49,182 nt of DNA from Deltaproteobacteria bacterium (GTDB lineage Bacteria > Desulfobacterota > BSN033 > UBA1163), in the NCBI GenBank assembly GCA_016875255.1, contig VGRU01000003.1, positions 1 to 49,182 on the forward strand, read 5' to 3'. Positions 1 to 49,182 of this stretch are shown piece by piece. Below the pieces are notes generated by a model. The model saw only the letters and a list, made by a program, of their open reading frames with translations. It had not been told where the DNA came from and searched no databases. The position numbers and the translations under genes were made by a program. The first letter of the stretch is position 1; every line of letters starts with the position of its first letter.

Positions 1-84
1 GGGTTTGATAATACAAAGCCGGTGGCTTCTGAACAAATTGAGAAGACCATCACCGACGCAGGATACGAAGTCGTTCAGGGCTAA
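1..84 (+). CDS. C-terminal end of a heavy-metal-associated (HMA/CopZ-like) domain protein, partial
   Basis: An open frame runs from base 1 to a TAA at 82-84 and gives 27 residues ending GYEVVQG. The pattern ASEQIEKTITDAGYEV is the last helix and strand of a ferredoxin-like HMA domain, as in small copper/mercury chaperones or the N-terminal domains of P-type ATPases. The metal-binding CxxC would lie upstream of the window and cannot be seen. Because the protein stops straight after the domain, a small stand-alone chaperone or a transporter with a C-terminal HMA domain are both possible. Confidence 0.6.
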   Translation, partial: GFDNTKPVASEQIEKTITDAGYEVVQG

Positions 85-169
85 AATTCCAGATTTGAGA
101 TTTTAGATCTTAGATTTTTTCAATCCGCAATCCGCAATCTGAAATCTGCAATCACGGGAGGAGTAAAAG
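85..169. repeat. AT-rich low-complexity spacer with short tandem repeats
   Basis: The spacer is built from reiterated words such as GATTTTAGATCTTAGAT and AATCCGCAATCCGCAATCTGAAATCTGCAAT. It has no open frame. The last bases hold the FmdB ribosome binding site. Similar reiterated ATCAG/CCTGAT spacers lie between sdhB and sdhA (2283-2390) and near 31005-31075. Confidence 0.5.
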
Positions 170-373
170 ATGCCTATTTACGAATACCGATGTCGAAAAT
201 GTGAGATGGTTTTTGAAAGATTTCAAAAGATGGGGGAGGGAGGAGAAAAGCTCGTCTGTCCTCATTGCGGAGAGAAGAGACCAGAAAAAATAATCTCCGG
301 GTTCTCTTCTTCGAAGGGTGAAACAACGACTTCTTCGTGTGGCCCATCGGGGGGATCCTCAAGATTTACCTGA
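170..373 (+). CDS. FmdB-family zinc ribbon protein
   Basis: A 67-residue protein starting MPIYEYRC with a strong GGGAGGAG ribosome binding site 8 bases before the ATG. It carries CRKC near the N-terminus and CPHCGE about 22 residues later, the two knuckles of the FmdB/CxxC-CxxC-SSSS regulatory-protein family, followed by the usual Ser/Gly/Thr-rich low-complexity tail. Family members are short putative regulators, named after a protein linked to formamidase/amidase expression; the biochemical role is not established. It follows the HMA-protein end by 85 bases, so co-transcription is possible but not shown. Confidence 0.85.
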   Translation: MPIYEYRCRKCEMVFERFQKMGEGGEKLVCPHCGEKRPEKIISGFSSSKGETTTSSCGPSGGSSRFT

Positions 374-437
374 GGTCAATTTTAGGGTCAGGCCACGGAA
401 ACTCGGTATTGACAGAAGTGTGGTGTTTTGATATAGG

Positions 438-1020
438 ATGGCCATGGCCCGAAAACCTCGGATTCATTTTCCAGGGGCTCTGTATCACGTCATCTCAAGA
501 GGCAATCGAAGGCAGGGCATCTTCCTGGATGAAAAAGACCTTCAGCGCTTCCTGGCCTATCTTACGGATTGCAAGAAGAGATTTCCCTTCCGTCTTTATG
601 CCTACGCATTGCTAAAAAACCACCTTCATCTTCTGATCGAGGTTGAACAGACCCCTCTGAGCAGGATAATGCAGAGCCTTCTATTTGCCTATGCGAGTTA
701 TTGTCTCACTCGGGGGAAAAACCCTCGCCTTTGGGCAAATACTTTAGTATCCACACTGTGTGCATTTTTTTAGGCTTTCCCTCGTGAGGATTTCTGTGCT
801 GGTTGTTTTGTCTTTAGCTGACTTCAGTCAGTAGAGAATCCACCAGCTTGTAGCTGGCGGGAGTTCAATTCAATAAACGCCATGGGGAGGAAGGGCACCT
901 CTTTCAAGGGCGCCACAAAGCCATTCTATGTGATAAAGATGCGTATCTGTTAGAGTTGGTTCGCTACATCCATTTGAATCCGGTGAGAGCCAATATGGTG
1001 AAAAGACCTGAAGACAAGTG
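438..1020 (+). pseudogene. Broken REP-associated tyrosine transposase (RAYT, Y1_Tnp/HUH)
   Basis: The 5' part (438-701) encodes MARKPRIHFPGALYHVISRGN... and the HUH metal-binding motif NHLHLL at about residue 55, typical of TnpA_REP proteins. The frame is then disrupted, but the missing part resumes at 869 in another frame as FNKRHGEEGHLFQGRHKAIL and runs through IHLNPVRANMVKRPEDK to a stop at about 1020. Removing bases 702-868 restores one continuous frame across the junction (FAYASY then FNKRHG), so the gene was interrupted by a 167-bp insert. The 3' end is also truncated: family members usually continue past the PEDY motif, whereas here a stop follows PEDK. Dead gene, good confidence. Confidence 0.85.
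702..868. mobile_element. 167-bp hairpin-ended insert in the RAYT gene (IS200/IS605-like non-autonomous element)
   Basis: Boundaries are inferred by restoring the transposase frame; the right edge is ambiguous by a few bases because TTCAA is repeated (864-873). The insert has sub-terminal hairpins: GGG/CCC at the left, then ATACTTTAGTAT and CACACTGTGTG; at the right CTGACTTCAGTCAG (819-832) and CCAGCTTGTAGCTGG (842-856). It has no coding capacity, no terminal inverted repeats and no long target duplication, as expected for elements moved by Y1 (HUH) transposases of the IS200/IS605 group (PATE-type). No mobilising transposase is identified here. Confidence 0.6.
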
Positions 1021-1106
1021 AAGAGGACCGGTCAAAATCGTCAAAATCGATGATTGACAGAGTTATTCAAAATCAATTAAATTGATTGAGCAAAAAGGAA
1101 CAACTG

Positions 1107-1559
1107 ATGGAACGTATTAAAGTGGTGGTACGATATGCCAATGGAAAAATCTTAAAGGGTTCTGCAATCGATTTCTTCCCGAACAAAGATCGATTTCACG
1201 TGACCCCTGTGGACAAACCACTGGACAAACCCGTCGAAGTCATCATCAATCAGTTGAAGGCCGTTTTCGTGGTTCGGGATTTCAAAGGGGTTCCGCAATA
1301 TGTGGAAAGGGGCGGGTATAGAGAAGGAGAGAACCCTTACGGGTCGTTATTAGAAGTGACATTTATGGATGGGGAAGTATTGGTAGGATCCTGCATGAGT
1401 TTTGATCTGAAACGACAGGGGTTTTTTATCTCTCCCGCAGATCCCAAGTCTAACAATCTAAGAGTGTTTGTCGTATGCTCTGCCTTAAAAAGGATCCGGC
1501 AGTTACTCCCAAAGGCAGTGGAATATATTGAAGTGCCTATCCCGGGAAGAAAAAATTAA
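1107..1559 (+). CDS. Two-repeat beta-rich protein, DUF6982-like
   Basis: About 150 residues. Two homologous halves are visible: VVRYANGKILKGSAIDFFP near the N-terminus and VTFMDGEVLVGSCMSFDLK in the middle, each followed by a strand with F.V/FISP; the second half ends with a VFVVCSALKRIR strand. The pattern resembles short beta-barrel domains annotated as DUF6982 in deltaproteobacteria; this is recognition by eye. A TTG at 1086 would add seven residues, but ATG 1107 has AAGGAA at a normal distance. No signal peptide or membrane segment. Function unknown; it converges on sdhB. Confidence 0.65.
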   Translation: MERIKVVVRYANGKILKGSAIDFFPNKDRFHVTPVDKPLDKPVEVIINQLKAVFVVRDFKGVPQYVERGGYREGENPYGSLLEVTFMDGEVLVGSCMSFDLKRQGFFISPADPKSNNLRVFVVCSALKRIRQLLPKAVEYIEVPIPGRKN

Positions 1560-1574
1560 GAGGGAGTTTCTTTT

Positions 1575-2282
1575 TCATTTATTTTTAGCCTCATAAATGC
1601 GTTTCTTGATCTGGCCGATTTCTCTTGTGACGGGGATTTCTTTCGGGCAGACCTCGGTGCACTTCCAGAGGGTCTGACAGCCCCAGGCCATATCCTTATG
1701 ATCCAGAAGGGAAAGCCTCTCCTCAGAACCCTCGTCTCTTGAATCAAAAAGATAGCGGAAGGCCCGCACCAGAGCCGCAGGCCCTACATAATCCATTGTC
1801 TCCTTATTCTGATTGACCGGGCAGGAGGCTGTACAGCAGGCACAGAGGATACAGCGGATCGCCTCCTCAAACCGTTCATGTTCCCCGGGAGACTGTTTTC
1901 GTTCCTTATCGGGTGGAGGCGTCTGAGTGATCAAAGAGGGTTTGATGGAGTGATACTTTTCAAAAAAGGGACCAATGTCTACCACCAGATCTTTCACCAC
2001 TTTGAAGACGGGAAGGGGCTCGATCAAAATCTCCTCCTGAAAACTCCGGACCAGCTTCTGGCAGGCCAATCCGCAGACGCCGTTGATCCTCATCCCATCC
2101 GATCCGCAGACGCCATGGCCGCAGGACATCCGGAAAGACAGGGTTGGATCCTGCTCCCATCGAATTCGATTGAGGCAATCGAGAAGCCGATCCATGGGGT
2201 CGGCCTCCACCTCATAGGTTTGATAATACGGCTTCTCATCCTTCTCCGGATCGTAGCGGAAGATCTTTAGTTTAATTAGCAT
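1575..2282 (-). CDS. sdhB: Succinate dehydrogenase / fumarate reductase iron-sulfur subunit
   Basis: 235 residues, usual length for SdhB/FrdB. The N-terminal plant-type ferredoxin domain shows C54, C59, D62 (in CGSDGM, Asp in place of the third Cys as in E. coli SdhB) and C74. The C-terminal domain has AIRCILCACCTASCPV and, further on, WKCTEVCPKEIPV, supplying ligands for the 4Fe-4S and 3Fe-4S centres that pass electrons between FAD and quinone. It lies 108 bases after sdhA on the same strand, separated by a CCTGAT-rich spacer. No membrane-anchor subunit is found in this cluster, so direction (succinate oxidation or fumarate reduction) cannot be read from the locus. Confidence 0.92.
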   Translation of the reverse strand: MLIKLKIFRYDPEKDEKPYYQTYEVEADPMDRLLDCLNRIRWEQDPTLSFRMSCGHGVCGSDGMRINGVCGLACQKLVRSFQEEILIEPLPVFKVVKDLVVDIGPFFEKYHSIKPSLITQTPPPDKERKQSPGEHERFEEAIRCILCACCTASCPVNQNKETMDYVGPAALVRAFRYLFDSRDEGSEERLSLLDHKDMAWGCQTLWKCTEVCPKEIPVTREIGQIKKRIYEAKNK

Positions 2283-2390
2283 TGAAGCTTCTCACTCTAA
2301 GGGTATCAGATGATCGGGATATCAGAATATCAGGTCTGAACATCTCGGTTTTCCTGATAACCTGATCTCCTGATTCCCTGATGACCATTT

Positions 2391-4115
2391 TTAATACACC
2401 CTTGCTTCCGGTTGAAACCGTGTGATCTTAACAGGCTTATATCTCACTTCCAGACCTTTCCGGGTCTGAAAAACAAAAGTATGCTTCAGATAGTACCGGT
2501 CCGCCCTCTGGGGAAAGTCTTCCCGCCAGTGAGCCCCCCTGCTCTCCCTTCTGTGGAGACCGCTCAGAAGGATCACCTCTGAGAGGTCGAGTTGATGGCC
2601 TAATTCGATGGCCTCCATCAATTCATAATTAAAAGCCTTCTTTTTGTCAGAAACCCCGATATCTTTAAATCGTTCTTTCAGAGCCCGGATCTCCTCTATC
2701 CCTTTTTTTAAACCTTCGTCATCCCGGAAGACCGATCCGTATTCCATCATGGCGGCCTGCATCCCTTTTCGAATCGAATCGCACTTCTCCCGGCCCTGAT
2801 GATTCAATAAACCCCTTATCTTGGAATCCACTCTTTTCAGCGACTCGTTTGAAAGAGTGGGCGTTTCAACTCGCAGAATATCTCTTTTCATCGCCAATCC
2901 GCTTCTTCTTCCGAAGACGAGGAGATCGAGAAGGGAGTTGCAGCCAAGCCGGTTGGCGCCATGGACGGAGACGCAGGCGCATTCTCCAGCGGCATAGAGA
3001 CCGGGAGCGATCGATCCTTTCTCATCTGTCAGAACCCTTCCATCCACATCCGTCGGGATGCCTCCCATGATATAATGGCAGGTGGGTTGAACTGGAATGG
3101 GATCGTAAACTGGATCGATGCCCAGGTAGATCCTCACAAAAGAGGCGATCTCCCAGAGCCGTTTCTCAATCTTCTCTTCTCCTAAATGGGTGAGATCGAG
3201 ATGGACATAGTCCATTCCGCCGATTCCTCTTCCTTCTCGAACCTCTGTAAGTATCGCCCTTGAGACCACGTCTCTTGCCGCCAGCTCTTTTACCGTGGGA
3301 GCATACCGCTCCATAAAGCGTTCGCCCAGCCTGTTCCTCAAAACCCCGCCTTCGCCCCTTGCCGCTTCACTCACCAGGATGCCCAGGGGATAAAGCCCTG
3401 TGGGGTGAAACTGGACGAACTCCATATCCTCGAGCGGGATGCCCGACCGAAAGGCGAGGTTCATCCCATCTCCGGTCGAGGCAAAACCATTGGAAGTGGT
3501 CTTATAGATTCTTCCACATCCGCCGGTAGCCAGGAGAACGGCTTTGGCCTGGAAAAGATGGAGTTCGCCTGTCGGAAGATCATACGTCACCGCTCCCGCA
3601 CACCCCTTTCCATCAAAGACAAGCGAGAGGAGATAGTTCTCGGGATAAAATTTGATCTGGTGGCGAAGGCATTGGTCATAGAGCGTGTCGAGGACGACCC
3701 TTCCTGTGCGGTCTGCCGCATAGCAGGCCCTCTTCACAGGTTTTTCCCCGAAATTCCGTGTATGGCCTCCGAAGTTTCGCTGGGCGATCTTTCCCTCAGG
3801 AGTGCGACTGAAGGGAACGCCCATGTGCTCCAGTTCATAAATGACCCGGGGAGCATCCCTGACCATGATCTCGATGGCATCCTGATCACCGAAAAAATCA
3901 CTCCCTTTGACCGTATCGAAAAGATGCCATTCCCAGCGGTCCTCCTCCTCATTACCAAGAGCCGCTGTGATCCCGCCCTGGGCTGCGCCTGAATGGGAAC
4001 GCGTGGGAAGGACCTTGCTCACCACAGCAACATCGGCCTGCCCCACACACTCCACCGCAGCCCGAAGTCCTGCCAGGCCTGCTCCGATGATAAGGATGTC
4101 ATGGGTGAAGTTCAT
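2391..4115 (-). CDS. sdhA: Succinate dehydrogenase / fumarate reductase flavoprotein subunit
   Basis: 574 residues. The N-terminus has the Rossmann FAD motif [24 protein letters not shown] contains His41 at the position used for covalent FAD attachment. The substrate-site segment [21 protein letters not shown] and the capping/active-site segment around RDVVSRAI are present, as is [16 protein letters not shown]. The C-terminal helical domain ([27 protein letters not shown]) is complete. Length and motifs fit SdhA/FrdA rather than L-aspartate oxidase, since a B subunit follows. It sits between aconitase and sdhB on one strand, with 169 bases separating it from aconitase. Confidence 0.93.
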
Positions 4116-4284
4116 GATAATCCCATCAATTGTCTTGGAAAATAAGACTTCTGTCTCACGGTAAGGGTAAAGATGCCCGTATCGTTATTAAAAGGCTATG
4201 TTTATCGTCTCTTTATTCTTTGGACGTGACCCTAACCGATAACCGAAACGGGCTTCGTAACCTTATACCGAAAACCCATTTTCA

Positions 4285-6219
4285 TTATGGCAGGGTTTGT
4301 TTACGGGTATAATTGAGCAACCCGCCCGCGAGAAGGATTTCGATCTCCCTCTGGTTTAGCCCGTGCGAGACTTCAAAGGCGCTCCCCTGTGTCACATTTT
4401 GAATGGTCAATGATCCATTCGCCCGAAGAAGATCGCGGATCTTCTCGATCCTGAGTTGATTCCCCTGTTCAATTCTCTCATAGTCTTTCTCATCCTTAAA
4501 GGTCAAGGGAAGGATTCCAAAGTTGATCAGATTGCTCCGGTGAATGCGCGCATACGATTTTGCAATAATCGCTCGGATGCCAACGAACATGGGAGCCAGG
4601 GCTGCATGCTCCCGGCTCGACCCCTGCCCGTAATTCTCGCCTCCGACCACAAATCCGCCTCGCAGCTCTATTGCTTTCTTAAAAAAATCAGGATCCAACC
4701 TTTCAAAGAGGTGTTTTGAAATAGCAGGAATATTGGATCTGAGGGGAAGAATCCTCGCTCCGGCAGGAATGATATGATCGGTCGTAATATGATCTCCCAA
4801 TTTCAAAAGAACTTTTCCTTCGATCAGATCCTCCAGGGGGCCTCGCGTGGGCAGGGGCTTGATATTCGGTCCCCGCTCGATGGTCATCTTCTCCGGATCC
4901 GGCGAAGGGAGAAGAATCATGCTGTCATCGATTAAAAATTTCCTGGGCATCGGAACCTGGGGTGGCTTCTGACCCAATTCTCTTGGGTCGGTGATGATTC
5001 CTCTTAAGGCACTGGCGGCTGCCACATATGGGCTGGCCAAATAGACCTGATCATCGGGAGATCCGCTCCGGCCCTGGAAATTCCGGTTCATCGTCCGGAT
5101 AGAGACCCCATCAGAGGGAGGCGCCTGACCCATTCCAATGCATGGACCGCAGGCCGATTCGAGAATTCTGGCCCCTGCTTGGATCAGATCGGCCAGAGCT
5201 CCTTTCCGGGCAATCATCTCAAAGACCTGCTTCGATCCAGGGGTAATCGTAAGGCTGACATTCGGATGGATCTTCTTTCCTTTCAGGGTCTTTGCCACAC
5301 TCATCAGATCCATATAGGAGGAGTTGTTGCAACTCCCGATGCAGACCTGTTTCACCTCTTTTCCCGCCGCCTCTCTCACCGGGGTGACTCTATCCGGGCT
5401 GGAGGGCTGGGCGATCAGGGGCTCCAATTTTCGGAGATCGATCTCAATGACCTGATCATACCTTGAGTCGGGATCGGGCTTGAGAGGAATCCAATCTCTC
5501 TCCCTCTCCTGAGCCTTTAAAAATTCGAGAGTCTGCTCATCGCTCGGAAAGAGAGTTGTGGTCGCTCCTAACTCCGCTCCTAAGTTCGCAATAGTAGCCC
5601 TTTCAGGAATAGAGAGCGCTTTCACGCCCGATCCTCCGAATTCGAAGATCTTCCCTACGCCGCCTTTGACAGTCAGTCGCCTGAGAATCTCTAGGATGAT
5701 GTCCTTTGAGGAGACCCATGGGCCAAGCCGTCCCTTCAATCTCACCAGCATCACCTCCGGCATCTTGAGATAATAAGGCCCGCCTCCCATAGCAATGGCA
5801 ACATCAAGGCCGCCTGCTCCGATGGCGATCATCCCCATCGCCCCTGCATTGGGCGTATGGCTGTCTGAGCCCAAAAGCGTCTCCCCCGGTTTTGCAAACC
5901 GTTCCAGGTGAACCTGGTGGCAGATGCCATTGCCGGGCTTTGAAAAGAGGATTCCATACTTGGCCGCAAAGGTCTGAAGAAACCGGTGGTCATCCGCATT
6001 CTCAAAACCCGTCTGAAGCATATTGTGATCCACATAGCTGACGGAAAGCCTGGTTTTTACCCGTGAAATCCCAAGGGCTTCAAACTGAAGATAGGCCATT
6101 GTTCCCGTGGCATCCTGTGTAAGGGTCTGGTCGATGGAGATGGCAAGGTCCCCGTTGGCTTCAAGGGTTCCACTCACCCGATGAGACTCAAAAATTTTTT
6201 GAACGAGATTCTTTCCCAT
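4285..6219 (-). CDS. Aconitate hydratase (bacterial ~640-residue type)
   Basis: 644 residues, starting MGKNLVQKI with AAAGGTGAT just upstream. Aconitase N-terminal domains include the DHNMLQTG and LLGSDSHTPNAGAMGMIAIGAGGLD segments; the 4Fe-4S ligands are the Cys in IGSCNNSSYMDL and the CGPC pair in ESACGPCIGMG. The C-terminal swivel domain has GDHITTDHIIPAGARILP and NYGQGSSREHAAL. The protein is shorter than AcnA/AcnB and matches the single-chain putative aconitase group common in anaerobes; a homoaconitase/IPM isomerase role is less likely because both halves are fused and it sits next to sdhAB. It interconverts citrate and isocitrate. Confidence 0.9.
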   Translation of the reverse strand: MGKNLVQKIFESHRVSGTLEANGDLAISIDQTLTQDATGTMAYLQFEALGISRVKTRLSVSYVDHNMLQTGFENADDHRFLQTFAAKYGILFSKPGNGICHQVHLERFAKPGETLLGSDSHTPNAGAMGMIAIGAGGLDVAIAMGGGPYYLKMPEVMLVRLKGRLGPWVSSKDIILEILRRLTVKGGVGKIFEFGGSGVKALSIPERATIANLGAELGATTTLFPSDEQTLEFLKAQERERDWIPLKPDPDSRYDQVIEIDLRKLEPLIAQPSSPDRVTPVREAAGKEVKQVCIGSCNNSSYMDLMSVAKTLKGKKIHPNVSLTITPGSKQVFEMIARKGALADLIQAGARILESACGPCIGMGQAPPSDGVSIRTMNRNFQGRSGSPDDQVYLASPYVAAASALRGIITDPRELGQKPPQVPMPRKFLIDDSMILLPSPDPEKMTIERGPNIKPLPTRGPLEDLIEGKVLLKLGDHITTDHIIPAGARILPLRSNIPAISKHLFERLDPDFFKKAIELRGGFVVGGENYGQGSSREHAALAPMFVGIRAIIAKSYARIHRSNLINFGILPLTFKDEKDYERIEQGNQLRIEKIRDLLRANGSLTIQNVTQGSAFEVSHGLNQREIEILLAGGLLNYTRKQTLP

Positions 6220-6257
6220 GGATCACCTTTCGCATATCTGTGTCATCGTTTACTAAT

Positions 6258-6279
6258 CCCTGCCTACCGGCAGGCAGGG
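6258..6279. repeat. Short GC-rich palindrome (CCCTGCCT/AGGCAGGG)
   Basis: CCCTGCCT, a six-base loop and AGGCAGGG form a perfect 8-bp stem in the spacer between the divergently transcribed aconitase and SagB-like genes. There is no T-run, so it is not a clear terminator. A related inner hairpin CTGCCT/AGGCAG is found inside the larger palindrome at 44497-44567, which suggests a dispersed repeat. Confidence 0.5.
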
Positions 6280-6428
6280 GTGTAATCAAAGATTTCGGAT
6301 TTTCCCGGAAATCTCAAAAATGATAATGGATGACTCTTCGCTTTGTCAACGAAATTCCCCTCCTTCATCCAAACATCCGAATTTTTTATCATTGAACTTC
6401 GGTTATATTTCCGGTAGATTATGTTTTA

Positions 6429-7184
6429 ATGGACAAACACATATTAAAGCAGTTTAGGTATTTCTTGAAAGACAGCGTCCGGAAGAAAGTCGATTTTTCG
6501 CGGACGGACCAGAACAGAGGGATCGATCCTCCTCCTATCGAAAAGCCATATCCGGCAGATGCGTTGCGAATCGATCTTCTGAAGCCCGGCGAGTGGAGAA
6601 AAATCGCCAAGATCGATCTCGCCACGGCGATTGGGAACCGTCAGAGCCGTCGAATATATCGGAAACAACCTCTTACGCTGGACGAGGTGTCTTTTCTCCT
6701 CTGGGCAACCCAGGGAGTGCGGGGAGAAGTCGTCGGAGGCCACGCCTATCGCACCGTGCCATCGGCAGGGTGCCGTCACGCCCTCGAAACATATCTGGCC
6801 GTGCTCCACGTGGAAGGGGTCGATTCCGGAATCTACCGGTATCTTCCACTCTCTCACCAGCTACTCTACGAGTTCTCAGAGGAACAGCTCCCGAGTAAGA
6901 TGGTCGACGCCGCATTCGGCCAGCCCTACCCGGGAAACGCAGCATTGACATTCATCTGGACGGCCATTCCTTATCGCATGGAGTGGCGCTACGGCCCCGC
7001 GGCGCATCGGGTAATCGCCATCGATGCAGGCCATGTCTGCCAGAACCTGTATCTTGCCTGTGAGACCATCGGGGCGGGGACCTGCGCTATTGCCGCCTAT
7101 GACCAGGAAGCATTGGACCGGCTGCTCCGGGTCGATGGAGAGGAGGAGTTTGCCGTTTATATGGCTTCCGTGGGAAAAGTCTGA
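6429..7184 (+). CDS. SagB/ThcOx-type nitroreductase-family oxidoreductase
   Basis: 251 residues with the SagB-type arrangement: an N-terminal lead-in, then AIGNRQSRRIYRKQPLTLDEVSFLLWATQG (FMN phosphate-binding region and first helix), PSAGCRHALETYLAV, and a C-terminal RVIAIDAGHVCQNLYLACETIGAGTCAIAAYD. These are FMN-dependent nitroreductase-fold enzymes; relatives oxidise azolines in peptide natural products, but many stand-alone copies have unknown substrates. No YcaO cyclodehydratase or precursor peptide is nearby, so a natural-product role is unsupported. The ATG has only a weak ribosome binding site. It diverges from aconitase. Confidence 0.8.
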   Translation: MDKHILKQFRYFLKDSVRKKVDFSRTDQNRGIDPPPIEKPYPADALRIDLLKPGEWRKIAKIDLATAIGNRQSRRIYRKQPLTLDEVSFLLWATQGVRGEVVGGHAYRTVPSAGCRHALETYLAVLHVEGVDSGIYRYLPLSHQLLYEFSEEQLPSKMVDAAFGQPYPGNAALTFIWTAIPYRMEWRYGPAAHRVIAIDAGHVCQNLYLACETIGAGTCAIAAYDQEALDRLLRVDGEEEFAVYMASVGKV

Positions 7185-7226
7185 AGGGGAAGAAGTATAG
7201 ACCTAGTCACTGCACAAAGCTCTTCT

Positions 7227-7622
7227 CTATTCAATTCGCCAGACTTCCAGTTTCAAGCCTTCGATATTTTCGAAATGTCGCCTGTTAGCAGTGGCAAGAG
7301 TTGCATCGTGGGTCATAGCCGTAGCAGCAATCAGGGCATCCACTTCCCCGGTTGGCCTTCCAATCATTCGTAGTTTACTTTTAATTGTTCCAAATATCTT
7401 TGCGCATTCGACATCAAATGGAACGATCTGAACAACGTCTAAAATACGATATAGTTTTTCAAGATTTTCTTTAGACTTTTTTGATATTTTTGCCCCATAA
7501 TCCAACTCCGAGATCACCAGGGTGCTCAGGGAAATCTCATCAATCTCATCCCGGATCCTCCGTGAGATTAATTCGTTGCCATTCAGAAAAGCCACCACCA
7601 CATTGGTATCTAACAGGATCAT
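7227..7622 (-). CDS. vapC: PIN-domain ribonuclease toxin, VapC family
   Basis: 131 residues. PIN-domain acidic residues are visible: D5 in LLDTNVVV, E in ISELDYGA at about residue 39, and D in GEVDALIAATAM near residue 98, with a later strand LATANRRHFENIEGL. VapC proteins cleave RNA, often initiator tRNA, and are inhibited by a cognate antitoxin. The start overlaps the stop of the upstream antitoxin gene by four bases, the classic arrangement for translational coupling. All catalytic positions look intact. Confidence 0.9.
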   Translation of the reverse strand: MILLDTNVVVAFLNGNELISRRIRDEIDEISLSTLVISELDYGAKISKKSKENLEKLYRILDVVQIVPFDVECAKIFGTIKSKLRMIGRPTGEVDALIAATAMTHDATLATANRRHFENIEGLKLEVWRIE

Positions 7623-7861
7623 CCGAAATAGACCTCGCGGCCAAAATAGTTGTGCCTTTCCCTATCTATCTCTTCAAAGATAGGAATAATCGTGGGATCG
7701 TCAGACCATCCTCCTGATAATTCGGAAATAACCTTCAATTTTTCTTTTCTTTTCAGTATCGGCTCGATCTTAACGAGAACGGGCGTACCATCTGGCAATC
7801 CTACTTTCTTAGGAAGACGAATGGAACCTCCTTCAATTTTGGTCTTCACGGTGATGGTCAT
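7619..7861 (-). CDS. Antitoxin partner of the PIN toxin, AF2212/DUF104-like
   Basis: 80 residues: MTITVKTKIEGGSIRLPKK then GLPDGTPVLVKIEPI, a short beta module like the AF2212/DUF104 antitoxins, followed by a charged helical tail (SDDPTIIPIFEEIDRERHNYFG) that probably binds the toxin. A strong GGAGGTGAAG ribosome binding site precedes the ATG. It is the first partner of the toxin and shares four bases with it. An upstream 52-residue open frame ends by ATGA overlap with this start. A palindrome overlapping the ribosome-binding region may be its own operator. Confidence 0.75.
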   Translation of the reverse strand: MTITVKTKIEGGSIRLPKKVGLPDGTPVLVKIEPILKRKEKLKVISELSGGWSDDPTIIPIFEEIDRERHNYFGREVYFG

Positions 7862-8016
7862 TCTTCACCTCCGTAATGTATTACCGTATATGTCATCCTT
7901 TCTCTTTCCAAATAGTCTCGGATTACAATTGGGATCATCCCGATGACCCTATATACGACCTGATTATACGCTTTCCATTTACGAAAGACAATAACGATGG
8001 TAAGTTTAATTTCCAT
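7858..8016 (-). CDS. Small hypothetical protein, translationally coupled to the antitoxin
   Basis: A 52-codon frame starts ATGGAAATTAAA (after GAGGAGCCAGGTG) and its TGA overlaps the antitoxin ATG. The product, MEIKLTIVIVFRKWKAY... ending TVIHYGGEE, has no recognised family. Support is the reading frame, an upstream purine-rich site and the coupled ATGA junction; the 3' end would also encode the antitoxin ribosome binding site. It could be a leader peptide that controls toxin-antitoxin translation, or a chance frame. Confidence 0.35.
   Translation of the reverse strand: MEIKLTIVIVFRKWKAYNQVVYRVIGMIPIVIRDYLERERMTYTVIHYGGEE
7873..7884. promoter_or_regulatory. Palindrome at the antitoxin ribosome-binding region (candidate operator)
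   Basis: GTAATGTATTAC is an inverted repeat (GTAAT-GT-ATTAC) 12 to 23 bases upstream of the antitoxin ATG. Antitoxins of this type usually repress their own operon by binding such palindromes; binding here is inference. Confidence 0.35.
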
Positions 8017-8131
8017 CACCTGGCTCCTCACTCCATCGATCTAAAATAGTTTTGGAAATGGGGTAAAGTGTGATAACCTATTTCTAAAGAGAAAATCGAT
8101 ATCTCCGGTAGAAGGATGATGGAGGCTTATT

Positions 8132-9562
8132 ATGATTAAATCAAATCAAAAATACAGGATCGAAAAAGATTCAATGGGACCTGTCAGGGTTCCCAGAGAG
8201 GCTTATTATGGCGCTAACACGCAGAGGGCGGTGGAGAATTTTCCCATAAGCGGATACCGGTTCGGAAGGGAACTGATTTATGCCCTGGGCCTCATCAAGT
8301 ATGCCTCAGCCAGGGCGAACGCAGAGCTGGGCCTCCTTGAAAAGAGGATGGCCAGGGCCATTGAGCAGGCCTCGTATGAAGTGATGCAGGGAAGATGGGA
8401 TGAGCAATTTGTGATCGATGTTTTCCAGACCGGCTCCGGCACCTCGACTCACATGAATGCCAATGAAGTGATCGCCAACCGGGCGAATGAAATCTTAGGG
8501 GGTAAAAAAGGAATCTACAAGTCGGTCCATCCCAATGACCATGTCAACCTGTGCCAGTCCAGCAACGATATCTTCCCTTCTGCCATTCATATCGCCGCCG
8601 TCACCCTGCTTCTGGAAAGACTTCTGCCTGCCTTAAGAGACCTCCATCAGGCGCTTAAGTCCAAGGCTCAGGAGTTTTATCCTATTCTCAAAATTGGCAG
8701 AACCCATCTCCAGGATGCCCTTCCCATTCGACTGGGCCAGGAGTTTGAGGGATATACACAGCAAGTGAGGCTCGGCATCTTTAGAATTCTAACCGCTATG
8801 GGATCCCTTTATGAACTTCCTCTGGGCGGGACGGCTGTTGGAACAGGAGCCAATACCCACCCGCGGTTTTCAAGAAAAGCCATCTCCATCATCAACAAAA
8901 CGATCAGAGGACAGTTCCGTAAGGCGACCTGCCCTTTCGAAGCTCAGGGAGCCCGGGATGCTTCTGTGGAGATGAGCGGGGCTTTGAAGACCGTGGCGGT
9001 CAGTCTCTTTAAAATCGCCAATGACATCCGGTGGCTGGGTTCGGGTCCCCGTTGTGGGATTGGAGAAATTCACCTCCCGGAAACTCAACCTGGCTCCTCC
9101 ATGATGCCCGGAAAGGTCAACCCGGTGATCCCCGAATCGATGATCCAGATCTGCGCCCAGGTGATTGGAAATGATTCGGCCATCACTCTGGGGGGTCTTA
9201 GCGGCTATTTTGAGCTCAACACGATGATGCCATTGATCGCCCACAATCTCCTCGAATCGATCTGGCTCCTTGCCAATGGCGCCGAAAATTTCAATCAAAG
9301 ATGTGTTAAGGGATTGAAGGCAGATCCGGAACGATGTGAAGAGATGATTGAAAAAAGCTTAGCCTTAGTGACAGCGCTCGCTCCAAAAATCGGGTATAAT
9401 GAGGCCGCCCGTATGGCCAAGAAAGCATACAATCAGAATAAGACAATCCGGCAGGTGATGGAGAAGGAGAACATCCTCCCGAAAGCGGAGTTGAATCGTA
9501 TTCTCAACCCCCATTCCATGCTCACCCCAACGAAATCACTCCAAAACAATAAAAAAAAATAG
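8132..9562 (+). CDS. fumC: Class II fumarate hydratase
   Basis: 476 residues with GGAGG seven bases before the ATG. Motifs: TGSGTSTHMNANEVIANRA, HPNDHVNLCQSSND, the THLQDALPIRLGQEF active-site segment and the superfamily signature GSSMMPGKVNPV at residues 321-332. These favour fumarase C over aspartase or argininosuccinate lyase, although aspartase is close. The enzyme hydrates fumarate to malate without iron-sulfur. The last residues NNKKK and the stop codon are formed by the start of a palindromic repeat (AAATAGGGACACATACC), so the original C-terminus was probably altered by insertion of that element. Confidence 0.92.
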   Translation: MIKSNQKYRIEKDSMGPVRVPREAYYGANTQRAVENFPISGYRFGRELIYALGLIKYASARANAELGLLEKRMARAIEQASYEVMQGRWDEQFVIDVFQTGSGTSTHMNANEVIANRANEILGGKKGIYKSVHPNDHVNLCQSSNDIFPSAIHIAAVTLLLERLLPALRDLHQALKSKAQEFYPILKIGRTHLQDALPIRLGQEFEGYTQQVRLGIFRILTAMGSLYELPLGGTAVGTGANTHPRFSRKAISIINKTIRGQFRKATCPFEAQGARDASVEMSGALKTVAVSLFKIANDIRWLGSGPRCGIGEIHLPETQPGSSMMPGKVNPVIPESMIQICAQVIGNDSAITLGGLSGYFELNTMMPLIAHNLLESIWLLANGAENFNQRCVKGLKADPERCEEMIEKSLALVTALAPKIGYNEAARMAKKAYNQNKTIRQVMEKENILPKAELNRILNPHSMLTPTKSLQNNKKK

Positions 9563-9669
9563 GGACACATACCTTTTAATCAGTAAACCTCTTTTTATTG
9601 AAGCACTTTATTGGATTCTATCTTACTGTTTTTGATCCAAAAGAGTAAAATGGTATGTGTCCCTATTTT
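9557..9669. repeat. REPIN-like palindromic element, GGGACACATACC family, copy 1
   Basis: The left arm AAATAGGGACACATACC (9557-9573) and the right arm GGTATGTGTCCCTATTT (9652-9668) are perfect inverted repeats about 78 bp apart. The same arms occur at 19492-19584 and around the RAYT transposase at 30949-31811. The internal sequence differs between copies. It may also terminate fumC transcription, since the right arm is followed by a T-run. Confidence 0.85.
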
Positions 9670-9704
9670 TTCTCAGTAGGGAATTTTGCTTCGAGCCATT
9701 CGTT

Positions 9705-10076
9705 CTAACCTCCTTTAAGGGCATAGATTTTTGTATAACCCATCTTAATGAACTGCCATGCCATCCTGGCACTGGTGCCCTCACCGGGTCAGGCTCAGTA
9801 AAATACAAGAATTTTATTCTTAGAATACTTGTCTGACCAGAGATGAATATCCTTCTCCGGGTCCTCACGAACTGCTCCCTTGATTTTTAACTCACTTTTA
9901 TCCCAATCTTCCTTTGCACGGACATCAAGAATAATTAAATCCGGACTGCCTAACATAGACCTCAGCTCTTCCTTAGCTATTTTGGGGATATTTGAATCTG
10001 AAGCCAAATTTTGGAGACATGCCGTCACAATCAATAGAAGAAACAACCCAATGATCAATAACTTTCTCGTTTTCAT
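9705..10076 (-). CDS. Rhodanese-like lipoprotein, candidate selenoprotein with two Sec (U-x-U)
   Basis: A 93-residue frame begins MKTRKLLIIGLFLLLIVTAC, a lipoprotein signal with lipobox Cys20, and continues as a rhodanese domain (LIILDVRAKEDWDKSEL). It meets TGA right after ILVFY, then GCC, a second TGA, CCC, and continues in frame as GEGTSARMAWQFIKMGYTKIYALKGG to a TAG, the expected end of a rhodanese. Many rhodaneses have YCACP at this place, so both cysteines are replaced by UGA, giving Y-U94-A-U96-P. A GGCA/TGCC hairpin follows at SECIS distance. Full length is 123 residues in the outer cell envelope; likely persulfide or peroxide chemistry (inference). A double-nonsense pseudogene is the alternative, but exact placement on both Cys positions argues against it. 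Confidence 0.75.
9768..9779 (-). promoter_or_regulatory. Candidate bacterial SECIS hairpin of the rhodanese gene
   Basis: On the coding strand GGCA-CCAG-TGCC forms a stem-loop whose loop lies about 20 bases after the start of the second UGA (9791-9789) and about 26 after the first (9797-9795). Bacterial SECIS elements are small hairpins at this distance within the coding region. The stem is only 4 bp, so this is weaker than the thioredoxin case. Confidence 0.45.
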
Positions 10077-10137
10077 GACTCACCTTCTTTCTATTAATGT
10101 TTTGTGCAAATGATGTAAATCTTATCTTGATCCCCGA

Positions 10138-11721
10138 TTATTTTTGCCCATGATGATCGCGGCCGAGGAAATAATTGGCCCAGGAAGAGGTTTGATCTAA
10201 TGCCCAGTTTCGAGGCGGAATGTAACTCTTTTTAAGAGATTCTTCCTCCCCATAGGGTTTGAGGCGATCATAGGCGCGAACATAGATACACCTCTTTTTG
10301 TTAGGGAAAACCTCACACCACCCCTCCCCAGACCCTCCGCACGGACCATTAAAAAGATATTTGGGGCATTGCGATTGGGGACAAAGGAAAGCTACCTCCA
10401 GAAGTGTACAATCCCCGCAGCGGCGGCAGCGAGAGCTGATGAACTTGATCCAGTACTCGAGCTCGGTCACAGTACCTTCGAGTCCGGTTCCATCGATCTT
10501 TTTAAAGAACCACCGGGCTGAATTGAAAAGGGGAGCTTCCGGAGTAAAGGCTAAACCGTGAAAGAGTCTCATCATGGCATAACCCAACGCCTTCTGTGGG
10601 CAACTCCTCCGGTCAACAGGAACATCGGTATTGAGACCTGTTTTTCCGTCCTTCTCATATAAATAAAAACCATCCTTCTGGGGGAAAGAGAATTCATGCA
10701 CCCAATCTTCCCAGCCGGAAGAGAGCTCCTTTGACTTTCCAATCATCCATTCCACATCATCATAGGTCAGCTTAGGCCCTCCGATATGGGCGCCATCATA
10801 TCCAATGCCCTTGAGGATTGCGATCAGCTTTGCAGCCCTGGTGAGACGGGCGACTCTCCCTTTATCCGGTGTCTTGGCCTCCTCTTCATAGATCCGGTAG
10901 AGATCGTCCGTCACCACACATCCCGGGACCCTGCCCTGATTCATCACCTTGGCCACTGCCTGGTTTAGGATGTAGACATTTCCAAGGATGGGGATTCGAA
11001 TAGCGTTGTGACGCATGTAACGGTAAACCTCATCGAATTTACGCGCATCAAACCCTAGCTGTGTAATGACAAAATCTGCCCCCATCTTTGCTTTTTTGTA
11101 GAGCCGGTAGTATTGGGCCATCACTTCGGATTCTAATTTTTTAAAAGGGGAGACCGTGCAGCCCTTAAAGAAATGGGTAGGGGGAAGGCGGACGCCCCCT
11201 CCAGGAGCCTTTCCATCGATGTCCAGTCCGAGGTTCATCTGATTGATGAAATGAATGAGATGAACCGAATCCAGATCAAAGACAGGCTTTGCGTTTCCCT
11301 CAAATCCATAAAGGGGAAAGTCGCCCGTCATCACCAAAAGATTGGAGAGGCCGTTTCGGTCCAGCGAGTAAAGAGTCGATTCGATCTGATTACGGTTTTT
11401 ATCTTTACAGGTAAAGTGAATTAGTGGATCCATGCCCAGACGAGAGATTTCAAGTCCGAGCATATTGGGGGAGAGGGCCGGGTGACCTCCAGGATTATCG
11501 GTGATGGAGAGGGCGTTTACCAGCCTCGATCGGGCCGCTTTCTCTGCGATGCTCATAATCTCATCTTGAGTTTTGCCTCGTGAACCTCTTCCTGGAACAA
11601 GCTCAAGAGTGAAGGTAAACTCTTTCTTTGACAGTAGAGTTTCTTTAAACCGATTGATCGTGTGCACTCCCGGCTCTAATTCCAAGTCTGAGATCTCTCT
11701 GCTTCTTTTAGTCAATCTCAA
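10138..11721 (-). CDS. Methylenetetrahydrofolate reductase-like protein with C-terminal Cys-rich MTHFR_C domain
   Basis: 527 residues. The N-terminal 320 residues are a MetF-like TIM barrel (FTFTLELVPGRGSRGK, NALSITDNPGG, HFTCKDKNRNQIES, LLVMTGDFP, GADFVITQLGFDARKF, PILGNVYILN). The C-terminal part carries the cysteine cluster CRRCGDCTLLEVAFLCPQSQCPKYLFNGPCGG, typical of the MTHFR_C domain that recruits an iron-sulfur partner in anaerobes. It would reduce methylene-THF or act in C1 oxidation/Wood-Ljungdahl chemistry. The start is TTG overlapping the stop of the upstream universal stress gene by four bases; no good ribosome binding site is seen, so translational coupling is likely. No separate MetV-type gene is present next to it. 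Confidence 0.85.
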   Translation of the reverse strand: MRLTKRSREISDLELEPGVHTINRFKETLLSKKEFTFTLELVPGRGSRGKTQDEIMSIAEKAARSRLVNALSITDNPGGHPALSPNMLGLEISRLGMDPLIHFTCKDKNRNQIESTLYSLDRNGLSNLLVMTGDFPLYGFEGNAKPVFDLDSVHLIHFINQMNLGLDIDGKAPGGGVRLPPTHFFKGCTVSPFKKLESEVMAQYYRLYKKAKMGADFVITQLGFDARKFDEVYRYMRHNAIRIPILGNVYILNQAVAKVMNQGRVPGCVVTDDLYRIYEEEAKTPDKGRVARLTRAAKLIAILKGIGYDGAHIGGPKLTYDDVEWMIGKSKELSSGWEDWVHEFSFPQKDGFYLYEKDGKTGLNTDVPVDRRSCPQKALGYAMMRLFHGLAFTPEAPLFNSARWFFKKIDGTGLEGTVTELEYWIKFISSRCRRCGDCTLLEVAFLCPQSQCPKYLFNGPCGGSGEGWCEVFPNKKRCIYVRAYDRLKPYGEEESLKKSYIPPRNWALDQTSSWANYFLGRDHHGQK

Positions 11722-12161
11722 TTAAATGTATCTGACCGAGTACATCGAACGAGAAAAATGGGTTTTGTCGCATGACGAAGCACTTTCTCCGCCACACTCC
11801 CGAGGAGCCAGCGTCTGACACCACTTCGACCATGGGTGGTCATTGCAATTAAATCAATATCCTTCTGGGCTGCATGGTCTATGATCTCTTCCCCATCCTG
11901 GCCATAACGGACATGGTTTTCCACTTTAAATCCTTTTGTCTCCAACCTTTTTTTCATCCTGTCTAAGTACTCTTCCGCTTCCTGGATGACTTTCACTTGA
12001 GCTTCGGTTTGATCTGCGCCGGGAAAAACACGGGCATAGGCAACACGCAAAAGAGCGAGGGAGGCCTTCAAGTGAATGGCTAATGTTTCAACTTTTGGGA
12101 AAACCATTTCTGCGCACTCCGATCCATCCAGGGGAACAAGAATTTTTACATATTTCTGCAT
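11718..12161 (-). CDS. Universal stress protein, UspA family
   Basis: 147 residues with the Usp fold: ILVPLDGSECAEMVFP at the N-terminus and the ATP-binding motif in MTTHGRSGVRRWLLGSVAEKVLRH (G-x2-G-x9-G-S/T pattern). ATG 12161 is preferred over GTG 12164 because GGAG lies six bases upstream. It overlaps the MetF-like gene by four bases, so the two are co-translated. Usp proteins respond to starvation or redox stress; the specific role is unknown. Confidence 0.88.
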   Translation of the reverse strand: MQKYVKILVPLDGSECAEMVFPKVETLAIHLKASLALLRVAYARVFPGADQTEAQVKVIQEAEEYLDRMKKRLETKGFKVENHVRYGQDGEEIIDHAAQKDIDLIAMTTHGRSGVRRWLLGSVAEKVLRHATKPIFLVRCTRSDTFN

Positions 12162-12204
12162 CACATGCTCCTTCTCATAAAAGCCTCAATACAGGATCCC
12201 CCGC

Positions 12205-12366
12205 TTAATACCCCTTTTTTTGAATCTCCTCCAAGCCCTCATCCACCGTAAATACCGCGCCACACTTCGGGCATTTAATTTTTGTATCCCCTGAGACTCC
12301 TGCACAACTCGCAAAAAAAAACGCTAATACCACCATGATCAAAAAGAAACCCATCCATTTTTTCAT
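12205..12366 (-). CDS. Small zinc-ribbon lipoprotein
   Basis: A 53-residue frame: MKKWMGFFLIMVVLAFFFASCAG is a lipoprotein signal peptide with a lipobox Cys, followed by IKCPKCGAVFTVDEG, a half zinc ribbon (CPKC). GGGGGTGAAAGAAG precedes the ATG. It lies 43 bases upstream of the stress-protein start on the same strand. Probably a genuine small exported protein; no function assigned. Confidence 0.6.
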   Translation of the reverse strand: MKKWMGFFLIMVVLAFFFASCAGVSGDTKIKCPKCGAVFTVDEGLEEIQKKGY

Positions 12367-12470
12367 CTTCTTTCACCCCCTTTCCGTCTCCATACCAGTT
12401 ATATTGAGGCTAAACAGAATTTGTCTTCGCTAATAACACTTCCACCCATATTACCCCAGAGATCCCAACA

Positions 12471-13322
12471 TCACCCATAGTTTTCCAGGATTTTCGTCAA
12501 TTGGGGACGATTCAGTTCCTGGCCGAACAGTGGGCCTTTTTCCAAGGCATGGAAGTACTTCTCATAGGGAGGCTTGTCATTTCGATAGATGATCCCAATG
12601 GGAATCTCCTCTCCCCATTGCTGTGATTTTCGCATCGCAGCTTCCCAGTCTTGTGGATCATAGAAGGGAGGAAGTGGGTTGCAGCGATCACGATACCATT
12701 GATACGTATTGACCCGATTGAATGAGATGCAGGGCTGCAACACATCTACCAGTGAAAATCCTTTGAATTGGATTGCTTTTACAAGCACGTCAACCAGATG
12801 TTCTTCCATTCCCGCAAAACTTCTCGAAACAAATCCAGCCCCCATAGCCACTGCCACAGCGATTGGATTGAAGGGAGCCATGGCAACACCTTCGGGCTGG
12901 GTCTTCGTAATAAATCCCTGATCCGAAGTGGGACTGGCCTGCCCTTTAGTCAAACCGTAGACCTGATTGTTATGGACCAAGAGCGTGATGTCGATGTTTC
13001 GGCGGATGGCCCCCAAGAAATGGTTTCCCCCTTCAGAATACATGCATCCATCGCCGCTTTCCGCAATAATGACAAGGTCCGGATTGGCAAGTTTTGCCCC
13101 TGTGGCTATGGGAACAGCCCGACCATGAAGACCATTAAAAAAATTGGCATTGAGATAATGAGGTGCTTTGGCGGCTTGACCTATTCCGGAAACAAAAAGT
13201 ACCTGGTGAGGCTCTAAATTCATCTTTACCAGAGCCTGTTTGACAGCTTTTAGTATTGGAAAATTCCCGCATCCCGGACACCATGCGGTCTTATATTCCC
13301 CATAATCTTTGATGTCGACCAT
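12471..13322 (-). CDS. korB: 2-oxoacid:ferredoxin oxidoreductase beta subunit (2-oxoglutarate type)
   Basis: About 283 residues. It has the TPP-binding core CPGCGNFPILKAVKQAL, GIGQAAKAPHY, GLHGRAVPIATGAKLANP and the GDGCMYSEGGNHFLGAIRRNIDITLLVHNNQVYGLTKGQ segment typical of KorB. With KorA it would decarboxylate a 2-oxoacid, most likely 2-oxoglutarate, to the CoA thioester with ferredoxin as acceptor. ATG 13322 is preferred to GTG 13328 by position of GGGGTG. The gene is separated from korA by an osmC-like gene, all on one strand. KorC/KorD ferredoxin-like subunits are absent nearby. Confidence 0.88.
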   Translation of the reverse strand: MVDIKDYGEYKTAWCPGCGNFPILKAVKQALVKMNLEPHQVLFVSGIGQAAKAPHYLNANFFNGLHGRAVPIATGAKLANPDLVIIAESGDGCMYSEGGNHFLGAIRRNIDITLLVHNNQVYGLTKGQASPTSDQGFITKTQPEGVAMAPFNPIAVAVAMGAGFVSRSFAGMEEHLVDVLVKAIQFKGFSLVDVLQPCISFNRVNTYQWYRDRCNPLPPFYDPQDWEAAMRKSQQWGEEIPIGIIYRNDKPPYEKYFHALEKGPLFGQELNRPQLTKILENYG

Positions 13323-13383
13323 ACTCACCCCGATTACGTTGACATGACAGAAAGGACCTGACGGGTTGTCGTGGCAAACTTTT

Positions 13384-13947
13384 TTATCCCTCTTTATCCA
13401 ATTGTACGGAAACAGGGACTGATTTTGTAAGGGTATTGAATACCGGGGAATACTTTTGGGCTATCTGAATCAGCTCTTCCTTCTGCTCCATTGAAACATT
13501 CGCTTCAATTTTGAAGTAGACACGGATATTCTGATACCCTACAGGCACATCCTCCGATATCCCAAGAAACCCGCGAAGGTCTATATCTCCCTCATATCTG
13601 GATTCCACTTTATTAATCTCTATTCCTTTCACCGATGCATAAGCGATGAGGCTCGTCGTGACGCACCCCGAGAGCGCAACCAGCAGGTATTCTACCGGAT
13701 TGGATCCCTTATTCTTTCCCAGAAGAATGGGAGGCTCATCCAGTTCATAAATCATCGCTTTCCTGGAATGATCCTCTTCCAGGGCGCCATAAAAATCCTT
13801 GATCTTCGCACGATTATGGGTGCCGTTGATCCATTTGTTGGTGGCACGAAACTTAAATTTGCCAATTTCCGGATTCTCCTTAATCAGATCAATTGTTTTG
13901 AATAACTCCGATACATTCAAACCGTTGATTCTCTTTTGTCCGGCCAT
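13384..13947 (-). CDS. OsmC-family peroxiredoxin-like protein
   Basis: 187 residues with AGGAGGAGAAGCGAT ahead of the ATG. The OsmC fold is visible: PPILLGKNKGSNPVEYLLVALSGCVTTSLIAYA contains the peroxidatic Cys, and the C-terminal YSPVFNTLTKSVPVSV has Ser where classical OsmC/Ohr has the second Cys, so the enzyme is of the YhfA-like branch or uses another resolving thiol. OsmC proteins reduce organic hydroperoxides. Its place between korA and korB, oxygen-sensitive iron-sulfur/TPP enzymes, suggests a protective role (inference). Confidence 0.85.
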   Translation of the reverse strand: MAGQKRINGLNVSELFKTIDLIKENPEIGKFKFRATNKWINGTHNRAKIKDFYGALEEDHSRKAMIYELDEPPILLGKNKGSNPVEYLLVALSGCVTTSLIAYASVKGIEINKVESRYEGDIDLRGFLGISEDVPVGYQNIRVYFKIEANVSMEQKEELIQIAQKYSPVFNTLTKSVPVSVQLDKEG

Positions 13948-13966
13948 ATCGCTTCTCCTCCTTTCT

Positions 13967-15679
13967 TCAGATTGAGAGATGCCTCAGTATATATTGGGGG
14001 GTAATCGCTAACCCATCATATCTTGAGATCCGTTCTTTGATCTGAAATCCCGTCTCCCTTCGGATTAGGGAAGCCAGCTGGCCGGTTGCATTGCTTTCCA
14101 CACCTATCACCCGATCTGCTTTCCCCAGGTGGCCGATGAACTGCTCAGGAACCATTGGCCAGACCTGTGAGAAGTGAAGCGTTGCTGTCTTTATACCTTG
14201 GGATGATAGTTGAGAAGCAGCCTCTTCGACAGATCCCTTACTCGATCCCCACGAGACAAACAGGATTTCCGGTTTCTCATCACCCCGATACTCCGGAGGA
14301 ACCACTTCTGAACGGATTCCATCTCCCTTCCTGAACCGTTTATCAACCATCTTCGGACGGATGGAAAGATTCTCTGTCAGGTGACCATCTTCTGTATGCT
14401 CATGACTATCCGCCACCACAAGGTGTTTGCTCAAACCGGGTAACAGTCGAGGGGAGACTCCATTCTCACTGATTCGATAACGAAGGTATGGAGTCTCTAT
14501 GGAAGAAGGATCCACTCCGGGTTTTACATAAGAAAGTTTCGAAATATCTATCGGTTCCACATCCCGGTAGGAATCGGCCAGGAAATGGTCTGTCATGATA
14601 AACATAGGACCTTGAAACCTCTCTGCGAGTTCAAAAGCTTTTCGAGTGAGATGGAAACATTCTTCTATCGTACCTGGGGTGAAAATGGCTCGTGGAAACT
14701 CTCCATGGCCTGAATGCAGAATGAACCACAATTCACCTTGCTCCGTGCGAGTTGCCAGTCCGGTTGCTGGTCCGGGCCGCTGGCCAATGACAACCACCAC
14801 CGGTGTTTCACTGATAGCAGCGAGACTGACGGCCTCAACCATCAGCGCAAATCCGCCCCCAGAGGTCGGTACCAGGCTCGGAACCCCGGCATAAGAGGCT
14901 CCAATGGCCATGTTGATTGCAGCAATCTCATCTTCTGCCTGCTCGACAACTAAATCCATTTTCTTTGTATTATTGATGAAGGTCTGGGCAATGGAAGTAG
15001 AAGGGCTCATGGGATAAAAAGCACAAAATTTCATCCCCGCAGAGATGGCGCCCAGGGCGATCGCTTCATGACCATCCATCAGCAGTCGCCTGCTCGGGTT
15101 CAATATGACCGGCAATGGTTCATATCTAAAGACCTGTCCGTTCATCCATTGATAGCTGGCCTCAAGAACCTTGCGATTTGCTTCTAAGCGTTCTTTTCCC
15201 AGGCCGTCTTCAATCGCCTTTGCAATAATGACCTGAGTCAGGCCCAAGAGACACGATGCAACGCCCATGGAAGCCGTGTTCCAATACATTTCTTCCCCTA
15301 ATGCCTTGAGCGGGACCCCGATCCAATTCTTTTCCGTTCTTTTCCATTCGGCATTACCGATGAGATAACCATTGTCTATAACTTTATCTTTGTGAAGGTC
15401 GATCGCCCCTTCATTGAGGGCAATCAGAATATCGATGGCTTCCTGGCCAGCCATCACTTTCTCTGTTCCTGAACGAATGGAAAAGGTGTTATGTCCACCC
15501 CGGACTCGGGACTCATAGGTTTGTGTGACATGGACGGAGAAACCGCTTCTCACTAAACTTTTTGCAAAGATGGGGCCTACAGTCTGTAACCCCTGCCCTG
15601 CTTCTCCGCCGATGAGAATATTTACCCGTCTACTCTTCAAGGATTTAGCCCTCATTTTTATTCGATGCCCAATGTGCAT
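13967..15679 (-). CDS. korA: 2-oxoacid:ferredoxin oxidoreductase alpha subunit with fused gamma domain
   Basis: 570 residues. The first ~190 residues are the gamma domain (VNILIGGEAGQGLQTVGPIFAK, SYESRVRGGH-like TYESRVRGGHNTFSIRSG). The rest is the alpha/pyrimidine-binding domain with GHEAIALGAISAGMKFCAFYPMSPSTS, VVEQAEDEIAAINMAIGASYAGVPSLVPTSGGGFALM, GQRPGPATGLATRTEQGEL and the C-terminal transketolase-like ESNATGQLASLIRRETG. This gamma-alpha fusion is standard for KorA. The start is uncertain: neither ATG 15679 nor ATG 15655 has a clear ribosome binding site. Confidence 0.88.
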   Translation of the reverse strand: MHIGHRIKMRAKSLKSRRVNILIGGEAGQGLQTVGPIFAKSLVRSGFSVHVTQTYESRVRGGHNTFSIRSGTEKVMAGQEAIDILIALNEGAIDLHKDKVIDNGYLIGNAEWKRTEKNWIGVPLKALGEEMYWNTASMGVASCLLGLTQVIIAKAIEDGLGKERLEANRKVLEASYQWMNGQVFRYEPLPVILNPSRRLLMDGHEAIALGAISAGMKFCAFYPMSPSTSIAQTFINNTKKMDLVVEQAEDEIAAINMAIGASYAGVPSLVPTSGGGFALMVEAVSLAAISETPVVVVIGQRPGPATGLATRTEQGELWFILHSGHGEFPRAIFTPGTIEECFHLTRKAFELAERFQGPMFIMTDHFLADSYRDVEPIDISKLSYVKPGVDPSSIETPYLRYRISENGVSPRLLPGLSKHLVVADSHEHTEDGHLTENLSIRPKMVDKRFRKGDGIRSEVVPPEYRGDEKPEILFVSWGSSKGSVEEAASQLSSQGIKTATLHFSQVWPMVPEQFIGHLGKADRVIGVESNATGQLASLIRRETGFQIKERISRYDGLAITPQYILRHLSI

Positions 15680-15771
15680 CGTTTCAACTTGGCCAATCTC
15701 CCGATCCCAGGAAACACTTCACTTCCTAATCTTTTCATGCTAACGTTGAGCGTGTTCAAAAGTGACACAGA

Positions 15772-15987
15772 TTAATCAGGGATCTTTTCCGCGCCGTTCC
15801 ATTTTTGGAAAGCATCGATTTCCCTCTGGAGGTTATCGGTCAATCGTGCCCCATGAGAAGCAGCCAGAAGCCTGTATATTTCAATGGTTGGTCCAGCCAG
15901 TTTATCCTGTGCTCGTAGGACGAAAATAGGTTCACTCTCACCAATTTTGGGGATGTTCACTTTCCCGTATTTCCCTGAAATAGCCAT
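15772..15987 (-). CDS. Small conserved-looking hypothetical protein
   Basis: 71 residues starting MAISGKYGKVNIPKIGESEP, then VLRAQDKLAGPTIEIYRLLAASHGARL and a short tail. AAGGAGG eight bases upstream selects this ATG over an earlier one at 16008. No signal peptide, membrane segment or cysteine. A second short protein in this window (22310-22501) begins with similar words, MNIPKIGEIL. Family not recognised; it sits upstream of korA on the same strand with 92 bases between. Confidence 0.6.
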   Translation of the reverse strand: MAISGKYGKVNIPKIGESEPIFVLRAQDKLAGPTIEIYRLLAASHGARLTDNLQREIDAFQKWNGAEKIPD

Positions 15988-16293
15988 TGTCTCTACCTCC
16001 TTGGACATACATTTTTTCTAATAACAAGGTTAATAAACAAATAATATGCCAATCATGGAACCAAAGTATTTTCCCCTATGATTTCAATAAATTGAGATTG
16101 TTGGGGTAAATTCAGACGGATAAAATCGGCCAGGATCTGTCTTATGCCACAGGACTAAATCCTCTGGGACAAGAATTTGTTTCCTTGAACTGGACTACAG
16201 TATAGAGATGAATTGATATAACATGTCAGAGATCGCCTTCCATATTTATAAGTATTGCCGGACCTGTCATAATGATATAAGGAAGGTGGTTTC

Positions 16294-16431
16294 ATGAGAG
16301 GTTATTTAATCAACAAAAACTTATGCTTCTATTACTGGTTCAGAAAAAGCATCGGGAAAAGAAAAGCTTTTCGGGTTGCCACGAAGATAGAAAAGATCAT
16401 TCTGTTCTTCGGAAGGGAATCGATCTCTTAA
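16294..16431 (+). CDS. Small basic hypothetical protein
   Basis: A 45-residue frame, MRGYLINKNLCFYYWFRKS... ending FFGRESIS, rich in Lys/Arg and aromatics. AAGGAAGG lies nine bases before the ATG, which is the main support. It is the only plus-strand frame in an otherwise empty 476-base spacer (16009-16484) between minus-strand genes; the remaining spacer holds nothing recognisable. No family recognised. Confidence 0.4.
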   Translation: MRGYLINKNLCFYYWFRKSIGKRKAFRVATKIEKIILFFGRESIS

Positions 16432-16484
16432 TATCCATCCGCTATTTCTTCAAATCCGGTTTTGAATTACAATTGGAAAGGGTA

Positions 16485-16955
16485 CTATGATTCCAGAAGG
16501 AATATTTCAAGTGGGTCTTTCACTTGTTCCGAAAAGTCGTTTACGGCTTTTTTATACAGGTCATTAAAATTATCAATCCGCTCCTTTTTTCTTCTCTCCG
16601 TCACACTTCCCAGAAGGATAAAGGACCGGCTGAGTCCGTCTTTCCAATAAACCTTGAATTTAAGTTCTTTCTTTTCTGCAAACCCTGGTCCCGCCTCCAA
16701 TGTTTGAAATAAAGGGGGCCCCAAAAACTTTCCGTTATCTTTTTGTAAGATTTCTTCTAACTGCTGCAATCTTTCCACCTGACAGCTTTCTCCCAATATT
16801 TCAGAGGCGCAAAAAGGAAAACTGTGATAGCGAAAGTAGTAACGACACGGGTTGCTGATCCTTACACAATTTTGGATTTTTTGATTTGTTACTATCTTTA
16901 AGAGGTCACTTAAGCCCATCCGACACAATTCTCTTCTTGTTTTAAAGAAATCCAT
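16485..16955 (-). CDS. Hypothetical cysteine-containing protein
   Basis: 156 residues, start MDFFKTRRELCRMGLSDLL with a GAGG nine bases upstream. Five cysteines lie in the first half (RELCRM, NCVRI, NPCRYYF, FPFCAS, ESCQVER), followed by a beta-rich part KKELKFKVYWKDGLSRSFILLGSVTERRK that looks like a small PilZ- or barrel-like fold, and a helical end. The spaced cysteines could bind a metal or an iron-sulfur cluster. Family not recognised. It lies 60 bases upstream of nothing on its own strand except rpoH's 3' end, so it is probably a separate unit. Confidence 0.6.
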   Translation of the reverse strand: MDFFKTRRELCRMGLSDLLKIVTNQKIQNCVRISNPCRYYFRYHSFPFCASEILGESCQVERLQQLEEILQKDNGKFLGPPLFQTLEAGPGFAEKKELKFKVYWKDGLSRSFILLGSVTERRKKERIDNFNDLYKKAVNDFSEQVKDPLEIFLLES

Positions 16956-17015
16956 TTAATTAAACCTCAGTTGCTGTATTGGAAAAGTTTCCCCATTGGA
17001 TCCTAAGGTTTACTT

Positions 17016-17882
17016 TCATAAATCTAAATGCTCACTCAAACTGATATGTTTCTTCAGTTTTTGCAGGGCTTCGCCTTCGATCTGCCTCACCCTCTCCCGT
17101 GAGAGCTGAAGGTGATTCCCGATCTGCTTTAACGTTAATGGGGAATCAGCCATCACCCGATGGGTAATGATATATTTCTCTTTCTCATTTAAATTCTTGA
17201 TCGCATCACGGATAAATTGCTCATGCTTCTCCCTTTCTTCCTTAAGACTCAATCTTTCCTCTTGATTAAGACCATTCTCCTGTAATAGATCGAAGTGCGT
17301 AATGTCGTCATCTTCACTGAGGGGTGTATTTAAGGAGAGATCTCTTGAAGACATCCTTTGTTCCATCTCGATGATATCTTTCTCCTGAACATTCAGATCG
17401 CGAGCCAGAGCACCATAGGCCATTTTATCCTTTTCGGCTGACTCAAGAGCTTTTCTAACCGTCCCAATCTTATAAAATACTTTTTTCTTCGCTTGGGTTG
17501 TCCCAATTTTTACGAGACTCCAGTTCTGTATGATAAAGTTTTGAATATAGGCTCTGATCCACCAAACCGCATAGGAGATGAACCGATATCCTTTATAAGG
17601 ATTGAACTTCTTGAGAGCCATCATCAATCCAACATTGCCTTCTTGAATCAGGTCGGCAAGTTTAAGCCCGTAGGCTCTATATTCCAGCGCTACTTTCACA
17701 ACAAACCTTAAATTCGAGGTGATCAGCTTGTGAGCCGCCTCTATGTCATGGTCCTTCCGATACTTGACAGCCAATTGAAATTCCTCTTCTGCCGTAAGAA
17801 TAGGAATGTGTCTTATCTTTATGAGATAGGAGTTTAGGGAATCTTGAATAACGGGTAAATCTTCCATCAATTCATTTTTCAA
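17016..17882 (-). CDS. rpoH: RNA polymerase sigma-32-type factor (heat-shock sigma)
   Basis: 288 residues. Region 1.2/2: DSLNSYLIKIRHIPILTAEEEFQLA, LRFVVKVALEYRAYGLKLADLIQEGNVGLMMALKKF and YRFISYAVWWIRAYIQNFIIQNW; RpoH-like linker KIGTTQAKKKVFYK; region 4 helix-turn-helix LTLKQIGNHLQLSRERVRQIEGEAL. No region 1.1, so it is not RpoD. The TTG at 17882 overlaps the upstream peptidase gene by 11 bases; ATG 17867 is the alternative. Coupling to the M24 peptidase suggests a stress/proteostasis unit. RpoH directs heat-shock gene transcription. Confidence 0.87.
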   Translation of the reverse strand: MKNELMEDLPVIQDSLNSYLIKIRHIPILTAEEEFQLAVKYRKDHDIEAAHKLITSNLRFVVKVALEYRAYGLKLADLIQEGNVGLMMALKKFNPYKGYRFISYAVWWIRAYIQNFIIQNWSLVKIGTTQAKKKVFYKIGTVRKALESAEKDKMAYGALARDLNVQEKDIIEMEQRMSSRDLSLNTPLSEDDDITHFDLLQENGLNQEERLSLKEEREKHEQFIRDAIKNLNEKEKYIITHRVMADSPLTLKQIGNHLQLSRERVRQIEGEALQKLKKHISLSEHLDL

Positions 17883-18993
17883 GTCTTCGGGGAAAAGTCG
17901 TCAGGATGATTGGGCCATCCGACCCGACCACCACGGTGTCTTCAACCCGAACTCCCCAGGGGCCCGTATATATTCCGCAATTGCCCACTGCGATGACGAC
18001 GTTTGCCTCCAATGGAGGCGGTTCTTTCTCCCCGTGGAAAAAGGCGTGGCCTGGCGGCAGAGGGGATTCTTCGAATTCAATGCCTACGCCATGAATCGGG
18101 GGCCCAAAGAGATGGTTGCCATGACCTCCTTCTTTGATCACTCCATGAAGGGTCTGCTCAAGTTCGACCATTCCAATCCCTGCCTTCACCTTTTTTATGG
18201 TCGTTTGTTGGGCTTTCAGATAGAGATCATACGCAACCCTTTGTTCGTCGGTGGGTTTCCCCACGCAAATCGTCCGACAGATATCGGCGCTGTAACCATT
18301 GACAATGGGGTGAATGTCGATCATGACGAGGTCATTTTTTTTCAGTTTTCTATTGGTAGGAAGTCCATGAGCGATATTGGTACGGGGCCCGGAAGAGACA
18401 TAGGTGCGCCAGAACTCCTCAGCGCCAGCCTGCCTCATGGCATATTCCGCTTCAGCCGCCACCTGGCTTTCCGTCATGCCCGGTTTTATCGCCTTGATGG
18501 CTGCCCCCATTCCTTGCTGAGCCACTTTTGCGGCTTTTCGGATACATTGGACTTCTCCATCCTCCTTTACGATCCGGAGTTGAGAGAGGATATGGGTACA
18601 ATCCTTTACGGCAATGTTCGCTGGCTTGGCATGGGGATGCGTGAGCATTCCCATCATCGACTGGGTCAGGTAAGTATATTCGAGCCCAACGACACCCTCC
18701 TTTATCCCAAAATGTTCAAAGTTATGGGCGATGGAGTGGATCATGCCAATTTCATCGTCAAAACCGACGACATGTTCACAATGGGAGAGTTTCATCACAT
18801 CTTCCACATCGGTCTGGGGAACACCCAATGCCACCTTTCCTTCCTGGGTCACCATGGCATAAGCGCAAAGACGCCCATCCCCCGTAAGATAAAACATGTT
18901 CGAGGGTTTGGTGAGCAAGAGAGCATTCAAGCCTGCCTCTCTCATGAGATCAATGCACCTCTTCATTCGCTCCTGATAACGGGTGATCGCCAT
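17872..18993 (-). CDS. M24-family metallopeptidase (Xaa-Pro dipeptidase/aminopeptidase P-like)
   Basis: 373 residues from the ATG selected by AAAGGAG eight bases upstream. An N-terminal creatinase-like domain (MKRCIDLMREAGLNALLLTKPSNMFYLTG) is followed by the pita-bread catalytic domain. Metal ligands are visible: Asp in MIDIHPIVNG, Asp in YSADICRT, His in GPPIHGVG, Glu in EFEESPLP and Glu in RVEDTVVV. It probably hydrolyses X-Pro peptides in the cytoplasm; creatinase-type activity cannot be excluded. Its 3' end overlaps the sigma-factor gene. Confidence 0.87.
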   Translation of the reverse strand: MAITRYQERMKRCIDLMREAGLNALLLTKPSNMFYLTGDGRLCAYAMVTQEGKVALGVPQTDVEDVMKLSHCEHVVGFDDEIGMIHSIAHNFEHFGIKEGVVGLEYTYLTQSMMGMLTHPHAKPANIAVKDCTHILSQLRIVKEDGEVQCIRKAAKVAQQGMGAAIKAIKPGMTESQVAAEAEYAMRQAGAEEFWRTYVSSGPRTNIAHGLPTNRKLKKNDLVMIDIHPIVNGYSADICRTICVGKPTDEQRVAYDLYLKAQQTTIKKVKAGIGMVELEQTLHGVIKEGGHGNHLFGPPIHGVGIEFEESPLPPGHAFFHGEKEPPPLEANVVIAVGNCGIYTGPWGVRVEDTVVVGSDGPIILTTFPRRLEK

Positions 18994-18997
18994 TTCA

Positions 18998-19093
18998 TTA
19001 TCTCCTTTCTTTTGCTGAGCATTCAGCAAGTATCACTTCTTTGATCTCTTCAATTCCCCCAGCTTTCTGGCTCATGGCAGCCCCCTTCTTCAT
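18998..19093 (-). CDS. Tiny coupled open frame between the CxxCH protein and the M24 peptidase
   Basis: A 31-residue frame, MKKGAAMSQKAGGIEEIKEV... ending SAKERR, starts with ATG overlapping the TGA of the upstream gene and ends inside the peptidase ribosome-binding region. The tight ATGA junction suggests translation through this stretch, perhaps to couple the peptidase to its upstream gene. No homology can be judged. Confidence 0.3.
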   Translation of the reverse strand: MKKGAAMSQKAGGIEEIKEVILAECSAKERR

Positions 19094-19476
19094 TTACGAG
19101 AACTGTTAAAAACAGAATCCCTTTCTCTTGGGATTGGATGACAGATCGTACAGGTGACTTTCGGATCGGTTATGACTCCTTCTGGAGTGCCTCCCTGGAT
19201 TCTGCCGAAACTCCGGTCCCCTGTTGCAAAAAATTTCTTCGCATCTTTCTCCATCACACCCGTAGCCCTGCGGGATTCTTCAACCATCGTGCGCTGTTCG
19301 GTTCCCAGAAGGTCAAAGAAAACCACAGACCCATCCGGATATCCCTTCTGTTGGAATCCCATGGACCTGACATGGCCCTCTAGATAACCGGTCAGAGCTG
19401 GTTCTTCCGGGCCTAAAGAAATGGAAAGCATGAACAGAATTAGGAATGAGATTGAAAGAGTAAGCTGTTCTCTCAT
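19090..19476 (-). CDS. Exported protein with a single haem-c motif (CxxCH)
   Basis: 128 residues. The first 21 residues, MREQLTLSISFLILFMLSISL, form a signal peptide or anchor. The body contains DGSVVFFDLLGTEQRTMVEESRRATGVMEKDAKKFF and, at residues 109-113, CTICH followed by P, a mono-haem c attachment site near the C-terminus. A DUF3365/Tll0287-like haem sensor fold is possible but not secure. It is first in an apparent unit with the M24 peptidase and rpoH. A REPIN-like element lies directly upstream and may have displaced its native promoter. Confidence 0.65.
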   Translation of the reverse strand: MREQLTLSISFLILFMLSISLGPEEPALTGYLEGHVRSMGFQQKGYPDGSVVFFDLLGTEQRTMVEESRRATGVMEKDAKKFFATGDRSFGRIQGGTPEGVITDPKVTCTICHPIPRERDSVFNSSRK

Positions 19477-19491
19477 ATCAATGCCTCACTA

Positions 19492-19584
19492 AAAATAGGG
19501 ACACATACCAATTTTGAGTTGAAATATTTATATTGCACCGGGTGTGTCATAAGGATCAGGGAAAATGGTATGTGTCCCTATTTT
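19492..19584. repeat. REPIN-like palindromic element, GGGACACATACC family, copy 2
   Basis: AAAATAGGGACACATACCA (19492-19510) and TGGTATGTGTCCCTATTTT (19566-19584) are perfect 19-bp inverted repeats 55 bp apart. The arms match copy 1 downstream of fumC and the repeats around the RAYT gene. The inner sequence is unrelated to copy 1. No gene is found in the rest of the spacer up to 19722, only a short Cys-containing frame that ends at the element. Confidence 0.88.
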
Positions 19585-19722
19585 ACGATCACCTAACGGC
19601 CGACATCAATACCGTACCACAATCCGGGCAACAGGGATGGTTGATGACCATGAGTATGCTGACGATGAGTTGATGGCTGCATCTCCTATTTCTCCTTAAT
19701 GTTATTTGAACTCCATCTTCGC

Positions 19723-20439
19723 TCAATATCCGCCATACAGCGGCCCGGTTAAAAACCTTCGTTTCCAGTCATCGTACCCAATGACGTAATTGTAGCCGCA
19801 GGCCGTGGAGAGCTCCCGTCCCTCGAGGACCTTACGGAGGCGACGGCCTCCGTCGACCGTTTCTCCCGCAGGGCCGAAAGGGTTATATTTCATGCCGTCG
19901 CCATCGAGGAAGACATAGTCACAGATGAAGAGAATGTCCTCGAAAATGTAAAAGGTGAAGCCAGGGGTGTGGCCATCGATATGGAAGGCCTCGATGCCGT
20001 GATGGACAAAGTTCTTATCGAAGACGGTATCGAACGTGAAGAGACGGCAGATCGGGTGGGCCGAGTCGTCGCGGTGAATCTTCACCTCGGCGGCGAAGAG
20101 CTTCCTGTAGAGATTAGAAGCGCCAAGGAAGTGGTGGTGAGTAAATAAAATCGTTTTCCCCCGTTCCAGGGAAGAGTCAAAAGAGGAAGGGCAATCAATC
20201 CAACAGAAACCGTTGGGGGTCTCAATTCGATAGGCCGCATGTTCAAAGCCAAGAGGCGGATGGGAATTCAGTCTTGTCACTTTTTCGTTCACCGGTGTGG
20301 CCACCACCCTGTAACGGGCCGAGCACTCTTCCGCGGTGATGAAATACTTCTTCGCCGCACCGCAAAAAGGGCAACGGTCGGGATGAACGCCGATCATGTT
20401 GAAGCCGCAGACCAAGCATACATACTGCTCACGTTTCAT
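19723..20439 (-). CDS. Rubredoxin-like zinc/iron ribbon fused to a metallo-beta-lactamase-fold domain
   Basis: 238 residues with AAAGGAAATCCGC before the ATG. The N-terminal YVCLVCGFNMIGVHPDRCPFCGA is a rubredoxin-like CxxC...CxxC ribbon as in rubrerythrins. The remainder follows an MBL-fold hydrolase (LFTHHHFLGASNLYRKL, EAFHIDGHTPGFTFY, FICDYVFLDGDG), but the usual HxHxDH motif is degenerate: THHHFLGA lacks the Asp-His. Related flavodiiron-type proteins bind a di-iron site, so this one may bind a single metal or be non-hydrolytic. It neighbours a ferritin-like protein, suggesting oxygen or iron handling. Confidence 0.75.
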   Translation of the reverse strand: MKREQYVCLVCGFNMIGVHPDRCPFCGAAKKYFITAEECSARYRVVATPVNEKVTRLNSHPPLGFEHAAYRIETPNGFCWIDCPSSFDSSLERGKTILFTHHHFLGASNLYRKLFAAEVKIHRDDSAHPICRLFTFDTVFDKNFVHHGIEAFHIDGHTPGFTFYIFEDILFICDYVFLDGDGMKYNPFGPAGETVDGGRRLRKVLEGRELSTACGYNYVIGYDDWKRRFLTGPLYGGY

Positions 20440-20522
20440 GCGGATTTCCTTTAACTCTCAGAAAAAAACCTTTCGTCGGATTGAACGGTTCTCTTATTTG
20501 CTCATACGCCTGCCTTAAGTTG

Positions 20523-20966
20523 TCATACCTCTTCAAGCATCGTCGTGAAGAGGTCATGATGTTCTTCCTCGTCTTCAAGGATTTCTTTGAAGATAAAGGC
20601 GGTGGTGACATCGGCCTCTTTTTGAGATTGCTCGATAATCTTTTTGTAAAGAATAATCGCCTCCTCCTCCGCTTTTACATCCAGATTGAGAAACTCACTG
20701 AGGCTTTCTCCCACCAGGATGGGAGCAGGTTTGGTGGTGGGGACTCCCTCGAGATACCAGAGCCTTTCGGCAATCTTTTCTGCATGTTTCATCTCTGTGA
20801 TGGCCGTCTGCTTGAACTGGTCTTGGATGGCGACCCCTTTCACCCCGACAACCTGAACATGTTGCCACATGTACTGGATGCTCACGGCGATCTCTCGGGC
20901 GATGGCATCGTTCAGCATCTCTCTCAGCTTGTCGCTCACATGGGTAGCTGGTTTGATATGAGCCAT
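20523..20966 (-). CDS. Bacterioferritin/ferritin-like di-iron protein
   Basis: 147 residues, AAGGAGG upstream of the ATG. A four-helix ferritin-like bundle is indicated by di-iron ligands: Glu in AREIAVSIQYMWQH, ExxH in TEMKHAEKIAERLWYLEG, Glu in KAEEEAIILYKKII and EDEEEHHDLFTTM. Length and spacing fit the bacterioferritin-like group. It may store iron or detoxify peroxide. It is transcribed toward the rubredoxin-MBL gene with 83 bases between them. Confidence 0.87.
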   Translation of the reverse strand: MAHIKPATHVSDKLREMLNDAIAREIAVSIQYMWQHVQVVGVKGVAIQDQFKQTAITEMKHAEKIAERLWYLEGVPTTKPAPILVGESLSEFLNLDVKAEEEAIILYKKIIEQSQKEADVTTAFIFKEILEDEEEHHDLFTTMLEEV

Positions 20967-21045
20967 AGGATTTACCTCCTTAAATTTACAAATTTAAAAT
21001 ACTCACCGAAGATATTTGAAATCCCCTCCGTCCTCACCCAGAGCT

Positions 21046-21621
21046 TTACGGAATCAATGCATAGACCTGTGCTTTTTTCGTCCACTCGCTATTCGGATAA
21101 TCTTGTTGTAACGCTTTGAACCCCAACTTTAATTCATTGGGATCGTGGCTTGCTTTATATTTTGCCACTCCGAGATAATATTGAGCCTCTGGAGAGGCAT
21201 CCGTATTGGGAAAACGATCCAAAATCTTTTGGAAACATTGCATGGACGGCTCGAAATAATCCTGATCGAACTCGACCTTACCCTTACCGAGCATGATCTG
21301 GGCAATGAAATCATCCGGAGGCAGATACCCTACGAATCGATGGTGCTCGCTCCCCTCCGGATCAAGAATGATGATGGTGGGGGTCCATTTGACCGCATAG
21401 CGCTTCACCATGGCTTTGTTCTTGTTGAAGTCAATTTGAATGGGAACGAAATCATTTCCCACAGCAGCACAGACATTCGGATCGGGGTAAGTAACAGCTG
21501 CCAGCTGTTGGCACCCGATTCAGAGATTGTTATAGAAGTCCATCAAAATTAATTTTCCCCCCTTTTTCGCCTTTGCCTTCGCTGGGCTGAGAGAGGTTTC
21601 CCACTGGATTTGTCTTTCCAT
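21046..21621 (-). CDS. Thioredoxin-like selenoprotein (U-x-x-C) with TPR tail, candidate
   Basis: From ATG 21621 (GGAGG seven bases upstream) the frame reads MERQIQWETS...KLILMDFYNNL, then TGA, then IGCQQLAAVTYPDPNVC and on to PTIIILDPEGSEHHRFVGYL. Read as selenocysteine, the TGA (21522-21520) gives U34-I-G-C37 exactly where thioredoxins have CxxC, after the DF.... strand. The two halves share a frame, total 191 residues. The C-terminal ~70 residues form TPR-like helices (FEPSMQCFQKILDRFPNT, AQYYLGVAKYKAS). A perfect 6-bp hairpin follows the TGA. It is probably a thiol-disulfide or peroxide-reducing protein. No signal peptide, so cytoplasmic. A stop-codon pseudogene is the alternative. Confidence 0.82.
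21493..21509 (-). promoter_or_regulatory. Candidate bacterial SECIS hairpin of the thioredoxin-like gene
   Basis: On the coding strand AACAGC-TGGCA-GCTGTT is a perfect 6-bp stem with a five-base loop that has G at its second position. The stem begins 10 bases after the UGA. Stem length, loop size and distance fit the general description of bacterial SECIS elements recognised by SelB. Confidence 0.65.
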
Positions 21622-21640
21622 AACCATTCCTCCTTTCACG

Positions 21641-22141
21641 CTAAATTTCATCCCATTCCGTAACGGTTTTTTCAGAGGGTAAAGGTATGATAAAAACTGG
21701 CTTTCGAGTCCGATGCAACACTGTTCTGGATACACTCCCAAGAAAGGCATGGGCTAAAAATCCTTTTCCATGAGTTCCCATGACGATCATATCGCACTGT
21801 TCTCTATCCGCTGCGGTCAAGATCTCTTCTGGAGGATAGCCCACCGGGACGAGGATTTTGGATACGAGTTCAACGCAGGGAGAGCCAATTCGAGCCTCTG
21901 CTTTGTTGCAAAACCCTTTAAGGCGTTTTTCCATCGATTCAACGACCATCTCGAGCTGCTTTTTCCTCAATGTGTCCAAGGAACTTCCATAAACCTCTGC
22001 ATTGGGCGGAACAGGCTCAATCGCATGTAAAATGACAATCTTTGTGTCATACTTCCGGGCCATATCAATCGCAAATAAGAACGCATAAGAAGAGTTTGAG
22101 CTGAGGTCGGTGGCATAAAGAATATTATTAATTTCTGGAAT
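21641..22141 (-). CDS. Universal stress protein, UspA family (non-ATG start likely)
   Basis: About 166 residues. NNILYATDLSSNSSYAFLFAIDMARKYDTKIVILHAIEP is a Usp N-terminus and MIVMGTHGKGFLAHAFLGSVSRTVLHRTRKPVFIIPL holds the ATP-site signature. No ATG or GTG is near the expected start; GGAGG is followed by ATA (22144) and ATT (22141), then CCAGAAATTAAT. A TTG at 22243 would add 34 residues of unconvincing, Trp-rich sequence. The start is therefore set at 22141 as the best estimate. It precedes the Sec-thioredoxin gene by 19 bases on the same strand. Confidence 0.8.
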   Translation of the reverse strand: MPEINNILYATDLSSNSSYAFLFAIDMARKYDTKIVILHAIEPVPPNAEVYGSSLDTLRKKQLEMVVESMEKRLKGFCNKAEARIGSPCVELVSKILVPVGYPPEEILTAADREQCDMIVMGTHGKGFLAHAFLGSVSRTVLHRTRKPVFIIPLPSEKTVTEWDEI

Positions 22142-22309
22142 TATTTGTCTTTTCCTCCATCTCGAATGATGTGAATTACTAATCCAAAAGTTTGCTGTAA
22201 ACTTTGGTTGCGGCCATTCTTTTTCCTTTCCCCATTGATCCAATTTACATTTTTAGCCACAGCGGACCATGCTTTCAAACAGAGCCGCCCGATCTCGTAG
22301 AGTCATGAT

Positions 22310-22501
22310 TTAAAATAAATCGGAAGTTTGTTTCTGCTCTTTCCATTCATAAAAGAGATTAAGATTTTCCTTCCACGTTAAGATCTGGCTCAATTCATCC
22401 AATGAATGAAGAACGACCACATTCTCTGCAACCCTCCTCAACTCATATTCTTTTCCCGTCAGCCTGCTCTTCAGAATTTCCCCAATCTTCGGAATATTCA
22501 T
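22310..22501 (-). CDS. Small hypothetical protein
   Basis: 63 residues from MNIPKIGEILKSRLTGKEYELRRVAENVVVLHSLDELSQILTWKENLNLFYE. AAAGGA lies about eight bases upstream of this ATG. The sequence has no membrane segment or cysteines and looks like a compact alpha/beta domain. Its first residues resemble those of the small protein at 15772-15987 (KVNIPKIGE), but the rest does not. Family not recognised. Confidence 0.6.
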   Translation of the reverse strand: MNIPKIGEILKSRLTGKEYELRRVAENVVVLHSLDELSQILTWKENLNLFYEWKEQKQTSDLF

Positions 22502-22576
22502 ATGAAATCCTTTTCTATTTTCAGTCAACTTGCCTTATCTTGGGGAAAGGAATTTGCTTATATGCCACCCCTCTTT

Positions 22577-23365
22577 TCAATGCTCATCCTGTAACGGCCA
22601 ACCAATCTGGATGGTCGTCCCCAATCCTACAAAGGACTCGACCCTAAAAGCCCCTCCTGACAGTTCAACTCGTTCTCTCATGCTCGTTAGGCCATACCCC
22701 TTCCTCATTCCATTTACGGGCAAGGTCATACCCGGATTAAATCCAATGCCGTCGTCAGTGATCGCCAGTTCTATTCTCCTCTCTATCCTTCTCAATGAAA
22801 GGCAGATCAGGTTTGCTCGACTATGCTTAGAAATATTATTAAAAGCCTCTTGCATCACCCGGAAAATTACTGTTTTGACGGAAAGGGGTACTTCATCCTC
22901 CTCTATCTCGATATTTTGTTTGATTTGAATGGTTGGATAGGTACAGGCAAATTCACGAGTAAACCAGTTGATAGTGGCCAGAATCCCCAGATCATCGAGC
23001 ATAGGGGGACGCAAATCCATTTGGACTCTTCGAGTCTCTTCAATGCACTCCTGAATCATGGGCAAAAGGGTATTCAGTAGTTTTTCTATTTCGATGGGAC
23101 CGTCTTTGTTTTGACTATGATTAATTTCTATCTTAAACTTAATAGCAGCCAGCATCTGACCTAATCCATCATGGATTTCCCGGGCGATTCGTTTTCTTTC
23201 GTCCTCCTGAGCAGTAAGAAGTTGAGAGGAGAGCATTCGAACCCTATATTGAAGGTTTGATGCTACATTTTCCCTTGCTGGAGGGAAGAGAATACTACGA
23301 TTCATAACAGGCATTTCAATTCGGCGATCCTCAGTACCCAAAGGACGTGAAAATTCTTGTTTCAT
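22577..23365 (-). CDS. Orphan NarX/DegS-type sensor histidine kinase, cytoplasmic
   Basis: About 262 residues. A HisKA_3 dimerisation domain carries the phospho-acceptor His in QEDERKRIAREIHDGLGQMLAAIKFKIE; the HATPase part has FRVMQEAFNNISKHSRAN (N box), ITDDGIGF (G1) and GYGLTSMRERVELSGG (G2). No transmembrane or sensor domain precedes it, so input must come from a partner. No NarL-type response regulator is adjacent; the nearest regulator is the NtrC type 1.1 kb upstream. ATG 23365 is favoured by GAGGGGG at normal spacing; GTG 23374 is possible. Confidence 0.87.
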   Translation of the reverse strand: MKQEFSRPLGTEDRRIEMPVMNRSILFPPARENVASNLQYRVRMLSSQLLTAQEDERKRIAREIHDGLGQMLAAIKFKIEINHSQNKDGPIEIEKLLNTLLPMIQECIEETRRVQMDLRPPMLDDLGILATINWFTREFACTYPTIQIKQNIEIEEDEVPLSVKTVIFRVMQEAFNNISKHSRANLICLSLRRIERRIELAITDDGIGFNPGMTLPVNGMRKGYGLTSMRERVELSGGAFRVESFVGLGTTIQIGWPLQDEH

Positions 23366-23449
23366 CGGCTTCACCCCCTCATTAGATTAAAAAAATTCTT
23401 TTCTTACCTCTCAATATTAATGTTTATCAAGAAATACCTTTCCTTCGGG

Positions 23450-23585
23450 AGCCTCCCATTAAAATGGAGTCCCACGGGTATGTCTGCGGTCCCTAACAGA
23501 CGTCCCATATGGGGCGGCATCCCGACCACATGTTGGCGCTCTCATCCACGGTCCAGGCCGTGGTCTCCTGTTTGCCGGGATAGAT
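23450..23585. ncRNA. Unassigned multi-hairpin intergenic element (candidate structured RNA)
   Basis: Five complementary segments are seen in 136 bases: CTCCCATT/AATGGAG (23453-23469), GTCTG/CAGAC (23482-23501), CCCATATGGG (23504-23513), and a closing stem ATCCCG/CGGGAT (23519-23524 with 23576-23581) that encloses CCACGG/CCGTGG (23546-23563). The GC content is higher than the flanking spacer. It lies between the small zinc-ribbon gene and the start of the kinase gene, both minus-strand, so it could be a kinase leader. It matches no riboswitch I recognise. Confidence 0.4.
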
Positions 23586-23610
23586 CAACTGGGAATGGTC
23601 CCACTGTCCT

Positions 23611-23787
23611 TCATTGTTTCAGCAAATGTTCATTGATATGGGTCAGTCTTTTGGGAATATTCCGATTTTCCAAAATGATTTGATCAAGAATTTCTCCACA
23701 ATAGATGCATCGCCAACCCCAAAACTGTTCATAGAGACCGTAAAACTTTTGGTAAAACATTTGGCTCAAGCAACGGGGGCATTTCAA
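23611..23787 (-). CDS. Small zinc-ribbon protein
   Basis: 58 residues: CPRCLSQMFYQKFYGLYEQFWGWRCIYCGEILDQII, a two-CxxC zinc ribbon with aromatic filling, then a basic tail. The start is decided by the ribosome binding site: AAGGAGG is eight bases before a TTG at 23787 giving MKCPRC, whereas the GTG at 23796 overlaps the site. Such short ribbons bind nucleic acid or protein; function unknown. It is upstream of the structured element. Confidence 0.7.
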   Translation of the reverse strand: MKCPRCLSQMFYQKFYGLYEQFWGWRCIYCGEILDQIILENRNIPKRLTHINEHLLKQ

Positions 23788-23856
23788 ATGAATCACCTCC
23801 TTGATTGATAAATATTTACCATTCTATTTCATGCCGTTTCATATCTTAACGTCGAC

Positions 23857-24225
23857 CTATGTTGTGTTGAGCATCTTACCCAAAACATTTGTAATCATTG
23901 ATAAATCGCCGTCAATATAGGTTAAAAGGCGAGGCCTTAGCTGATGAGCTAAGGCGACCGTCTCTTCTTTCTGATCGGGTATGACGAGTATGATTTGAAG
24001 ATCTCTCAATAAATCCCGGATAGAAGAAATATTCTTCAGTTCTTCATAATTGCCAGTCATAAGCACTGCCACACCCAGATCATCAAAGGGTTGCCTAAAT
24101 CTTTGAGAGAGACTTTCTAAAGAGCGATAAACTTCCAGGTTCTCTTCTGGTATGCGGCCTTCAACTAATTCCTTAAGTTGATCAGCTACTCCACCAACCT
24201 CCGGTAAATAGAGAAGCCCCTTCAT
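23857..24225 (-). CDS. Hypothetical protein, possible receiver-like alpha/beta domain
   Basis: 122 residues, AAAGGAGTG ahead of the ATG. The pattern of strands and helices (KGLLYLPE, LEVYRSLESLSQRFR, GVAVLMTGNYEELKNI, LQIILVIPDQKEETVALAHQLRPRLLTYIDGDLSMI) resembles a CheY-like pseudo-receiver without the phospho-acceptor Asp. Family not firmly recognised. It lies between the small ribbon and the NtrC regulator on the same strand, among signalling genes. Confidence 0.6.
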   Translation of the reverse strand: MKGLLYLPEVGGVADQLKELVEGRIPEENLEVYRSLESLSQRFRQPFDDLGVAVLMTGNYEELKNISSIRDLLRDLQIILVIPDQKEETVALAHQLRPRLLTYIDGDLSMITNVLGKMLNTT

Positions 24226-24364
24226 ACAAAAAACACTCCTTTGAGCAACGATTCACGCAGACAGTCAAGGGATTAATCAAAAGATATGCCAAAATGATGA
24301 GAAAAATTTTTTATCAAAATCTCAAGGGGTTAGGATATTTCAAGGTTATGACGATGAGGAAAAA

Positions 24365-24378
24365 GACAGGTATCTGTC
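24365..24378. promoter_or_regulatory. Palindrome GACAG-GTAT-CTGTC in the spacer upstream of the receiver-like gene
   Basis: A 5-bp inverted repeat with a 4-bp centre, 140 bases upstream of the start at 24225 and downstream of the NtrC regulator. It has the shape of a dimeric regulator site. The 241-base spacer (24226-24466) otherwise contains only a GGTCTT/AAGACC hairpin directly after the regulator stop codon, without a T-run. Confidence 0.3.
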
Positions 24379-24466
24379 CTATAAAACAAGACGAAATCCT
24401 GTTTGACAAGACATTTTTTTTAAAAAAGGACTTAAACTTGGGAGAGGTGAGGTCTTGTGTAAGACC

Positions 24467-25867
24467 CTAAATCGCAGTGGAAATGTGATGCTTTTTCAGA
24501 AGGAGGTATAAACGGGAGCGGGAAAGACCAGATATTCGGCAAGCTTCTGGGATATCTCCTTTAGTAAATAAAATCACATCTTGCAAATACTTTTTTTCTG
24601 TTTCAGCAATTGCCTTTTCTCGTAGATCTTGCAGTTTGGGAAAAAGTTTAAGAGAATCACTCCGCCCTACCGCTGTCGTCCCCTGTTCTCGCAAGGATGA
24701 CCGAACAATGTGAACTCGAATATGAGTTGGTAGGTGTCTGGGAAATAGAATGCGGTCATATCGGGCCGTGATCAATGCCTTTTCCAAAGCATTGATCAAC
24801 TCTCGGACATTTCCCGGCCAGTGATAACCGGTTAATATGTCGAAGAAGTCAGGGGAAAACTCCTTCGGTTCTATTCGATACCGATCACATAGGATGGGTA
24901 TGTAATAAAGGACCAGAGGCTGAATGTCCTCTAACCGGTCTCGTAACGGAGGCAATTCGATGGTGAAGGATCGGAGACGAAAGAGGAGATCTTCCCTGAA
25001 TTGATTTTGTCCGACCATTTCGTCGAGATTTCGGTTGGAGGCCGAAATGAGCCTAAAATTGCTGTTTACTTCACGTTTTCCCCCTACAGGACGGAAGCTT
25101 CGTTCTTGAATCGCCCTAAGAAAGTTTTTCTGAATGGATAGAGGAAGTTCTCCCACTTCATCCAGGAAAAGCGTTCCTCCATCCGCCTGAAGCATTAAGC
25201 CGTCCTGCGCTCTATCCGCGCTTGTGTAAGCCCCTTTCTCATGGCCGAAGAGGATGCTTTCGACCAACTTCTCCGGAAGAGCTGCGCAATCGACAACCAC
25301 AAAATTTTTATTTGCCCTTAGGCTGTTCTGATGAATCGCCAGGGCAAAGAGTTCTTTTCCGGTACCCGTTTCGCCTGTAATCAGGACATTCGCTTCGCTG
25401 TTCGCTACCTGCCCCAGATGTTCGAGGCATTCCTTCATTTTTAAACTATTTCCTATGATACCCTCTCGCTTCAAAGACAGGGGCATCCTCCTGGCTTTTT
25501 TTTCCTCTCTGTACTGGAGGGCTCGAACCAAAGGGAGAGTGATCCCCTCCACCGAGCAAGGTTTCTGCAGATAATCCCAGGCCCCATGTTTGATCGCCAG
25601 CTCCGCTCCCTCCGGATCACCGAATCCGGTGATGATGATCACCTCGGGTAAATAAGGAGCCGAATGAACTTTTGGTAAGATGTCCAAACCATTCCCATCG
25701 GGCATCCGCACATCGAGAAATACAACGTCATATTTCCCTGACATCACTGCATCAAGCCCTTGCTGAAGGGTGAAGGCAAAAGTGGCCTCATGCCCCAGCC
25801 TTGTGACCACATTCGAAATGGACTCGCAGATCAATCTGTCGTCGTCAATAATCAGGATGCTGGCCAT
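24467..25867 (-). CDS. Sigma-54-dependent response regulator, NtrC family
   Basis: 466 residues. Receiver domain 1-120 with acidic pocket IIDDDR, phospho-acceptor Asp in VVFLDVRMPDGNG and Lys in YLQKP. AAA+ domain about 137-370: Walker A GETGTGKE, Walker B TLFLDEVGEL, arginine finger region REDLLFRL, WPGNVREL. The sigma-54 contact loop reads GAYTSA instead of the canonical GAFTGA. The C-terminal Fis-type HTH is IPEACRISGLSRSRLYLLLKKH. It follows the hybrid kinase on the same strand, separated by a palindromic repeat, and is the probable output partner. Confidence 0.92.
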   Translation of the reverse strand: MASILIIDDDRLICESISNVVTRLGHEATFAFTLQQGLDAVMSGKYDVVFLDVRMPDGNGLDILPKVHSAPYLPEVIIITGFGDPEGAELAIKHGAWDYLQKPCSVEGITLPLVRALQYREEKKARRMPLSLKREGIIGNSLKMKECLEHLGQVANSEANVLITGETGTGKELFALAIHQNSLRANKNFVVVDCAALPEKLVESILFGHEKGAYTSADRAQDGLMLQADGGTLFLDEVGELPLSIQKNFLRAIQERSFRPVGGKREVNSNFRLISASNRNLDEMVGQNQFREDLLFRLRSFTIELPPLRDRLEDIQPLVLYYIPILCDRYRIEPKEFSPDFFDILTGYHWPGNVRELINALEKALITARYDRILFPRHLPTHIRVHIVRSSLREQGTTAVGRSDSLKLFPKLQDLREKAIAETEKKYLQDVILFTKGDIPEACRISGLSRSRLYLLLKKHHISTAI

Positions 25868-25970
25868 AGCCCTTTCATCCGAAGAGTAAAAATCTTTATG
25901 CTATGAATTTTTAAAAAGCAAGATCGTCAACTTCCTTAGCGTACAGCGTCATAAATTCCTTTTTTTGCTT

Positions 25971-26057
25971 GTCATTCCGGACTTGATCCGGAATCCAGTA
26001 TTTCTAAACTGGATTCCTGCTGGAGTTTATCCCGATGCAAATCGGGGCAGGAATGAC
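25971..26057. repeat. Palindromic repeat with GTCATTCC/GGAATGAC ends
   Basis: GTCATTCCGG at the left and CAGGAATGAC at the right are inverted, and inside lie GGAATCCAGT...ACTGGATTCC and a CCCGATGCAAATCGGG hairpin. The whole 87-bp unit can fold into one long imperfect hairpin. Repeats with this CATTCCGGACTTGATCCGGAATCC sense are dispersed in many bacterial genomes (written here only as a description). It sits in the 318-base spacer between the hybrid kinase and the NtrC regulator, with nothing else recognisable there. Confidence 0.75.
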
Positions 26058-26185
26058 ACCTTGGAAATTAATGTAAAGAAGCGTTAGACGCATTACATTA
26101 GCGCCAATATACCTACGATCGAGCAAGATGTAAAGAGATATTCAAACTTACCTGTAGTTTCTTTAACGATTGAAAAAACTTGAAC

Positions 26186-29100
26186 CTATTTCTTTAGGGC
26201 TTTGCGAACCGTTTCCGCCATTTCTTTTACCGTGAAGGGTTTCATCACAAATTCCCGAATGCCCATGGCCATGGCTTTATCGGCATCAACAACCTCACTA
26301 AACCCTGTGCAGAGGATGATCGGGATATCAGGCCGGATGCGGAGAATGGACTCGGCAAGCTTTTCCCCTGTCATTTTCGGCATGGTCTGGTCGGTGATGA
26401 CAAGATCGAAAGCCTCCGGCTTCTCTTGAAAGCTGTTGAAAGCTTCACCGCTGTCCCTTTTAGCAACCACGTTATAGCCAAAGCGCTCCAACATATGTTG
26501 GACGCTTTTTAGCTGAACCTCTTCATCATCGACGAGGAGGATTCTTTCTCCTCCCGTTGGAATGGAGGTCTGCGATATAGGGCCGGGGCCGACCTCATCC
26601 CGGACTCTTGGAAAGAAAATATGAAAGGTTGTTCCTTTTCCAATTTCACTATTAACTGAAATGGCGCCGCCGTGGGTTTTTACAATACTATGGACGACGG
26701 CCAGCCCCATTCCTATCCCCTCACCGGGCTTCTTGGTGGTAAAGAAAGGATTAAAAATACTATCGATCACCTCGTTGGGCATACCACAACCTGTGTCGCT
26801 GACAGTTAACTCGAGATGTGGCCCTGCTTTTAAGGTGGGGTATTTAGCCGCCATTTCTGAATCAACTTCAATATGGGTAAGTCTCACATCGAGTATTCCT
26901 CCATTTTCCCTCATGGCATAAGCTGCATTGCTTGAAAGGTTCATCAATATCTGATGGATCTGTGTAGGATCGGCTTGAACGGCATCGGCTTCGGGTTCTA
27001 TGCTTTCGTGAAATTCGATATTTTTAGGGAGTGACGACCTGAGAAATCTGATCGCTTCTTTGATAACAGGACCGATTTTGATAGGGTATCTCTCAAGTTC
27101 CTTTTGACGGCTGAAAGTAATGATCTGGGTTACTAAATCTTTTCCCCGTTTTGCCGCATCCAGAACCGGATGAAGATAGCGATGCACCGGACTTTCCTCC
27201 GGGGTATCAAGGAGAGCCATTTCTGTATTGATGGTGATAGGCATGAGGATATTGTTGAAATCGTGAGCAATCCCCCCAGCCAGCGTGCCGAGGGCTTCCA
27301 TCTTTTGCATCTGACGTAAGTTTTCTTCCGCTCTTTTACGCTCGGTGATGTCGATGCCCATCTCGAGGACGAGGGTGGACCCGTCTGTGTCAGTGAATGG
27401 GAAGTCGAAAACATCGTAAATACGTCCATCTGGACCGGTCCATTCCCACTGGTGGGGCGCTCCGGTTTTAAGAACGGTAAAGGATTCACAGGTTTCACAG
27501 GGCTCACTTCGGCCGAACAAATATTCAAAGCATCGTTTGCCATGAGATCCGCCGAAACGTTCCCGGAAAAAACGATTAGCAAAAGGTACGTGATAATCCG
27601 GCGACAACAGCACCAGGTAGGTTGGCAGTATCTCCAGAACGTTATTGAACCGTTGTCGCTCCGCATTCACTGCTTCTTCGGCTTGCTTACGTTCGGTTAC
27701 GTCTTCAAGTGAAAAAACTAAGAATTCCACCTCACCTTTGTCATCCAACAAAGGGGTTAGGTTCCAGTCCCAATAGGTGATGCCCCACTCAGGATGATCG
27801 GGAAACGAAAAAGGTTTTGCAAAGGCTTGGTAAGGAGTTTTTGTCTCAACCACTTTTCTGAATATGCCCTCATTCTCCTCATGAGGATAAAAGTCAAAAT
27901 GGTTGTGTCCAGGAAATTCAGAAACATCGCGTTGGCAAGCTTTGGCATAAGCTTTATTGACTCTGATGAAATTGAAATGTCGGTCGAGAAATACTAAGGG
28001 GGTTATGGTAGAAATGAAAAATCCTTCTAAAATCTTTGATTGTTCTGCCAATTTTTCGGTTCGCTCCTCAACCCGGATTTCCAACTCATCCCGGGACCTT
28101 TTAAGCGCCTCGATCAAGCTCATCCGTTCCAAGGCAATGGCCACCTGATCGGCAACCGTCTTCATCAAGGCAAGCTCTTCTTCATTGAAAGTGGTCCGTG
28201 AACGGGTGCCAAATGAAAGGGTCCCGATGACCCGTCCTACGGACAAAAGGGGATGGCAGGCATAGGCCTTGATCCCGAAGGATTTTACAAGTTCAGTCCG
28301 TGGATCGAGGGTCGTTGGAATCTCCTCGCAGATAATTCGAGAAGCGTCCCTTGCTGCGCAACCGCACACGGCTACGCCATAATCGAGCCACTCAATTTCC
28401 CTGCCGGTTTCTTCAGGTATCCCTGCAAAGGCGTTCAGGTGAAGGCGCCCTGCTCCTTCATCAACGAGATAATTGAAAAAGGCATGGCAGTCGAGATACT
28501 CCATGACCTTACTGCAAAGCTCATTCACAATTTCCTGGGGCCTATCTGTCGCCAGCAATCGGCTTGCTGTTTGAGAGAGTATCTCCAATCTCTCTCTGCT
28601 CTTCCGGAGATCCTCCTCCGCCTTCTTCTTCTCGGTTGTTACCAGGAAGTAGACGGAGATCCCGTATTCATGAGGATAGACTCTCACATCGTACCAGTTT
28701 TCATAAGGCTTGATACCGAAATACGTTTCAAAAGCGCTTGTTTCCTTCTTCTTCAAGGCCGACCTGAATTTTTCTTCAAAAATAGACCCTTTCGCCTCCG
28801 GGAATGCCTCAAAAATATATCTCCCAAGAATGTCCTCCTTCTTTCTTCCCAGCAGTTGTTCCGCTGCTTGATTGAAATAGGTCACGACCAGGTCGTTCTC
28901 GAGCGTGAAAAAGCCGTCGCTGATACTGTTAAGGATCGTAGCAGTCTGTCTCTCGCTCTGGCGCAGCTCTTCCTCCGCGCGCTTGCGCTCGGCTACTTCC
29001 CTCTCAAGATCCGCTTTGGAGGCAGTGACCTCCTTCAAATTGGCGGTCATCTGATTGAAGGCATGTGACAGATCATCGATTTCATCGTTCTTCTCTTCTT

Positions 29101-29755
29101 GAATCTTGAAATTCAAGTTGCCGGAGCCAATAATGGCCGTACCCGCCTGGAGGGTCGCTATCGACTTCAGTACGCGCTTGTAAGTCACCGCATAGCTGGC
29201 TAAGAGAAATAGACCCAACAGGCCCAGCAAGACATACATAAGCTGGGTTCCTATTTGAGCAAGCTGGTCCATCTGTCGATGAAATAGCCGCGATAAGCGT
29301 GAGGCATCCGATACCAACGCCTGGCTAAGGATCGCAATCCGGCTCCACGAGACTTGAAGAAGGGGGGTATCGAGAGTTACCTTCTGGTTTGGAGATACGG
29401 TTCCAACAACGGAGACCGTACTATCAAATACCTCTTTCAACCGCTGTTGATTTGCCCGGATATTGTTGACAAGAGCCTGTTGCTCCGGCCTATCCACTCT
29501 CAGTCTGGCCACTTGGTTGGAAAACGAGTCAAATTTGGATTGCCACCGACCGAGCGGTTGGCTTTCGCGGTAGATCAAGTAATCATTGGCCAAGTAGCTT
29601 AGCTCGCTGGCCCCCTGGGTAATATTTCTGGCAACTCTTTCCTGTTCATTGGCCTTCTCTCTCCGTTGATTCACGATGATCGCCGTCGTCGTCACGGCCA
29701 CAAGTATAACGCCGAACAGGGCCATCGTTATAGTGAATTGTGTCTTGATTTTCAT
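26186..29755 (-). CDS. Large membrane hybrid histidine kinase (HAMP-PAS-GAF-PAS-PAS-HisKA-HATPase-REC)
   Basis: 1189 residues, AGGGGA before the ATG. TM1 at about 8-28, a ~140-residue helical periplasmic domain, TM2 about 172-193, then HAMP (residues ~195-250). PAS repeats are recognised by TILNSISDGFFTLENDLVVTYFNQAAEQLLGR, the SKILEGFFISTITPLVFLDRHFNFIRVN segment and VLEILPTYLVLLSPDYHVPFANRFF; a GAF domain lies between the first two. The kinase core has His in GGIAHDFNNIL, NLSSNAAYAM, DTGCGMP and GEGIGMGLAVVH. The C-terminal receiver holds LVITDQTMP. It starts nine bases after a substrate-binding protein gene, implying a joint sensing role. Confidence 0.93.
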   Translation of the reverse strand: MKIKTQFTITMALFGVILVAVTTTAIIVNQRREKANEQERVARNITQGASELSYLANDYLIYRESQPLGRWQSKFDSFSNQVARLRVDRPEQQALVNNIRANQQRLKEVFDSTVSVVGTVSPNQKVTLDTPLLQVSWSRIAILSQALVSDASRLSRLFHRQMDQLAQIGTQLMYVLLGLLGLFLLASYAVTYKRVLKSIATLQAGTAIIGSGNLNFKIQEEKNDEIDDLSHAFNQMTANLKEVTASKADLEREVAERKRAEEELRQSERQTATILNSISDGFFTLENDLVVTYFNQAAEQLLGRKKEDILGRYIFEAFPEAKGSIFEEKFRSALKKKETSAFETYFGIKPYENWYDVRVYPHEYGISVYFLVTTEKKKAEEDLRKSRERLEILSQTASRLLATDRPQEIVNELCSKVMEYLDCHAFFNYLVDEGAGRLHLNAFAGIPEETGREIEWLDYGVAVCGCAARDASRIICEEIPTTLDPRTELVKSFGIKAYACHPLLSVGRVIGTLSFGTRSRTTFNEEELALMKTVADQVAIALERMSLIEALKRSRDELEIRVEERTEKLAEQSKILEGFFISTITPLVFLDRHFNFIRVNKAYAKACQRDVSEFPGHNHFDFYPHEENEGIFRKVVETKTPYQAFAKPFSFPDHPEWGITYWDWNLTPLLDDKGEVEFLVFSLEDVTERKQAEEAVNAERQRFNNVLEILPTYLVLLSPDYHVPFANRFFRERFGGSHGKRCFEYLFGRSEPCETCESFTVLKTGAPHQWEWTGPDGRIYDVFDFPFTDTDGSTLVLEMGIDITERKRAEENLRQMQKMEALGTLAGGIAHDFNNILMPITINTEMALLDTPEESPVHRYLHPVLDAAKRGKDLVTQIITFSRQKELERYPIKIGPVIKEAIRFLRSSLPKNIEFHESIEPEADAVQADPTQIHQILMNLSSNAAYAMRENGGILDVRLTHIEVDSEMAAKYPTLKAGPHLELTVSDTGCGMPNEVIDSIFNPFFTTKKPGEGIGMGLAVVHSIVKTHGGAISVNSEIGKGTTFHIFFPRVRDEVGPGPISQTSIPTGGERILLVDDEEVQLKSVQHMLERFGYNVVAKRDSGEAFNSFQEKPEAFDLVITDQTMPKMTGEKLAESILRIRPDIPIILCTGFSEVVDADKAMAMGIREFVMKPFTVKEMAETVRKALKK

Positions 29756-29764
29756 GGTTCCCCT

Positions 29765-30781
29765 CTATCGAATGATGTTCACCGCTTCGGGTTTGACTGC
29801 GGCCAGGGCATCAATGTGGATGAAGTCATGATAATCAGGAATCTTTACGGCGGTTGCGTATTTATTTTCAATTGCCCATCTCGCTTCGGCTTCTATGCCC
29901 GTTAGAATGGTCTGGTCAAGGAACAACTTAAATTCATAGCCATTCCAGAACGAATTTACAGCCTCTCTGTCTAATTTTAGCCGTCCGGTGACTATGCCTA
30001 TCGCCTCTTCTCTATTTTCTTGAATGAATTTTTCCGCTCTATCAATTGCTCTTAAGAATTTCTTCAGGGTTTCCGTGTTGTTCTTTATGAAATCTTTGGT
30101 TGGAACGAAATAAAAGTCTTCACGGTATATGTTTTTGCTTGGTAAGACAACCGTCTTTTCGATTAAAAGTTTTTGGGCGTTGTAAATGTGAGGCTGCCAT
30201 ATGGCAATTGCGTCTACCCACCCGTCCAATAGGGCTTTGGGCAAGTCCGGCGCATCAATATCGATGACTGAAACATCGGAAAGTTTCAACCCATTGTGGA
30301 TCAGAAACAGACCGAGAAAAAAATGGCCGCTGGAGCCTACCGGCGTCCCTATTTTCTTCCCCTTTAGATCCGTGGACTTTTTTATTCCCTTGTCTCGCCT
30401 GGCAAGCATGAGGACATCCTCATAAGAACAAGCCATCGCGGCGATAATAGCGTAAGTATTTTTGGAAAAGCTGTTATACATCACCGGCGTCTGGGCCACT
30501 GTGACCATATCGAGATTCCCTTTCTCCAGCATATCCACAAGAGCAGTTCTTCCGGAAGAATAGTCTTTTATTTCCACATCCAGGCCTTCTTTTTGAAAGT
30601 AACCCCTCTCTTCGGCCACCCAGACCGGTGCTGAAATCACGCTAAAGTCAACACCGAAATTTATTTTTCCAAAAGGCCCTGTATGTTTTTCGGGGCCCCT
30701 TTGTCTCAACAATGCATAGGTCCCTATTCCTAACACGGCGATAACGATTACAATAGATGCAAAGATAATCTTTTTATTCAT
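29765..30781 (-). CDS. NMT1/SsuA-type periplasmic substrate-binding protein
   Basis: About 338 residues from the ATG after GGAGACTTAGCGTT. MNKKIIFASIVIVIAVLGIGTYALL is an N-terminal signal anchor without a lipobox. The type-2 periplasmic binding fold is clear: INFGVDFSVISAPVWVAEERGYFQKEGLDVEIKDYSSG, MVTVAQTPVMYNS, DLKGKKIGTPVGSSGHFFL, ALLDGWVDAIAIWQPHIYNA. Such proteins bind nitrate, taurine, pyrimidine precursors or similar. No permease or ATPase accompanies it; instead the hybrid kinase follows after nine bases, so it may act as a ligand receptor for the kinase. Ligand unknown. Confidence 0.85.
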   Translation of the reverse strand: MNKKIIFASIVIVIAVLGIGTYALLRQRGPEKHTGPFGKINFGVDFSVISAPVWVAEERGYFQKEGLDVEIKDYSSGRTALVDMLEKGNLDMVTVAQTPVMYNSFSKNTYAIIAAMACSYEDVLMLARRDKGIKKSTDLKGKKIGTPVGSSGHFFLGLFLIHNGLKLSDVSVIDIDAPDLPKALLDGWVDAIAIWQPHIYNAQKLLIEKTVVLPSKNIYREDFYFVPTKDFIKNNTETLKKFLRAIDRAEKFIQENREEAIGIVTGRLKLDREAVNSFWNGYEFKLFLDQTILTGIEAEARWAIENKYATAVKIPDYHDFIHIDALAAVKPEAVNIIR

Positions 30782-30948
30782 AACGCTAAGTCTCCGGTGC
30801 TGGAATATGAGTAATCTTCGGTTTTTTGACCATCCCAGCTCTAACAAGGTTATTCTCTACATATTTAGAGATAGCCTACCTTTCTCTACCCATCGATACC
30901 AGGTGAACAGCATCTGTACTTCTATAGCTACCCAGTTTGTCGTTTTCA

Positions 30949-31811
30949 AAATGGGGACACATACCATTTTCCAGCCACAAGTTAAAAGTGGGGCTCAGGC
31001 TATCAGGTAGTAGATAATTGGTTATCAGGGTAATAGGTAAAAATTTTATTGTTTTCCTGATATCCTGCTCCATATTTCCCTACGTTGCTTTCTTAGGTCT
31101 TCCTTTTGGCTTAAAAGATAAGCTGGAGCCCAATCTCTCAGAAAGAGTGATTAAAAATTGTGGGTCGCCTAAGGGTTTCCCCGATCTTGTCTGTTTTCTG
31201 ATCTCTTCTACAACCTTCTTCTCTTGTTCAGAACGAATGAATTCCCTGTATTCATTTAATTCGCTTATATTAAAAAGAGGCTCCTTCAGAAGGGGGTCTT
31301 TCTTACCCAAAATATGAGCCTTCGCACTGGAATAGGAGTAATCCTCGGGTCTTTGCACGATCCCTGCTCTTACGGGATTGTTCTCAATATATTTAATAAC
31401 AGCCCATAAATAGCTGTCTGCATCGATGACCGATGAATAGTATCGACATTCCCAGAGCCGACCAGTCCTTCCATTTTCTCCATTAAAGTACTTAGAATAA
31501 GAGAGGGTGATCCCCTGCATCATCTTGGGGAGAGCTTCCTCCTTCTCGGGTTTTACAAGCAAGTGGGTATGATTTGGCATGAGGCAGTATGCCAGAACAG
31601 CAGTCTCTTTCTCTTCTGAGTATTTCAAAAGGAAGGAAAGATACTTTTCGTAGTCCGCCGAGACCGTGAAGACTCTTTCCCTATTATTCCCCCTTTGAAT
31701 GATATGATGAGGAAACCCGACCCCCACTATCCTTGCGATTCGCGGCATATATTATATTAAATTCTGTTTTGGGTGTGATGTCAAGAAAAATGGTATGTGT
31801 CCCTATTTTCC
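30949..31811. mobile_element. RAYT transposase unit bounded by inverted GGGACACATACC repeats
   Basis: The left boundary carries AAATGGGGACACATACCATTTT (described here as positions 30949-30970) and the right carries TGGTATGTGTCCCTATTTT (31791-31809) in inverted orientation; the right one is followed by extra CCCTATTTTC copies. They match the arms of the elements at 9557-9669 and 19492-19584 almost exactly. The transposase gene lies between them. This is the expected relation of a REP-associated tyrosine transposase to its REPIN family. Confidence 0.8.
31080..31748 (-). CDS. REP-associated tyrosine transposase (RAYT, HUH/Y1)
   Basis: 222 residues, MPRIARIVGVGFPHHIIQRGNN at the N-terminus as in TnpA_REP proteins. 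The HUH motif is in YCLMPNHTHLLV; the putative catalytic Tyr lies in the helix QGITLSYSKYFN; the RLWECRYYSSVIDADSYLWAVIKYIENNPVRAGIV block is strongly typical. The C-terminal ~50 residues are basic. All catalytic parts look intact, unlike the broken relative at 438-1020, which belongs to a different subgroup. No clear ribosome binding site is seen. Confidence 0.92.
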   Translation of the reverse strand: MPRIARIVGVGFPHHIIQRGNNRERVFTVSADYEKYLSFLLKYSEEKETAVLAYCLMPNHTHLLVKPEKEEALPKMMQGITLSYSKYFNGENGRTGRLWECRYYSSVIDADSYLWAVIKYIENNPVRAGIVQRPEDYSYSSAKAHILGKKDPLLKEPLFNISELNEYREFIRSEQEKKVVEEIRKQTRSGKPLGDPQFLITLSERLGSSLSFKPKGRPKKAT

Positions 31812-31900
31812 CCTATTTTCCTATTTTCAAGTAGACTCTTGACAATTCCATTGGCGATGTTCACCTTTATATTGAGAGATAGGGTGAAGAAAGGAGGGCG

Positions 31901-32728
31901 ATGAATATGTATTTCGTAACCATTTCGGAAATGTACGGAACAGGTGGCGAGAAGATCGCCAGGCAGGTGGCCAAAGCGTTGGGCTACACCTTTTATGGAG
32001 AGGAGGAACTCTTCAAGGCGGCAGATGAGATGGGTTTTCTCTCCGACATCAAAAAATTGGGTGAAAAGAGCCCGGCGTTGTTAGAAAGACTTTTCAGTGA
32101 AAAGCCTAAGATTTACCTCGATCGGCTCCAGTCGGTCATCTATGAAGTGGCAAAAAAGGGCGATGCTGTATTCTTCGGCCGGGGAAGCCAGCTTCTGCTT
32201 CACTCTTTTGACTGTGCCTTCCATGTTCTCGTAACAGGCTCCCTGGAGAAGAGGGTTAAGAGGGTAATGGAGGAGAAGCAGGTCAGCAGAGAGGTGGCTG
32301 AAAGAGTGATCCACCGGTCTGACCATGACAAGAGGGGATTCATCCGGTTTGCTTTTGACGAAGACTGGTTAAATCCCAATCTCTATGACCTCATTCCCAA
32401 TACCGATAAATTGAGCGTCGATTCAGTTGCAAAAATGATCGCTGATGGAGCCCGATCGGGAGAGATAAAATCCTGTGGCATTGACTCCCTAACCAATCTT
32501 AAAAGACTCTCACTCCAACGCCAGATTGAGTCTGCGCTTCTGGAGTCCGGCCTGATGACCTCGCACATCTTCTTCACGATCGAGAATGGCGACCTGGTCA
32601 GGATTTTCGGGATGGTAAACTCTCAGGAGGAGAAGGAAAAGATCGAAATTCTTGTGAAGAAAGCCAAGGATATTAAGAGGGTGTCCAATGATCTGCTGAT
32701 CGTAAACCTTTCGATGGCCGGCCTCTGA
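31901..32728 (+). CDS. Cytidylate-kinase-like protein with C-terminal BON-like domain
   Basis: 275 residues, AAAGGAGG just upstream (ATG 31901; ATG 31907 fits the spacing better). The first ~195 residues resemble the cytidylate kinase-like family: VTISEMYGTGGEKIARQVAKAL (degenerate P-loop), YTFYGEEELFKAADEMGF, DAVFFGRGSQLLLHSF, HVLVTGSLEKRVKRVMEEKQVSREVAERVIHRSDHDKRGFIRFAF. The last ~75 residues (ALLESGLMTSHIFFTIENGDLVRIFGMVNSQEEKEKIE...VSNDLLIV) look like a BON domain. Function unknown; nucleotide phosphorylation or signalling are possible. A terminator follows. Confidence 0.82.
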   Translation: MNMYFVTISEMYGTGGEKIARQVAKALGYTFYGEEELFKAADEMGFLSDIKKLGEKSPALLERLFSEKPKIYLDRLQSVIYEVAKKGDAVFFGRGSQLLLHSFDCAFHVLVTGSLEKRVKRVMEEKQVSREVAERVIHRSDHDKRGFIRFAFDEDWLNPNLYDLIPNTDKLSVDSVAKMIADGARSGEIKSCGIDSLTNLKRLSLQRQIESALLESGLMTSHIFFTIENGDLVRIFGMVNSQEEKEKIEILVKKAKDIKRVSNDLLIVNLSMAGL

Positions 32729-32754
32729 CATCCGGATGCAGAAAGAACATCACG

Positions 32755-32784
32755 GGGCGAATCCATTTTGGATCGCCCTTTTTT
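32755..32784 (+). terminator. Rho-independent terminator after the cytidylate-kinase-like gene
   Basis: GGGCGAATCC-ATTTT-GGATCGCCC with one mismatch, immediately followed by six T residues, 27 bases past the stop codon. Confidence 0.85.
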
Positions 32785-32788
32785 ACCT

Positions 32789-32843
32789 CGTTAGAAATAA
32801 TGCTCCGCATGGCTTCGAGTCGCAACGACTGGAATTTCTAACG
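32789..32843. repeat. 55-bp palindromic element with CGTTAGAAAT/ATTTCTAACG ends
   Basis: Perfect 10-bp terminal inverted repeats enclose an inner AGTCG-CAA-CGACT hairpin. It lies between the plus-strand terminator and the stop codon of the convergent permease gene, so it may also stop minus-strand transcription, although no T-run follows on that strand. Confidence 0.65.
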
Positions 32844-32847
32844 GGGT

Positions 32848-33585
32848 TTACGGATTGAACATCCAGCGGCAGTACTTTCTCTCAATCCGGTCCACACCTT
32901 CATAGAAGATCACGCCCAGAACCCCCATTCCCATGATGCCGGTGTACATGGAGAGATAGTCGAGCGTGCTCCAGGCATCAAGGATGAAAAACCCCAGACC
33001 GTTCTCCGTGGCAAAAGACTCCACAAAGAAGAGGACGGCAATCGAAGTGCCGATGCTGATCCTCAGGGAAGTGAGGATCTTCGGAAGGCAGGCCGGAAAG
33101 ATGGCGTGAAGAAAGATCTGCTTTGGACGGGCGCCCAATGAGAGGACGGAAAGAATCTGCTCTTCGTCAATCCCTTTTGCCGCATCGCGGGTAGTCACTA
33201 AAATCTGGAAGAAGACAATGATGAAGATGATGAAGATCTTAGAAAGATCGCCTAATCCGAAGAGGAGAAGGATGAGGGGAAGAAAGACGATCTTGGGAAT
33301 CGGATAGATGAGATAGATCATGGGCGAAACGAGCTCATCGATCCTTCTCCTTCTTCCTAAATAGAGTCCAAAAGGAACCGCCAGAATGAGCGCCCATAAA
33401 AGACTCAGAAGAATCCGGTAGGTGCTGACCAGGAAATGCCCCCCCAGTCCTTTTCCAAGGCTGGGCAAAAGGGCTGAAAAGACCAGATGAGGGTACGGAA
33501 GGATCTGGGTTTTGAAAACATAGGCAAGCAGATACCAGAAGGCAAAAATAACCACAACCGCCATGAAGGTGCGACCTTTGATCAT
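32848..33585 (-). CDS. ABC transporter permease, NitT/TauT (SsuC-like) family
   Basis: 245 residues with about six membrane helices. The EAA-type cytoplasmic loop is visible in EEQILSVLSLGARPKQIFLHAIFPACLPKILTSLRISIG. N-terminal helix TFMAVVVIFAFWYLLAYVF. It is the last gene of the ubiD-ubiA-transporter series, three bases after the ATPase. Partner substrate-binding protein and ATPase are directly upstream. Confidence 0.9.
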   Translation of the reverse strand: MIKGRTFMAVVVIFAFWYLLAYVFKTQILPYPHLVFSALLPSLGKGLGGHFLVSTYRILLSLLWALILAVPFGLYLGRRRRIDELVSPMIYLIYPIPKIVFLPLILLLFGLGDLSKIFIIFIIVFFQILVTTRDAAKGIDEEQILSVLSLGARPKQIFLHAIFPACLPKILTSLRISIGTSIAVLFFVESFATENGLGFFILDAWSTLDYLSMYTGIMGMGVLGVIFYEGVDRIERKYCRWMFNP

Positions 33586-33588
33586 TCT

Positions 33589-34332
33589 CTACCTCTTTAA
33601 ATGTCCTCTCAGCAGATTGCAGTATTGATGGAAGAGATGGCTCTTTCTGTATTCGGAGTCTCTCTCAGCCATTCTGGCTCCATGAATCGGGAGGAGATCA
33701 TATCCCCCTTCATTCATCACCAGCGCCTTCTCCCCCAAAAAGACAGCCTCCTCAATGCTGTGGGTGACATGGACAAGGGCCAGTTCCCTCTGGCAACAGA
33801 TGCTAAGGATCAGGTTTTGCAAATGCTCCCGCGTGAAGGCATCCAGAGAGGAGAAGGGCTCATCCAAAAGAAGGAGGGAGGGCCTGAGAGCCAGCGCCCT
33901 TGCAATGGCAACCCGCTGTTTCTCTCCCCCGCTCAGCTGATTTGGAAAACGGTCCAGAAGGTGGTCGATCGTTAACTCCCGCAGAATCGGAAGGACGGTC
34001 TCTTTCGTCTCCTTCTTTGAAAAACCTCTAATCCTCAACCCCAGAGACGCATTCTGAAAGACGGTCTTCCATGGAAGGAGCCCGTAGTGTTGAAGAACCA
34101 GGGCGATCTCTCTTTGATGGCCATTGAGCCGCTCTCCCCTGAAGAGGATCTCTCCCTTTTCAGGCTTCTTCAGGCCGGAGAGAAGATAGAGAAGCGTTGT
34201 CTTCCCGCAACCGGAAGGCCCGATCACGCTCAGCGGAACGCCCGAAGAGACTTCGAAAGTGAGACTTTCAAAGACGATCTTCCTCATTCCCTTTTCAGAA
34301 TAGGAAGCAGCAAGGTTATGAACTTCGATCAT
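33589..34332 (-). CDS. ABC transporter ATP-binding protein, NitT/TauT family
   Basis: 247 residues: Walker A GPSGCGKTT, Q-loop VLQHYGLLPWKTV, signature LSGGEKQRVAIARAL, Walker B LLLLDEPFSSLD, switch His in LVHVTHSIEEAV. The start overlaps the stop of the substrate-binding protein by four bases. With its neighbours it makes a complete importer for an unknown small, probably anionic or aromatic, molecule. Confidence 0.92.
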   Translation of the reverse strand: MIEVHNLAASYSEKGMRKIVFESLTFEVSSGVPLSVIGPSGCGKTTLLYLLSGLKKPEKGEILFRGERLNGHQREIALVLQHYGLLPWKTVFQNASLGLRIRGFSKKETKETVLPILRELTIDHLLDRFPNQLSGGEKQRVAIARALALRPSLLLLDEPFSSLDAFTREHLQNLILSICCQRELALVHVTHSIEEAVFLGEKALVMNEGGYDLLPIHGARMAERDSEYRKSHLFHQYCNLLRGHLKR

Positions 34333-35279
34333 CTCACGCCTTTCACCCAGACATCGTTCACCAGAGAGGAATGGGTGATTTTAGAAGTCTCAAAACCCTT
34401 CCCTTCCATCCAGGTCTTTACAGCCTGAATCTCTTCCGGCCTGGGGATCTGGATGTCTGAGAAAGGGTTCAGTGTAAAGATATCTTTTATGGGAGTGGGA
34501 AGCCTTCCCTTTTCCACAAGCAGTTCCCGCCAACGCAGAGGATCTTCATTGATCATCCGGACGGCCTGTCCATAGGCTCTGCCAAAACGAATCATGGTCT
34601 CGCTCTCCGCCCGGATGAAGGATTCCTGAAAGACGAGCACGACCTGTGTCCCTTTCAATCCATAGTCTCCTCCCAGCTTCCTGGCTCCCTGAAAGATGGC
34701 CAGGGAGGCAAGAGGCTCCGGAAGCGTGGCCGCCTTCACCTTGCCCTCCATCAGCATCTGAAACCGGAGGGGAATCTTCTTCACCTCCACCTTCTTCACC
34801 TCATCGATCTTGAGCCCTTTGATGCTGAGCAGCGAATCGGTCACGTACTCCGCAATCGTATGGGAAGAGAGGCCGATCTCGCTCCCCCGCAGTTCTTCGA
34901 TCCCCTTCAGGCCGGACCCGGGCGAGGCCAGGACCACGAAGAGGTCCTTCTTCGATGTAGGCACAGTCATATTCGTCACGATGGTGAAGGGAATCTCTTT
35001 GCTCCTTAACAAGCTGATGCCGAGGATGTCATGGATGGCCCCGTGAATCGCTCCTGATTGGATGGCGCTGTCCCGCTCCAGGGCGCTCGCAAAGGAGACG
35101 ATCTCCACCTTTAATCCCGATGACTGAAAGAGCCCCCTCTCCTGAGCCACGATGAACGGAAGCGACTCCAGAATGGGAAGCACGCCCATCCGGATGGAAG
35201 AGGCTTCGGCATTGGGAATAAACATTGAGGCTGTGATCAACCCTATGATCAAACAAAAGAAGACTGAAAACCTTTTCAT
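34329..35279 (-). CDS. ABC transporter periplasmic substrate-binding protein, NMT1/SsuA-like
   Basis: 316 residues. MKRFSVFFCLIIGLITASMFIPNAEA is a cleavable signal peptide. The mature part begins SSIRMGVLPILESLPFIVAQERGLFQSSGLKVEIV and has the domain-hinge elements ELRGSEIGLSSHTIAEYVTD and KVKAATLPEPLASLAIFQGARKLG. No lipobox, so a soluble binding protein. It lies eight bases downstream of ubiA in the same direction, which links its substrate to the quinone/aromatic chemistry of UbiA/UbiD (inference). Confidence 0.88.
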   Translation of the reverse strand: MKRFSVFFCLIIGLITASMFIPNAEASSIRMGVLPILESLPFIVAQERGLFQSSGLKVEIVSFASALERDSAIQSGAIHGAIHDILGISLLRSKEIPFTIVTNMTVPTSKKDLFVVLASPGSGLKGIEELRGSEIGLSSHTIAEYVTDSLLSIKGLKIDEVKKVEVKKIPLRFQMLMEGKVKAATLPEPLASLAIFQGARKLGGDYGLKGTQVVLVFQESFIRAESETMIRFGRAYGQAVRMINEDPLRWRELLVEKGRLPTPIKDIFTLNPFSDIQIPRPEEIQAVKTWMEGKGFETSKITHSSLVNDVWVKGVR

Positions 35280-35287
35280 TTTCCCTC

Positions 35288-36169
35288 CTATTTCAACAGA
35301 GTATCGAATAAGACGGCTAAAAAGATTACGATGCTGACCATCCCGTTCAGCGTAAAAAAGGAGAAGTTGATCTTGGATAGGTCTTTCGGAGAGAGGATCG
35401 CATGTTCCACAAAGAGAAAGACGAAGACAAGAACAACGCCTCCGAAGTAGATGGCGCCCATCTCCCCTGAAATTCCGGTCTGGATGAAAAAGAAGAGGGC
35501 AACGACATGGAAGAGAATGGCCATCCGGAGCGCCTTCTTAACTCCGAAAAACCGGGGAATCGAAAAGAGACGGGTCTTTTGATCGAATTCATAATCGAGA
35601 CAGGCATAGAGGATGTCGAACCCTGCCACCCAGAACATCGTCCCCAATCCCAGGAAGATGGGCAATATCTCAATGGCGCCTTTGATGGCGATATGGGCGC
35701 CGATGGGTGCGAAGCTGAGCGAGAAGCCCAGAACGAGATGGGAGAGGGCGGTGAACCGTTTGGTATAGGAGTAGAAGAGAATCCAGGCCAGCCCCGGAAA
35801 TGAGAGCGCAAACGTCAAAGGGTTAAGCATCCATGCGGAGAAGATAAAAATCACCGAAGAGACGACGATAAAACCGATGAAGAAATTTCTTGAAATTGCT
35901 CTCCTCGGAAGGGCGCGATCCTGTGTCCTCGGGTTTCTTGCATCATAGGCTTCGTCCGCCAGGCGATTGAATGCCATGGCGCTGTTCCGCGCTCCGATCA
36001 TGGCAAGAAGGATCCAGAACGATTGTCCGAGGGTTGGCAGACCCTTTGCCCCGAGCACAGCTCCGGAAAAGGCAAACGGAAGGGCGAAGAGCGTATGCTC
36101 AAATTTGATCGACTCCAAAACGATTCCAATGCGTTTCAACACTTTTGGCAGCCCCTTATTCCAGCCCAA
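35288..36169 (-). CDS. UbiA-family prenyltransferase (MqnP/4-hydroxybenzoate polyprenyltransferase type)
   Basis: 293 residues, about eight membrane helices. First Asp-rich motif MAFNRLADEAYDARNPRT (NxxxDxxxD) and second motif DILYACLDYEFDQKTR (DxxxxxxDxxxD) bind the Mg-prenyl-diphosphate. With UbiD next door it probably prenylates an aromatic carboxylate in quinone synthesis; the pair also occurs in futalosine-type menaquinone synthesis as MqnP/MqnL. TTG start at 36169 overlaps the 3' end of ubiD by 14 bases, so the two are coupled. Confidence 0.88.
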   Translation of the reverse strand: MGWNKGLPKVLKRIGIVLESIKFEHTLFALPFAFSGAVLGAKGLPTLGQSFWILLAMIGARNSAMAFNRLADEAYDARNPRTQDRALPRRAISRNFFIGFIVVSSVIFIFSAWMLNPLTFALSFPGLAWILFYSYTKRFTALSHLVLGFSLSFAPIGAHIAIKGAIEILPIFLGLGTMFWVAGFDILYACLDYEFDQKTRLFSIPRFFGVKKALRMAILFHVVALFFFIQTGISGEMGAIYFGGVVLVFVFLFVEHAILSPKDLSKINFSFFTLNGMVSIVIFLAVLFDTLLK

Positions 36170-37598
36170 ACGATTTCCATAACTGATCGATCCGCCTTTT
36201 CACTACAGGGTCCATCTCAATCCTTTTCGGCCACGGCCGGACAAACCCCTCCTCCGGCCATTTCTTCGTCGCATCGATCCCCATCTTGCTCCCGTAGTGA
36301 GGAAGTCCGGAAGCATGATCGAGCGCATCGACCGGGCCTTCGGAGAAGAAGACATCCCTCTTGGGATCGATATTCGCCCCGAGGATCCAGAGACATTCCG
36401 AAAGATTCTGAACATCGACCTCTCCATCGAAGACAACGATCACCTTTGAAAACATCATCTGTCCCATTCCCCAGAGGGCATAGCCGATCTTTCTCGCATG
36501 GCCCGGGTATCGTTTGTCGATGGAGACGAAGACGAGGTTGTGAAAGACCCCTTCCACAGGCATATGAATATCGATGATCTCGGGCAACTGCGTCCTGATC
36601 AGGGGCAGAAAGATCCTCTCCGTTGTCTTGCCAAGAAAGGAGTCCTCCATGGGCGGGATCCCCACAACGGTCGCCGGATAGACAGCATCCTTCCGATGAG
36701 TCAGCGCGGTCACATGCATCACAGGATAGAGATCGGGAAGAGAGTAGAAACCCGTATGGTCGCCAAAAGGCCCTTCCATTCGTCTCTCTCCGGGTTCGAC
36801 ATAACCTTCGATGACAAACTGAGAGTTTGCCGGAACTTCGAGCGAGAGGGTGGCGCATTTGACCATTTCAACTGGTTCTCCCCTTAAAAAACCGGCAAAG
36901 ACGAACTCATCTATGCCTTCCGGCAGAGGGGCTGTGGCTGAATAGAGAGTGGCCGGGTCAGGGCCCAATGCCACTGCGATCTCAAGCCTCTCTCCTCTTC
37001 TCTCTGCCATCCGAAAATGTTGAGCTCCGCCCTTCTGGGGATGCCAGTGGACTCCAAGGGTTTTTGAACCGAAAACCTGCAACCGGTACATGCCCACATT
37101 TCGTTTACCATTTTCAGGATCTTTCGTGATCACCATGGGAAAGGTGATGAACCTCCCTCCATCCTCAGGCCAGCATTGAAGCGCCGGAAGCAGCGAGAGA
37201 TCAGGTTCTTTCAGAACGACCTCCTGACAGGGACCTTTTCCAACCTTCTTTGGAAAGAATTTAGACAACTGATGGAGCCTGGGCAGCGTCTTGATGCTCT
37301 TCCAGAGCGTATCAGGAGGCTCCATCTCGAGAAAATTTTTCAACTCTCTTCCCACCTCATCAGGCGATCTTCCTCCAAGACAGAGACGCATTCTTTTCTT
37401 AGAGCCGAAAAGGTTCGTGATCACCGGAAAGCGATGCCCCTCCACCTTTTCAAAGAGGAGGGCGGGCCCTCCTTTTTTGCTCACCCTGTCAGTGATCTCT
37501 GTTATTTCGAGAATTGGACTGACGGGTTGGGAGATTTTTCTCAACTCCCCTTCCCTTTCGATTAATTCAATGAACTGATTGAGATCCCTGAATGCCAT
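36156..37598 (-). CDS. UbiD-family prenylated-FMN decarboxylase (MqnL/UbiD type)
   Basis: About 480 residues from the ATG selected by AGGAGAGAGG. Motifs: MAFRDLNQFIELIEREGELRKI, NVGMYRLQVFGSKTLGVHWHPQKGGAQHF, PANSQFVIEGYVEPGERRMEGPFGDHTGFYS (catalytic Arg-Glu-Glu region) and LPEIIDIHMPVEGVFHNLVFVSI. The enzyme decarboxylates prenylated 4-hydroxybenzoate or 1,4-dihydroxy-6-naphthoate derivatives with prFMN. No UbiX flavin prenyltransferase is in the window. A palindromic operator lies 17-32 bases upstream of the start, matching the one before tetR. Confidence 0.9.
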   Translation of the reverse strand: MAFRDLNQFIELIEREGELRKISQPVSPILEITEITDRVSKKGGPALLFEKVEGHRFPVITNLFGSKKRMRLCLGGRSPDEVGRELKNFLEMEPPDTLWKSIKTLPRLHQLSKFFPKKVGKGPCQEVVLKEPDLSLLPALQCWPEDGGRFITFPMVITKDPENGKRNVGMYRLQVFGSKTLGVHWHPQKGGAQHFRMAERRGERLEIAVALGPDPATLYSATAPLPEGIDEFVFAGFLRGEPVEMVKCATLSLEVPANSQFVIEGYVEPGERRMEGPFGDHTGFYSLPDLYPVMHVTALTHRKDAVYPATVVGIPPMEDSFLGKTTERIFLPLIRTQLPEIIDIHMPVEGVFHNLVFVSIDKRYPGHARKIGYALWGMGQMMFSKVIVVFDGEVDVQNLSECLWILGANIDPKRDVFFSEGPVDALDHASGLPHYGSKMGIDATKKWPEEGFVRPWPKRIEMDPVVKRRIDQLWKSFGLE

Positions 37599-37614
37599 AA
37601 CCTCTCTCCTGATG

Positions 37615-37630
37615 ATGACCACTCGGTCAT
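37615..37630. promoter_or_regulatory. TetR operator before ubiD (ATGACC-ACTC-GGTCAT)
   Basis: A perfect 6-bp inverted repeat with a 4-base centre. The core TGACCACTCGGTCA is 12/14 identical to the palindrome in front of the adjacent tetR gene, so both are likely bound by the same regulator. Confidence 0.7.
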
Positions 37631-37646
37631 TTGAAAATGAAAAAAA

Positions 37647-38288
37647 TTATACCCCGATCCCCTTCCTCATCAACTCCACGATCTCATTGACATGGCGTTC
37701 TATCTCAGGCCGTTTCATTCGATTAAGATTCAGTCCTGAATCGAGATAGGAGATCGCATAAGCCTGTAAGAAGCGGTCCATGACCGCATCAAGAAGAAAG
37801 ACCATCGTCTCCAGATTGATGTCCTTCCGTATTTCAGCCTTCTCCCTTCCCTCCATGAGAAGAGAGGTCAAATATTCCGAAGAGAAGAGGCGAATCCTCT
37901 GAAGGAGTTCCTGTCGGAAAGGCGCCTCTCTCTCAAACATCATCTTCAGATAACCTCGGTAGATAAACGGATGTCGTTCAATGAAGTCCACGCCTGCGAG
38001 AAGCGATCTCCTGATCCTTTCAAAAGTCGGTTGCTCCCTCGTCTCCTGCTTCACCTGTTTCAATGTTTTTCGGACGAGTTCCACCGCATAATCGAAGATA
38101 AAGAGAAAGAGGCTCTTTTTGTCGGTGAAATATTGGTAGATGGAGCCTTTGGCAATGCCAAGCTTTGAGACGATCAGGTTGATGCTGGCCCCTTCATAGC
38201 CCTTCTCAGAGAACTCTTCAAGGGCTGTCTCCAGAACCCGTTTCTGCTTCTCTTCGGGTAGATTAAAAAAGGTCTTCTTTGCTTCCAT
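37647..38288 (-). CDS. TetR/AcrR-family transcriptional regulator
   Basis: 213 residues from MEAKKTFFNLPEEKQKRVLETALEEFSEKGYEGASINLIVSKLGIAKGSIYQYFTDKKSLF, a full TetR DNA-binding domain with the HTH at about residues 30-50. The C-terminal ligand/dimer domain is helical (FDYAVELVRKTLKQ, IRRSLLAGVDFIERHPF, LDAVMDRFLQAYAISYLDSG). An upstream ATG at 38324 overlaps the operator and is unlikely. The gene precedes the ubiD operon on the same strand and probably represses both itself and that operon. Confidence 0.9.
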   Translation of the reverse strand: MEAKKTFFNLPEEKQKRVLETALEEFSEKGYEGASINLIVSKLGIAKGSIYQYFTDKKSLFLFIFDYAVELVRKTLKQVKQETREQPTFERIRRSLLAGVDFIERHPFIYRGYLKMMFEREAPFRQELLQRIRLFSSEYLTSLLMEGREKAEIRKDINLETMVFLLDAVMDRFLQAYAISYLDSGLNLNRMKRPEIERHVNEIVELMRKGIGV

Positions 38289-38309
38289 ACGAGGGGAGAA
38301 GGGTCTTTG

Positions 38310-38323
38310 TGACCACCTGGTCA
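38310..38323. promoter_or_regulatory. TetR operator before tetR (TGACC-ACCT-GGTCA)
   Basis: Perfect 5-bp inverted repeat 22-35 bases upstream of the chosen tetR start; shares TGACCAC and GGTCA with the site before ubiD, as expected for autoregulation. Confidence 0.7.
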
Positions 38324-38348
38324 TTTTTAAGACAAAAAAAGAGAAAAA

Positions 38349-39119
38349 TCAATCTTTTCTCTTCAAGCAGATGTAGAGAATTGTCCCTCCAGCAATCATG
38401 ATGAAAGAGAAAACCTGGCCCAGGGTGAAGGGACCAATGATAAACCCGATGTGGGCGTCCGGTTCCCTGAAAAATTCGACGAAAAAACGAAACAGGCCAT
38501 AGAGGGACAAAAAGAGGGCTAACAGCCCGCCTGTTGGAAGTTTCTTATCTTTGAGAAGCCAGAGGATGAGAAAGAGAACCCCCCCCTCCAGCCCGCTCTC
38601 ATAGAGCTGAGACGGATGGCGGGGATGAGGCCCTCCTCTCGGGAAAATCATCCCCCAGGGAAGGTTGGTCATGCGACCGTAGAGCTCTCCATTGATGAAA
38701 TTTCCGATCCTTCCCAATCCTAATCCAATGGGCGCAGTGACAATGATGAGGTCCGTAATCTTCCAGAACGATTTCTTATTCCTCCACGAAAAGAGAATCC
38801 CAACGAGGAGGACGCCGATCAATCCTCCGTGAAAGGACATCCCCCCGCGCCAGATGGCAAAGATCCCGAGGGGATCTGACAAATACATCTTGAGATCGTA
38901 AAAGAGGACATACCCCAAACGGGCGCCCGCCATCAGCCCGATGATGAGATAGAAGTAGAGGTTTTCCACCTCCACCCTTGAAACTCCGAAATCTTTCTTC
39001 TTCATCTGGTAGCGGACGAGGAGGTAGGAACCGATAAACCCCAACACATACATCATCCCATACCAGCTCACCCGGATCAGACCTAAATCAATCATGATCG
39101 GATTAAAATCAACTTTCAT
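38349..39119 (-). CDS. lgt: Prolipoprotein diacylglyceryl transferase
   Basis: 256 residues, seven or so membrane helices. The Lgt signature is clear: GLGLGRIGNFINGELYGR, together with WRGGMSFHGGLIGVLL, HPSQLYESGLEGG and FRFFVEFFREPDAHIG. It attaches diacylglycerol to the lipobox cysteine of prolipoproteins at the inner membrane, which would include the lipoproteins seen in this window. AGGTGAGATGAG precedes the ATG. Sixty bases separate it from tetR downstream; the tetR operator lies in that gap. Confidence 0.95.
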   Translation of the reverse strand: MKVDFNPIMIDLGLIRVSWYGMMYVLGFIGSYLLVRYQMKKKDFGVSRVEVENLYFYLIIGLMAGARLGYVLFYDLKMYLSDPLGIFAIWRGGMSFHGGLIGVLLVGILFSWRNKKSFWKITDLIIVTAPIGLGLGRIGNFINGELYGRMTNLPWGMIFPRGGPHPRHPSQLYESGLEGGVLFLILWLLKDKKLPTGGLLALFLSLYGLFRFFVEFFREPDAHIGFIIGPFTLGQVFSFIMIAGGTILYICLKRKD

Positions 39120-39224
39120 CTCATCTCACCTGACATCATTTTATTCAATAGCGGAAAAAAATTCAATTCATTTTGTTAATCATCTCTTTCCCCCTCAAAT
39201 TTATCTATCGAAATACCAAATCCA

Positions 39225-39393
39225 GAGGGGTAGGCGGGCCAGCGTAGAAAGATTTAGGGCGGCACCGCTTAAAGATTGACTCCAGATGCTCCAAGAACAA
39301 TAAAAACCTCATTTTATTGACTATGGAAGTTTCCTTTAAACTTCTAATGATCCGCAATCCTAAAGATTTCGGAGTCTGGTCCGCCTGCCCCTC
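39225..39393. repeat. 169-bp element with 18-bp inverted repeats
   Basis: GAGGGGTAGGCGGGCCAG (39225-39242) and its inverted copy CTGGTCCGCCTGCCCCTC (39376-39393) match at 16 of 18 positions. The inside has no open frame. It occupies the 329-base spacer between lgt and the AAA ATPase gene, which is divergent from it, and has the size and form of a MITE or REPIN. The rest of the spacer has no gene. Confidence 0.65.
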
Positions 39394-39448
39394 CGGATGT
39401 CACTCAGCCATTCAGAAATTGGAGAGGTCACCTCATTTTCACAAATAG

Positions 39449-39477
39449 TTGACCTTTCATTCTAACTTCTATATAAT
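39449..39477 (+). promoter_or_regulatory. Sigma-70-type promoter giving a leaderless transcript
   Basis: TTGACC (39449-39454), a 17-base spacer and a perfect TATAAT (39472-39477). The ATG of the AAA ATPase is seven bases after the -10 box, so transcription should begin at or next to the A of the ATG and leave no room for a ribosome binding site. Confidence 0.75.
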
Positions 39478-39484
39478 TTGGACT

Positions 39485-40993
39485 ATGGAAGAGCCATCCA
39501 GAAAACAGCAGACCCTTCAGGACTTAAAGAAATTGGTCCTCTCCAAGGCCTCCATCGTCTATATCCTCTCGGATGAAGAGGACCGTGTGGAAACCCTTCT
39601 CAAAGAGCTTTCCGCCTCCTTTCAACCCGGACCCAAACTTTTCATCTGGAATCCCTTTTATGGTCTGACCGCCGAGGAGGAGACCATTGAAAACTCCAAG
39701 GCTCCTCTCGATGCCCTGGATCGGGTGATCCAGCGAACGGAACAGGCTTTCTATCTCTTCGAGGGAATCCACTCCTTAATGGACGGAGACCCTCTTCTGA
39801 CAAGAAAGATGAAGGATGTTCACCGGGCTCTTCGGAACCGTTATGCCACCCTCTTCATCGTCGCGCCCGTTCTGGTTGTTCCGGAGGAACTCCGTCGCGA
39901 TATGGTCATCTACGATCTTCCCATGCCTGACGCCTCTGAAGTGGAGCGTATTTTAAACGGCGTGATCAGCGCAACCCCTCAGACCGCCAAACTGACGGAA
40001 TCCCTGACACCCGATTTGAAAGAATTTATGGTCAAGGCCGCTCTTGGCCTCTCCCTTGACCAGGCGGCTCGCGCCTTCCGGTCTGCCCTGATGGGGAGAA
40101 CAATCCTCGATGCCTCTGTCATCGATGGGGTCATCGAAGAGAAGGGTCAACTGATCAGAAAGTCGGGAATCCTGACATTGATCACCAACCGACCCACCCT
40201 CGATGAGATCGGCGGCCTCGAAAACCTTAAAGATTGGTTGAGGAAAAGGAGCGGTGTCTTAAGCAAAGAAGGAAAGACCTTTGGTCTTCAACTTCCGAAA
40301 GGGGTTTTGATCACCGGTGTCTCGGGATGCGGCAAAAGCCTCTGTGCAAAAGTTTTTGCCTCTTTCTGGCGAGTCCCCTTGCTTCACCTCGATATGGCAA
40401 GGCTTTACGACGGAACCATGGGAGAGCCTGAAAAGGCCCTTCAGATCGCTCTGCAAACTGCGGAGACCGTTGCCCCCTCTGTGCTCTGGATCGATGAGAT
40501 CGAGGCAGGCATCAGCATTCAAAGCCAAAAGGCCGGGGGCGGGTCACAATCGAGGGTCTTCGCCTCTTTCCTCACCTGGATGCAGGAAAAAAAGAATTTT
40601 GTCTTCATCGCCGCCACAGCCAATGTGATCGAGCTCCTTCCTCCCGAGGTCTTGAGAAAGGGCCGTTTTGACCAGATCTTCTTCGTCACCCTTCCCAGTG
40701 CCCAGGAGAGAAAGTCCATCCTGTCGATTCATCTGAAAAGGAATGGCGCAGACCCCTCAAAGATCAACTTGGATATGCTGATCAAGGTGACGGAAGGGTT
40801 TAACGGTGCTGAGATTGAGCAGGCGGTCTATGGGGCCATGGTCGATGCCTTCAATGATGGCCGGCCGCTGACCGAGCACGATATCATCATCTCCGTCGGA
40901 AATATCATTCCTCTTTCGACGACGATGAAAGAGGAAATCGGAAGGATGGAACGCTGGGCATACAATCGCGCCGTTCTCGCCTCAAAGAATTAA
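39485..40993 (+). CDS. AAA ATPase, Ycf46/FtsH-like
   Basis: 502 residues. The N-terminal ~200 residues (VLSKASIVYILSDEEDRVETLLKEL, KLFIWNPFYGL, ATLFIVAPVLVVPEELRRD) resemble the inactive P-loop-like domain of Ycf46 proteins; the C-terminal AAA domain has Walker A GVSGCGKS, Walker B VLWIDEIEAG, sensor IAATANV, and arginine finger LRKGRFDQIF, followed by a lid helix domain EGFNGAEIEQAVYGAMVDAF. The start is ATG 39485: an upstream TTG (39449) is the -35 box. It overlaps the stop of a convergent gene by four bases. Role unknown. Confidence 0.88.
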   Translation: MEEPSRKQQTLQDLKKLVLSKASIVYILSDEEDRVETLLKELSASFQPGPKLFIWNPFYGLTAEEETIENSKAPLDALDRVIQRTEQAFYLFEGIHSLMDGDPLLTRKMKDVHRALRNRYATLFIVAPVLVVPEELRRDMVIYDLPMPDASEVERILNGVISATPQTAKLTESLTPDLKEFMVKAALGLSLDQAARAFRSALMGRTILDASVIDGVIEEKGQLIRKSGILTLITNRPTLDEIGGLENLKDWLRKRSGVLSKEGKTFGLQLPKGVLITGVSGCGKSLCAKVFASFWRVPLLHLDMARLYDGTMGEPEKALQIALQTAETVAPSVLWIDEIEAGISIQSQKAGGGSQSRVFASFLTWMQEKKNFVFIAATANVIELLPPEVLRKGRFDQIFFVTLPSAQERKSILSIHLKRNGADPSKINLDMLIKVTEGFNGAEIEQAVYGAMVDAFNDGRPLTEHDIIISVGNIIPLSTTMKEEIGRMERWAYNRAVLASKN

Positions 40994-41313
40994 TAATCCT
41001 TCTCCTCATCATCTTCATCCTGATCATAATCTTCTTCATCTTCTTCATCCTCATCGTATTCGTCGGCCTCTTCCTCTTCTTCCTCTTCATGCTTCTTTTT
41101 GGATTTGGCCTTCAGGTCGATCTTCTCCAGACTCTCATCTCCCAGATCATCGATCACCTCGTTAAAAAAGAGCGCCAGAGAGACCAGGTATTCCTCGGGT
41201 ATTTCTCGGAACCAATCCAAGACCTTCTCCCCCATCTCCAGCTTTTCACTTCCGGTCAAACTCTCAAGCAGGTCGATGGCCTTGCGGTAATGCTTGTTGA
41301 ATGCGCGAATCAT
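40990..41313 (-). CDS. Small protein with a highly acidic C-terminal tail
   Basis: 107 residues: a helical N-terminal domain (MIRAFNKHYRKAIDLLESLTGSEKLEMGEKVLDWFREIPEEYLVSLALFFNEVI) and a tail of about 35 residues nearly all Glu/Asp, Lys and Tyr (EEEEEEEADEYDEDEEDEE...). The plus strand in this tail is repetitive (TCTTCATC). Probably binds nucleic-acid-binding or chaperone partners; family not recognised. Its stop codon overlaps that of the AAA ATPase tail-to-tail. Confidence 0.7.
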   Translation of the reverse strand: MIRAFNKHYRKAIDLLESLTGSEKLEMGEKVLDWFREIPEEYLVSLALFFNEVIDDLGDESLEKIDLKAKSKKKHEEEEEEEADEYDEDEEDEEDYDQDEDDEEKDY

Positions 41314-41491
41314 AAACGGTCTTTCCTCCTATGTAAAAATGAATAAACCTGCGGATGACATTCCGCAATACATTATACTTTCATTCTTGATTGTTAACAA
41401 CAAAAAATTGGGGTTATAAGTAGCCCATCACTTATCCGGGGGATATTAGGTAGGTGAGGCTTTAGCCTCCTTTTTTTGGGGGAAAACCCTT

Positions 41492-42241
41492 TCAATCGAA
41501 CCGGGTGATCTTGGCGCCGATAAAGTCCATCTTTAAAATATAGTCTTTCAATAAAACCTTCTTCACCTCTCCGCCCTTTCCTTTTGTACCACTAGCATGG
41601 ATGAGATAGACTTCCCGCGCTACCTTGACGATTCCGATGTGTCCGATAATCTCCTCCACTTTCCTGTCTTCAGGCTTTTTAACGAAAAATAGGATGTCCC
41701 CGCTTTTTAATTTCCTTAGATCCTTGAGGAGATGTTCGGATGGGAGAATCTCTACTAAATCCCTTCCCCTCGACCCCTTGATTCTCACCGTCCTTCCAAC
41801 TTCTGATGTGATCTCCCTCCCCCACCTTCCACTGAAAATCATATCCTCACCATATTCAAAACGGTCATGGTAATTGGCCACCCTACCCTCTTTGAGAATG
41901 CCTTTCGTATGGAAGCGTCTGTCCAGGGAAATTTCAATGGCCCCCTCCGGAGTATTGCTTAAGGCAAGCTCCACAGCCCTGAAGGTCAGATACATGCAAT
42001 CCACTCTCTCATCCGCCACAATCACTGCCCTCGTCACATATTCGCCCATCGGATCTTTATCATAGGGAGTTCCGACAAACCTCTCCGCCCAGAAAGCAAT
42101 TCTTTCACCAACCGGCTTATTCATCAACGAAGACGAAATTTTTTGGATCTCCTCATTCGTCAGGGCAAAACAGAATTGGGAGAAAAGAAGGATGACGAAA
42201 GGAATGAGGGAAACCTGGCTGAGAAATGTCCTCGTTTTCAT
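41492..42241 (-). CDS. DUF1460-family exported NlpC/P60-like protein
   Basis: 249 residues. MKTRTFLSQVSLIPFVILLFSQFCFA is a signal peptide. The catalytic-type Cys lies in ADERVDCMYLTFRAVELAL, with the usual VGTPYDKDPMGEY upstream, the His in EEIIGHIGIVKV and VYLIHASGTKGKGGEVKKVLLKDYI downstream. These proteins are papain-like amidases acting on cell-wall peptides; the substrate is unproven. Downstream, at 41456-41477, a GAGGC/GCCTC hairpin followed by a T-run points along the plus strand, the wrong way for this gene. Confidence 0.82.
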   Translation of the reverse strand: MKTRTFLSQVSLIPFVILLFSQFCFALTNEEIQKISSSLMNKPVGERIAFWAERFVGTPYDKDPMGEYVTRAVIVADERVDCMYLTFRAVELALSNTPEGAIEISLDRRFHTKGILKEGRVANYHDRFEYGEDMIFSGRWGREITSEVGRTVRIKGSRGRDLVEILPSEHLLKDLRKLKSGDILFFVKKPEDRKVEEIIGHIGIVKVAREVYLIHASGTKGKGGEVKKVLLKDYILKMDFIGAKITRFD

Positions 42242-42368
42242 TTAATCTCAGTTTAATGCCTTATCTCCAAACTTGCAAGAGATCTTGAGGGCCGCATCTT
42301 ATAGAGGACACTTTATTTTGTAAATAAGAAGGGGGGTTGGCTCGGGTCGGACCAAGGAAGACTTACCC

Positions 42369-42632
42369 TTGCTTCAGGAAGAGGGTTTTGACACAAAATT
42401 AGCCGGTACTCGGTTGTTAGGCCGCGACATGGCAAAAATATCGGATCCAAGAACAATCCAGATTGTTAAAGGAATCTTAGATGCTGAAACTGAAGAGATG
42501 AGTCAATATAAATTGCTTACAGATATGATTAGGGAAACCGGTATGGCTGAAACAAGGTTTGATAAAATACTCCTTCAATTAGAAAAGCTAAAGCAGGGAC
42601 TCATTGAGGTAGGAGAGAGAAATTTTGAGTGA
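42369..42632 (+). pseudogene. C-terminal fragment of an unrecognised protein
   Basis: The frame is open upstream of the TTG at 42369 (GSGRTKEDLPLLQEEGFDTKLAGTRLLGRDMAKISDPRTIQIVKG), so the apparent start is arbitrary; translated words such as GRTKEDLP and LAGTRLLGRDMA look like the middle of a larger conserved protein. An in-frame stop lies further upstream and no ribosome binding site is seen. Read as a 5'-truncated remnant. The C-terminal helices LLTDMIRETGMAETRFDKILLQLEKLKQGLIEV are intact. It opens the broken-gene region 42.3-44.5 kb. Confidence 0.45.
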
Positions 42633-42646
42633 CCGATATAAATTTT

Positions 42647-42719
42647 TTGGTGCCGGAGGTCGGAATCTCTTCGATGATAGGAAATTAGAAAGTTGTTTTA
42701 GAACCTTCGTCCCCTCTTT
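42647..42719 (+). repeat. 73-bp direct repeat, copy 1
   Basis: Identical to 44187-44259 at 70 of 73 positions, starting TTGGTGCCGGAGGTCGGAAT. One frame encodes GAGGRN(L/F)FDDRKLESCFRT(F/Y)VPS in both copies with three substitutions, so it is probably a duplicated coding fragment. The second copy is 1540 bp away. Confidence 0.85.
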
Positions 42720-42762
42720 CTACTCTCGTCTACTGGCTCCCACTGATCCGCAGAACTTATTT

Positions 42763-43038
42763 TTAGGCAATACTGATTTGCAAGCGTTTCCCTAAGGCTC
42801 CAGCAACACGTTCTAAGGTGGACAACTTGATATCCTCTGCATGGTTTTCAATTCTTGAAATGGCAGTCTTCCTGGTCTTAAGACGACGAGCTAATTCCTC
42901 CTGGGTGATACCCGCCTCTTCACGAACCTGACGGAGCACGACCCCAATTTTGAACGGCTCGTAACCTTCCTCAAAGCCTTTGGCAAATACCTTGTCTCTC
43001 TTTTTCCTCTCTTTGATATATTTTTTTAGGTCACTCAT
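42763..43038 (-). CDS. XRE-family helix-turn-helix antitoxin (HigA-like)
   Basis: 91 residues. Basic N-terminal helix, then the HTH domain VGVVLRQVREEAGITQEELARRLKTRKTAISRIENHAEDIKLSTLERVAGALGKRL (about 32-86), typical of HigA-type antitoxins. Its start overlaps by ATGA the end of a broken HigB/RelE-type toxin gene upstream. It appears intact and so may be an orphan regulator. Confidence 0.85.
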   Translation of the reverse strand: MSDLKKYIKERKKRDKVFAKGFEEGYEPFKIGVVLRQVREEAGITQEELARRLKTRKTAISRIENHAEDIKLSTLERVAGALGKRLQISIA

Positions 43039-43278
43039 GGATACCTCCTTTTAAGAAAATCTCTTCGATATGCTTCTGCCCTTTCTATTTCACCTATGGG
43101 AGTCTTTTGACTTTTTTTAATAAATCCATGGGTCAGTACAACCGAGTTATCAATAAAGAAACAAAAGATGCGATAGGTAAACGATCTTCTGTGCAACTTT
43201 GCCAGGCAAAGAATCGATAAACTCCTTTACAGGACACCTTTTATCAATTGTTCTATAGAAGAGAACGGTTCTATTCAT
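43035..43278 (-). pseudogene. Frameshifted, internally deleted HigB/RelE-type toxin (Gp49-like)
   Basis: The ATG at 43278 gives MNRTVLFYRTIDKRCPVKEFIDSLPGKVAQKIVYLS; the typical C-terminal half TYRIFCFFIDNSVVLTHGFIKKSQKTPIGEIERAEAYRRDFLKRRYP is in another frame and ends in TGA at the antitoxin ATG. Length is one base over 81 codons, so a frameshift is certain, and the central ~25 residues of normal family members are missing. The toxin is inactive; the antitoxin survives. Confidence 0.8.
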
Positions 43279-43564
43279 AGAATCATGTTAACCTTGATGT
43301 TAACTCAAGTCAAGGGGAATTTAACCTGGTTTAAAGAACGAACTCAGAAATTCAGTCAGGGGAGAAGAAAGAAGTTGACTTTAAAATGAAATCAGAGGTG
43401 ACTGCCTTGCTTCCAGTGACTCAATAACCCTATGACTTATCTTGCTTTGAGCTTTACGCTGTGCGCTTAGCGCTATGCGCTCTGCGTGCATTTGAGACTG
43501 CCAACTTTTTTAGAGAAGACGCCATATTCAAATATCCAAAGCCTGACCCCACAGCTCCACAGCT
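43279..43564. other. Gene-free spacer with GCGCT-rich low-complexity stretch
   Basis: No open frame with coding character. Around 43455-43500 the words GCTTTACGCTGTGCGCTTAG and CGCTATGCGCTCTGCG form a short imperfect tandem, likely a degenerate REP-type sequence. The end of the spacer precedes the truncated Fic gene and has a stop codon in the Fic frame 21 bases before its ATG. Confidence 0.5.
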
Positions 43565-44137
43565 ATGATGGCGGCGTTAGTAGACTGGCTCAACCATGAG
43601 AGAGAAACCCATCCTGTCCTGGTAAGTGGCATTGCCCAGTTTCAATTCGTGCATATCCATCCTTTTTTGGACGGCAACGGACGTACCTCACGACTGCTCT
43701 CAACATTGTATCTCTATCGGGCCGGATACGATTTTAAGCGCCTGTTCACAATCAGTGAGTATTACGACCGGGATCGAGGCTCTTTCTATCGGGCGATTCA
43801 GAGTGTTCGCAAAAGCAACATGGACATGACCAGCTGGCTCGAGTACTTTGTCGATGGCTTGACCGCACAACTGGCCGAGGTCAAACAACGTGGGGAACTG
43901 GCTATTCAGCGTGATGTTTTGGTCAACCGGCATGGCCTTTCAGGCCGACAAACAAAGGCCATCGAACACATCCTGGGGCACGGCAGTCTGACAATCCAGG
44001 ACTTTGAGCGCCTTTGCCCAAGCGTTAACCGCCGGACGCTTCAGAGAGATTTGAAGAAGTTGGTCGAAAAAGAATTGCTTTTTACCGAAGGGGAGACGCA
44101 CAATCTGCTTTACCGCCTGAGGAGAAAGAGGCGTTGA
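43565..44137 (+). pseudogene. 5'-truncated Fic-domain protein
   Basis: 190 residues beginning inside the usual Fic fold. The catalytic core [18 protein letters not shown] (HxFx(D/E)GNGRxxR) is intact at about residues 28-45, followed by the helical tail and a C-terminal winged-helix-like part ([35 protein letters not shown]). Fic proteins transfer AMP or other groups from nucleotides to target hydroxyls. The N-terminal DUF4172/Fic_N half (about 170 residues in relatives) is missing, as a stop lies directly upstream; no ribosome binding site is seen. Confidence 0.75.
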
Positions 44138-44186
44138 CTTTTGTGACAGGTTTGCGACAACTTTTGCGACACTTTTCAAATAATAA

Positions 44187-44259
44187 TTGGTGCCGGAGGT
44201 CGGAATTTCTTCGATGATAGGAAATTAGAAAGTTGTTTCAGAACCTACGTCCCCTCTTT
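44187..44259 (+). repeat. 73-bp direct repeat, copy 2
   Basis: Partner of 42647-42719 (70/73 identical). It lies just after the Fic fragment and extends into a short frame that ends at 44275. The sequence after this copy differs from that after copy 1, so the duplication is limited to the repeat. Confidence 0.85.
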
Positions 44260-44445
44260 GAGTGCACGACGGTAATTGAACAGAAGCTCTTCGTGATGTT
44301 CCTGGAGCACCGGATGAGGACCTTCCAGGGAACCTTCCACGCTAACCCGGACTATGCCCTCTGGTACGGATGGAGCAAGATGCAGCAATCGTTGACAGAG
44401 ATCAGAGAAAAGGCCGCAGAATTGAGAGAAAAACATAAAAAGTAA
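44233..44445 (+). CDS. Short hypothetical protein or fragment
   Basis: 70 codons; the conserved-looking part starts near VIEQKLFVMFLEHRMRTFQGTFHANPDYALWYGWSKMQQSLTEIREKAAELREKHKK, a helical tail. No good start or ribosome binding site is found and its first residues come from the duplicated 73-bp repeat, so this may be the 3' end of a larger, lost gene. Confidence 0.35.
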   Translation: MFQNLRPLFECTTVIEQKLFVMFLEHRMRTFQGTFHANPDYALWYGWSKMQQSLTEIREKAAELREKHKK

Positions 44446-44496
44446 TCGTCATCTCTCTCCTAATTTATAGAATCTCTCTTATCTCGAAGGAGCAAT

Positions 44497-44567
44497 CCCC
44501 CTCATCCGCTTTCCCTTCCCGGTGTCTGCCTAAAGGTAGGCAGGAAGAGAGGAAGCGGGTGAGGGGA
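44497..44567. repeat. 71-bp imperfect palindrome between converging genes
   Basis: CCCCCTCATCCGCTTTCCC on the left pairs with GGAAGCGGGTGAGGGG on the right; the loop holds a second stem CTGCCT/AGGCAG. No T-run. Placed between the remnant at 44445 and the convergent GATase operon, where it could act as a two-way transcription barrier. Confidence 0.6.
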
Positions 44568-44587
44568 ACAGGCTTGTCAGCGTCCTT

Positions 44588-45283
44588 TCAGAGGACGAGG
44601 AGTTTTCTCCTGGGGACCATTTTCCAGTGCAGGTCTTTGGAAACCGGCTGGGATGAAATCATCGCAGACTCTTCGTTCCGGGCATGATAAAGGGTATAAT
44701 ACCATGGAGCTCTCGTATACTCCCGAAATCCGTAGAGCCGGTCTCCATCGGAGAAAAGGCAGGTCAGGGAAGAATAACGATGGTTTGTTCTGATGTCCCG
44801 GATCGCTTTCTGAAAAGCGTTTGCCAATCCCAGAGAAATAAAATTCATCACATAACGAAGATAGACTTCCGTATCGAGTGTTTGGCCAGGGGGTGGGTTG
44901 AGAATGATCTTCTTCCGTAGGGCTTTGAAATCTCGAATCGTTCCGTTGTGGGCAAAAAGAACATTGCCCGCCATGAAAGGATGGGCGTGAACAAGTGTGG
45001 AAGTTTCCTTCCAGGAAGATTTCCGAAAATGGATCAGAAGGATGTTAGAAGTTTTCACTGTTTCGCAGATCTTAAAGAAGGCTCCTTTCTCCTTCACAAT
45101 AGAATGGCCGCTCTTGTGAACAACGGCTTTTCCGTTCTTATAGAAACCGATGCCCCAACCATCCAGATGGCCGGGTGAATCGCCCGGCAAGGTATTCCCG
45201 GACTCGGCCAGTTCGAAAAAGTCCATCAGGATCCCTTCATGTTTTCGAAAAACGAAATTGGTTAAACCGAGCATCCTGCACAT
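44588..45283 (-). CDS. Class II glutamine amidotransferase (YafJ-like)
   Basis: 231 residues, AAAGGACTGCAG before ATG. The nucleophile is Cys2 (MCRMLGL). The GATase_4 fold is visible: SPGHLDGWGIGFYKNGKAVVHKSG, LLIHFRKSSWKE, HPFMAGNVLFAHNGTIRDF, GQTLDTEVYLRYVMN. Such proteins hydrolyse glutamine or gamma-glutamyl bonds. It is the last gene of the ldcA-spmA-spmB series, 16 bases after spmB. Confidence 0.85.
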   Translation of the reverse strand: MCRMLGLTNFVFRKHEGILMDFFELAESGNTLPGDSPGHLDGWGIGFYKNGKAVVHKSGHSIVKEKGAFFKICETVKTSNILLIHFRKSSWKETSTLVHAHPFMAGNVLFAHNGTIRDFKALRKKIILNPPPGQTLDTEVYLRYVMNFISLGLANAFQKAIRDIRTNHRYSSLTCLFSDGDRLYGFREYTRAPWYYTLYHARNEESAMISSQPVSKDLHWKMVPRRKLLVL

Positions 45284-45299
45284 CTGCAGTCCTTTCGCC

Positions 45300-45830
45300 T
45301 TAATAAAAAAATAATTTTACGATGCCGATGGCAAGTAGGATCCCCACCAGGTCGGCGGTCACGCAGACCGGGATGAGGTATCTTGTCCGCTTGATCCCCA
45401 CCGCACCGAGATAAACCGCTAATACATAAAAGGTCGTTTCCGCACTTCCCATGATGACCGCAGAAATCCTGGTGGCAAGGGAATCAGGCCCGCTTGTCTC
45501 GACGATATTCGTAAAGACGCCCAACGAAGCGCTTCCCGACAGGGGTTTGATGAGAGCTATCGAGACGACCTCGAGAGGGATGTTGAACGTTTCCAGAATT
45601 CCCCGGAGTAATGTCTGAGTGAATTCAAAGGCTCCGGAAGCTTGAAACGCTTTGACCGCTACGAAAATCGCCAGGAGGTATGGAAAGATCCGTACGACCA
45701 CGCCTACCCCGTCTTTCGCGCCGGAGACGAAACAATCATAGACCCTCACTCTCTTGAAGCATCCATATAGAATCGTGAGCAGGATGAAGAGAGGGATCAT
45801 GAGCTGCGAAATCAAACTGACCGTTCTCAT
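45300..45830 (-). CDS. spmB: SpmB-like membrane protein (nucleoside-recognition domain)
   Basis: 176 residues with five or so membrane helices: LISQLMIPLFILLTILYG, GVGVVVRIFPYLLAIFVAVKAF, ALIKPLSGSASLGVF, FYVLAVYLGAVGIKRTRY, LVGILLAIGIVKLFFY. The pattern (gate-domain like) is that of SpmB. It overlaps spmA by four bases. SpmA/SpmB are needed for spore maturation in Bacillus, but occur widely in non-sporulating bacteria with unknown function. Confidence 0.85.
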   Translation of the reverse strand: MRTVSLISQLMIPLFILLTILYGCFKRVRVYDCFVSGAKDGVGVVVRIFPYLLAIFVAVKAFQASGAFEFTQTLLRGILETFNIPLEVVSIALIKPLSGSASLGVFTNIVETSGPDSLATRISAVIMGSAETTFYVLAVYLGAVGIKRTRYLIPVCVTADLVGILLAIGIVKLFFY

Positions 45831-46402
45831 CGAAGGAACCTCCTGAACGCAAACAGGATTCCGAGAGCAAAACAGGCTGAAAGGAACGTGGCCAGGAGGG
45901 TGGGCAGGACAATGGAGGACGGATCCTGTGATCCGTAATCGGCAAGGATTCCAATCACAGTAAACGGGATCAGTTGAATGCTTGCCGTATTGATCACGAT
46001 AAAAATCATCATCTCAAAGGTGATGGTTTCACCTTCCGGGTTCAGGGTTTTGAGATCCTGCATGGCTTTTATTCCAAGCGGGGTGGCGGCATTTCCGAGG
46101 CCGAAGAGGTTGGCCAGGAAGTTCAGCGTGATGGAGGTGATCGCAGGATGTTCCGGAGGGATTTTTTTAAAGAGCCGCCTCACGAAGTATTGAAAAAAAC
46201 CGGACAGGCGGTGGATCAACCCCGAATCTTCAATGATCCTGGTGATCCCCAGCCAGAGGCAGACAATGCCCAGCAGAAAGAGAGCCACCTCGACCGCCGC
46301 TTTCGCCCCCTCAAACATGGACTTCGTAAATTCGCCCATCCTGCCGTTCAGGAAGGAGAAGAGAATGCTGATGACGATCAATAAAACCCAAATGGTATTC
46401 AT
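45827..46402 (-). CDS. spmA: SpmA-like membrane protein (nucleoside-recognition domain)
   Basis: 191 residues, several membrane helices: VLLIVISILFSFLNG, AVEVALFLLGIVCLWLGI, ITLNFLANLFGLGNAATPLGIKAMQDLKTLN, MMIFIVINTASIQLIPFTVIGIL, ATFLSACFALGILFAF. GNAATPLGIKAM is a strong SpmA segment. Four-base overlaps with both ldcA (upstream) and spmB (downstream) show a coupled operon. Confidence 0.87.
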   Translation of the reverse strand: MNTIWVLLIVISILFSFLNGRMGEFTKSMFEGAKAAVEVALFLLGIVCLWLGITRIIEDSGLIHRLSGFFQYFVRRLFKKIPPEHPAITSITLNFLANLFGLGNAATPLGIKAMQDLKTLNPEGETITFEMMIFIVINTASIQLIPFTVIGILADYGSQDPSSIVLPTLLATFLSACFALGILFAFRRFLR

Positions 46403-47238
46403 AGCAGGGTAAGCGTCTTTTGAATGGTGTTCAATTCCACCCGGGCTCCAACCGGCAGGGTGATCTTATTCTTCACATGTCCGATGTAGGAACAATGGAC
46501 CAGCGGGAAATCGATCTTCATCTGGCTCGCCAGGATTCGGTAAACATCCTGATACCTGATCCTCCTGAAATTCCCGAGGATGAGTCCCTTCACTTTTTGA
46601 AATTTTCCGGCAAAGACCCACTGAGTGAGGTAGCGGTCGACTTCATAAAGTTTTTCATTCACCTCTTCCAGAAACAAAATGGCCCCATCCGTATTCATTT
46701 CCCATGGGGTCCCCAGGAGGGCCGTGAGGGTAATCAGGTTGCCCCCTTTCAGATGGCCGCTGGTTTTTCCGGATCGGTAAACATTCACCGGCGCGCCTTC
46801 GAACAGGTTTCTGTCGGGGAATCCATTCACCGCATTTAAGAACGATCGGATCGAAAACCTGGAAGGCGGGGAAAAATTGATGACCATGGGGGAGTGAAGG
46901 GTAATCAGACCGGTCCGCTCTGAGATGACATTGAGCAGGGCGCTGAGATCGCTGAAACCCGCCAACATTTTGGGATGTCTGCGGATGAGGTTAAAATCCA
47001 GGAAAGGCAGGAGCTTCATGGAGCCGTATCCCCCCCGATGGGCCAGCAGGATGTCCGCTTTTTTATTCAAAAAGGCTTCATGGAGTTGTGCCGCTTTCCT
47101 GCGGGTGGAAGGCAGTCTGGTGATCACCCTCTTATTGAGGACGCGGAACCCAAGCTTCTCCAGGTTTTTGAGGCCGTCGGTAAAGTCTTTCCTCTTTTTT
47201 ATCAGGTAACTCGGCACAATGGGGTATATGGTTTTCAA
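46399..47238 (-). CDS. ldcA: LD-carboxypeptidase, S66 family (LdcA-like)
   Basis: 279 residues. Catalytic triad positions of S66 peptidases are visible: Ser in LAGFSDLSALLN (about residue 95), Glu in ILFLEEVNEKLYEVDRYLTQW and His in CSYIGHVKNKITLPVGARV. Family members remove the terminal D-Ala from tetrapeptides in cytoplasmic murein recycling; microcin-resistance MccF relatives share the fold. TTG start at 47238 with GGGAG five bases before. First gene of the operon with spmA-spmB-GATase. Confidence 0.88.
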   Translation of the reverse strand: MKTIYPIVPSYLIKKRKDFTDGLKNLEKLGFRVLNKRVITRLPSTRRKAAQLHEAFLNKKADILLAHRGGYGSMKLLPFLDFNLIRRHPKMLAGFSDLSALLNVISERTGLITLHSPMVINFSPPSRFSIRSFLNAVNGFPDRNLFEGAPVNVYRSGKTSGHLKGGNLITLTALLGTPWEMNTDGAILFLEEVNEKLYEVDRYLTQWVFAGKFQKVKGLILGNFRRIRYQDVYRILASQMKIDFPLVHCSYIGHVKNKITLPVGARVELNTIQKTLTLL

Positions 47239-47452
47239 GCAAACTCCCTAACTGTTTCTCTTCGCGTTCGACTCCTCGTAATGGACTCAATTATTCATTA
47301 AATGTATTACGATTGCCAGTAACAGTCAATGATAATAAAAAAATGGGAAGCAGGACATGCATCTCCTGGAGCCGACATAACCGGCCTGCCCCACGGCCCG
47401 GGAAGGGATGAGGATCAAAATCGAAAAGAAAAGTAAGGAAACGGTTAATAAC

Positions 47453-47633
47453 ACCTAAATTGAGCGATTCTTTAAGAAAGAAACAGCGACAACGGGGTTT
47501 TGGCTGGGATTTTAAATCACCTGTCAGGTGATTTTCCTCTTTGGGTTGAAGATTTTGTATCCCGAACTGGGCGGCCACAGAGGACCGCCCCTACAGAAGC
47601 AAAATGTTCACAGAAAAATCGCTCAATTTGGGT
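47453..47633. repeat. Palindromic element, AATCGCTCAATTT(G/A)GGT family, copy 1
   Basis: ACCTAAATTGAGCGATT (47453-47469) and AATCGCTCAATTTGGGT (47617-47633) are inverted repeats about 147 bp apart. Inside lie hairpins TCACCTGTCAGGTGA and GGGCGG/CCGCCC. A second element with the same ends is at 48064-48292. It occupies most of the spacer between ldcA and the cytochrome remnant. Confidence 0.8.
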
Positions 47634-47703
47634 AAGAGTATTTTCATCACACCTAACCTCCCTTCGCTAAGTTTGTCCCATTACTCCACGTCTTGCTTGG
47701 AAC

Positions 47704-47737
47704 AAAAAGGGGGTAAACCGATGGCTCGGCTCCCCCC
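47704..47737 (-). terminator. Rho-independent terminator (minus strand)
   Basis: On the minus strand GGGGGAG-CCGA-GCCA-TCGG-TTTA-CCCCC is followed by TTTTT. It lies about 110 bases downstream of the cytochrome c remnant and presumably ended that operon. Nothing is coded in the rest of 47634-47843. Confidence 0.75.
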
Positions 47738-47843
47738 TTAGGATGATGATGCAGGGTTAAGAATATATTTCCCTGAATCGAAGGAATAGAGGAAAGGAAG
47801 GGTTCCCCTTATCTCATGCGAGGGATACCCCTCCCCTTGTTTG

Positions 47844-48060
47844 TCACTTCCCTAATTTATGCACGCCTTTGGTATACTGTGCAGCCCAGGAGACATTACG
47901 ATCCGCATGGCAGCTCAAACATGCAAATCCTAAAGTGATATACCCTTTTGAGAATTTTTTGTCATCGGTCAGCTGTTTTGCATTTGGGTCGGTGTTGATT
48001 TTAAAGAGGTGCGTGGCAGGTCGCGCATTCGATGGTCTGTTCGTGATGTTTTTTGTGACT
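47844..48060 (-). pseudogene. C-terminal remnant of a multihaem c-type cytochrome
   Basis: Minus-strand translation gives SHKKHHEQTIECATCHAPL, then after a one-base frameshift FKINTDPNAKQLTDDKKFSKGYITLGFACLSCHADRNVSWAAQYTKGVHKLGK and a stop. Two haem-binding motifs, CATCH and CLSCH, are present, with extra His residues that fit bis-His haems. The 5' side is cut by the palindromic element at 48064-48292, so at least two lesions (insertion, frameshift) have inactivated the gene. It was probably a periplasmic NapC/NrfH-like or nitrate/tetrathionate-type cytochrome C-terminus; exact family not clear. Confidence 0.7.
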
Positions 48061-48063
48061 TTA

Positions 48064-48292
48064 ACCCAAATTGAGCGGTTTTTTCATCCTTCACAAGGGG
48101 GGCGGGGAGGCCGAAAAGCCTTTTAGAGCGATTACCTTTGGTTGGTTGAAGCAACCATGGGGCCTGTTCCATCATCACCTGTTTGGTGAACTCTTAAGGT
48201 CTATTGCCCAAATGTTCAACGTATCGCATTCTAAAAGGGTTTGAGGCATCCCTGCCGCCCTTGTGAAATAGGGTGAATCGCTCAATTTAGGT
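48064..48292. repeat. Palindromic element, AATCGCTCAATTT(G/A)GGT family, copy 2
   Basis: ACCCAAATTGAGCGGTT (48064-48080) and AATCGCTCAATTTAGGT (48276-48292) are inverted repeats. The inside (TCACCTGTTTGGTGA hairpin) resembles copy 1 in plan but has diverged. It abuts the cytochrome remnant and has no coding capacity. Confidence 0.8.
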
Positions 48293-48374
48293 TTAATATT
48301 GATGAATCGTGAATGACTCGTTTTTTCACATAATGTCAAAATTTTAAAAAAGAACATATTTTAAATTTGGATCA

Positions 48375-48779
48375 TTGAGTTTTATATCTTATCTGGTTAT
48401 TTATTGGCCTGCATGCGCAAAGTCTACGATGCGTGATATAAACAGGTGTATCAGAACCAATGTCTTATCAATTATCAACCAATCAATTCAATTAATCAAT
48501 ATAAAGTGCGCCGATCAAGGATTCCTCCCTTATCTCAAACCCTTGTGCGAACAATACGATTTCTCCCCCAGAATGTTGGAGACCGTGCGGGCCAAAATGA
48601 GGCGCATGGGCTTAATTGATCGGGTGTCACGGTTTTCAAAGACTCAAGGGTATAAGGACGGCTGGCTCCTTTCCTCCCGTTTTTCTCGTTCTTTGACCAA
48701 GTTGGTTGAACTTTTCCATTCCCTCAAGGATCGGAAAGACACTCTCCAAGAACAAAAGGATAAGGACCTGATCAGATAG
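48375..48779 (+). CDS. Winged-helix-like hypothetical protein, possibly 5'-altered
   Basis: 134 codons. The conserved-looking part is GFLPYLKPLCEQYDFSPRMLETVRAKMRRMGLIDRVSRFSKTQGYKDGWLLSSRFSRSLTKLVELFHSLKDRK, a predicted winged helix with a beta-hairpin wing. The first ~45 residues (MSFISYLVIYWPACAKS...) look like unselected sequence next to the palindromic element, so the true gene may have lost its 5' end. No ribosome binding site is evident. Its 3' end overlaps the desaturase fragment by eight bases on the opposite strand. Confidence 0.45.
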   Translation: MSFISYLVIYWPACAKSTMRDINRCIRTNVLSIINQSIQLINIKCADQGFLPYLKPLCEQYDFSPRMLETVRAKMRRMGLIDRVSRFSKTQGYKDGWLLSSRFSRSLTKLVELFHSLKDRKDTLQEQKDKDLIR

Positions 48780-48891
48780 GATATAGGGAACGGAGGGGAG
48801 AAAGGATCTCCCAGGCCGCCATGGCAATCAGGATGACAAGGAAGGAGGAGCGTCGAATAACGCCCTCATGGGCTACAATAGAATCAGCCAT
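48772..48891 (-). pseudogene. N-terminal fragment of a sterol desaturase/fatty acid hydroxylase family protein
   Basis: 39 residues: MADSIVAHEGVIRRSSFLVILIAMAAWEILSPLRSLYPI, then stop. The EGVIR...F..ILIAMAAWEILSP word order (amphipathic lead followed by the first membrane helix) is that of FA_hydroxylase-family proteins of ~280 residues, cut after the first helix. GGAAGG precedes the ATG. The His-rich catalytic part is missing. An upstream 31-residue frame (48979-48884) overlaps its start and is of doubtful reality. Confidence 0.5.
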
Positions 48892-49144
48892 TCTTCCTTC
48901 CGGATTTCTTTTCTCGGAGCCGGTTTGGGAACCACTTGGAGAGCATCTTTTTCCCTTCCAGAGTAACCGCCGTTTCCATATCCTCGCGCGACGCCTCAAT
49001 TGCCAATATTCTCATAAAAAGGGGAAATCCATTTCATTAAAATGAGAGCTGGACGGGCCTCGGGGACGTAGTTAAGTTATTTAAGAAAAGAAGATTCAGA
49101 GAAAGTTTTTGGGGTCGGGTATGCTATATTGTAATTTATAAAGT

Positions 49145-49182
49145 ATGGCGGTGGCTATAATGGAAAGAGTCCAAGACCCGGG
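49145..49182 (+). CDS. Possible start of a gene running off the window edge
   Basis: ATG at 49145 begins an open frame to the window end (MAVAIMERVQDP); an alternative ATG is at 49160. Upstream sequence is AT-rich (TATGCTATATTG) and could hold a -10 element, but no ribosome binding site is seen. Too short to assign. Confidence 0.2.
   Translation, partial: MAVAIMERVQDP

Follow-up and report, generated by a model that had tools for sequence, protein, structure and literature searches.

A rhodanese-family gene with two in-frame UGA codons, one codon apart, upstream of a single SECIS-like hairpin in a deltaproteobacterial contig

A short rhodanese gene in the 49,182-nt stretch of deltaproteobacterial DNA analyzed here (hereafter the window) carries two in-frame TGA codons at the two cysteine positions of its active-site motif. 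In the reading we favor, at a probability of about 80%, it encodes an exported, single-domain rhodanese of the NF041203 family in which selenocysteine (Sec) occupies both positions of the C-x-U motif and one SECIS hairpin serves both UGAs. The family is already known; the second Sec is the additional feature. Sec insertion itself, and the decoding of both UGAs in one chain, we infer from Sec machinery in the nearest genome, homologues with Cys or Sec at these sites, a conserved hairpin and selection in relatives, which together support the Sec decoding originally predicted. Coordinates are collected in Table 1.

The interval first proposed for the gene was right, with the gene on the minus strand; read on the plus strand, the same interval is closed by stops. 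The minus-strand translation (MKTRK...VTAC...LVFY-U94-A-U96-PGEGTSARMAWQFIKMGYTKIYALKGG) comprises 123 residues, in which the Y-C-x-C motif has become Y-U94-A-U96-P, both cysteines being replaced by in-frame TGA one codon apart. VTAC, at the end of the putative signal peptide, is lipobox-like, and its presence suggests that the protein may be lipid-anchored. The rhodanese-domain profile PF00581 scored 47.5 bits (gathering cut-off 22.2), and the predicted structure (pLDDT 84) is that of a rhodanese, near the persulfide reductase, CoADR-RHD, EanB and GlpE domains. The curated NCBIfam model NF041203, 'rhodanese-related (seleno)protein', scored 143.8 bits (cut-off 115). Table 1 of a 2026 review lists this family (rhodanese_LYCAU) as 'Rhodanese-like domain-containing protein form 3', with the motif C-x-U and one Sec (PMC13188914), and the corresponding form is given as C-x-U in the text consulted of a 2022 review (PMC9312934). 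Since the window protein has two UGAs and U-x-U, it departs from the listed form and is a variant of NF041203 rather than the form described. That the two TGAs occupy family cysteine positions was borne out by a 15-row alignment, with U94 and U96 both on invariant Cys/Sec columns, and by the relatives, which carry Cys or Sec at both sites.

Table 1. Features of the rhodanese locus and of the second selenoprotein candidate (window coordinates)
Feature	Position	Strand	Basis
Rhodanese frame, from ATG to the codon preceding TAG, 123 residues when both TGA are read as sense	9705..10076	minus	PF00581 and NF041203 matches
Lipobox-like end of putative signal peptide, VTAC, residues 17-20	10017..10028	minus	read from sequence
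First UGA (U94), Cys site of C-x-U relatives	9795..9797	minus	translation, alignment, relatives
Second UGA (U96), Sec in 78/80 relatives, at the catalytic Cys position of both 6mxv domains in the alignment	9789..9791	minus	
SECIS-like hairpin GUGCC-AGGAU-GGCAU	9758..9772	minus	conservation in relatives, folding, PMC13188914 model
TAG at conserved Trp of GGW	9702..9704	minus	alignment with relatives
Frame remainder behind TAG, 13 family-like codons + TAG	9660..9701	minus	
Thioredoxin-fold candidate selenoprotein, U-I-G-C, UGA at 21520-21522	21046..21621	minus	PF13098, homologues

The small hairpin predicted to follow the TGAs is present and conserved in relatives. A bacterial SECIS model, as outlined in PMC13188914, has an apical loop of 3-9 nt with a G at one of its first two places, an upper stem of 4-16 bp, 16-37 nt from UGA to apical loop and an MFE of at most -7.5 kcal/mol. 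The window hairpin has this geometry (loop AGGAU, 5 bp). Measured to the apical loop, the distance is 21 nt from the second UGA and 27 nt from the first, or 22 and 28 nt if the loop-closing A-U pair is counted as stem. Against the model limit, the MFE was -16.4 kcal/mol for 55 nt, -7.7 for a 20-nt hairpin and -5.9 for the bare 15 nt. Taken singly, the 55 nt of the window fold no better than shuffles (z -0.26), 7.4% of synonymous recodings of the window stretch would form the hairpin, and a competing small hairpin is visible in a 23-nt piece cut through the stem.

Across the family, the hairpin GUGCC-loop-GGCAC begins 17 nt behind the second UGA. Of 79 Sec genes, the window's among them, 77 have all five pairs together with a G at one of the first two loop places; when codons were randomly replaced by synonyms (300 trials), the full hairpin arose in a mean of 2.8 and a maximum of 9 genes. 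It also occurred in 14 of 15 further genes outside this set. The second stem pair co-varies (U-A 58, C-G 19, U-G 2), and the Ser codon within the stem is AGY in 77 of 78 cases, although Ser is encoded by TCN at 178 of 298 places in the upstream parts. Hairpin position is identical in U-x-U and C-x-U genes. Among three C-x-S paralogues the hairpin is missing in two and kept in one; it is also present in a C-x-C gene (L127).

Rfam at gathering threshold and a tRNA scan returned nothing in the window, so Sec machinery was sought in kin genomes. Parts of the window flanks are 92-97% identical to the nearest genome, G001, in which tRNA-Sec scored 76.5 bits, above the Rfam cut-off (this search covered G001 only). 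SelB was over cut-off in 12 of the 13 kin genomes searched, SelA in 8 of 8 and SelD in 7 of 8, each time including G001; all nine SelD matches over cut-off contain a TGA. The machinery that the prediction called for is thus found in the nearest genome, a relative of the window's own.

A second candidate in the window, likewise predicted, is a U-x-x-C protein with a thioredoxin fold (PF13098, 53.9 bits), and three homologues (80, 78 and 77% identity, in G013, G017 and G016) carry one TGA each. The same hairpin core is predicted, by eye, in the window and in two of the three homologues, and the 48 nt from the candidate's UGA fold better than shuffles (z -2.44). The candidate has a TPR-like C-terminus and is absent from gene calls that stop at UGA.

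The two forms of the motif were compared in overlapping surveys of a contig collection and a phylum sample. A single-sequence scan of the collection yielded no relative among 595 stretches, and an alignment-based search was used instead. Motif-independent patterns found 138 relatives there, of which the best 80 were kept, so that the resulting proportion of U-x-U (8 of 80) applies to close relatives; the others of the 80 were C-x-U (70), C-x-C (1) and C-x-S (1). The phylum sample of 395 genomes gave 83 matches over the NF041203 cut-off in 60 genomes: 62 with one TGA, 11 with two (in 10 genomes), eight with none, one with TGA and TAA and one with TAA. All 11 double-TGA matches translate as U-x-U and fall under five family codes (f1, f4, f11, f17, f95); one further U-x-U lies below cut-off (G138, f60). 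No U-x-C occurred among the translated loci, comprising the collection relatives and the fetched phylum-sample loci. One genus code, g8, is mixed, with C-x-U in G024 and U-x-U in G063 and G098. On a tree of 95 rows, 12 of them labelled from where a database protein ends, the first site would have changed at least 10 times; the tree is poorly resolved, with 12 of 92 inner branches starred.

Several g8 rhodanese frames (L104, L233, L234, L021), of both C-x-U and U-x-U form, run on into a CxxCH-containing, cytochrome-like part. Among 81 loci examined, no neighbor cluster common to all U-x-U members was found. The largest cluster, a same-strand hydrophobic protein directly upstream, was present at 16 of the 81, all C-x-U, and the protein had no Pfam match. 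Gene finders stop at UGA and hence miss both the active site and the U-x-U variant: among the 120 database relatives listed, 110 end in Y-C-x, and seven, one of them from the window itself, break off at the Y that precedes the motif.

In relatives, purifying selection acts on the sequence behind both UGAs. For six close U-x-U pairs, pN/pS behind the second UGA was 0.06, 0.31, 0.22, 0.24, 0.29 and 0.23, and before the UGAs 0.19, 0.22, 0.17, 0.28, 0.24 and 0.12. The window compared with L073 gave 0.59 behind (only 27 codons) versus 0.27 before, and L083 compared with L073 gave 0.40 versus 0.70. The expectation that relatives would not be decayed beyond these codons accordingly held, with values behind the UGAs mostly at 0.06-0.31.

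Most likely, both UGAs encode Sec, with the upstream UGA using the SECIS of the downstream one. Sec96 would then stand in place of the catalytic rhodanese cysteine, and Sec94 in place of the neighboring one. In the simplest reading, the hairpin would belong to the second UGA, for which it is placed, and the first site would switch between Cys and Sec by codon change alone. As the first UGA, 6 nt further away, is still within 16-37 nt of the loop, a Cys codon there could become Sec without a new SECIS. Such a switch would explain why U-x-U recurs, always with Sec at the second site. What it predicts (recurrent U-x-U, no U-x-C, no hairpin shift) was seen. We lean, on balance, toward the broader proposal that one SECIS hairpin drives two Sec insertions at UGA-NNN-UGA and that the upstream Cys has repeatedly become Sec in this family by codon change alone; the resulting U-x-U active site could form a diselenide and is absent from the lists in the reviews consulted. 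Because some of these nearly identical genes have one UGA before the same hairpin and others two, they offer a direct test of whether one SelB-SECIS complex can decode twice, and of the greatest distance allowed between a UGA and its SECIS. They also hint at an uncomplicated way in which active sites with several Sec residues could evolve.

Two other accounts of the UGAs were weighed. Only the second might encode Sec, the first being read as another residue or mostly terminating translation. The listing of the family with a single Sec would fit this account, as would a hairpin equally far from the second UGA in both forms; we nevertheless consider it improbable, because C-x-U relatives have Cys at the first site, several separate lineages have UGA there, and selection persists behind both UGAs. 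Reassignment of UGA throughout the organism would accommodate two in-frame UGAs within one gene, but its probability is close to nil: TGA ends 18 of 38 window genes, from which we conclude that the codon has not been reassigned, and five of twelve compared U-x-U relatives themselves end in UGA.

The end of the window copy raises a separate question. A normal stop had been predicted, but the frame is closed by a TAG at the codon that in relatives specifies the conserved Trp of GGW; past it, the reading frame stays intact (NEWLEAKFPTEKK) up to a TAG at 9660-9662. This TAG is either a nonsense allele, recently broken, or a sequence error. With such a further stop at a conserved Trp codon, the window copy may be truncated or mis-sequenced, and as the last ~14 residues, the end of the domain, are removed, its own function is uncertain; intact copies of the rhodanese exist in relatives. 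The loss of this part of the domain favors a dying gene, in which the UGAs as well as the TAG act as plain nonsense codons and at most a stump is produced. So do premature stops in other family copies, among them a TAA in L094 and L238 and one in G004:C29. We judge this account unlikely, if still deserving of weight, since both UGAs sit exactly at the Sec positions of intact relatives, the hairpin is kept and the 13 codons past the TAG are still family-like, so that decay, if any, is recent. Alternatively, the TAG might encode pyrrolysine, in which case the protein would contain two different non-standard amino acids. PylS is over cut-off in one of 17 family genomes (G010), and the text consulted of PMC8318568 describes Deltaproteobacteria that have Sec as well as Pyl; nonetheless, with no PylS over cut-off in G001, TAG ending 10 of 38 window genes and Trp at this position in relatives, pyrrolysine seems very improbable here.

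Two observations on family members concern stop codons elsewhere. L094, from a record titled Desulfacinum hydrothermale, is a C-x-U rhodanese with an internal TAA, listed with L215 and L238; premature stops hence occur elsewhere in the family. In G010 (locus L152), PylS scored 342 bits, over cut-off, and this relative may thus read both UGA and UAG as amino acids.

A segment of ~22 kb (~9540-31838), with the rhodanese gene at its left edge, has no near-identical counterpart in G001. There, contig C138 matches the left flank up to window position 9535 (96%) and, 251 bases later, matches window 31838-32784 (86%). A 20-base palindrome arm, ATGGTATGTGTCCCTATTTT, has six copies in the window where none are expected, both segment edges among them. 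These form inverted pairs at 9554-9671, 19492-19584 and 30948-31809, the first overlapping the ends of the fumarase and rhodanese frames and the last flanking an IS200-like transposase gene (31080-31748, minus strand; PF01797, 63 bits), an arrangement that we take to resemble REP-associated transposases. Should the segment be of foreign origin or wrongly joined, Sec genes are present in the next candidate kin as well: G013, G016 and G017 all have SelB, and G013, which alone was searched for SelA and SelD, has both.

Comparison with known proteins bears on function. The second Sec aligns without gaps to the active-site-loop Cys in either domain of 6mxv; in one profile alignment with the third domain of EanB, the first motif position, not the second, falls on Cys. 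By analogy, the most fitting role for the exported two-Sec rhodanese would be that of a persulfide reductase or sulfane-sulfur carrier whose center can form a diselenide. Its Sec pair would most likely alternate between a reduced form and a diselenide or selenenyl-persulfide form as it transfers or reduces sulfane sulfur outside the cytoplasm. Sud of Wolinella (1qxn), a rhodanese that the family profile matches at E 9.7e-7, serves as a working analogy, as an exported sulfur carrier; it is not known to be a selenoprotein. In the open-licence literature consulted, we found no U-x-U rhodanese, and the one UXU passage found concerns mammalian SELENOP (PMC11818150). UxxU redox motifs (Prx-like, NF041115, FmdB family), as presented in the consulted parts of PMC13188914 and PMC2398784, likewise hold two Sec per motif, but in other folds and with a two-residue spacer. 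TsoB (NF045694) is also listed as a rhodanese-containing selenoprotein with two Sec; it differs in its UxxxxU motif and in being listed as a rhodanese/DsbD fusion-like protein, and its model scored the window protein at 13.8 bits, far under the cut-off of 805. With NF041203, whose HMM cut-off it passes, the window protein shares the place of the motif, the place of the hairpin and its length, and differs in carrying U-x-U, with two putative Sec, where the listed form has C-x-U and one.
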